Shown here: one piece after another, positions 1 through 37,593 of the stretch
Position numbering within the stretch: position 1 is the stretch's first letter
Layout: each line of letters starts with the position of its first letter
Origin: an uncultured Bacteroidota bacterium
GTDB taxonomy: Bacteria > Bacteroidota > Bacteroidia > AKYH767-A > JABDAW01
Length of the DNA: 37,593 nt
Assembly (NCBI GenBank): GCA_903844645.1
Contig: CAIMUP010000088.1
Coordinates: 1-37,593 of the forward strand
Reading direction: 5' to 3'
Translations under genes and position numbers: made by a program
The notes under the pieces: generated by a model
Told to the model about the DNA's origin: nothing
Database searches by the model: none
The model's input: only the letters and a program-made list of their open reading frames with translations

Positions 1-194
1 ATATGTTTTAGTAACAATAAGATATCTTTTAGTAACAATAAGATATCTTTTAGTAACAATAAGATATCTTTTAGTAACAATAAGATATCTTTTAGTAACA
101 AAAAGATATCTTTTAGTAACAAAAAGATACCTTTTAGTAACAATAAGATACCTTTTAGTAACAAAAAGATACCTTTTAGTAACAAAAAGATATG
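1..194. repeat. 21-bp tandem array A (at least 9 units)
   Basis: Nine consecutive 21-bp units, each beginning TTTTAGTAACAA and ending AAGATATC or AAGATACC, run from about position 6 to 194. The window edge cuts the left side, so the array may be longer. Neighbouring units differ by single substitutions (AATAAG or AAAAAG; ATATC or ATACC). Most units end in GATATC or GATACC, which fits the RRTAYY anchor of the large array at 10.7-11.9 kb. The period is a multiple of three and one forward frame stays open through the whole array. Confidence 0.95.
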
Positions 195-333
195 TTTTAG
201 TTTTTCTCGCAATGGCTTCAATGAATTTCACAATAGCGAAGCCCCTGAAAAGGATGTGTATGGGAGTTTTCAGGATGTTAATAACGGGCGTCATGCCCTC
301 TTTAATGATATTAAAATAGATACTAATGAATAG
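1..333 (+). CDS. possible 3' end of an upstream ORF running through array A
   Basis: Frame 1 is open from the window edge to a TAG at 331-333. It reads a seven-residue repeat (S-N-N/K-K-I-S/P-F) and then about 45 non-repetitive residues ending D-I-K-I-D-T-N-E. The stop overlaps the start of the following lipoprotein gene by 8 bp, as in translationally coupled operons. The non-repeat tail has a protein-like composition, but I do not recognise it. A 21-bp repeat without a stop stays open by chance, so this may not be a gene. The outer-membrane partner expected with the next two genes is not recognisable here. Confidence 0.3.
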   Translation: MCFSNNKISFSNNKISFSNNKISFSNNKISFSNKKISFSNKKIPFSNNKIPFSNKKIPFSNKKICFSFSRNGFNEFHNSEAPEKDVYGSFQDVNNGRHALFNDIKIDTNE

Positions 334-1435
334 AATGCTGCTTTTTATTCCTTTAATAGGGATATTTTTGATGGGATGTAACGGGGGCAAGCCGGAAAAG
401 ACCGCGGACCCTTCATCCGATACCGGAATCATCACTTTGGATGACCAACAGATGAATTATATCAAGGAAGATACCGTCCGGCGGATACCGGATGAGGATA
501 TTTTGATCCTGAATGGCAAAGTTTCGTTTGATCAAAACAAAGTTACCAAAGTATTCCCCGTAACCGGAGGCATGGTGGTCAAGATTTATCCCGGCATCGG
601 CGATTACGTTACCAAAGGAGCCATCCTCGCAGTATTAAAAGGCGGCGAAGTAAGCACTTATCAGAATGATTATACGGTAGCAAAAGCCAACAGGGAAGTG
701 GCAAAGCGGAATGTGGACATCGCCAAGGAATTGTTCAAAACGAATGTCTATTCCGAGAAGGAAATCATCGCCGCCGAGAACGAAATGAAGAAGGCAACGG
801 CAGAATTTAACAAAAGTAAGTCCTTTCTCGAAGCGATGGGGATTAAAGAAGATGCCGTGGATGCCAATTATACCATAATCGCCCCTACCGATGGCTTCAT
901 CGTAGAACGAAACGTAAGCGAGAACACCATTATCCGCCCCGATAATGCTACGAATCTGTTCACCATCTCCTCGCTCAAGACCGTGTGGGTACTGGCAGAT
1001 CTGTACGAGAATGATATTTCTAAAATCAAGCTGAATGACTCGGTGGATATTAAGACCATCGCCTACCCCGACAAGATATGGAAGGGAAAAGTGGAACAAA
1101 TAGGGAGTTTCTTAGACCCGCAATCTCGCGTGGTGAAGGTAAAAGTGGTTTTGGATAACACCGCGGGGCTGCTGAAGCCAGAAATGTATGCCAGCGTGAA
1201 GATCACGACATACTTTACCGACTCGGTACTCGCCATCCCTACCAAAGCCTTGGTATTGCAAGGCGATAACTACATCGTCATGGTCGCCGGACCGAATAAA
1301 ACCTTCACGAAACGGGCAGTAACGATACTACGAACCATAGATACCATGACGCTGATAAAAAAGGGAGTCAAGGAGCATGAAATCATCGTAACAGACGGCA
1401 GTTTGCTGGTATCGAGTAACAACGCAGCTAAGTAA
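326..1435 (+). CDS. czcB: RND efflux periplasmic adaptor lipoprotein (CzcB/CusB, HlyD family)
   Basis: A 369-residue membrane-fusion protein that would link an inner-membrane RND pump to an outer-membrane channel. The N-terminus is a lipoprotein signal peptide with lipobox L-M-G-C (Cys18). A lipoyl/barrel-sandwich half follows (around residues 75-110, containing VFPVTGGMVVKI). A helical hairpin lies around 112-170, and the second lipoyl half with the beta-barrel lies around 175-300 (APTDGFIVERNVSENT, then VWVLADLYENDI). The pump gene starts 9 bp downstream, so the two are one operon. There is no clear Shine-Dalgarno sequence, as is usual for the phylum. The metal specificity cannot be read from the sequence. 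Confidence 0.93.
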   Translation: MNRMLLFIPLIGIFLMGCNGGKPEKTADPSSDTGIITLDDQQMNYIKEDTVRRIPDEDILILNGKVSFDQNKVTKVFPVTGGMVVKIYPGIGDYVTKGAILAVLKGGEVSTYQNDYTVAKANREVAKRNVDIAKELFKTNVYSEKEIIAAENEMKKATAEFNKSKSFLEAMGIKEDAVDANYTIIAPTDGFIVERNVSENTIIRPDNATNLFTISSLKTVWVLADLYENDISKIKLNDSVDIKTIAYPDKIWKGKVEQIGSFLDPQSRVVKVKVVLDNTAGLLKPEMYASVKITTYFTDSVLAIPTKALVLQGDNYIVMVAGPNKTFTKRAVTILRTIDTMTLIKKGVKEHEIIVTDGSLLVSSNNAAK

Positions 1436-1444
1436 ATTACGGCA

Positions 1445-4400
1445 ATGGATAAGATCATCGGAAAGATTCTCGCCTTCTCCTTAAAGAATAAGTTCTTTAT
1501 ACTATTTTCCACAGGTTTAATAGCCTGTATCGGCATCTATTGTTACCTGAATACACCCATAGAAGCCTTCCCCGACTTCACGAATGCGCAGATCAAGATC
1601 ATCACGCAGTGGCAAGGGAGAAGCGCAGAAGAAATCGAGAGGTTTATCACCATCCCTATAGAAACAGAGATGAATTCGGTACAGAAAAAAACGAATTTAA
1701 GGTCTATATCTCTCTTCGGCTTGTCTGTAATAACCATTATCTTTGACGATGATGTCGAAGACTTCTTCGCGAGGCAGCAAGTTGCTAACCGATTAATGAA
1801 TGTCAGCCTACCGGAAGGCATCCAACCCTTAATGGAGCCGCCTTACGGACCTACAGGAGAGATATTTCGGTTCACCTTAAAGAGCGATAAGAAGACTCCC
1901 AGAGAATTAAAGACGATAGAAGACTGGGTCGTGGAACGAAACCTCAAAATGGTGGCAGGAGTAGCCGATATCAACAGCTTCGGTGGCGAAGGAAAGACCT
2001 ACGAGATCAGTATTGACCCTGAATTATTAGCCAAGTATAACATCACCTCCCTCGATGTATATAAGGCAGTCGCTGCCAGTAATATTAATGTCGGCGGCGA
2101 CATCATAGAGAAGAGTTCGCAGGCATACGTGGTGCGCGGCATCGGCTTAATAAACAATGTTCAGGAGATAGAAAACATCGTCATCGAGAACTTGAACGGA
2201 ACTCCTATCCTGGTGAAGAATGTAGGCACCTGCAGCGAGTCCTCCCTACCCAGATTAGGGCAAGTTGGCAGGGATACTATTGATGACGCAGTAGAAGGAA
2301 TCGTTGTCATGCGTAAGGGAGAGAATCCGGGAGAAGTGCTGAAGCAATTGAAGGAGAAGATCAAGGAATTGAACGAAGATATTCTCCCTCCCGATGTCAA
2401 GCTGATTCCTTTTTATGACCGCACCGACCTCACCGACTTCACCACGCATACCGTCTTGCATAATCTCTTGGAAGGCATCATCCTCGTAACTTTGGTGGTC
2501 TTTCTTTTCATGGCAGATTGGAGGACGACGCTCATTGTTTCGATTATCATACCCTTGTCTTTGTTGTTCGCATTCATCCTGATGAAGATGAAAGGCATGT
2601 CAGCAAACCTGTTATCCATCGGGGCTATTGACTTCGGTATTATCATAGACGGCGCGGTCGTGATGGTGGAAGGAATCTTCGTACTCCTTGCCCATAAAGC
2701 CATAGAAGTAGGAATGCCGCAGTTCAATAAGATGGCAAAACTCGGAGCCATCAAGAAGCGAGGGATAGACATGGGCAAAGCGATCTTCTTCTCGAAGTTA
2801 ATTATCATTACCGCCCTCATCCCTATCTTCGCCTTCCAGAAAGTGGAAGGAAAGATGTTCTCACCACTCGCTTATACCTTAGGGTTTGCGTTGCTTGGGG
2901 CATTAATCTTTTCGCTTACCTTCGTGCCGGTGATGGCAAGCCTCTTGCTGAATAAGAATGTGAAGGAACGCAAGAATATCCTCATCGAATCCATGAATTC
3001 CGGTTATCGCAAGGTCTTCGACTTTGTCTTTAAGCGGAAGGTCAAGAGCCTTATTGTTGCTGTACTTATCCTTGTCGCAAGCCTCTTCAGCTTCTCCTTC
3101 CTCGGCTCGGAGTTCTTGCCGCATCTTAACGAAGGGGCACTGTGGGTCGAGGCACAATTGCCCATGTCTGTCTCCCTTCACGATGCCCAGATCGTTACAA
3201 AGCGTATGCGCGAGATACTCCTTAAATTCCCCGAAGTAAAACAAGTCCTTTCCCAGACCGGGAGACCCGATGACGGTACCGATCCTTCCGGTTTCTTCTC
3301 CATCCAATGCCACGTTGATCTCTTCCCCAAAGAAGATTGGAAACGCCAGCAAACAATGGACGAATTGAACGACCGAATGAACGACTCCCTCAACCAAATC
3401 CCGGGCTTGGTTTTCAACTTCTCCCAACCGATATTAGACAATGTGGAGGAAGCCGTATCGGGCATCAACGCATCACAAGCCATCAAAATATTCGGCAACG
3501 ACTTCAAGAAACTGAATGCCCTTGCCGACTCCACCTACAACATCATCAAAACCATTCGCGGGGTAGATGATTTAGGCGTTCTCCGTAACTTAGGGCAGCC
3601 GGAACTGCGCATAGAGTTAGACCAAACCAAGATGGCGTACTATGGCGTATCTACTGCCGATTGCCAATCCGTTATCGAGATGGCGATAGGAGGGAAGGCA
3701 GCCACACAAGTCTTTGAAGACGAGAAGAAGTTCGACCTCCGTATTCGCTATCAACCCCAGTTCAGGAAGGATGAAAACGACATCGGTAACCTGATGGTAC
3801 CTACCTTAAACGGCAATAGGATTCCTATCAAACAAATCGCCGAAATACGCACCATCACCGGTCCGGCGTATGTTTATCGCGATAATAATGCCCGCTTTAT
3901 CGCTGTCAAATTCTCCATTCGAGATAGAGACCTGGGCAGTGCCATCAAAGAAGCACAGGCAAAGGTAAATGCAGGTATACATCCGCCAAAGAACTACAAG
4001 ATAGTATGGTCTGGCGAGTTCGAAAGCCAGCTCCGTGCACAGCAACGGTTAGCCGTGGTGGTACCCATCAGTTTACTCTTGATATTCCTCATCCTGTTCA
4101 TCACCTTTGGTAATTCCAAGGATGCGATGATCGTCTTATTCAACGTCCCATTTGCCCTGATTGGTGGCATCCTCGCGTTGCTGATTACGCATACCAACTT
4201 CTCTATATCGGCAGGTATCGGCTTCATCGCTTTGTTCGGAGTGAGCATACAAAATGGCGTATTATTACTCTCCGAATTCAAGGCGAACTTAGCCCACCGG
4301 ATTCACCTTACCGATGCCATCCGCATGGGCGTATTCAGCCGCTTACGCCCAGTGGTGATGACGGCATTGATGGCATCGCTTGGGCTACTGCCGGCAGCAT

Positions 4401-4561
4401 TATCTACCGGCATCGGGTCAGAGACGCAGAAGCCTTTGGCTATTGTGGTGATAGGCGGGTTGGTATCGGCTACGGTGTTGGTTTTATTGATCCTTCCGGT
4501 CATCTATTACCTCGCCAACTACCTCAGCAAGAAGCTCAAGATGCATGCCGATGCTATTTAG
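1445..4561 (+). CDS. czcA: heavy-metal efflux RND permease (CzcA/CusA family)
   Basis: A full-length (1038 aa) inner-membrane proton-driven RND pump of the heavy-metal-efflux branch. It has the usual order of TM1, a periplasmic porter loop, TM2-6, a second periplasmic loop and TM8-12. The proton-relay motif of the metal branch is present in TM4: D396-F-G-(3)-D402-G-A-(4)-E409. The segments TGRPDDGTDP and FPKEDW are typical of the family. The CusA-type methionine triad for Cu/Ag was not evident, so a divalent cation (Zn, Co, Ni or Cd) is more likely, but the substrate is unproven. It follows its adaptor by 9 bp and ends just before a strong terminator. Confidence 0.95.
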   Translation: MDKIIGKILAFSLKNKFFILFSTGLIACIGIYCYLNTPIEAFPDFTNAQIKIITQWQGRSAEEIERFITIPIETEMNSVQKKTNLRSISLFGLSVITIIFDDDVEDFFARQQVANRLMNVSLPEGIQPLMEPPYGPTGEIFRFTLKSDKKTPRELKTIEDWVVERNLKMVAGVADINSFGGEGKTYEISIDPELLAKYNITSLDVYKAVAASNINVGGDIIEKSSQAYVVRGIGLINNVQEIENIVIENLNGTPILVKNVGTCSESSLPRLGQVGRDTIDDAVEGIVVMRKGENPGEVLKQLKEKIKELNEDILPPDVKLIPFYDRTDLTDFTTHTVLHNLLEGIILVTLVVFLFMADWRTTLIVSIIIPLSLLFAFILMKMKGMSANLLSIGAIDFGIIIDGAVVMVEGIFVLLAHKAIEVGMPQFNKMAKLGAIKKRGIDMGKAIFFSKLIIITALIPIFAFQKVEGKMFSPLAYTLGFALLGALIFSLTFVPVMASLLLNKNVKERKNILIESMNSGYRKVFDFVFKRKVKSLIVAVLILVASLFSFSFLGSEFLPHLNEGALWVEAQLPMSVSLHDAQIVTKRMREILLKFPEVKQVLSQTGRPDDGTDPSGFFSIQCHVDLFPKEDWKRQQTMDELNDRMNDSLNQIPGLVFNFSQPILDNVEEAVSGINASQAIKIFGNDFKKLNALADSTYNIIKTIRGVDDLGVLRNLGQPELRIELDQTKMAYYGVSTADCQSVIEMAIGGKAATQVFEDEKKFDLRIRYQPQFRKDENDIGNLMVPTLNGNRIPIKQIAEIRTITGPAYVYRDNNARFIAVKFSIRDRDLGSAIKEAQAKVNAGIHPPKNYKIVWSGEFESQLRAQQRLAVVVPISLLLIFLILFITFGNSKDAMIVLFNVPFALIGGILALLITHTNFSISAGIGFIALFGVSIQNGVLLLSEFKANLAHRIHLTDAIRMGVFSRLRPVVMTALMASLGLLPAALSTGIGSETQKPLAIVVIGGLVSATVLVLLILPVIYYLANYLSKKLKMHADAI

Positions 4562-4570
4562 AAACTAATA

Positions 4571-4606
4571 AGCCCTCCCGAAGCCAAATCGGAGGGCTTT
4601 CTTTTT
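4571..4606 (+). terminator. rho-independent terminator of the RND operon
   Basis: An 8-bp stem, AGCCCTCC (4571-4578) pairing with GGAGGGCT (4591-4598), sits 9 bp after the pump stop codon and runs into a T-rich tract (TTTCTTTTTG). Confidence 0.9.
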
Positions 4607-4630
4607 GCAATGAAATGCTGATTTCATCCT

Positions 4631-4711
4631 CCTGACGGCTTTTCCTGCCGTCAGGTATTAAACTATAGGAATTCCAATTCTCAAAACCTGACGGGAGAAA
4701 AACCCGTCAGG
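4631..4711. repeat. paired-hairpin element, copy A (CCTGACGG family)
   Basis: Two perfect 9-bp inverted repeats lie 31 bp apart. The first is CCTGACGGC-TTTTCCT-GCCGTCAGG (4631-4655). The second is CCTGACGGG-AGAAAAA-CCCGTCAGG (4687-4711). A second element of the same layout but different stem bases is at 24505-24588. Neither hairpin is followed by a T-run, so they are not typical terminators, and one already lies upstream. Confidence 0.75.
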
Positions 4712-4740
4712 AGTTTGGGTCATACCAATTTTCTTCAACA

Positions 4741-4944
4741 CCGTTAAAATGTCGTTCCTCCCCGTTAAAATGTCGTTCCTCCCCGTTAAGATGTCGTTCC
4801 TCCCCGTTAAAATGTCGTTCCTCCCCGTTAAAATGTCGTTCCTCCCCGTTGATATGTCGTTCCTCCTCGTTAAGATGTCGTTCCTCCCCGTTAAGATGTC
4901 GTTCCTCCTCGTTAAAATGTCGTTCCTCCCCGTTAAGATGTCGA
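4741..4944. repeat. 21-bp tandem array B (about 9.5 units)
   Basis: Nine complete 21-bp units and a partial tenth, each starting CCGTTAARATGTCGTTCCTC, with few substitutions (TAAAATG, TAAGATG or TGATATG). It fills the gap between the RND operon and the next gene. Stop-free frames exist on both strands, but they are a by-product of the 21-bp period and I do not call them genes. Confidence 0.95.
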
Positions 4945-5028
4945 GGGGGAACATGTCTGTGTCGTCTTTTTTTATTTTAAAGAAAGGGGTATTTATCATC
5001 ACTTTACGTCTTACCCCCTCCGAAGCCC

Positions 5029-5060
5029 TTGCAGGAATGATTTCCTTTTTCCTAATTTTG
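5029..5060 (+). promoter_or_regulatory. Bacteroidota-type promoter (-33 TTG, -7 TAnnTTTG)
   Basis: TTGC (5029-5032), then exactly 20 bp, then TAATTTTG (5053-5060), followed by CCAC. This matches the Bacteroides primary-sigma consensus, 24 bp upstream of the ATG at 5085. It is the only promoter in the window with both boxes at ideal spacing. Confidence 0.75.
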
Positions 5061-5084
5061 CCACTTACTAAATAATTTAGGAAT

Positions 5085-6641
5085 ATGAAAACACGGATAC
5101 TTTTAATCGTAATGCTTGGGTTGGTTGGGTTGAGCGGGAGGGGGCAGGTGACTTTTCAGAAGACTTATGGCGGTGGTACTCAAGAAAACTTTGGTTCGAG
5201 TGTTCATCAAACAACTGATGGAGGATATATTTTTGTTGGATCTACAAATAATTATGGTGCAGGGCAAACTGATGTATATTTGATTAAAACAGACTCTTTA
5301 GGTGATACTTTATGGAATCGTACTTATTATGGCGGAAATAGTTGTATGGGGGTGGATGTTAAACAAACTACCGATGGAGGCTATATTATTGTTGGTACGA
5401 ACGATGATGTTTATTTAATCAAGACTGATTCTATTGGTGATACTTTATGGTCTAAAACTTTTGGAGGAGTAAATTCAGCCCAAGGGAATTCGGTACAACA
5501 GACAACTGATGGAGGATATATTATTGTTGGTTATACACACAGTTTTCCTACCACCGGCTCAAGTATTTATTTGATAAAAACGAATGCTGTTGGAGATACT
5601 TTAGTTACTAAATCATATCACACCAGTAACTATGATGAGGGATTATCAATTCAACAAACTAATGATGGAGGGTTTATTATAGTAGGTAAAACTGGATTTT
5701 CACCCCATGTGTATTTAATTAAAATAAATTCAATTTTTGATACTGCATGGACCAAAATATATGGAGGTTCAAGTTGGGATTATGCAAATTCTGTTAAACA
5801 AACGAGCGATGGAGGATTTATTATTGTTGGAAATACTCTAAGTTTTGGTGCTGGTGGTGGAGATGTTTATTTAATTAAGACTGATGCCTTAGGAGACACA
5901 TTATTTACAAAAACCTTCGGAGGGAATAATAATGATGAAGGGGAGTCGGTTCAACAAACTAAGGATAGAGGCTATATTATTGTGGGATGGACAACCAGTT
6001 TTGGCGCAGGACAATCAGATGTATATTTAATAAAAACTGATTCTTTGGGTGATACATTATGGACAAGAACTTATGGGGGTACTGAACAGGATTATGGATA
6101 TTCCGTCCAACAAACTGTTGATGGAGGATATGTTGTTGTTGGTATGACGAAAAGTTTTAGAGTAGGTAGTCAAGGGGATATTTATTTACTCAAAACAGAT
6201 TCTCTTGGCAATGGTGGCGGCTGCAATCAATACAATACTCAAACAATAGTTGGCTCTACCAATACCATTGTTTCGCGACCTCATACTATAGTTTCTCATG
6301 GTGCTATTGTTACTTCTCCACAGACAATTGTTGGTAGTGGAGGTAAAGATTCAACATTATGTCGAACTCAAACCGATATAAATGAAATCACTCCCACCCC
6401 ATCCCTTCTCCTCTCCCCCAATCCATTCACCACTCAAACAATGCTGACCCTTCAAGGCAGCTATCATAATCCTTCCTTATTCATCTACAACCTCCTTGGG
6501 CAAGAAGTAAAAAGCATACCCGTAGGCACCAATAAACAAATCACCATTCCACGAAATCAACTACCCGCAGGCATGTATTTCTATAAGCTGATAGAAGAAA
6601 ATAAAGAGGTCATCGGCATCGGGAAACTTTTAGTAGAGTAA
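5085..6641 (+). CDS. secreted seven-repeat (propeller-like) protein with T9SS sorting domain
   Basis: A 518-residue exported protein. A signal peptide (MKTRILLIVMLGLVGLSGRG) is followed by seven repeats of about 50 residues, each with a core like QQTTDGGYIIVG and then DVYLIKTDSLGDTLW. Seven such repeats suggest a seven-bladed beta-propeller. A short T-I-V-rich segment follows (residues about 380-425). The C-terminus (from about residue 440, LLLSPNPF, then YNLLGQEV, ending AGMYFYKL and GKLLVE) is a type A T9SS sorting domain, so the protein should be secreted or attached to the cell surface. It is preceded by a good promoter. Its function is unknown. It is more AT-rich than the upstream efflux genes. 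Confidence 0.9.
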   Translation: MKTRILLIVMLGLVGLSGRGQVTFQKTYGGGTQENFGSSVHQTTDGGYIFVGSTNNYGAGQTDVYLIKTDSLGDTLWNRTYYGGNSCMGVDVKQTTDGGYIIVGTNDDVYLIKTDSIGDTLWSKTFGGVNSAQGNSVQQTTDGGYIIVGYTHSFPTTGSSIYLIKTNAVGDTLVTKSYHTSNYDEGLSIQQTNDGGFIIVGKTGFSPHVYLIKINSIFDTAWTKIYGGSSWDYANSVKQTSDGGFIIVGNTLSFGAGGGDVYLIKTDALGDTLFTKTFGGNNNDEGESVQQTKDRGYIIVGWTTSFGAGQSDVYLIKTDSLGDTLWTRTYGGTEQDYGYSVQQTVDGGYVVVGMTKSFRVGSQGDIYLLKTDSLGNGGGCNQYNTQTIVGSTNTIVSRPHTIVSHGAIVTSPQTIVGSGGKDSTLCRTQTDINEITPTPSLLLSPNPFTTQTMLTLQGSYHNPSLFIYNLLGQEVKSIPVGTNKQITIPRNQLPAGMYFYKLIEENKEVIGIGKLLVE

Positions 6642-6683
6642 TTAATAACCACCAGCAGGCAATCTCGTCCACACTTTAGAAGA

Positions 6684-7145
6684 ATGAAAATAACGCTCCT
6701 CCTTGTCGGAAAAACCGAAACCGAATACCTTATCAACGGCATCAAAATCTATCAAGACAGGCTGAAACACTATGCCGATTTCTCTGTCATCGAAATCCCC
6801 GCCCTCAAAAACACAAACAACCTCTCCCATAAAGAAATCAAACGGAAGGAAGGGGAATTGATCCTCAAGAAGATTACAGATAAAGATTTCATCATCCTTC
6901 TGGATGACAAAGGCAAGCAATATTCTTCCCCCGAATTCGCTGCCTTTCTGGATAAAACACAACGCCCCATCACCTTTATTATAGGCGGTGCTTTCGGATT
7001 CGATGACGCGATTTATCAACGAGCAAACGGGCTGCTGTCGTTATCGAAAATGACCTTCACTCATCAGATGATTCGGCTGCTGTTCGTGGAGCAGCTGTAT
7101 CGTGCCATGACGATACTAAATAACGAGGCTTATCACCATGAATAA
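6684..7145 (+). CDS. rlmH: 23S rRNA (pseudouridine1915-N3)-methyltransferase RlmH
   Basis: A 153-residue SPOUT-class methyltransferase that modifies pseudouridine 1915 of 23S rRNA in assembled 70S ribosomes, using S-adenosylmethionine. The family landmarks are all visible: N-terminal MKITLLLVGKTE, LLDDKGKQYSSPEFA, the SAM-binding knot loop FIIGGAFGFD, and the C-terminal HQMIRLLFVEQLYRAMTIL ending in tyrosine and histidines. The length is normal (about 155). It starts 42 bp after the preceding gene. No TAnnTTTG box was seen in that gap, so it may be read through from upstream. Confidence 0.97.
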   Translation: MKITLLLVGKTETEYLINGIKIYQDRLKHYADFSVIEIPALKNTNNLSHKEIKRKEGELILKKITDKDFIILLDDKGKQYSSPEFAAFLDKTQRPITFIIGGAFGFDDAIYQRANGLLSLSKMTFTHQMIRLLFVEQLYRAMTILNNEAYHHE

Positions 7146-7176
7146 TTGGTATTCGTTATTTGTGTTTTATAATTTC

Positions 7177-7184
7177 TACTTTTG
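7177..7184 (+). promoter_or_regulatory. -7 box TACTTTTG before cyanophycinase
   Basis: TACTTTTG followed by CCGCC lies 22 bp before the ATG at 7206. No well-spaced -33 box was found. The box shows that a TTG 24 bp upstream of the ATG, which would extend the ORF, is part of the promoter and not a start codon. Confidence 0.6.
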
Positions 7185-7205
7185 CCGCCGAATAATAAAC
7201 AAAGT

Positions 7206-8081
7206 ATGTATAAACCATTAGGCAAGCTAATCCCCATCGGCGGTAACGAAGATAAGGGCACGGAACAGGAATCGAACTTTATCCAGAAGAACAACCTGAA
7301 CTTCTTTGAGTTGCAGATTTTGAACCGCATCGTCGCGGAAACGAAAGGAAAGGAATCGTATATCGAAATCATCACCACAGCGTCCTCCATTCCCGAGGAA
7401 GTGGGGGAGAATTACCTGCGTGCATTTCATAAATTGGATTGTCATAACATCCGCGTGATGCACATCAAGAACCGCGAGGATGTGCTGAATCCTGATTATA
7501 TAGAACGTATCCGGACTTGCGATGGCGTGATGTTTACGGGCGGTAACCAACTTCGGTTAAGTTCTATCTATGGAGGGACTGACATCCTCGAAATTCTTCA
7601 AGACCGATACCTGAATGAAGAATTTGTAATCGCAGGAACCAGTGCCGGCGCGATGGCAATGTCGAATACCATGATCTATCACGGAAGCAGTCAGGAAGCC
7701 TTCATGAAAGGGGATGTAAAGATTACTACAGGGCTTGCTTTTATCGCTAATGTAATCATTGATTCTCACTTCGTAACACGGGGTCGGTTCGGGAGATTAG
7801 TTCAAGCCGTAGCCGCCAATCCAGGCTGTATTGGCATTGGTCTTGGTGAAGATACCGGAGTGCTGATTACGGAGGGGAATCACATGGAAGCAATTGGGTC
7901 AGGCTTGGTGATTATCTTCGATGGACATAGCATCCGCCACTCGAATCTCGCTGACTTAAAGGAGGGTTCACCTATCTCTATCGAACACTTGGTTGTCCAT
8001 GTGATGGCGAAAGGAAATATGTATAATCTAAAGGAACGGAAGTTTACTGCCGAGGTACTTCCTGTGCAATTGAATCATTAA
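7206..8081 (+). CDS. cphB: cyanophycinase (peptidase S51 family)
   Basis: A 291-residue serine exopeptidase that cuts cyanophycin (multi-L-arginyl-poly-L-aspartate) into beta-Asp-Arg dipeptides. The nucleophile elbow GTSAGA is present, with Ser146. Also visible are the substrate-site motif FTGGNQLRL and the family block DSHFVTRGRFGRL, followed by GIGLGEDTG. The ATG at 7206 was chosen because the longer TTG start lies inside the -7 box. Cyanophycin synthetase follows 18 bp downstream, so synthesis and breakdown of the polymer are encoded together. Confidence 0.95.
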   Translation: MYKPLGKLIPIGGNEDKGTEQESNFIQKNNLNFFELQILNRIVAETKGKESYIEIITTASSIPEEVGENYLRAFHKLDCHNIRVMHIKNREDVLNPDYIERIRTCDGVMFTGGNQLRLSSIYGGTDILEILQDRYLNEEFVIAGTSAGAMAMSNTMIYHGSSQEAFMKGDVKITTGLAFIANVIIDSHFVTRGRFGRLVQAVAANPGCIGIGLGEDTGVLITEGNHMEAIGSGLVIIFDGHSIRHSNLADLKEGSPISIEHLVVHVMAKGNMYNLKERKFTAEVLPVQLNH

Positions 8082-8099
8082 ATAATAATATTATAAACC

Positions 8100-10748
8100 A
8101 TGAAGATTGTTGACATAAGAGCAATGCGCGGTCCGAATTACTGGAGCATCTGGAGACATAAACTAATCGTGATGCGATTAGATATTGAGGACTTGGAGAA
8201 GTTACCAACGAATACTTTACCGGGCTTTTCGGAACGATTGGAGAAGCAATTCCCTACGATGAAATCACACCGCTGCAGCGAAGACTTTGAAGGTGGTTTC
8301 TTTCATCGCGTAAAAGAAGGAACCTGGATGGGGCATGTCGTAGAACACATCGCTTTGGAGATTCAAACCCTTGCCGGGATGGATGTCGGTTTCGGTCGTA
8401 CACGCAGCACAGGAGAGGAAGGAATCTATAGTGTTGTCTTCGCTTACATGGAAGAAAAGGTGGGTGTTTATGCTGCAAAGGCTGCTGTTCGCATTGCAGA
8501 TGCTTTGGTCAAGAATGTTGCTTATGACATAACAGAAGACATCCAAACCATGCGTGAGATAAGGGAAGATGAACGTCTTGGTCCATCCACAGGTTCCATC
8601 GTAGATGAAGCTAAGAGCCGCGGCATTCCTTGGATAAGATTGAATCGCCATTCGTTGGTTCAGCTTGGTTATGGCGTTAATCAAAGACGCATACAAGCCA
8701 CCATTACTAGCCAAACCGGTAGCATCGCAGTAGAGATTGCATGTGATAAAGAAGAGACAAAGAACTTGTTAGAAGCCTTCAGTATTCCTGTTCCTAAGGG
8801 TCGTATTATTTATGATGAAGAGGACTTGGAAATTGCTATTAATCGCATCGGATACCCTATCGTTCTCAAGCCAGTGAATGGTAATCATGGCAGGGGTGCA
8901 ACTATCAATGTTATGAATTGGGATGATGCGAAAGAGGCGTTGGTAGTGGCAAAGAAGATATCTCGTGGTGTTATTGTAGAGAAGTTCATTACAGGTTTTG
9001 ACTACCGTGTATTGGTAGTTAATTATAAGTTTGTGGCTGCTGCAAAACGTACACCAGCAATGGTTGTTGGCGATGGTAAATCTACGATACAAGAATTAAT
9101 TAATGTTGTAAACAGCGATCCACGTAGAGGTTACGGACATGAGAAGGTACTTACTGCAATCAAGGTTGATGATAGCACCATGAATATTTTGGAAGATCAT
9201 AAACTTACATTGAGTTCGGTTCTTGCTAAGGGAGAAGGCTTGCATCTCAAGGCTACTGCCAATCTTAGCACCGGAGGTACTTCCACTGATGTTACTGATA
9301 TAGTGCACCCTAATAATATCTTCATGGCGGAGCGTATTGCTAAGATCATTGGCTTGGATATATGTGGTATTGATATTATGTCACCTGATATTTCTGTTCA
9401 GTTAAAAGAGAATAATGGAGCCGTTCTTGAGGTTAATGCAGCACCAGGTTTTCGTATGCACATTGCGCCTACAGAAGGACTTCCACACAATGTTGCAGAG
9501 CCTGTTATTGATATGCTTTATCCTCCGGGAAGTTCTAATCGTATTCCTATCATTGCCGTTTCCGGTACGAATGGTAAGACTACTACTACTCGTTTGATTG
9601 CTCACATTGTGAAGACTATGGGATACAAAGTTGGGTTCACTACAACCGATGGTATTTATATTCAAAACAGGATGATGGAACAGGGAGATTGCACAGGTCC
9701 TATGAGTGCAGAGTTTGTATTGAAAGATCCTACGGTAAACTTTGCTGTTCTGGAATGTGCAAGAGGCGGTATCCTAAAGGCTGGCTTAGGTTTCCATAAT
9801 TGTAATATCGGGATTGTTACGAACGTTGCTTCTGATCATCTGGGTCTTAAGTCTATTAATACTTTAGAAGAGATGGCGCGGGTAAAAGCTGTTGTTCCGG
9901 AGAGTGTTTTGCCTGATGGTTATGCTATTCTTAATGCTGATGATGAATTGGTATATAATATGCACAGAGGACTTGAGTGTAACGTCGCGTACTTCTCCTT
10001 AGATGAAAACAATCCTCATATAATCGAGCATACCAAGAGGGGTGGATTGGCGTGCATAGTGGAAAATGGCTACGTTACTATCTGTAAAGGGCTGTGGAAG
10101 ATTAGAGTTGATAAGGTTGTTAATATTCCTTTGACATTCTCTGGCAAAGCTATCTTTATGATACAGAATATTCTGCCGGCGGTGCTTGCTGGTTTCATTA
10201 ATAACTTTAAAATTGAGGATATGAGGCTTGCTCTGGAGACTTTTATTCCCAGTCCGACGCAGACTCCTGGTAGAATGAATTTGTTTCAGTTTAGAAAGTT
10301 CTCGGTCATGGTTGATTATGCGCACAACCCTGCCGGATTTATTGCGCTTGCTAAGTTTCTGGAGAAGATAGATGCCAAACCTAAGGTGGGCGTTATTGCT
10401 GGGGTGGGGGACAGGCGTGATGAGGACATTATAGAGCTTGGAGTGCTGGCGGCAAGGATGTTTGACGAGATAATCATACGCCAAGATAAGAACTTACGTG
10501 GTAGAACGGAGGAGAACATTATTGAACTTATTGTTGAGGGTATTCATCGGCAGGATGCGGGGCGTGGTGCGAAGGTGTTTAATAGGGAAAGTGACGCGAT
10601 TGATTATGTTATTAAGCATGCAAAGAAGGGTTCTTTCATTACTATATGTAGTGACGTGGTTCCCGATGCCTTAGATCAGATTATGAGGTTTAAAGAGATT
10701 GACGACAAGTTCGAAATCTCGAATGCCGATATTCCTAATCAGCATTAA
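8100..10748 (+). CDS. cphA: cyanophycin synthetase
   Basis: An 882-residue enzyme, full length for CphA1 (about 870-900), that polymerises aspartate and arginine with two ATP per dipeptide unit. The N-terminal domain (about 1-160) is followed by an ATP-grasp domain (about 220-470) with the nucleotide-binding stretch around Lys257 (VLKPVNGNHGRGATINV). A Mur-ligase-like domain follows, with P-loop SGTNGKTTTT (from Ser488) and DYAHNPAGF further on. It is in an operon with cyanophycinase. Its last codons (from 10730, through the stop) form the first half-unit of the tandem array downstream. Codon use drifts toward T-ending codons in the 3' half. Confidence 0.97.
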   Translation: MKIVDIRAMRGPNYWSIWRHKLIVMRLDIEDLEKLPTNTLPGFSERLEKQFPTMKSHRCSEDFEGGFFHRVKEGTWMGHVVEHIALEIQTLAGMDVGFGRTRSTGEEGIYSVVFAYMEEKVGVYAAKAAVRIADALVKNVAYDITEDIQTMREIREDERLGPSTGSIVDEAKSRGIPWIRLNRHSLVQLGYGVNQRRIQATITSQTGSIAVEIACDKEETKNLLEAFSIPVPKGRIIYDEEDLEIAINRIGYPIVLKPVNGNHGRGATINVMNWDDAKEALVVAKKISRGVIVEKFITGFDYRVLVVNYKFVAAAKRTPAMVVGDGKSTIQELINVVNSDPRRGYGHEKVLTAIKVDDSTMNILEDHKLTLSSVLAKGEGLHLKATANLSTGGTSTDVTDIVHPNNIFMAERIAKIIGLDICGIDIMSPDISVQLKENNGAVLEVNAAPGFRMHIAPTEGLPHNVAEPVIDMLYPPGSSNRIPIIAVSGTNGKTTTTRLIAHIVKTMGYKVGFTTTDGIYIQNRMMEQGDCTGPMSAEFVLKDPTVNFAVLECARGGILKAGLGFHNCNIGIVTNVASDHLGLKSINTLEEMARVKAVVPESVLPDGYAILNADDELVYNMHRGLECNVAYFSLDENNPHIIEHTKRGGLACIVENGYVTICKGLWKIRVDKVVNIPLTFSGKAIFMIQNILPAVLAGFINNFKIEDMRLALETFIPSPTQTPGRMNLFQFRKFSVMVDYAHNPAGFIALAKFLEKIDAKPKVGVIAGVGDRRDEDIIELGVLAARMFDEIIIRQDKNLRGRTEENIIELIVEGIHRQDAGRGAKVFNRESDAIDYVIKHAKKGSFITICSDVVPDALDQIMRFKEIDDKFEISNADIPNQH

Positions 10749-11862
10749 GCAACCAACAATCGGTCGGTTGGTATTCCTAATTGGCATTAAGCAATTGTAA
10801 ATCGGTCGGTTGGTATTCCTAATTGGCATTAAGCAATTATAAATCGGTCGGCTGGTATCGGAAAAACGAATTCTGGTATTGGAAAAACGAATTCTGGTAT
10901 CGGAAAAATGAATTCTGGTATTGGAAAAACGAATTCTGGTATCGGAAAAACGAATTCTGGTATCGGAAAAACGAATTTTGGTATCGGAACTTCTGGTTTT
11001 GGTACTGTAATTTGCAGTTACAATACTGTTCCTGCCTCGAACAATACCAAAACTCCCACGAACAATACCAAAACTCCCTCGAACAATACCGAAACTTCGG
11101 TTTTCAATACCATTAGAATGAGTTTTCATACCATTCGAATGAGTTTTCATACCATTGGAAGGCGTTTCAATACCATTAAAATGAGCTTTTATACCAAAGG
11201 AATAAAAAAACATATGTTTTTTTTTAGTTGCAATACCAAAAGTCAGTTTACTGGTATTGCTCCCCGTAGCAGCGGTATCAAAACTCGCAGGACTGGTATT
11301 GAAACTCCGAGTTTTGGTATTGGAACTCCGAGGAGCAGTATTGAAACGGTCGGGAACAGTATTGCAACTAAAAAAAACATATGTTTTTTATAAAATGTGG
11401 TATTGGAACTCAAAAAAGAGGTATTACAAGAGCTACCACCAATACCAAAACTCCCGAGAGCAATACCAAAACTCCCGCGAAGAATACCAAAACTCTCTCG
11501 AGCAATACCAAAATTCTCTCGAGCAATACTAAAACTCCCTAGAACAATACCGAAACTCTATCGAGAAATACCAACACTCCCTCGAAGAATACCAAAACTC
11601 ACTCGAGCAATACTAAAACTCCCTCGAACAATACCAAATCTCCCGCGAACAATACCAAATCTCCCGCGAGCAATACCGGAACTCCCGCGAACAATACCGG
11701 AACTCCCGCGAGCAATACCGGAACTCACTTGAACAATACCGGAACTCACTTGAACAATACCAACACTCTCGCGAACAATACCGGAACTCTCGCGAACAAT
11801 ACCGGAACTCCCGAGAACAGTATTGTAATCGGGAATTGCGATACCAAATCTGATTCTGCAAG
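10730..11862. repeat. 21-bp register array C (1.1-kb mosaic)
   Basis: Three 42-bp units (10730-10855), the first starting inside the end of cphA, contain TATTCCTAA, GCATTAAGCAA and ATCGGTCGG. They pass without a break into 48 units at 10856-11862: 47 of 21 bp and one of 20 bp (11360-11379). Every one of the 48 starts with TA, usually inside RRTAYY (GGTATT/GGTATC or the reverse AATACC/AATACT). The other 15 bp change in blocks: GGAAAAACGAATTCT, then CAAAACTCCCTCG, ATTAGAATGAGTTTT, and GGAACTCCCGCG types. Orientation switches about four times. It fills the gap between cphA and the converging ABC permease. An 11-bp inverse of the cphA-tail motif (TTGCTTAATGC, 11865-11875) closes the far end. No gene is called here; 11876-12007 holds nothing recognisable except a weak hairpin (11869-11890). 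Confidence 0.95.
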
Positions 11863-12007
11863 CCTTGCTTAATGCTTTTATAGGCATTAAATGGCGGCTA
11901 CCATTATGGGAGTTGGGGGTTTAAGGACTTAACTTATGGAATTCCTTATCGGTCGGGTGGGGAAGGGGTGTGGTTTCTTAACTATTGGTACCGGTGCCGC
12001 GGGTTTT

Positions 12008-13498
12008 CTATGCGGATGTTTGGGCAATCGTGCTGTTAATTGATTTCCACTTATTGGAAAGCAGATAAATCATTATGGAAGCCTCGGCAAGAGGTGCGGC
12101 GAGCATTAGAAAGGTACCAGATTGGTCGGTAGGATAAAACAAGAAGCCGATAGAGGAACTGCGGATGATGAGAGGAATAACAATGTAGAGAATTAGAAGG
12201 TATAAGATGGCGGTAGTGTCTGCTCTCTTGTTTTTTCTCATGATGTTCACGTAAAGAACGATAGCGATGTCGCGGATTAGGAATCCAAAGATGGCGAAAG
12301 GGGCTATGGTGAGGGTTGATTTGATACCTTCTAACTTGGCAAGGAAGTAGTTGCTGGTGAAAAGGGTACCGATGGTGGGGGCATCGAATATGGAATCGGG
12401 CATTGTGATAATGGTGATGGAAGTTATGATACCGGAGACGGCGACAAAGAGTAGGGTAACGGTCCAGAGAGGTAGGATGGAGTAGAGTTTGGCAGTGTTT
12501 CTGTCGCGGAAGGATTTGAAAATGGTTCGGTAGTTAATGATTTCTTTGGGTTCGATAATGGTTAGCAAAAAAGCGGTAATGACATAGCCGATAAACATAG
12601 TGGCGGCGGCGATAACAATAGCAGTATGGAGGCTCCAGGTTGCGTTTTGCCCGACAATGAAACCAGAGTTGAAGATTGCGGATGTGGTCAGGAAAAGAAC
12701 CCACCATTTGAGCCCGTGAGTGTATTGTAATTCGGTTCGCATGGTACGATAAAGCCCGGCAACAACCCAGCAAGTGTAAAAAAGAATAGATAATAAGCTG
12801 CGGAAAGCACCTAAGTTGATTCCATACCAATTGGCTTTCTCTCTTAGGAGATATTGGAGGTTGGCAGAGGTATAGAAACCCCATCCTATCATCATGAAGA
12901 AGATGGGAAGGAGTATGATTGTGGTGCCTTTGATCTTGTTTCTTCCGTCTCCCTTTTTCATTTGCATTAATGAGGCAAGGATGGCGACGGTTTGGACCGT
13001 GATTGCCATGAGAACAGTACTGAAAGTCTGGATAACATATAGGAAAAGGCTGTGATGAGGTCTTCCGGGTTCGATTGTGGTTGCGTTCTCGGTAGCAATA
13101 GAACCTAAGGTGGCAAAAAGGTTAATGATGAGGCAAATTACACCACCATACCAGTTGTAAATAGTACTTCCGAAGAGTTTTCCGATAGTCATTTTCCAGG
13201 GAGAAAGGGTGGACATCCGCTGCCAGTCCCATGTGCGGCTGTTATACTCATCGAGGACGCCGTCAGAGGCATTCTTGGCACCCCAAAGGATAGTAATAAT
13301 CATGAAAGCGATAGAGGAATATCGGGCTAAGTAGTCGTATTGATTCTCTGCGGAATAGGCGGTGATCTGGGAGGTACTTAATACCAAAAAAGAAAGCAGA
13401 CAAAGGATGACAGGCATAGCAACCAAGCGTTGTTTGCTAAGTTCTAAGTACATATTACGAGCTAATTCGGGGTTTCGGGTAAGGATTTTTGTATTCAT
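12008..13498 (-). CDS. ABC transporter permease
   Basis: A 496-residue integral membrane protein with about ten or more hydrophobic segments (for example MPVILCLLSFLVLSTSQI near residue 28 and FMIITILWGA near residue 76). An N-terminal cytoplasmic stretch is followed by a segment reading YNSRTWDWQRMSTLSPWKM, as in ABC-2-type permeases. Its start codon shares one base with the stop of the ATPase gene (TAATG), so the two are translationally coupled and form one exporter. The substrate is unknown. The family is assigned from hydrophobicity and the partner gene more than from sequence motifs. Confidence 0.85.
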   Translation of the reverse strand: MNTKILTRNPELARNMYLELSKQRLVAMPVILCLLSFLVLSTSQITAYSAENQYDYLARYSSIAFMIITILWGAKNASDGVLDEYNSRTWDWQRMSTLSPWKMTIGKLFGSTIYNWYGGVICLIINLFATLGSIATENATTIEPGRPHHSLFLYVIQTFSTVLMAITVQTVAILASLMQMKKGDGRNKIKGTTIILLPIFFMMIGWGFYTSANLQYLLREKANWYGINLGAFRSLLSILFYTCWVVAGLYRTMRTELQYTHGLKWWVLFLTTSAIFNSGFIVGQNATWSLHTAIVIAAATMFIGYVITAFLLTIIEPKEIINYRTIFKSFRDRNTAKLYSILPLWTVTLLFVAVSGIITSITIITMPDSIFDAPTIGTLFTSNYFLAKLEGIKSTLTIAPFAIFGFLIRDIAIVLYVNIMRKNKRADTTAILYLLILYIVIPLIIRSSSIGFLFYPTDQSGTFLMLAAPLAEASIMIYLLSNKWKSINSTIAQTSA

Positions 13499-14424
13499 TA
13501 TAGTTGGTTTCTTTGGTTAGTGATTGTTCTTATGTATTCGTCTTGCATATTTACTTTGTATTCTCCATATTCGTTTGGTTGGATGCCTTGTTCGAGGAGG
13601 TATTGTAGTAGTTTCTTTCGTCCCATTTCGAATTCATTCAGTTGAATGATCAATTGCGCTTCCCTCACTTCTATATGTTTGATGGCGGCTATTCCATTCA
13701 GCTTTGCCAGTAGCGATTCTGGGACTTCATCTAATAATATTTGCAGCACTACCATGCCTTCTTCTTTGCCTTGTTGCATTACTTGTTGTTCCACTATCAA
13801 ACCGTTATTCAGCACTAGCATATCGGTACAATAATCTTCTAATTCAGCCAGGATATGTGATGAAACAAGCATCGTCATTCCTGTTTTATTCAGCCCTACT
13901 AATAGTGATGAAAGCGCATACCTTGCTTCGGGGTCTAAGCCTGATGCTGGTTCATCGAGCAGTAATACTTTCGGGTGATGAATGATGGCTTGCGCAATGC
14001 CTACCCGTTGCCTCATTCCGCGAGATAGTTTACTGATTTCTTTATCACAAAATGAACTTAAATCAACCTTTTCAATCGCCCATTGAACGGCTTCACTGGC
14101 GGCTTCGACATCAGGATTCCGGCTACAGGCAACGTATAGGAGGCTATCCATCACTTTCATTTCATCATACAAACCGAAAAAATCGGAGAGGTATCCTATA
14201 TTCCGATGTGCCTCTCTGGGGTCTTCGATGACATCAATGTTATTCACCGAAATGCTGCCGGTAAGCGGTTTTTGCAACGCTGCCAAGCATCGAAGGAGGG
14301 TTGTTTTGCCGGCTCCATTAGGTCCTACCAAGGCGGTAATACTACCTTCTTTGATAGTGAATGAAATATTGTTGAGAGCCTTCTTATCAACATATTCATA
14401 GCTAAGATTCTTTACTGTAATCAT
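13498..14424 (-). CDS. ABC transporter ATP-binding protein
   Basis: A 308-residue ATPase. The Walker A motif is GPNGAGKTT (residues 34-42), the signature is LSRGM (133-137), Walker B is VLLLDEP (153-159) and the switch histidine is His190 (VSSH). The C-terminal extension of about 90 residues is typical of ABC-2-type exporters. The start was set at 14424 (MITVKNLSYEY): a longer ORF beginning at 14445 would start inside the -7 box at 14443-14450. The gene is directly coupled to the permease downstream. Confidence 0.95.
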   Translation of the reverse strand: MITVKNLSYEYVDKKALNNISFTIKEGSITALVGPNGAGKTTLLRCLAALQKPLTGSISVNNIDVIEDPREAHRNIGYLSDFFGLYDEMKVMDSLLYVACSRNPDVEAASEAVQWAIEKVDLSSFCDKEISKLSRGMRQRVGIAQAIIHHPKVLLLDEPASGLDPEARYALSSLLVGLNKTGMTMLVSSHILAELEDYCTDMLVLNNGLIVEQQVMQQGKEEGMVVLQILLDEVPESLLAKLNGIAAIKHIEVREAQLIIQLNEFEMGRKKLLQYLLEQGIQPNEYGEYKVNMQDEYIRTITNQRNQL

Positions 14425-14442
14425 GATGTATATTATTCGGGG

Positions 14443-14450
14443 CAAAGATA
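14443..14450 (-). promoter_or_regulatory. -7 box TATCTTTG for the ABC operon
   Basis: On the minus strand TATCTTTG is followed by CCCCG, 18 nt before the ATG at 14424. It defines a short leader and rules out the upstream ATG at 14445. Confidence 0.6.
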
Positions 14451-14496
14451 AATTTTTATGGGATAATAAAGGGAACGAAAAGCGAAAAGAGACATT

Positions 14497-14727
14497 CTTA
14501 CTGCGGGTTCAAATCTTCTTATTGCGGGTTCAAATCTTCTTAATGCGGGTTCAAATCTTCTTAGTGCAGGCTCAAATCTTCTTAGTGCAGGTCTTAATCT
14601 TCTTAGTGCAGGTTTGAATCTTCTTAGTGCAGGTTTGAATCTTCTTAGTGCAGGTTCAAATCTTCTTAGTGCGGGTCTTAATCTTCTTAGTGCAGGTCTT
14701 AATCTTCTTAGTGCAGGTTCAAATCTT
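14497..14727. repeat. 21-bp tandem array D (11 units)
   Basis: Eleven 21-bp units of the type CTTAGTGCAGGTTCAAATCT. The first three have CTTACTGCGGG, CTTATTGCGGG and CTTAATGCGGG, and the inner bases alternate between GGTTCAAAT, GGTCTTAAT and GGTTTGAAT. It lies between the 3' end of cmk and the promoter of the ABC operon. The remaining 14728-14805 shows nothing recognisable. Confidence 0.95.
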
Positions 14728-14805
14728 CTTATGTTTAGTGTCTTCCTCCACTTTTTTACTATCTAATTAAGCGGTATTTTACAACACTTTATAGATTTCA
14801 AGGAA

Positions 14806-15510
14806 TCACACCCTCCGTTCCACGAATAACTCCAGCACGAATTCCAACGATTCCTTCTGCGAGAGAATGGTATTATCCAAAACAATGGCATCCTTCGCCT
14901 GGAGTAATGGGCTTTCGTTCCGATGCGTATCATCATAATCGCGCTGCCGAAGGTTTTCTTTCACCTCCTCCAGCGTCGTAGCAATATTTTTATCGGTCAG
15001 TTCCTTGAACCTGCGACGGGCACGTTCATCAATATCTGCGGTCATAAATATTTTTAGTTCGGCATCCGGAAAAACCACTGTGCCTATATCGCGACCATCC
15101 ATCACCACGCCCTTATTCTTACCTAATTCCTGTTGAATGGCAACCAATTTCTGTCGCACTTCTTTGAGGGTAGAAACCGTGCTCACATTTAATGAAACAT
15201 CCATCTGCCGAATCTCTTTTTCAACATTACGCCCATTCAAACAAACTTCATACGAATTCGTGTCCGTGTTCTTTTCAAAGTTAATAGTAATCTTATCCAA
15301 GTAGGTATTTAATAACTCTTTGTTGGAGTCCGTTTGGAGGGATGAAATGGAAATCTTATGCTCCAAAAAGTAAAGCGTAACCGCACGATACATCGCCCCC
15401 GAATCCACAAATAAATACCCCAATTCCTTCGCTAAGGTCTTGGCAAGCGTACTCTTCCCACACGATGAATATCCATCAACAGCAATGGTTAATTTAGGTT
15501 CGAGATTCAC
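14806..15510 (-). CDS. cmk: cytidylate kinase
   Basis: A 234-residue P-loop kinase that phosphorylates CMP and dCMP. The P-loop is GYSSCGKST (residues 13-21), followed by the nucleotide-binding block FVDSGAMYRAVTLYF. The substrate motif VMDGRDIGTVVFPDAELKIF and the lid DIDERARRRFKE are also present. Length and order are normal. It starts 27 bp after the end of porQ on the same strand, so the two are probably co-transcribed. From memory, cmk next to porQ is a recurring arrangement in Bacteroidota. Confidence 0.97.
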   Translation of the reverse strand: MNLEPKLTIAVDGYSSCGKSTLAKTLAKELGYLFVDSGAMYRAVTLYFLEHKISISSLQTDSNKELLNTYLDKITINFEKNTDTNSYEVCLNGRNVEKEIRQMDVSLNVSTVSTLKEVRQKLVAIQQELGKNKGVVMDGRDIGTVVFPDAELKIFMTADIDERARRRFKELTDKNIATTLEEVKENLRQRDYDDTHRNESPLLQAKDAIVLDNTILSQKESLEFVLELFVERRV

Positions 15511-15537
15511 GGTTTAATGTTTAAGGATAAGGACAAC

Positions 15538-16605
15538 TTACAGCCTTTTCTTAGTAAAGAATTCCGAAAGATTCGTAACCAAAGTGAAGTGATTCGAGCC
15601 GCCCACCGGGGAATAAATAGCATATCCATAACTAAAATTAAACTTGGAAATACGCACCCCAATTCCGAATGAAAGCCCCGCAGAAAAGTTATTCGCTATC
15701 TTTAATTCCTTCCTTCGCTCATAATTATATCCGAAGCGGAGGTTGATATTCTTAGAGATTAACACTTCCATTCCGACCACCACATGCCGCATTATTTTAT
15801 CCCCAAAAGTGTTCTTCGCAAAGGTGGTATCACCCGATACAGGGTCAATGGTAATCGAATCTTTCGGGTTGATGTATGATATATCGAATTGCTCCAGATG
15901 CCTTGCCGTGATTGAGAAGCGGAAGGGAGTATGCTTTAATCTTTTCGACATCGCCAGCTCCACTTCAAAGGGCAAAGATTCCCGATTTCCCGGACGGTAG
16001 GTGGTGATTTGTGCACCGATATTCTTAATGACTGCCGCCAAGGTGAACTCATGTTTCTTGCTGTAATAAGTCCCCGCAATATCTACCGCCATCCCCAAAG
16101 AATTATATTGCTCCAGCGAAGAATAAATCGTTTTGAGATTGGCACCGATAGAGAAATTAGTATCAATCACCTTCCCCCAACCGATGTTTAAATCATAATC
16201 GCCGGCAGAGAAATGATTCGTAAGATTGCCCACCGAATCCGTTCCTTGGAAGTCACCATAGTTGACAAAGTGCATACTTACACCGAATGTTCCTGCCCTT
16301 CCGGCATCCATAGCGTAAGCAACATATCCCCAATTAATACCCGAGAAATAGCTGACATAACTAATCGAAAACTGGTTGCTCATCGAGGAATCCAACAAAG
16401 AAGGATTCTGAAAAGCAGAGTTCACATCACTATCGCGGACGGCTATGTTTTGCCCACCCATCGCCGCAATACGGGCAGAGGAAGGAAGGTTGAGAAATTG
16501 ATAAGTACCGCTACCCCCAATCTGGGCACGGCTTTGTTGGGCAAGGCTCATGCAAAGAAAGACGAGAACTTGTATTGCGAGAAAAGTAACCTGTTTTATT
16601 TTCAT
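15538..16605 (-). CDS. porQ: type IX secretion system protein PorQ
   Basis: A 355-residue outer-membrane beta-barrel of the FadL/PorV-like group. The signal peptide ends near AQQSRAQ, and the mature protein begins with the PorQ landmark IGGSGTYQFLNLPSSARIA, then GGQNIAVRDSDVN and ALQNPSLL-like and GINWGYVAYAMDAGRAGTF segments. PorQ acts in the attachment complex of the T9SS, which processes proteins carrying C-terminal sorting domains such as the three encoded in this window. The start is supported by the near-consensus box TTACTTTG six bases before the ATG. Confidence 0.92.
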   Translation of the reverse strand: MKIKQVTFLAIQVLVFLCMSLAQQSRAQIGGSGTYQFLNLPSSARIAAMGGQNIAVRDSDVNSAFQNPSLLDSSMSNQFSISYVSYFSGINWGYVAYAMDAGRAGTFGVSMHFVNYGDFQGTDSVGNLTNHFSAGDYDLNIGWGKVIDTNFSIGANLKTIYSSLEQYNSLGMAVDIAGTYYSKKHEFTLAAVIKNIGAQITTYRPGNRESLPFEVELAMSKRLKHTPFRFSITARHLEQFDISYINPKDSITIDPVSGDTTFAKNTFGDKIMRHVVVGMEVLISKNINLRFGYNYERRKELKIANNFSAGLSFGIGVRISKFNFSYGYAIYSPVGGSNHFTLVTNLSEFFTKKRL

Positions 16606-16610
16606 TGGGG

Positions 16611-16618
16611 CAAAGTAA
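16611..16618 (-). promoter_or_regulatory. -7-like box TTACTTTG before porQ
   Basis: Minus-strand TTACTTTG followed by CCCCA ends six bases before the ATG. Transcription from it would give an mRNA with almost no leader. Confidence 0.45.
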
Positions 16619-16733
16619 GCGAAATTTCAGGAAACTTAACGGGCATAGGGGGGATAATATTTGAATACAGATTGGGTCTGTTCATGAAAACTAATTTAGC
16701 GATGGCGGTAACGCAACCTAAAGTGGCATTGTA

Positions 16734-16807
16734 GAGACGGAAAACATAGTCGAAGAAACGTAAAACATAGTTGAAGAGACGAACAACACAGTTGTACAGA
16801 CGAACAG
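16734..16807. repeat. short 21-bp array E (3.5 units)
   Basis: Units of 21 bp starting GAGACGGAAAACATAGTCGA, GAAACGTAAAACATAGTTGA and GAGACGAACAACACAGTTGT, then a partial one. It is the smallest and most diverged array, in the divergent gap between porQ and the hydrolase gene. Confidence 0.8.
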
Positions 16808-16814
16808 CTCCCAC

Positions 16815-16899
16815 TGGTCAGGATGTTCGGTAATCTGATGTCGTATGCGCTGGTCGAGATTTGTAATCTCGTCCCCAGAGTTAGGGATTTCCAATCCCG
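16815..16899 (+). repeat. REP-like double-hairpin element, copy 1
   Basis: About 85 bp that include GGATGTTCGGTAATCTGATG, the perfect hairpin CGAGATT-TGT-AATCTCG, then GTCCC, and a second hairpin GGGATT-TCC-AATCCC. Copies 2 (17906-17989) and 3 (18647-18729) are nearly identical and in the same orientation. It lies just upstream of the -7 box of the hydrolase gene. Confidence 0.9.
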
Positions 16900-16908
16900 C
16901 CGAATACT

Positions 16909-16916
16909 TACCTTTG
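16909..16916 (+). promoter_or_regulatory. -7 box TACCTTTG before the hydrolase
   Basis: TACCTTTG followed by CCCCC lies 48 bp before the ATG at 16965, directly after REP-like copy 1. No convincing -33 box was found. Confidence 0.5.
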
Positions 16917-16964
16917 CCCCCGATAAATTAACTATTAAAGCCTCTGTAATTAAATCTTAAAACA

Positions 16965-17825
16965 ATGAATCTTAAAACCATTATTAAGACTATGCTTCTT
17001 AGTATAGCAATCATTATTATCGGTCATGTAAAGACCACAGCACAAACATCCTCTTGCTGTGCCATCTCATCAACACAAGCATTCGCAGCCCTTGGTAACG
17101 ATCCAAGCTTCGGAAATGCTCATCTTCCTCCCATCCCTTTTCATTATGAATCCGATAAAGGCAAGATGATCACCTATAAAACTAGCGATGGTAAGACCGC
17201 TTCCGCCTACGAAGTCAAAATCGAAAAGGCAAGCGATAAGTACCTCATAGTTGTACACGAATTCTGGGGACTTAATGACTATATCAAGCGAGAAGCCGTC
17301 TCTCTCCACGATGAATTAAACGATGTCAATATAATTGCTCTCGATCTATACGATGGCAAGGTCGGAACCGTCGCCGATTCAGCTATGAAGTTGATGAAAG
17401 CTCTTACAGATGATCGAGCAAAGGCTATTATTAACGGTGCATTGGCTTATGCAGGCAAGAAAGCAAAGATACAAACAATAGGCTGGTGCATGGGTGGCTC
17501 CTGGTCGCTTCAAGCTTCCTTGCTTGCCGCCAAACAATTGAAGGGCTGCGTGATGTATTACGGAATGCCTGAAAAGAATGTTGATAAATTAAAGACATTA
17601 AACGCCCCAGTCTTAGGAATCTTTGCTAATAAAGATAAATATATCAATACTGATCTGGTAAACCAATTTGAAAAGGACATGAAAACAGCAGGCAAGCAAT
17701 TGACTTTGAAGCGTTATGATGCCGACCATGGCTTTGCTAATCCAAGCAACCCTAAATATGAAAAGACAATGGCAGATGAGGCGCATGGGATAGCTGTTGC
17801 GTTCATTAAAACCAACTTCAAGTAA
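16965..17825 (+). CDS. exported dienelactone hydrolase family protein
   Basis: A 286-residue alpha/beta hydrolase with a cleavable signal peptide (ending near TTAQ), so it acts in the periplasm or outside. The dienelactone-hydrolase triad is complete: Cys175 in GWCMGG, Asp224 in FANKDKY and His255 in DADHGF. Glu99 in the conserved VVHEFWGL loop is also present. Family members hydrolyse dienelactones and various esters; the substrate here is unknown. The exported form with a Cys-Cys pair after the signal peptide differs from the cytoplasmic aromatic-degradation enzymes, and no such pathway genes are nearby. REP-like elements flank it on both sides. Confidence 0.92.
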   Translation: MNLKTIIKTMLLSIAIIIIGHVKTTAQTSSCCAISSTQAFAALGNDPSFGNAHLPPIPFHYESDKGKMITYKTSDGKTASAYEVKIEKASDKYLIVVHEFWGLNDYIKREAVSLHDELNDVNIIALDLYDGKVGTVADSAMKLMKALTDDRAKAIINGALAYAGKKAKIQTIGWCMGGSWSLQASLLAAKQLKGCVMYYGMPEKNVDKLKTLNAPVLGIFANKDKYINTDLVNQFEKDMKTAGKQLTLKRYDADHGFANPSNPKYEKTMADEAHGIAVAFIKTNFK

Positions 17826-17905
17826 GGGTTTCATGATCAAGTAAACCTCTTTTGCAATTCTTTTTTCCTTATTTTCACCCGAAGTACAGGATATGCAGTC
17901 CCCCC

Positions 17906-17989
17906 TAGTCGGGATGTTCGGTAATCTGATGTCATATGCGCAGGTCGAGATTTGTAATCTCGTCCCCAGTTTAGGGATTTTTTAATCCC
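17906..17989 (+). repeat. REP-like double-hairpin element, copy 2
   Basis: Same structure as copy 1: GGATGTTCGGTAATCTGATG, CGAGATT-TGT-AATCTCG, GTCCCC, then GGGATTTTTTAATCCC. It lies 80 bp downstream of the hydrolase stop. The rest of 17826-18120 shows only the -7 box of the next gene. Confidence 0.9.
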
Positions 17990-18088
17990 ATCATAAAAGA
18001 AGAAAAGCGGTCAAGATTTTCCCTTCCGCTGCCCATTCCCATCCGGCATAAGCAAGGCTAATTTATAAAAACCTTCCTACATGTTTTG

Positions 18089-18096
18089 TATCTTTG
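18089..18096 (+). promoter_or_regulatory. -7 box TATCTTTG before the 168-aa gene
   Basis: TATCTTTG followed by CATCCC, 24 bp before the ATG at 18121. The -33 region has no TTG. Confidence 0.5.
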
Positions 18097-18120
18097 CATC
18101 CCATATAATATAAAAAAAAG

Positions 18121-18627
18121 ATGCTTCTGATACCAATAGAAATTATTGAAACTGCTGCCGATTTCGTTGAGCACTTAAGCGATGGTCAAAGAATTGGAAT
18201 GATGAAAGAACAACGAAAACTTTATCCCACATTTTCTGATTTTGTAGAACATGTGTTAAGTAAGGCAAATACAAAGGAAGTGAGGATAGAATATGAGAAA
18301 TTTTACCTCATAGTTTACCTTTCTTATAAATTTTATGAATTAGATTTCCTTAACATAATAAACAAAAATTTTAAAGATTCTTTTTTACCTGTTTCAAAGG
18401 CAGTAATTGGTTTTAAGGAGTCTGGCAGAACCGTCGAGGAAACGCATAGGGGGTATTTGGAATATATTCAGCAGCCGAATTTAATCGCCTTTATTGAATC
18501 AAAAGTGTTCGAAGTAAAAAATCCTCCTGAACTTAGTCAACACGAAGATGATATGATTGCAAGTTATATTCCATTATTAATGATTGTCATGATCATCAAC
18601 GATACTATAAAGAAATCATTTTCGTAA
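18121..18627 (+). CDS. hypothetical protein (168 aa)
   Basis: I do not recognise this protein. It has no signal peptide. It is mostly helical in appearance, with an acidic, AT-rich coding sequence and a hydrophobic stretch near the C-terminus (YIPLLMIVMIINDTI) that could be a membrane anchor or a buried helix. The start at 18121 follows an A-rich stretch and a -7 box at the expected distance, which supports a real gene. REP-like copies 2 and 3 flank it, so it sits in a repeat-bounded block and may have been acquired. It is a lone gene. Confidence 0.75.
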   Translation: MLLIPIEIIETAADFVEHLSDGQRIGMMKEQRKLYPTFSDFVEHVLSKANTKEVRIEYEKFYLIVYLSYKFYELDFLNIINKNFKDSFLPVSKAVIGFKESGRTVEETHRGYLEYIQQPNLIAFIESKVFEVKNPPELSQHEDDMIASYIPLLMIVMIINDTIKKSFS

Positions 18628-18646
18628 GTAAATGAAAGATACCCGA

Positions 18647-18729
18647 TGGTCAGGATGTTCGGTAATCTGATGTCGTATTCGCGGGTCGAGATTTGTAATC
18701 TCGTCCCCCGTTTAGAGATTTTTAATCCC
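18647..18729 (+). repeat. REP-like double-hairpin element, copy 3
   Basis: Same structure as copies 1 and 2, with CGAGATT-TGT-AATCTCG and then GAGATTTTTAATCCC in the second hairpin (one substitution in the stem). It lies 20 bp after the 168-aa gene. Confidence 0.9.
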
Positions 18730-18829
18730 TTCGTATGACCCAAAAACCCTCCAAATCCCCTTTTCCTCAAAATAAATAGCATTGATAATCACACCACCCT
18801 CCAAAAATCGCCTCCAAATAAGTGCCCAT

Positions 18830-19018
18830 TTCCGATAGCCTCGAAACGCCTTCCGATAGCCCCGAAACGTGTTCCGATACCCTCGAATCGTCTTCCTACC
18901 CCTTCAAAACGTGTTCCGATACCCTCGAATCGTCTTCCTACCCCTTCAAAACGCTTTCCTACCCCTTCAAAACGCTTTCCCACCCCTTCAAATCGCTTTC
19001 CTACCCCTTCATAATGAC
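18830..19018. repeat. 21-bp tandem array F (9 units)
   Basis: Nine 21-bp units of two interleaved types: TTCCGATACCCTCGAATCGT and TTCCTACCCCTTCAAAACGC. It lies in a convergent gap. The first units carry GATAGC or GATACC, later ones CCTACC, so the TA step keeps its register, with a 1-bp shift between types. Confidence 0.93.
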
Positions 19019-19020
19019 CA

Positions 19021-19065
19021 AGCATCCTGACAGGTAGGCTTTTTCAGCCTTCCTGTAAGGATGCT
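19021..19065. other. long hairpin in a convergent gap
   Basis: A 45-nt near-perfect hairpin: AGCATCCTGACAGG (19021-19034) pairs with CCTGTAAGGATGCT (19052-19065) with one mismatch, and an inner AGGCT-TTTTC-AGCCT continues the stem. It starts 2 bp after array F and lies between two converging genes, so it could stop transcription from either side, although it lacks a T-run. Its CCTGACAGG core resembles the paired-hairpin family. Confidence 0.7.
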
Positions 19066-19113
19066 CGACAACTAAAGCTAAGTCATATAATAGTGTTGTT
19101 ATCGCTTATAACT

Positions 19114-20445
19114 TTATTCCGAAATCTTAACCAATTTTCCATGACTCAAAGGAACATTCCCTTGCATAAAAGTCAGAAAATAGATCCCCGAAGCAAAGTT
19201 TGACATGCTGATAATCTTTGTCTCTTTTGAATTAATACTATCTTGGAATAGAAGCCGTCCTTTTGTGTCATAAATTAAAACGGAGATGGTTTTATCATTT
19301 TGAAAACTCTCATTTACCATCGTTTTTATGGATAAATTTTCGGTGATGATGTTGTTGAAATCAAAAGTAATTGTTGGCTTGGGAGCATCTTTTATCCCCA
19401 ATGGAATGGAATAATTGACTTGCAAATCCATCACAACAGGGAGGTGTTCACTCATATAATATAAGGCATTCAAAACATTGGCAGGGACAGAAGTATTCGT
19501 TGGCGCATCAATGATTGCGAGGTTCGTGTGATTGCCATCTTGCCCAAGAACGTTGCAGGTGTCAGGGATATATTTTACCGAATCGGTGCCATCCATAATA
19601 GGCTGTGTGCAAAGAATCATGTCGAAACGATTGTCCATGCCTCCTGTTGAATTGCAGTCGCCAGGATCGGTAGTGCGAGTGCTTTGTGTAAGATAATTTG
19701 CAAAGGCAGTTGGGTTGTTTCCCCAATCGCCAGGCTGATTTACGGGATCAATGAAACGGATGTTGATATTGGAGGCATTGACCATGTCTTGGAAACATGC
19801 TTCATTGGATGACTGGGTGTTGAAGTCGCCCATGAAAACATAATTGCCAGGAGTGGTAACATGAGAATTTAACCATGACATGGCACCAGCAATTTCTGTT
19901 GCACGCTGGCTTGCATTCCCAGAACCAGACTTGTCGTGTACCAAAATAATATTTAGGAAAATAGTATCATGAGTGATCGAGAGCGCAGGACTTTTGTAGA
20001 ATAATTTATGAAGGTTAATATCGCTAATATTGGGATCGCCGCCATAGATGGTAGTAGTGCTGATGAAGCCAATTTTATTGGTATTATAGTAAATCATATT
20101 CTCTTTGGAATAACCCGAAACATTGGTGAATACACCATGTCCGTAGCATCCATTACAAACAGAATCCATGACAAAATGAATGACTGAATCGTTGCAGAAT
20201 GATTGGTAGGCATTCATCTTCATCAAGCCGATAATGTCGGGATGTACATAATTCAAGACCGTTCGGAGGTAGCCATGCTTGATAGAAGTATTCAACAACG
20301 GGCAATTCGAGGTGGCAGGGAAACCGTAGTTACCTACATTATAATTCATTAAGATTATAGTATCGGATTGCGATTGCTGCGCATGAATAGCAATGGAATT
20401 TCCAAAAGCTATCACACATAAGAGGTGGATAATTATTTTCTTCAT
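19114..20445 (-). CDS. secreted endonuclease/exonuclease/phosphatase-fold protein with T9SS sorting domain
   Basis: A 443-residue exported protein. The signal peptide ends near IHAQQ. An EEP (DNase I-like) domain runs from about 28 to 350, with a start like LMNYNVGNYG, the central HDKSGSGNASQRA, the catalytic GDFNTQSSNE, DNRFDMILC and the C-terminal SEHLPVVMDL. The usual metal-binding glutamate after PDI is replaced: the sequence is PDIIGLMKMN, with Lys76 in that position. A T9SS type A sorting domain occupies about 365-443 (LIYDTKGRLLF, ASGIYFLTF, GKLVKI). It is monocistronic and divergent from the TonB receptor. Activity is uncertain because of Lys76. Confidence 0.88.
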   Translation of the reverse strand: MKKIIIHLLCVIAFGNSIAIHAQQSQSDTIILMNYNVGNYGFPATSNCPLLNTSIKHGYLRTVLNYVHPDIIGLMKMNAYQSFCNDSVIHFVMDSVCNGCYGHGVFTNVSGYSKENMIYYNTNKIGFISTTTIYGGDPNISDINLHKLFYKSPALSITHDTIFLNIILVHDKSGSGNASQRATEIAGAMSWLNSHVTTPGNYVFMGDFNTQSSNEACFQDMVNASNINIRFIDPVNQPGDWGNNPTAFANYLTQSTRTTDPGDCNSTGGMDNRFDMILCTQPIMDGTDSVKYIPDTCNVLGQDGNHTNLAIIDAPTNTSVPANVLNALYYMSEHLPVVMDLQVNYSIPLGIKDAPKPTITFDFNNIITENLSIKTMVNESFQNDKTISVLIYDTKGRLLFQDSINSKETKIISMSNFASGIYFLTFMQGNVPLSHGKLVKISE

Positions 20446-20449
20446 GGCG

Positions 20450-20457
20450 CAAATTTA
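20450..20457 (-). promoter_or_regulatory. -7 box TAAATTTG, almost leaderless start
   Basis: Minus-strand TAAATTTG followed by CGCC and then directly by ATG (start base 20445). A transcript from this box would start within a few bases of the ATG. Confidence 0.55.
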
Positions 20458-20632
20458 TCCTTAATTATCATACCCACCTACATCTTTAGGAATTGATAAT
20501 ATTGTATTAATATTGGCTTTACAACAGAGGACGGTATTGAATCGTCAATCAATAATTGTTCATTCTAATTTAATGGCGAGATAAAATGGGATTAACATCA
20601 ATGTTACTATTTTGCAGCCAACAAAATATGCT

Positions 20633-23425
20633 ATGAAAAGAAACAAATTTCTATTATTATTTATTCTTCTTTTGCCAACTCTGTTGTTTGCTCAAGGCTC
20701 TATTTCAGGGAAGGTTACGGATGCCAAAACCAATGAAACATTGATAGGAGTAGTTGTTGTATTAGAGAACACAACCCTCGGTGGCACTACCGATATGGAC
20801 GGCAATTACAAGATTGCTGATGTGCCTGTGGGGAGTTATACCATCCATATTAAATATATCGGTTATGAAACAAAGATCGTGAATGATTTTGTTGTTATGA
20901 ATGGTGAGACGAAAGTTCTGAATGTTGCTATTGGAGCCGAAGTTATTAAGATAAAAGAGGCAACTGTGATCGGTGCTAAGATTAGAAATACAGAGAATGC
21001 TGTCATCGCGGAAATGAAGAATGCAACTGCTATCGTTAGTGGAACATCTTCTGCACAAATTCAGAAAAGCCAGGATAGAAATGCTGCCGATGTCGTGAAG
21101 AGGATCCCCGGTGTTACCATTGTGCAAGGGCGTTTCATTAATATCAGGGGTTTGAATGAACGATATAATAATGTTTGGTTGAATGATGCAAACGCACCAA
21201 GTACCGAGGCTGATAAACGTGCATTTTCTTTCGATGTAATTCCTGCAGGGATGATTGAAAGGATCATGATTTATAAAACTCCTTCGCCGGAATTGCCTGG
21301 CGATTTCGTAGGTGGTATGGTGAAGATTTATACACAGAGTATTCCTGAAAATAATATCTTTTCGGTGGGATATTCTTCTTGCATTCGTCAGGGTTCTACT
21401 TTTAATCAGATGTATTATACGCAGGTTAGTAAGACGGATAAATATGGTTATGATAATGGCTTCAGAAGCATCCCTTCCATTACTCCGAATTATCTTTCAA
21501 AGAATGATTCTTGTATCACTGATATAACCAAAGCTTTCAAGAATACTTGGAGAATAAATAATAGAAAGGCAGACCCAGATAACCGCGCCAATTTGAGCTT
21601 CCAGCGGGTGATTCGGATAAAGGGATTGACGATTGGGAACACTACCGGATTGAGTTATTCTACTACCAATACGACCAATGTCAATAAGCGAGCGGATTAT
21701 GATTCTACATCTCAAAATTCCAGCCCTCTTGACACCGTTACGACAAGCCAAGTGAATGTCGGATTGATGGAGAATATTGGTTTCCGATTCAATAGAACTA
21801 CTATTGAATTTAAGAACCTATTTAATCAAACGGGTACCCAACAAACCACTATGCGAAATGATACTTTCAATGGTGTGACGCAGAAGTTTTTTGAAGAGTA
21901 TTATCAGGCGAGGACTACCTATCTTTCGCAGTTAATCGGGACTCATAAATTCAATCATGATTTATCTGCTTATGATTGGAATATCAGCTACAATTATGGC
22001 AACAGAAACGAGCCTGATTTCAAACGCATCAAGTTCGTGATGAACCCAGTTGACAGCACTTTCAAGACACCTATCGCTAATGTTGTGGATCCTATAAATG
22101 GCGGTGGAAGATTCTTTACAACGCTCAAGGAACATGCTTATTCATTCAATCATAATTTCAAGGAACATATCATCATCAATAAGTATGAATTTGATGTGGC
22201 TGTCGGGAATTATGTAGAGAGCAAAAGCCGCGAGTTCAGTGCTCGCATTCTCGGTTATACTATCAAGCCGGGATACAATGCTTTTATCCTGACCAAGCTT
22301 CCTTTGGATTCTTTATTTGATACTGCGAATGTTGGTGATAAGAACAACTTTAAACTCGATGAAATTACTTCCAAGAGCGATACTTACAAAGCGCAGAATT
22401 TACAAGAGGCTGGATATATTACGTTCACCTTTCCTTTTGGGGAGCGAGCAAGATTGGCAGGTGGTATTCGATATGAATACAACAAGCAAAGCCTGCAATC
22501 ATCAGTGAATCAAGATAGCATCAGTCCGAGTATCGTTACGAAGTTTTATCTGCCTTCAGCGAACTTATCGGTGAACTTAACCAAGAAAATGCTGATGCGT
22601 TTTGCTTATGGAAAGACTTTGAACCGTCCTGAATTCCGTGAGTGGAGTCCGTTCTACTTCTACGACTTTCAGATGAATGCTGGGAATTATGGTTCCTTGT
22701 TTCCTACAGTATATTTTCCGCAGGGAACGGTCTTGAAAGTGGCGCAGATTCAGAATGTAGATGTGCGGTATGAGTGGTATCCAGCTTATGGCGACATGAT
22801 TCACGTGGGAGGCTTTTATAAATATTTCAAAGACCCCATCCAGCAAGTCATTACTCCTACCGGAGGCAGTGATAGCAAGGCTTTCACGTTCATCAATGGC
22901 GATCATGCAACGCTTTACGGAGCCGAGATTGACATGCGTAAGGGCTTGGGATTTATTGGTAAAGGTAATTCAACCTTCTGGAATTCCTTCGCTTTGGTTT
23001 GTAATGCTACGTTGTTAAAATCTGAATTGACGTTGCCCGAACTCCCACAAATTATTACCAAGACCCAGCTACAGGGACAGTCGCCGTATGTGGTGAATGC
23101 GGGTATTTATTTCCAAAATGATTCCATCGGATTTCAGTCCTCTTTGTTATATAATGTTGTTGGTCCGCGTATCTATGCTATCGGGAATGTGGGGTATGGA
23201 AGCATTGGCGAGATGGCTAAGAACACCCTCGACTTCACGGTAACCAAACGATTCTTCAAGCGGTTGTACTTTACTTTCGCTGTGCAGGATATTCTTAATG
23301 AAGCGACTATTCTTATGCTCGATATTGACCGTAACAACAAGTTTGAAACTAAGGGTATGGACAAGCCAATTATGTCTTTCAAGAGTGGGCGGTATTATAC
23401 TTTCGGGTTGAAGGTTCAGATATAG
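20633..23425 (+). CDS. TonB-dependent receptor with carboxypeptidase-regulatory-like domain
   Basis: A 930-residue outer-membrane receptor. The signal peptide MKRNKFLLLFILLLPTLLFAQ is followed by a carboxypeptidase-D-regulatory-like domain (about 24-105: GSISGKVTDAKTNETLIGV, then YIGYETKIV). The plug lies at about 140-240 (VVKRIPGVTIVQG, FINIRGLNERYNNVWL, LPGDFVGGMVKIYT). The barrel runs to the C-terminus (GRYYTFGLKVQI). The start at 20633 was preferred to a TTG 21 bp upstream, which is part of a -7-like TATTTTG. No SusD partner is next to it, so it is probably not a glycan (SusCD) system. The ligand is unknown. Confidence 0.93.
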   Translation: MKRNKFLLLFILLLPTLLFAQGSISGKVTDAKTNETLIGVVVVLENTTLGGTTDMDGNYKIADVPVGSYTIHIKYIGYETKIVNDFVVMNGETKVLNVAIGAEVIKIKEATVIGAKIRNTENAVIAEMKNATAIVSGTSSAQIQKSQDRNAADVVKRIPGVTIVQGRFINIRGLNERYNNVWLNDANAPSTEADKRAFSFDVIPAGMIERIMIYKTPSPELPGDFVGGMVKIYTQSIPENNIFSVGYSSCIRQGSTFNQMYYTQVSKTDKYGYDNGFRSIPSITPNYLSKNDSCITDITKAFKNTWRINNRKADPDNRANLSFQRVIRIKGLTIGNTTGLSYSTTNTTNVNKRADYDSTSQNSSPLDTVTTSQVNVGLMENIGFRFNRTTIEFKNLFNQTGTQQTTMRNDTFNGVTQKFFEEYYQARTTYLSQLIGTHKFNHDLSAYDWNISYNYGNRNEPDFKRIKFVMNPVDSTFKTPIANVVDPINGGGRFFTTLKEHAYSFNHNFKEHIIINKYEFDVAVGNYVESKSREFSARILGYTIKPGYNAFILTKLPLDSLFDTANVGDKNNFKLDEITSKSDTYKAQNLQEAGYITFTFPFGERARLAGGIRYEYNKQSLQSSVNQDSISPSIVTKFYLPSANLSVNLTKKMLMRFAYGKTLNRPEFREWSPFYFYDFQMNAGNYGSLFPTVYFPQGTVLKVAQIQNVDVRYEWYPAYGDMIHVGGFYKYFKDPIQQVITPTGGSDSKAFTFINGDHATLYGAEIDMRKGLGFIGKGNSTFWNSFALVCNATLLKSELTLPELPQIITKTQLQGQSPYVVNAGIYFQNDSIGFQSSLLYNVVGPRIYAIGNVGYGSIGEMAKNTLDFTVTKRFFKRLYFTFAVQDILNEATILMLDIDRNNKFETKGMDKPIMSFKSGRYYTFGLKVQI

Positions 23426-23453
23426 AGTGGCTCACTTCGGGATGCAAAAAGTA

Positions 23454-23472
23454 TAAACAACTCGTCAGCCAA
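23454..23472 (-). repeat. 19-bp motif, copy 1
   Basis: The minus strand reads TTGGCTGACGAGTTGTTTA. The identical 19 bp occurs on the plus strand at 24473-24491 and 25943-25961. It sits between the TonB receptor and the 172-aa gene. Confidence 0.9.
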
Positions 23473-23515
23473 TGCTATCCAGAATGATGACTGAAAAAAT
23501 AATTTTTTATTTCCC

Positions 23516-24034
23516 TTAATTCGGGTTGATACGAATAGAAGCAACTACTTTTTCAATTGCATCCATCTCCTCTTTTATCATCAGACATTCATTATAAAGC
23601 TCCGTTACTCGGACTTTCAATTCAGGAATACGCATAGTCTGATTTGCCTTAAAGGTGAAAATATTTTTCTCAATATTCTTGTGCAACATTATTTCATCAC
23701 AAATATCTTTTTGGTCATTCAAATAAGACATCGTATCTTCATGAAATTTGCTATGCCTTTCGATCAAATCATTCATCTTGCTTAATGATTCTCCTCCTTT
23801 ATCCATGGCATAAATCAAGCCATCATACACTTTTTCGGGATCAGGGAACACTACTATCTCTGCATCCAGCATTTTAGGATAGGAATTAAATATTGTATTC
23901 CAGCCATCGGCTAATTTATCGCTTTCCCCCTTAATCGTAAGTAGGGCAATGGATTTATTTTTGATAAATTCCTTACCCTTCTCATCAAGGTCCAACAACT
24001 TCAATAATTCTTTCTTTTGTTTCTCTGTAAACAT
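23516..24034 (-). CDS. hypothetical coiled-coil-like protein (172 aa)
   Basis: I do not recognise this protein. It is soluble, charged and almost entirely helical in appearance (KQKKELLKLLDLDEKGKEF, then DLIERHSKFHEDTMSYLNDQ, then CLMIKEEMDAIEKVV). There is no signal peptide or membrane segment. A -7 box TACCTTTG at 24073-24080 supports the start at 24034. The gene is transcribed toward the TonB receptor. Nothing nearby indicates its role. Confidence 0.8.
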   Translation of the reverse strand: MFTEKQKKELLKLLDLDEKGKEFIKNKSIALLTIKGESDKLADGWNTIFNSYPKMLDAEIVVFPDPEKVYDGLIYAMDKGGESLSKMNDLIERHSKFHEDTMSYLNDQKDICDEIMLHKNIEKNIFTFKANQTMRIPELKVRVTELYNECLMIKEEMDAIEKVVASIRINPN

Positions 24035-24072
24035 GCTTTTCTTTCTTGGTGTTCAATAATTTTTTTCCGCGG

Positions 24073-24080
24073 CAAAGGTA
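24073..24080 (-). promoter_or_regulatory. -7 box TACCTTTG for the 172-aa gene
   Basis: Minus-strand TACCTTTG followed by CCGCGG, about 38 bp before the ATG. No -33 box was identified. Confidence 0.55.
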
Positions 24081-24232
24081 CGGTTAATAGTATCTAAATT
24101 TCGATGTCCCTTTTTCATTTGCTGGAAAACAACTCATCACCTAAGCATATTCCCACCAGAAATAGCCCTCCCAACTCATCGCCTACCCAAAACCTCCGAA
24201 ACCTCAAAATACACTGTTTAGTAGGTCATTAG

Positions 24233-24474
24233 GTTTATAACTGGTGCCAGTTATGAACCTAATGAGTTCAATAGGTGAAGAGCTGGCACTGGTTCTGAAC
24301 ATCTCCAGTTCAATAGTTTCATTACTCGTGTTGGTTCTAAACATCTCCGGTTCAATAGGGGTAAAATGAGGACTGGTTCTGAACATCTCCAGTTCAATAG
24401 GGGCAGAATGGGTACTGGTTTTGGGAATCCTGAACTAAATAGGGGCAGAACAGGTGCTGGTTTTGCCAGTCTTT
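24233..24474. repeat. 42-bp tandem array G (about 5 units)
   Basis: The motif TTCAATAG recurs at 24267, 24309, 24351 and 24393, with a diverged form (CTAAATAG) at 24435: exactly 42 bp apart each time. A typical unit has CTGGTTCTGAACATCTCC, then AGTTCAATAGGGG. Forty-two is twice 21, as in the first units of array C. It lies in the divergent gap between the 172-aa and 318-aa genes. Nothing is recognised in 24081-24232. Confidence 0.9.
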
Positions 24475-24491
24475 GGCTGACGAGTTGTTTA
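24473..24491 (+). repeat. 19-bp motif, copy 2
   Basis: TTGGCTGACGAGTTGTTTA, identical to the copies at 23454-23472 (inverted) and 25943-25961. It directly follows array G. Confidence 0.9.
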
Positions 24492-24504
24492 TAAAAATCC
24501 TATT

Positions 24505-24588
24505 CCTGTCAGCTTTTTCTCCTGACAGGTATGATTTCTCCTTAGTATTAAAAAAATAAAATACCTGTCAGGAGAAATACCTGCCAGG
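24505..24588. repeat. paired-hairpin element, copy B
   Basis: The first hairpin is CCTGTCAG-(9 nt)-CTGACAGG (24505-24529). A 14-bp perfect inverted pair, TCTCCTGACAGGTA (24518-24531) and TACCTGTCAGGAGA (24562-24575), could form instead of it. A third CCTGCCAGG follows. The layout mirrors copy A at 4631-4711. In the stems the bases differ but pairing is kept. The span 24589-24820 is AT-rich with nothing recognised. Confidence 0.7.
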
Positions 24589-24820
24589 AAATAACTCGTT
24601 AGCGAAGGGCATCTATTGTCATCAAAAATCCTGAAATAAATTGGATTATTGCAAGGAATCTCTTACTGCCATTTTTGTAAATATATCAGTGCAATTTTAT
24701 CAAATCCTTAAAATATGAACAATTATGGCACACGGTCTAAATTATTATTCTTGACTTTTTTAGCTGTAAAATAAAATATATCTGAAGTTATTACAACTAT
24801 TTCCCTGTTTTATAAAATTG

Positions 24821-24836
24821 TGGCACGATTAATGCT
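24821..24836 (+). promoter_or_regulatory. sigma-54-type promoter (-24/-12)
   Basis: TGGCACGATTAATGCT fits the RpoN consensus TGGCACG-N4-TTGCW with exact GG-N10-GC spacing and one mismatch in the -12 box. It lies about 75 bp before the ATG at 24910, leaving a leader of roughly 60 nt. No activator gene is in the window. Confidence 0.65.
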
Positions 24837-24909
24837 AAACAGAAAAGCAGGAAACAGATTAGCAGGTTTCAAACGAATAAAAACGATATTAACTAACTAA
24901 AGAAAGACA

Positions 24910-25866
24910 ATGCCAAGTTTAAACAGAGTGCAAACACAGTCCATGCGAGGAGTGGGTTTTAAGATTGATTTTTTAATGAACAAAGTAACTGGTCCACATC
25001 CGATGGTTTACGTTGGCGACTCCGCTACCTGGCTGAAGGTGGTGAATTATTCAGGCAGGCTGAACATCAACAGAAATGAAGTAATACGCCTCGAAGGATT
25101 GTTTAAGACGAACAATGATTTGATGGTGCCGGCTATCGAACTATTGGAGAAATGGGAGGCAGGCTATTATTCGACTTTTCTGAATGGAAATAGCTTATTG
25201 ATTTTCCCAAATTCAGACCGCGCCAGAATCGGCTTGAATGTGGAAAACGATATTACGCCGCCAAGAGGAAATTATCCGGACATAATGAACACCGGGGCGT
25301 TGGTAATTAGCGGCGATGCCCTACGGATAGCAGCCGGTTCTGCCCCAATGGCAGTGCCTACAATAGCAGCATTTACCTTGAAATATACACCAGCCAATCT
25401 GTATTACAATACCAATTCTGATTTAGCAGTGCTATTGATAGCTGCAAGAAAAGCAGTATCCGATATGTTGGCAGAAGGCATCGCATTGTGCAATAAAACA
25501 GATAAGGAAATAGAGGTTCATTTCGATGAAGGCGACAAACCAGCGATGCGCCATAATTCAGAATATTGGGGAGTGCATTATTCCTCATCAACGCCTATCA
25601 GTTACTTCGCTCTGACCGTCTTAGAAACCATTACCAATATCGCTCTGGAGCATGTAATTCTCTTTGCCCACCCAGGATTGGAGGAAGGTGAGACGAACGA
25701 AGAAGGCTACGATAGTATGAACATTCATACCTTCGGAACGGTTACCGTAAATTATACACTGACGGGCTACTTTCCCGGCAGCGTAGTTTTTGAAACAGAA
25801 GAAGGCGAGACCATCGTAAGGACATTATTCCTGACTCCGATTCCGCCTCCGCCACCTGTAGTTTAA
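24910..25866 (+). CDS. hypothetical protein (318 aa), sigma-54 candidate target
   Basis: I do not recognise this protein. It has no signal peptide or membrane segment and ends in a proline run followed by V-V (PPPPPVV). The middle has a helical segment (LLIAARKAVSDMLAEGIALC). The remainder looks beta-rich (TFGTVTVNYTLTGYFPGSVVFETEEGE). The gene stands alone, with a sigma-54-type promoter upstream and a strong terminator 25 bp after the stop, an arrangement expected for a conditionally but strongly expressed product. Its role cannot be inferred. Confidence 0.85.
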   Translation: MPSLNRVQTQSMRGVGFKIDFLMNKVTGPHPMVYVGDSATWLKVVNYSGRLNINRNEVIRLEGLFKTNNDLMVPAIELLEKWEAGYYSTFLNGNSLLIFPNSDRARIGLNVENDITPPRGNYPDIMNTGALVISGDALRIAAGSAPMAVPTIAAFTLKYTPANLYYNTNSDLAVLLIAARKAVSDMLAEGIALCNKTDKEIEVHFDEGDKPAMRHNSEYWGVHYSSSTPISYFALTVLETITNIALEHVILFAHPGLEEGETNEEGYDSMNIHTFGTVTVNYTLTGYFPGSVVFETEEGETIVRTLFLTPIPPPPPVV

Positions 25867-25890
25867 TCACAATATTTATTTAATAAAAGA

Positions 25891-25923
25891 AAAAAGCCTC
25901 TCGATAATTGAGAGGCTTTTTTT
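25891..25923. terminator. strong rho-independent terminator
   Basis: AAAAAGCCTCTC-GATAATT-GAGAGGCTTTTT: a perfect stem of about 12 bp with a T-run on one side and an A-run on the other, so it can act in both directions. It lies 25 bp after the 318-aa gene. Confidence 0.93.
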
Positions 25924-25942
25924 ATTAAATTCACGGCGTTGC

Positions 25943-25961
25943 TTGGCTGACGAGTTGTTTA
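25943..25961 (+). repeat. 19-bp motif, copy 3
   Basis: TTGGCTGACGAGTTGTTTA, identical to copies 1 and 2. It lies 20 bp after the terminator. Further on, TTCTTTGCGCC (26078-26088) resembles the 3' part of a -7 box for the next gene but lacks the TA. Confidence 0.9.
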
Positions 25962-26129
25962 ATTTAAGAACATCACGAACCATCACACCATACCTTCACA
26001 AAGGTGTATCCGGTATCGAAAAAAAATATTTGCAGTAACATAACCCCCCGTTAACAGAGGCTTTGCGTTTGATGTAGTTCTTTGCGCCATTAAATAAATT
26101 ATAATAATAACAATTAAAAAAAGAAACAA

Positions 26130-27971
26130 ATGAAGAAAAATTTATTAGCAATCGTATTGATGATCGTATCATCAATGTTCATGAAATCACAGGCTGTTAC
26201 TGTGGTAAACGTGCAAGACTCCATTTCGGTAAACACCCACTGGACTTGCGACAAACAGTATTTACTTTTCGGTTACGTTTATGTAACGAGTGGTGCCACC
26301 CTCACCATTGATGCCGGAGTAATTATCAAGGGAGACAAGAACTCCAAAGGCTCGCTCATCGTGGAACGCGGTGCCAAGATTATGGCGATGGGAACCCTGA
26401 ATGCTCCTATCGTTTTCACCTCCAATCAAGCGATGGGAAACAGAACCTATGGCGACTGGGGCGGAGTGATTTTATGTGGCACCGCACCAAATAATTGGAA
26501 TGGCGGTGTTGCCCAAGTAGAAGGCGGTCCACGCTCCTTGTATGGCGGAACAAATCCGCATGACAACAGTGGCGAGATGCACTTTGTCAGGATTGAATTT
26601 GCGGGCATCGCATTCTCTCCGAACAATGAAATCAATGGCTTGACTTTCTGCTCTGTTGGCGATGCCACGCAGGTAGATCACATCCAGGTTTCCTACTCTG
26701 GCGATGATAGCTACGAATGGTTTGGCGGTACTGTGAACACCAAGTGTCTTGTTGCCTTTTGTGGTTGGGATGATGACTTTGATACCGACAATGGTTACCA
26801 AGGAATGAACCAGTATGGCATGGCTTTGCGTGATCCTTTCGCAGCCGATCAATCAGGTTCCAAGTCCTTTGAATCCGACAGCTATCAAGCAGGGACTTAT
26901 ACCGGATTGACTTTTGATTCAACCATGATTACCCGTCCAGTCTTTGCAAATTATACCTGTGTGGGCGGCTTGGTAAGCCCTACTTCCACGGCTTATGATC
27001 CGCAGTTTGTAGCTGCTGCACATATTCGCAGAGGTAGTGCCATCAGTATTTTGAATTCATTGCTGATTGGTTATCCTGCTGGCATTTTGATTGATGAGTC
27101 ATCAAGCTCTTTCGGTTCTACCATAGCTAATTTGGTAAGTGGTGAATCACAAATAAAAGGGGTAGCCGTTGCAGGGATTCCTGCAGGTAATGCCCCCGGG
27201 CCAAAAGAAGTTTTCTTTGTGCATGATGGTGCTCGTTCGCTTACGCCTACCACTGCTTATGGCGATACAGCCATATATTCTTTTGCGCCATGGACAGGTC
27301 CTTGGGGTTTCTTCCTGGATACTGCGAATCACAATAAAATTTATCCTAACGAACAGACAGGATTACGTTTGAATAATCCGTTTAACCTTGCAAATCCTGT
27401 GTTTGTGCCTACGAGCACTTCTCCTGTTGCATACAATGCTGCCCACGCATTCCATCCAACGATGCCTATTAATTATGATACTACCGGCAACTATGCGAAC
27501 TATAATGTTCCGGCATTGGCACCGGTATCTGTGATGAATAGTTATATACTTGCCAATCCATTCTTCACGGTTGAGAATCATGTTGGTGCATTCAATTATA
27601 CAGGCAACACGAGCGATAACTGGACATCGGGTTGGTGCAATTGGGATCCATTGAATACCGATTATTCCAACGTATGTTCAAACAATGCCGTACCGGTTTA
27701 TGAGGCTAACAAATTATACCTTCGTGTTTCTCCAAACCCTGCTACCGACCATGGAATGATAGGATACCGAGTTCAGGAAAATACCAATGTAGCGATTGCA
27801 TTGTATGATGTTATTGGTACCAAAGTTATGGATATTTTCAATGGCAATGTTACCGCCGGGGCTTATGCTTATAAGTTTGAAACATCCAATATAGCAGCCG
27901 GTGTTTACTTCATCAATGTGAAAACGAAGACGACCCAAGAGAATATCAAATTGGTTATCTCTAAGAAATAA
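26130..27971 (+). CDS. secreted beta-helix-like protein with T9SS sorting domain
   Basis: A 613-residue exported protein. The signal peptide ends near KSQA. The body resembles a family of T9SS cargo proteins common in Bacteroidota: HWTCDKQYLLFGYVYV, then ATLTIDAGVIIKGD, TYGDWGGVILCG, GEMHFVRIEFAG, and YSGDDSYEWFGGTVN with an acidic DDDFDTDNGYQG loop that may bind calcium. A type A sorting domain is at about 535-613 (LRVSPNPATDHG, YDVIGTKVMDIF, AAGVYFINV, KLVISKK). Its biochemical function is unknown. It is monocistronic and closed by a terminator. Confidence 0.9.
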   Translation: MKKNLLAIVLMIVSSMFMKSQAVTVVNVQDSISVNTHWTCDKQYLLFGYVYVTSGATLTIDAGVIIKGDKNSKGSLIVERGAKIMAMGTLNAPIVFTSNQAMGNRTYGDWGGVILCGTAPNNWNGGVAQVEGGPRSLYGGTNPHDNSGEMHFVRIEFAGIAFSPNNEINGLTFCSVGDATQVDHIQVSYSGDDSYEWFGGTVNTKCLVAFCGWDDDFDTDNGYQGMNQYGMALRDPFAADQSGSKSFESDSYQAGTYTGLTFDSTMITRPVFANYTCVGGLVSPTSTAYDPQFVAAAHIRRGSAISILNSLLIGYPAGILIDESSSSFGSTIANLVSGESQIKGVAVAGIPAGNAPGPKEVFFVHDGARSLTPTTAYGDTAIYSFAPWTGPWGFFLDTANHNKIYPNEQTGLRLNNPFNLANPVFVPTSTSPVAYNAAHAFHPTMPINYDTTGNYANYNVPALAPVSVMNSYILANPFFTVENHVGAFNYTGNTSDNWTSGWCNWDPLNTDYSNVCSNNAVPVYEANKLYLRVSPNPATDHGMIGYRVQENTNVAIALYDVIGTKVMDIFNGNVTAGAYAYKFETSNIAAGVYFINVKTKTTQENIKLVISKK

Positions 27972-28065
27972 TGCCATTTAATACCAAGTAAATTTCTTTT
28001 ATTTTAGACAACAGCAGGTACTTACGGAATGGGTATCTGATGTGATTTTTTTCCTTTGAGGCATT

Positions 28066-28095
28066 AAGAGTCGGGTTCAAGCCCGGCTCTTTTGC
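28066..28095 (+). terminator. rho-independent terminator
   Basis: AAGAGTCGGG-TTCAAG-CCCGGCTCTT followed by TT: a 10-bp stem with one G-T pair, 94 bp after the T9SS protein gene. Confidence 0.85.
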
Positions 28096-28154
28096 TTTAT
28101 ATTCCTTTATATTAATGGGTAAGCGACCTGCCAGGTGGTTTATCCAAGGCATTT

Positions 28155-28322
28155 CGAGGGTATGGAGGGGGGTGAGGAGGGTGTGGAGGGGGTTGGGGAT
28201 GGTGTGGAAGTCATTGGGGATGGTGTGGAAGTCATTGGGGATGGTGTGGAGGTCATTGGGGATGGTGTGGAGGTCATTGGGGATGGTGTGGAATGCTCCG
28301 GGTAAGGTATAGAATGCTCCGG
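28155..28322. repeat. 21-bp tandem array H (8 units, G-rich)
   Basis: Eight 21-bp units of the type GGATGGTGTGGAAGTCATTG. The plus strand is almost pure purine plus T at the left end (runs of five and six G), where a G-quadruplex is possible. It lies in the convergent gap after the T9SS gene. The remainder of 27972-28452 holds two terminators and no gene. Confidence 0.93.
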
Positions 28323-28398
28323 GTACGGTTTTTAGTTAAAATTTGGTGTAAAAGGGAGGGTTTCAAAAACCATTTTTGATTTCAAACCATCTAAAAGC

Positions 28399-28434
28399 AA
28401 AAAGCCCGAACAAATAGTTTTGTTCGGGCTTTTT
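28399..28434. terminator. bidirectional terminator between convergent genes
   Basis: A perfect 16-bp stem, AAAAAGCCCGAACAAA (28399-28414), with a 4-nt loop and its complement ending in TTTTT. It can serve both the plus-strand T9SS gene and the minus-strand efflux operon, whose last gene ends 19 bp away. Confidence 0.95.
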
Positions 28435-28452
28435 GGTTTTTAATTTCTACCA

Positions 28453-29088
28453 TTACCTACTCCATTCATCATAAGTGGGGCAGTATCTATTTAATTTTTC
28501 TTCGGATATTATTTTATTATTTTTAAATTCTACTTGGTGGGTGATGGTATCATTATTATAATTCCTTATCATTAACAACTCTCCTACTTGATTAAAAGAT
28601 GACACCCCTCCGTTTAACTTCCCATTGATGTAAAATGCAATAGACATAATTTTACCATCATTAAAATACCTATAACTAAAACCATCTAACTTGTCATCTT
28701 TATAACTTTCCTCAAGAACAACTCTATTTTCCCAACTATAAATATCATAAGTATAGCCTTTCCCGTTTGCTTTTCCATTCTTAAAATTTGTTAAGTAAAT
28801 TAAATGAGTTCTGGAATGCATTTTTCCATTCTTATCTATGCAAGGTTCCAAATTTTTGCTAATCTGAATTCCATTTTTCTCACCATTAAGATAATCACAA
28901 GATTCTACAACAATTGTATCTGCGATAGTTTGAATACAATATTCAGTTTCAGAATGGATTATTTTTATCTTTTTAAAGCCATAAAAAGTATCCAAAACAA
29001 TCGTATCATTTTTTGGTTGAAATATTTTGGAATTGGCAAACGAAATATTTGCAGCAAATATAAGTAGGATAACAAATGGTATTTTCAT
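28453..29088 (-). CDS. MORN/YwqK-like repeat protein, exported
   Basis: A 211-residue protein starting MKIPFVILLIFAANISFANS, a signal peptide. The body has MORN-like repeats of the YwqK type (NGKANGKGYTYDIYS, DDKLDGFSYRYFNDGKIMS, NGKLNGGVSSFNQVGELL). These are widespread in Bacteroidota, sometimes labelled as antitoxin, and their function is generally unknown. The start at 29088 leaves only 2 bp after the transporter stop; a longer ORF into the transporter gene is an overlap artefact. It is the last gene of the efflux operon. No toxin partner is visible, so I do not call a toxin-antitoxin system. Confidence 0.8.
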   Translation of the reverse strand: MKIPFVILLIFAANISFANSKIFQPKNDTIVLDTFYGFKKIKIIHSETEYCIQTIADTIVVESCDYLNGEKNGIQISKNLEPCIDKNGKMHSRTHLIYLTNFKNGKANGKGYTYDIYSWENRVVLEESYKDDKLDGFSYRYFNDGKIMSIAFYINGKLNGGVSSFNQVGELLMIRNYNNDTITHQVEFKNNKIISEEKLNRYCPTYDEWSR

Positions 29089-29090
29089 AT

Positions 29091-30638
29091 TTAATGGGCA
29101 TCGGTGGGGATGGGCGCGTGTTTGGCACTTTTTTGGAAGACCAAAATCGGGACGCAACAGATAAAGAAAACGCCGACAATGAAGAAACATTCGGTATAGG
29201 TGAGGAGGGTAGATTGTTTGTAGATAGTGCCTTCCATGGCTCGGTTGGCAAGCTTGTGGGCATCATCGAGAGAGAAGCCTTTGGAGAGAAAATTGTTGGT
29301 ATAAGCGGAGTATCGTTGGGCAAAGGCTTGATTATAGACATTGACTTTATCGAGGAGGTTGATTCGATGAAAGACCAATCGGTTTTGGATAAAAGTAGTC
29401 ATTAAAGCAATGCCGAAGGAGCCTCCTAATTGTCTCATCATATTGTTTAAACCGGTGCCCTGCGCCATATCTTGCATCTTGACTCCGGAAAGAGCCATCG
29501 TAGTTAGGGGTACAAAAAGAAATCCTAATCCTATGCCTCTGAAGAGAAGGGGAATGTAGAAATCTGCCTCTCCCGATGTTAAGTTGGCTTTGGAAAGCAT
29601 CCAAGTGAAAACGAAAAACATGATGAAGCCAAAGGCTGCCATAATTTGTGGCGGAAATCCTTTCTTCAACATAGTCCCTACGAAGGGCATGACGAGGATG
29701 GTGATGATGCCGGAAGGGATCATCAGCTCACCGGTTTGTTGTGCTGTGAAGCCGAGTAAATTTTGGCAGAAAATAGGGAATACAAAGACGGAGGCATACA
29801 TCCCAAAGCCAAGAATGAAGGTAAAAATCATGCCCACTGCCAGTGATTTTTCTTTGAGGATGCGAAGATTGACGATCGGGTGTTCGGCAGTGAGTTCTCG
29901 CCATACAAAGCCTACTAATCCAAGTGCAGAAACGACGGTAAGGATGATGATATAATTGGCATCGAACCAGTCTTCTGCCTCGCCTCTTTCCAAAACTATT
30001 TGGAGTGAACCGATACCGACAATCAGGAGGAAAATTCCAAGCCAATCTACTGAGTCTATCTTCTTCTTTACTTGCGAATCATGGACAAAGGTGAGGATCA
30101 TAATCGTTGCAAGTATGCCGATAGGGATGTTGATATAAAATATCCAGGGCCAGGAGAAATTATCGGTGATATATCCTCCAAGGGTAGGTCCTAATGTAGG
30201 ACCAATGACTACTCCCAGCCCAAAGATAGCGGTTGCCATTCCACGTTCCTCTGGCTTAAATGTTTCAAATAAAACTGCTTGCGAAAGCGATAGCAAAGCA
30301 CCGCCTCCAATGCCTTGAAGAAACCGAAAGCAAACCAATTCCCAGATGTTTGTCGAGTTGCCACAGGCAAAAGAAGCGACGGTGAATAAAAGAATAGAGA
30401 ATGCGAAATAATTCTTTCTCCCGAACTTGGCGGCAAGCCATCCTGCCATTGGTAAAATGATGACATTAGCTACGGCATAAGAGGTGATTAACCACGCTAC
30501 TTCTTCCAGGGTAGCACCGATATTGCCCATGATTTGAGGAAGGGACACATTGAGAACGGTAGTATCAATGACCTCCAGCAAGGAAGCTAATATTACGGTG
30601 ATTGTAATAATCCACTTGCGAGCACCGGTTTCTGCCAT
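29091..30638 (-). CDS. emrB: MFS drug efflux permease, DHA2 (EmrB-like)
   Basis: A 515-residue proton-driven antiporter with about 14 membrane segments. Motif A (GWLAAKFGRKNYF) and the antiporter motif C (GLGVVIGPTLGPTLGGYI) are both visible, and the start contains LLEVIDTTVLNVSLPQI with the conserved D of the first helix. The partner adaptor and TolC genes lie upstream in the same operon (6 bp gap to the adaptor), so the three form a tripartite pump across both membranes. Likely substrates are hydrophobic drugs or uncouplers, but this is inferred from the family. Confidence 0.95.
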   Translation of the reverse strand: MAETGARKWIITITVILASLLEVIDTTVLNVSLPQIMGNIGATLEEVAWLITSYAVANVIILPMAGWLAAKFGRKNYFAFSILLFTVASFACGNSTNIWELVCFRFLQGIGGGALLSLSQAVLFETFKPEERGMATAIFGLGVVIGPTLGPTLGGYITDNFSWPWIFYINIPIGILATIMILTFVHDSQVKKKIDSVDWLGIFLLIVGIGSLQIVLERGEAEDWFDANYIIILTVVSALGLVGFVWRELTAEHPIVNLRILKEKSLAVGMIFTFILGFGMYASVFVFPIFCQNLLGFTAQQTGELMIPSGIITILVMPFVGTMLKKGFPPQIMAAFGFIMFFVFTWMLSKANLTSGEADFYIPLLFRGIGLGFLFVPLTTMALSGVKMQDMAQGTGLNNMMRQLGGSFGIALMTTFIQNRLVFHRINLLDKVNVYNQAFAQRYSAYTNNFLSKGFSLDDAHKLANRAMEGTIYKQSTLLTYTECFFIVGVFFICCVPILVFQKSAKHAPIPTDAH

Positions 30639-30644
30639 TCCTAA

Positions 30645-31685
30645 TTAACAATTAACCACCACCCGAACGCTCATGCCCGGACGTAGTTTATTAAGTGTTT
30701 CTTTGTCGGCTTTAATCTTGATTTTAACAGGAACGCGTTGCACAACTTTCACGAAATTGCCAGAGGCATTATCAGGAGGAAGCAGCGAAAATCTCGCCCC
30801 GGTAGCGGCAGAAAAGGAGTGAAGAACGCCTTGTACTTTCAGATCTTTAAAAGCATCTACCGTGATGTCCACGAGTTGCCCTTCTTTCATCTTCTGTAAC
30901 TGTGTTTCCTTGAAGTTCGCTACGACCCAAACATCAGAATCAATAACGATAGCAAACAACGATTGACCCGCCTGGATGTATTGTCCAAGTTCGATATTTT
31001 TCTTTGAAACAATACCACCCGCAGGGGCAATAATGGCGGTGTAGGACAGTTGTAATTTGGCATAATCCACATCGGCCTGGCGTTGTGCAACGATAGATTG
31101 GGCAAGGCTGATTTGTTGGGCTACGGCATCGTCTTGCCGTTGCGCTGCATCTACTTGCTTCTTAGCGACAGATACCTGCGCTTCGGCATTTTCATTATCG
31201 GCTTTCACGGCATCGAATTGTTGTTGGGTAATCGTTTTATCGGCTAATAATTTTTCATAACGCTTAAAGTCTTGTGTAGTTTTCCACACCTTTATTTTCG
31301 TGGCATCGAGGTTCGCTTTTGCGGTTTCGTAATTAGCAACAGAAGCGGTAGTATTTGCTTTCACAACATCCACATTCGCAATGGCATTATCCAAGGCAGC
31401 CTGTGCTTGTGCGACTTTAATTTTATAATCTCGATCATCTAATTTCACTACGGTATCGCCTTGTTTCACCTTTGCATTCTCTGAAATATTCAAATATGTT
31501 ACAAATCCTGAAACCCTTGGCAATACAGGGCTTATGTCGCCTTCTAATTGAGCATCATCGGTATCTTCATGATGTTGTGCATAGATATATTTCTGAATGC
31601 CGAAGAAGGCTGATATGGCTACGATACCTATCAATATGATGGGCATAACTTTACTCTTTTTCTTTGTGGGCTTATTATCTTCCAT
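30645..31685 (-). CDS. emrA: HlyD-family membrane fusion protein (EmrA-like)
   Basis: A 346-residue adaptor. It has a cytoplasmic N-tail rich in lysine, one membrane segment (VMPIILIGIVAISAFFGI), the EDTDDAQLEGDISPVLPRVSG start of the first lipoyl half, a long alanine- and glutamine-rich coiled-coil hairpin (about 80-205), then IAPAGGIVSKKNIELGQYI and a beta-barrel domain ending in RPGMSVRVVV. This order is that of EmrA. It sits between TolC and the MFS gene and should join them. Confidence 0.94.
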   Translation of the reverse strand: MEDNKPTKKKSKVMPIILIGIVAISAFFGIQKYIYAQHHEDTDDAQLEGDISPVLPRVSGFVTYLNISENAKVKQGDTVVKLDDRDYKIKVAQAQAALDNAIANVDVVKANTTASVANYETAKANLDATKIKVWKTTQDFKRYEKLLADKTITQQQFDAVKADNENAEAQVSVAKKQVDAAQRQDDAVAQQISLAQSIVAQRQADVDYAKLQLSYTAIIAPAGGIVSKKNIELGQYIQAGQSLFAIVIDSDVWVVANFKETQLQKMKEGQLVDITVDAFKDLKVQGVLHSFSAATGARFSLLPPDNASGNFVKVVQRVPVKIKIKADKETLNKLRPGMSVRVVVNC

Positions 31686-31709
31686 GTGTTATGATTATTA
31701 AATTGTGTA

Positions 31710-33038
31710 TTATTTAGTAAGGTTTCCTACGGCTTTCATTAATTTGTAATAAGCTGTTTCAGCCTCTATCTTGAATAATTCTGTATTCATCTTTGCCTGA
31801 AGAAGGCTTTGGTTTGCATCCATCAAATCACTTAGCAAAGCAATATGATTTGTATAGCGCGATTTCATGGTTCTATAGTTCTCCTCTGCCTGTACGACGG
31901 TCGTTTTAGCAAGTTCTATCTTCTGTTGAGATTCCTTATACACCGTAAAACTTTGATGCACTTCCATCCTGATATTATCCATCAATAAAGCACTTGCTTC
32001 ATTGGTAATTTCCTGTTGAATCTTTGCCTGCGCAACCTTGTGTTTGTTGGTGTAAAGAGATGACACATCATAACTCAAATAAATCCCTGCATCCCAGGTA
32101 GCCTTGAAAATATCTTCAGGAGGAATGATGCGAGGATTAGGGTTGGAAAGATAAAAATCAGCACCTATTCCCAACTGCGGTCTTGCTACTCCTTTCGCTA
32201 CCTCAAGATTACTTTCCGAAGCCTTATTTCTCGACTCCGAAGCCTTGATATCAGTACGGTTTGTTAGTGCCTCTTTGATATAATCATCGGCTGTCTTCAG
32301 TTCTTTTACTGAGTTAGAAAATGAATTGGTAGTATCCACCTGAATCCTACTACCAACAGGCATTCCAAGCATGATTCCCAAATCATAAACCGCAATATCA
32401 TAACTGTTTTGCAAGTCAAGTTTATTGAATTCCGCATTAGCCAATTGCAGTTGAATTTTCAACACATCGTTCTTTATTGCCAAGCCTTGCTTTTCGTAAT
32501 CTTCCGTCTCTTTGGCATGTTGTTTTATTTCATTAATGTTATCCTCCATCAGCGATTGCGAAACCCTGATTTTACACACAGTATAGTAGGCATTAACAAT
32601 ATTAAATACCACCTCTCCCTTATCCTTCTCCACATCGAATTTAGAGGCTTCATCCAAAAAATGTTGTGCTTGCAAAGTGTACTTCGCCCTCAATCCGGTA
32701 TAAATAGGTTCGTAGGCAGATACTTGGGAAGTGTATGAATTTAAAAACACCGGAAACAAAGTAACCCGCTCTTTCGAGTTCGGAAATTGAAACGTAAAAG
32801 GATCAATAGCACTTAACCGCGTATATCCTGCACTCGCCTTGACAGTAGGATACAAGCTCGATTCATACTCCTTATACTTTTCAGAAGCAGCGTTCGCCTT
32901 GCTCTGCGAAATCTTCAATTCCCTACTATTATCAACCCCCATTTTGATGGCATCATTAAGCGATAAAACCTTAATACTTTGTGCCTCAACCATACTATTA
33001 AATACCAACAGGACAATAACGATAAATCTCATAAACAT
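31710..33038 (-). CDS. TolC-family outer membrane channel
   Basis: A 442-residue outer membrane efflux protein. The signal peptide ends at VEAQ, and the first repeat begins VLSLNDAIKMGVDNSRELKISQSK. The long helical hairpins typical of the family are visible twice (about 35-210 and 240-440), with YPTVKASAGYTRL after the first helix and RPQLGIGADFYL in the second half. It is the exit duct of the tripartite pump formed with the two downstream genes. An alternative ATG two codons later (33032) is equally possible. Confidence 0.92.
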   Translation of the reverse strand: MFMRFIVIVLLVFNSMVEAQSIKVLSLNDAIKMGVDNSRELKISQSKANAASEKYKEYESSLYPTVKASAGYTRLSAIDPFTFQFPNSKERVTLFPVFLNSYTSQVSAYEPIYTGLRAKYTLQAQHFLDEASKFDVEKDKGEVVFNIVNAYYTVCKIRVSQSLMEDNINEIKQHAKETEDYEKQGLAIKNDVLKIQLQLANAEFNKLDLQNSYDIAVYDLGIMLGMPVGSRIQVDTTNSFSNSVKELKTADDYIKEALTNRTDIKASESRNKASESNLEVAKGVARPQLGIGADFYLSNPNPRIIPPEDIFKATWDAGIYLSYDVSSLYTNKHKVAQAKIQQEITNEASALLMDNIRMEVHQSFTVYKESQQKIELAKTTVVQAEENYRTMKSRYTNHIALLSDLMDANQSLLQAKMNTELFKIEAETAYYKLMKAVGNLTK

Positions 33039-33056
33039 AAATAAAATAACGCCGAT

Positions 33057-33944
33057 TTACTTCCCCACCTCCACCAATTCAATATCAAAAACCAACGGAG
33101 AATACGGCGGAATAATCTTCCCCTGCCCATTGTCGCCATAACCAATAGAAGACGGAACCACAATCGTCGCCTTGCCCCCCTCTTTCATCATTCCCACAGC
33201 CTCATCCAAGCCCGCAATTACCTCATGCTGCATAAAATGAAACTCATAAAACGGATGCTCCACATCACTCTGCTGAAACACAGAACCATCCAAAAACTTC
33301 CCGATATATTTCACCTTCACCAGCTTCCCCTGCACAGCCTTCGCCCCATTACCCACCATTTTATTAATAAAATACAAGCCCGAAACAGTCGGCTTCACCC
33401 CGATTTTATGCCCCTCAACATACTTCAATATCGCCTCCGGTTCCCGCTCCTTCCTATCAGCAATACTCTTCAAATACTCCTCCTCCTTCTGCTTCTGCAA
33501 CGCCTCATATTCATCCTTAGGCGTAATTTTCTCCATCGAAATATAAAACGTCAACATACTCCCCTTCCGAATACCACCAGGAATAGGCTTCTGAAAAGTC
33601 TTCATGTAAATCGAATCAGCACACACCCTAAACACACCGCTATCACCAACCCCAAGCATCCCAAAACCCTCCTCAATACCACCCCTAAACGAAGGCGTAA
33701 GAAGCAAAGTAGCAATCGCCTGATGCCGCACCCGAGTATCCAACAACACAGAATCATGCTCCGATTTCACCAACATATTAAGCATCATAAAATCCCCAAT
33801 CTTAGCCCGCAAACCACCACCACCACCCTTCACAAACAATTTATAATGAAGCCCACTATCCGAAGTTTTAAAACCATCACGATTACAAGAGATAATAAAC
33901 AATAAAATCAACGCGACGAACAAAGTAAAGAATTTTGATTGCAT
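33057..33944 (-). CDS. FKBP-type peptidyl-prolyl isomerase lipoprotein, two domains
   Basis: A 295-residue lipoprotein with lipobox I-I-S-C (Cys20). The C-terminal FKBP domain (about 185-293) is complete, with VKVKYIGKFLDGSVFQQSD, VIAGLDEAVGMMKEGGKA, IVVPSSIGYGDNGQGKIIPP and LVFDIELVEV. An N-terminal domain (about 30-140: GLHYKLFVKGGGGG, FRGGIEEGFGMLGVGDSG) is a diverged second FKBP. It may fold envelope proteins, but a direct link to the pump is not shown. It heads the operon, 18 bp before the TolC gene. The coding strand is G- and T-rich with G-ending codons, unlike its neighbours. Confidence 0.92.
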   Translation of the reverse strand: MQSKFFTLFVALILLFIISCNRDGFKTSDSGLHYKLFVKGGGGGLRAKIGDFMMLNMLVKSEHDSVLLDTRVRHQAIATLLLTPSFRGGIEEGFGMLGVGDSGVFRVCADSIYMKTFQKPIPGGIRKGSMLTFYISMEKITPKDEYEALQKQKEEEYLKSIADRKEREPEAILKYVEGHKIGVKPTVSGLYFINKMVGNGAKAVQGKLVKVKYIGKFLDGSVFQQSDVEHPFYEFHFMQHEVIAGLDEAVGMMKEGGKATIVVPSSIGYGDNGQGKIIPPYSPLVFDIELVEVGK

Positions 33945-33984
33945 GAGATAAATGATATAAAAAAACGCATCCTATTTAAGCCCG

Positions 33985-33992
33985 CAAAACTA
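33985..33992 (-). promoter_or_regulatory. -7 box TAGTTTTG for the FKBP-efflux operon
   Basis: Minus-strand TAGTTTTG followed by CGGGC, 40 bp before the ATG. It would drive all five genes (FKBP to YwqK-like). Confidence 0.55.
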
Positions 33993-34018
33993 TAAAAAGA
34001 AAGAAAATAAAATCCACG

Positions 34019-34800
34019 AGCCCCGTTGGAGACGACATCATAATAGAAAACACATTCACAAAACACCCCCAAAACCCCGTAGAGACGACATCATAATAGA
34101 AAACACATTCACCAAACACCCTCCAAACCCCGAAGGGGTGACATGTTTGTAGAAAACGATCACCACCACAACCCCCCAAACCCCGTAGGGGTGGCATATT
34201 GGTAGCAAATAAACATTCGGCATCATCCCCATGACCCCAGCGGGGTCGAATGTTAATAGCAATTAATATCAACCATAATCCCACGACCCCGGCGGGGTCG
34301 AATATCCTTATTCTCTTCTCTCTGATAATAACAATCCCCCTTTTATTGCATTCCCAAAAAGGGAATGTCATAAAAGGAAAACAATTACCAACTAAACCCC
34401 GAAGGGGTGCAATGATTATAGAAACAAAAATTAGACAAATACCATAACCCCGAAGGGGTGACATCATAATAGAAAACACATTCACCAAATACCCTCCAAA
34501 CCCCGAAGGGGTGGCATGTTTGTAGAAAACAATCATCCACTAAACACCCTCAAAACCCCGTAGGGGTGGCATGTTTGTAGAAAACGATCACCACCACAAC
34601 CCCCCAAACCCCGTAGGGGTGGCATATTGGTAGCAAATAAACATTCGGCATCATCCCCATGACCCCGGCGGGGTCAAATATTAATAGCAAATAATATCAA
34701 CGACAATCCCACGACCCCAGCGGAGTCGAATATTCTTCTCTTTAATAATCCTCATCCTTTTATTGCATTCCCCAAAAGGGAATGTCATAAAAGGAATAAA
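34019..34800. repeat. cluster of about 15 palindromic units of about 53 bp
   Basis: A core ACCCCGNNGGGGT, itself palindromic, recurs about every 50-55 bp (for example 34126, 34180, 34234, 34287, 34396, 34447, 34500, 34555, 34608, 34663, 34715). A variant core CATTCCC-AAAA-GGGAATG appears twice (near 34350 and 34765). Tails resemble GGCATGTTTGTAGAAAAC or CGAATATTAATAGCAAAT. A block of five units recurs about 428 bp on, for example the CCCCGTAGGGG at 34181 and 34609. Stop-free frames on both strands are by-products. It occupies the intergenic region between the FKBP and the 257-aa genes. Confidence 0.92.
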
Positions 34801-34883
34801 AACTTGAACAATTGCTCAACAATCCACGCTCCTTGCGGGTTTCTATGGATTCGAATCATATTTAATGAGTATATGTTTATTAG

Positions 34884-35657
34884 CTACCATACATCGAGGT
34901 CTCTAAGTTTTGTACTATCATTTGTTGTCCATTTATTGTCTTTAAAAGTATAAATGGCATCAAATGATTTTGTCTTTTTAACTTTGTTTTTTCCTTTTAA
35001 ACTCATTTTTCCATAATCCAACTTATAATGCATGATCAGATTTCCTTGTTGAAATTCCATAGTAGAGTTTAAGGAATGAAATTCCCCATTTGGCCCACAC
35101 GACCAATAGTCTTCAGGAATGGATTTTTGTTCGTCTTGAGATATTAGTTGCTTGAAAAGATAGAGATGACTTGCACAATAACCAGAGCCAGTTCCGCAAG
35201 TTATGATGCCAAAATATTCTCCATATTTATTGAATCCATCATAATAATTTCTCCAACAGCAAGGATAATTACCATGACGAAATCTTTCAGATTCCAATAC
35301 ATCGCCACTGGGATTTACCTCTATTATCAAATGAGTTTCAAAAGTATATCTATTTGAGTAATCAATCAAACATAAATAAAAATTACCACTTTCATTTACC
35401 TTATAATATTTACCAATGGTATCAGTTTCTTTCATTAAATACCAAGCAGAATTGGCAGTATCGCTTAATGAGTTGGAAAGTAAAAACTGGAGTCCTTCCT
35501 TCTTGTTTATATAACCGGAATCTAATGGAAATTTCAACTTATTATATTGAGTAGTTTCAGGCAAAGTGCTTGTTGTTATCTTATAGTTTTCTAAAAGCCC
35601 CATTCTTGAAAACAATAAAATAATAATGGATATTTGTATGATTAAATAGAGCTTCAT
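34884..35657 (-). CDS. hypothetical exported protein (257 aa)
   Basis: I do not recognise this protein. It begins MKLYLIIQISIIILLFSRMG, a signal peptide or N-terminal anchor. The mature part has clustered cysteines (PCCWRNYYDG, GIITCGTGSGYCASH, YWSCGPNGEF) that may form disulfides in the periplasm, and no known motif. Its promoter may be the TAGTTTTG box at 35767-35774. It is AT-rich and monocistronic. Confidence 0.8.
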   Translation of the reverse strand: MKLYLIIQISIIILLFSRMGLLENYKITTSTLPETTQYNKLKFPLDSGYINKKEGLQFLLSNSLSDTANSAWYLMKETDTIGKYYKVNESGNFYLCLIDYSNRYTFETHLIIEVNPSGDVLESERFRHGNYPCCWRNYYDGFNKYGEYFGIITCGTGSGYCASHLYLFKQLISQDEQKSIPEDYWSCGPNGEFHSLNSTMEFQQGNLIMHYKLDYGKMSLKGKNKVKKTKSFDAIYTFKDNKWTTNDSTKLRDLDVW

Positions 35658-35700
35658 ATTAATATTTTAAACAAGCATACTTGCTGATTTGGTCATTAAC

Positions 35701-35734
35701 CTCGTCCCCCAAAGTTGGGAATGTTTAATTCCCC
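35701..35734 (+). repeat. REP-like element, 3' fragment
   Basis: CTCGTCCCCC-AAAGTT-GGGAATGTTTAATTCCCC matches the last third of the REP-like elements at 16.8-18.7 kb, with the second stem changed to GGGAAT/ATTCCC but still pairing. Confidence 0.55.
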
Positions 35735-35766
35735 AATACCTAATAATTCTTTCTTCCCCATGCCGC

Positions 35767-35774
35767 CAAAACTA
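35767..35774 (-). promoter_or_regulatory. -7 box TAGTTTTG, possibly for the 257-aa gene
   Basis: Minus-strand TAGTTTTG followed by GCGGC, like the FKBP operon box. It would give a leader of about 100 nt that contains the REP fragment. The assignment is tentative. Confidence 0.4.
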
Positions 35775-35878
35775 CAAAATCCCCCGAATAAAACCCCCTC
35801 CTCCAAATCTCTCCCACCACCAAATGTTAAAATTCATAACTAAAAACCCCAAAATTTTAACTAAAAACCGCACTAAAC

Positions 35879-36046
35879 GCATTCCGTAGTAACCTGAATG
35901 CATTCCGTAGTTAACTAAACGCATTCCGTAGTAACCTGAATGAGTTCTGTAGTAACGTAAATGCATTCTGTACTAACGTAAATGCATTCTGTACTAACGT
36001 AAATGCATTCTGTACTAATGTGAATGCATTCTATACCATTAATAAT
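35879..36046. repeat. 21-bp tandem array I (8 units)
   Basis: Eight 21-bp units such as GCATTCCGTAGTAACCTGAA and GCATTCTGTACTAACGTAAA; the last is strongly diverged. It lies upstream of the carboxylase gene in a divergent gap. Outside this and the REP fragment, 35658-36133 has only promoter-like sequence and C/A-rich DNA. Confidence 0.95.
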
Positions 36047-36121
36047 ATAATCAAAACTAACATTCCCTCTTTCAATATCAAGATGAAGATAATGACTAAT
36101 GATAAGGTCACCAATAATATG

Positions 36122-36129
36122 TATATTCG
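36122..36129 (+). promoter_or_regulatory. -7-like box TATATTCG, nearly leaderless
   Basis: TATATTCG followed by CCCC and directly by ATG (36134). It differs from TAnnTTTG by one base and repeats the pattern seen before porQ and the EEP gene. Confidence 0.4.
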
Positions 36130-36133
36130 CCCC

Positions 36134-37593
36134 ATGATTAATAAAATAAAATCCCTCGAAGAAAAGATCGCCGAAGCCCAATTAGGCGGCGGCATCAAGC
36201 GCATCGAATCACAACACAAAAAAGGCAAACTCACAGCCCGCGAACGCCTACATTTCCTCCTCGACGAAGGCTCCTTTGAAGAGATTGGAATGTTAGTTAC
36301 CCACCGCTCAGTAGAGTTCGGCATGGAACGCGAAAAATACCTCGGCGACGGTGTCATCACAGGCTACGGCACCATCAATGGTCGCCTCGTCTATGTCTTC
36401 TCACAAGACTTCACCGTCTTTGGCGGCTCCCTCTCCGAAACCCATGCCGAAAAGATCTGCAAGATTATGGACCTCGCCATGCAAAATGGCGCGCCTGTTA
36501 TTGGCTTGAATGATTCAGGTGGCGCACGTATACAAGAAGGCGTAGTATCATTAGGTGGCTATGCCGACATCTTCTACCGCAATGTAATGGCGTCCGGCGT
36601 AGTCCCACAGATATCCGCCATCATGGGACCTTGTGCCGGTGGTGCAGTCTATTCCCCAGCCATCACCGATTTCATCATGATGGTCGAGAACACTTCCTAC
36701 ATGTTTGTCACCGGTCCTAATGTAGTCAAGACAGTCACCCACGAAGAAGTTACTTCCGAAGAACTTGGCGGTGCTTCCACCCATTCCACCAAGTCCGGCG
36801 TTACGCATTTCTCTTGTGCCAATGAAGTCGAATGCCTCAAAAACATCCGCAATATCCTCACTTATATTCCCCAGAATTGCGAAGAAGAATCGCCTGCCTA
36901 TCCTTACTCTCCTTCCAATGAATCCCGTCCAGCATTAAACAATATCATCCCCGATAATCCCAACCAACCCTACGATATCCGCACAGTAATCCATGAAGTC
37001 ATTGACCAGAATTCCTTCCTCGAAGTCCACAAAGACTTCGCCGAAAACATCGTAGTAGGCTTCGCAATGCTGGGTGGCAAAAGCATCGGCATTGTCGCCA
37101 ACCAGCCCGCATTCCTTGCCGGCGTTCTCGACATCAAATCCTCCACCAAAGCCGCCCGTTTCGTACGTTTCTGCGACTCCTTCAACATCCCTTTGCTGGT
37201 CTTCGAAGACGTCCCCGGCTTCCTCCCCGGCACCGACCAGGAGTGGAACGGCATCATCACCAACGGCGCCAAATTGCTCTATGCATTCTGCGAAGCCACC
37301 GTGCCGCGCATCACCGTCATCACCCGCAAAGCCTACGGTGGAGCCTACGATGTAATGAATTCAAAACACATCGGTGCCGACATGAATTATGCCTGGCCCT
37401 CTGCCGAAATCGCCGTCATGGGAGCCAAAGGTGCCGCCGAAATCATCTTCAAGAAAGAGATCTCCGAAGCCCAAGACCCCGCAGCCAAACTCAAGGAAAA
37501 GGAAGAAGAATACATCAACCACTTCGCCAACCCCTACCGAGCTGCCGAACGCGGCTACATTGATGAAGTCATTGAGCCAGTAGACACCCGCCA
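36134..37593 (+). CDS. acyl-CoA carboxylase carboxyltransferase (beta) subunit, 3' truncated by window
   Basis: About 486 residues are present; homologues are about 512-517 long, so about 30 C-terminal residues lie outside. The enzyme transfers CO2 from biotin to propionyl- or acetyl-CoA (PccB/MmdA family). Landmarks are [20 protein letters not shown], then [87 protein letters not shown] and [13 protein letters not shown]. The ATG at 36134 was chosen because upstream in-frame ATGs overlap the -7-like box. It runs to the window edge with no stop, so the operon downstream is unseen; a biotin-carrier or epsilon-type subunit may follow. Confidence 0.95.

Follow-up and report, generated by a model that had tools for sequence, protein, structure and literature searches.

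The 16-bp element TGGCACGATTAATGCT, found in a 37,593-nucleotide stretch of DNA from an uncultured Bacteroidota bacterium (hereafter the window), is probably a genuine promoter for sigma-54 (RpoN), of the type that this genome places ahead of its chaperone and protease genes, a reading to which we give a probability of roughly 55%. The genome encodes RpoN together with sigma-54 activators, the same element precedes groES, grpE, lon, ftsH, clpB and clpC, and in the window it stands before a lone gene for a 318-aa protein that is followed by a hairpin. How might such a promoter work? We infer that RNA polymerase carrying RpoN would occupy the -24/-12 element as a closed complex, which an AAA+ activator, most likely the Fis-like HTH protein encoded on contig C65, would open under protein damage or a related stress, and that transcription of the lone 318-aa gene by this polymerase would then start near 24847 and end at the hairpin (25890-25922). 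If the promoter is real, it connects an uncharacterized protein family with the response to protein damage and supplies a testable condition for its expression. From the controls there also emerges a compact and testable predicted sigma-54 chaperone/protease regulon for an uncultured Bacteroidota lineage, with a core site, members and a candidate palindrome for activator binding.

Position and form of the element

Read directly from the window, TGGCACGATTAATGCT occupies positions 24821-24836 (+), on the coding strand of the 318-aa gene (24910-25866, +), within an 875-bp intergenic region that separates this gene from a divergently oriented 172-aa gene (23516-24034, -). Its GG (24822-24823) and GC (24834-24835) lie 10 bases apart, and it departs from the consensus TGGCACGNNNNTTGCW (TGGCACG-N4-TTGCW) only by an A for T at 24832. 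A first-pass annotation had described the site in just these terms, with the invariant GG and GC, the 10-base gap and the single mismatch, and it was right in each. The first base of the element is 89 bp from the ATG at 24910, a distance resembling those of lon (88) and groES (70-85). Following the sigma-54 spacing convention, the predicted transcription start falls at 24847 (+), 12 bases beyond the C of the -12 GC, which would leave a leader of 63 nt.

Sigma-54 machinery in the genome

The annotation had suggested looking for rpoN and for enhancer-binding proteins, and both are present. A single rpoN (PF04552, E 2.5e-51) with an intact RpoN box, ARRTIAKYRE, is present in the genome (G000; 3.84 Mb, 98.7% complete), alongside two true sigma-54 AAA+ activators, on contigs C138 and C65, with the loops GAFTSA and GSFTGA. 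The C65 protein has the Fis-like HTH; the C138 protein has a receiver domain and no visible DNA-binding domain. The remaining PF00158 matches are Clp ATPases. The annotation had noted that sigma-54 is not universal in the phylum, but this gives the site no distinction here: sigma-54 is nearly universal among the relatives searched, with rpoN in 95 of 100, so its presence in this genome is no surprise.

The textbook consensus and chance

By the textbook consensus alone, TGGCACGATTAATGCT falls within what chance provides across the genome, and the excess is weak. Sites with at most three mismatches are at shuffle level in the window (43 vs 40.7 in shuffled sequence), and the whole genome holds 378 sites with at most two mismatches vs 296 for the reversed pattern, and 16 vs 12 with at most one, most of the one-mismatch sites falling within genes. 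Over 61 genomes (G000 and 60 relatives) the consensus-site totals are 780 vs 876 for the reversed pattern. Among the upstream regions of a 0.84-Mb sample, TGGCACGATTAATGCT is the sole site with at most one mismatch, where chance predicts between 0.09 sites (Markov model) and 0.18 (shuffled motifs); the Markov expectation of 0.094 upstream sites per 82 kb corresponds to about 0.2 in the 180 kb of upstream sequence scanned.

The background level of such sites in this genome and its relatives speaks for a rival account, in which TGGCACGATTAATGCT is a chance match and the gene is either weakly expressed from a degenerate primary-sigma promoter of the TAnnTTTG type or nearly silent. We regard this as a serious possibility that falls short of even odds. 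Consensus counting alone points to chance; the groES positive control shifts the balance.

Chaperone and protease promoters as a positive control

According to a survey of sigma-54 regulons, the sigma-54 targets of Bacteroidota include chaperone and protease genes, among them grpE and groES (PMC12316311), and we chose these two genes as the control for that reason; both are reported to be sigma-54-dependent in Bacteroides thetaiotaomicron, and grpE in Flavobacterium psychrophilum (PMC12316311). Ahead of groES we found TGGCACAATATGTGCT (-70) in G000, TGGCACGGATAATGCT (-71) in the sister species G001 and TGGCACAAGAAGTGCA (-85) in G003, and ahead of grpE TGGCAAACTGTTTGTT in G000 and TGGCAAAATCCTTGTT in G003. 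The groES site of G001 is nearly the sequence of TGGCACGATTAATGCT, identical at 14 of 16 positions, and no TAnnTTTG box was found before groES in any of the three genomes. Because the groES and grpE sites show the same feature, the non-T at position 12 of TGGCACGATTAATGCT is normal for this group.

We scanned 2.0 Mb, or 52% of the genome, where 1136 upstream regions measure 40 bp or more. The pattern TGGCA-N6-TTG lies upstream of eight genes in sense and one in antisense, and five of the eight encode Lon, GrpE, FtsH, ClpC and ClpB (by Pfam), which are every such operon that the motif search turned up in the scanned 52%, groES having been fetched separately. Spacings of 8 and 11 bases are likewise in sense excess in the scanned 52%, so the count alone is no proof and it is the identities of the genes that matter. 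A hand calculation puts the chance of five out of five operons falling among eight of 1136 regions at roughly 4e-12, a figure that overstates the case because the pattern was picked after groES and grpE, though the Lon and Clp proteases had been named in the paper beforehand. With the twelfth position relaxed, as TGGCA-N6-[AGT]TG 35-120 bp upstream of a start codon, the pattern takes in TGGCACGATTAATGCT at -89 along with the sites of groES, grpE, lon, ftsH, clpB and clpC. Another TGGCA-N6-TTG match precedes the gene for a 159-aa secreted protein whose LTXXQ and DUF4890 matches are below the curated cut-offs.

A matrix was built from nine chaperone/protease sites, with the window's site excluded. 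TGGCACGATTAATGCT scores 16.2 bits, third of the 1136 regions behind lon and ftsH (both in the training set), above every leave-one-out score of the known sites (8.1 to 15.7) and above the best antisense score of 14.9. At 16.2 bits or more, chance would provide 0.24 sites in the scanned 52% sample and about 0.11 between -120 and -35 (79,033 positions; product by hand). This rank, together with the fitting position and orientation, argues against a chance match. The annotation's "good sigma-54 promoter" is supported insofar as the element resembles the genome's own sigma-54 promoters; judged by the textbook consensus, it is barely above chance. If about ten true sites are assumed beforehand among some 162,000 positions, 16.2 bits give odds near 4.6 to 1, and these would fall to slightly above even because the activator palindrome and conservation are missing. 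One chance site this good somewhere in the genome would be unsurprising, which counts against the sigma-54 reading. In the same ranking, TGGCACATTCTTTGTA (score 15.0) lies at -47 before the gene for a 220-aa protein that matches nothing in Pfam (L151:11583-12245), another candidate sigma-54 gene.

Set beside the sigma-54 chaperone/protease promoters of Bacteroidota, then, TGGCACGATTAATGCT shares the -24/-12 element, its spacing, its orientation and its start-codon distance, whereas the window gene is neither a chaperone nor a protease, no comparable site precedes its relatives, and it does without the palindrome that lies beside several of those promoters.

A candidate activator palindrome

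In four of the six G000 chaperone/protease operons, a clear TGACAAnTTGTCA-like palindrome precedes the -24 element by 15-45 bp; the loci with such a palindrome are L131 (grpE), L056 (ftsH), L159 (lon) and L127-L129 (groES). At 9 or more of 10 matches, the form TGACAnnnTGTCA is confined, among the upstream regions scanned, to those of grpE and ftsH, 26 and 45 bp ahead of the -24 element, respectively. The lon palindrome has the form TGACAATATTGCA, and that of groES reads TGAAAAwTTGTC in each of the three genomes, at -35/-36. TGACAAnTTGTCA may be the binding site of the regulon's activator. It is not strictly defining for the regulon, however, because no clear copy was found at clpB or clpC.

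Within 220 bp upstream of the window's site there is no TGACAAnTTGTCA-like palindrome at 8 or more of 10 matches, and an earlier scan for palindromes with different spacing found nothing. Its absence favors a chance match, but it does not exclude a promoter, because the site of another activator would escape recognition. Could TGGCACGATTAATGCT then be a real sigma-54 promoter served by a different activator, either the C138 receiver protein or an unseen one, in a response unrelated to protein damage? The existence of a second activator with a receiver domain is in keeping with this idea, as is the missing palindrome, but the C138 protein has no visible DNA-binding domain at its end and clpB and clpC do without a clear palindrome as well, and we consider this alternative improbable.

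Returning to the chaperone/protease reading, its most far-reaching form holds that a divergent multi-copy family gives the sigma-54 protein-quality-control regulon a member, a new kind of stress protein, and that TGACAAnTTGTCA is the site bound by the activator; this combination is, in our judgment, less likely than not. If the site is real, the "specific response" that the annotation had envisaged is more fittingly understood as the gene belonging to the sigma-54 chaperone/protease regulon. The gene's nearest relatives have no such site. Against a role in stress it also counts that nothing ties the 318-aa protein itself to stress.

The primary-sigma alternative

Primary-sigma promoters of Bacteroidota (the sigma-ABfr type) consist of TTTG at -33 and TAnnTTTG at -7. 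This is the common promoter type in this genome, where TAnnTTTG boxes upstream of genes are far more frequent in sense (235) than in antisense (88) and peak 20-40 bp ahead of the start codon. The window gene differs, with weak variants only and no TAnnTTTG within 250 bp. The lack of a good primary-sigma promoter argues against the chance-match account, although it is mild evidence, because 45% of regions have such a box within 150 bp. Two weak primary-sigma-like candidates, both on the + strand, would serve that account: TTATTACA...TATAAAATTGTG at 24788-24822, a rival promoter that overlaps the sigma-54 site and has a low score of 3.5, and TTATTGCA...GCCATTTTTGTA at 24646-24679, whose score of 9.4 puts it near the 95th percentile for shuffled regions.

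The paralogs lend the chance-match account further support, since L044 and L050 have good primary-sigma promoters that overlap or adjoin the ends of their tandem arrays, and no sigma-54 site. A variant of that account supposes that the window gene once had an ancestral promoter near the end of its 42-bp array, which now lies about 490 bp from the gene and is separated from it by a dispersed palindrome, and that the gene has become nearly silent. The promoter region of the window copy does differ from those of its relatives, a difference that fits a newly gained sigma-54 promoter and a lost promoter alike.

The 318-aa gene, its family and its surroundings

The 318-aa protein belongs to a divergent, multi-copy Bacteroidota family, and has no family match in Pfam, NCBIfam or PHROGs. 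Of the 100 genomes searched, 7 contain relatives, several with more than one copy (three in G000, six in G001, five in G044); these relatives share the motifs GDxxRIAAGGxPM and WGVxY. In 6 of 16 relatives the C-terminal region matches the carboxypeptidase-regulatory-like domain (PF13620, PF13715), whereas the window protein itself does not; the N-terminal two thirds of the family match nothing in Pfam, NCBIfam or PHROGs. A structure prediction from a two-sequence alignment only gave a pLDDT of 30. A phage or plasmid origin was considered and rejected, as the gene has no PHROG, viral-contig or plasmid match.

The gene had been called lone, well-terminated and unknown. It does stand alone, it has no family match, and it is followed by a hairpin flanked by A and T runs (25890-25922; inverted repeat I11) that is a probable terminator, scored as terminator-like on the - strand, with the + strand T run read from the sequence; yet it is one of at least three family copies. 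Before its relatives we found no comparable sigma-54 site, the top score being 10.9, from a repeat unit, and in G001-G003 there is no syntenic ortholog, the neighbors not being conserved. For these reasons the site has no phylogenetic support.

Tandem arrays are a recurrent feature upstream of this family. The window gene is preceded by about three copies of a 42-bp repeat (24265-24420), and 13 of 17 family genes have, in the 700 bp before them, an array whose period is 42 or a multiple of 42, usually nearer the start codon than in the window; in G000, an array whose period is a multiple of 42 ends within 200 bp upstream of only 6% of genes. Besides the gene at 24910, arrays precede L039, L042-L045, L047, L048, L050 and L053-L055, which span several orders, each with its own unit sequence. 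The idea that the arrays of the family form a special palindromic class was dropped, their stems being much like those of other 42-bp arrays.

Between array and gene lies the dispersed inverted repeat I1 (24503-24590), with copies on C8, C39, C46, C83, C98, C99 and C142 and the arms CCTGTCAG / CTGACAGG; it is possibly a small mobile or terminator-like element. We rejected it as an activator site, as its CTGTCAG...CTGACAG half-sites appear to be opposite in orientation to those of TGACAAnTTGTCA.

Other features of the window and the genome

No RNA families were found within the window. Tandem arrays are abundant throughout the genome (about 295 per Mb), and 535 of the 592 arrays in 2.0 Mb have a period of 21 bp or a multiple. 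Roughly one in five genes of at least 150 aa is preceded by an array whose end lies no more than 200 bp away, and unit sequences differ between arrays. Further arrays in the window lie at 1-201, 4741-4943, 10730-11819, 14495-14731, 18830-19011, 28156-28293 and 35874-36032. The window also encodes PorQ of the type IX secretion system (15541-16605, -; NF033711, E 1.8e-113), and two proteins encoded near it (19114-20445 and 26130-27971) carry a type IX C-terminal sorting domain.
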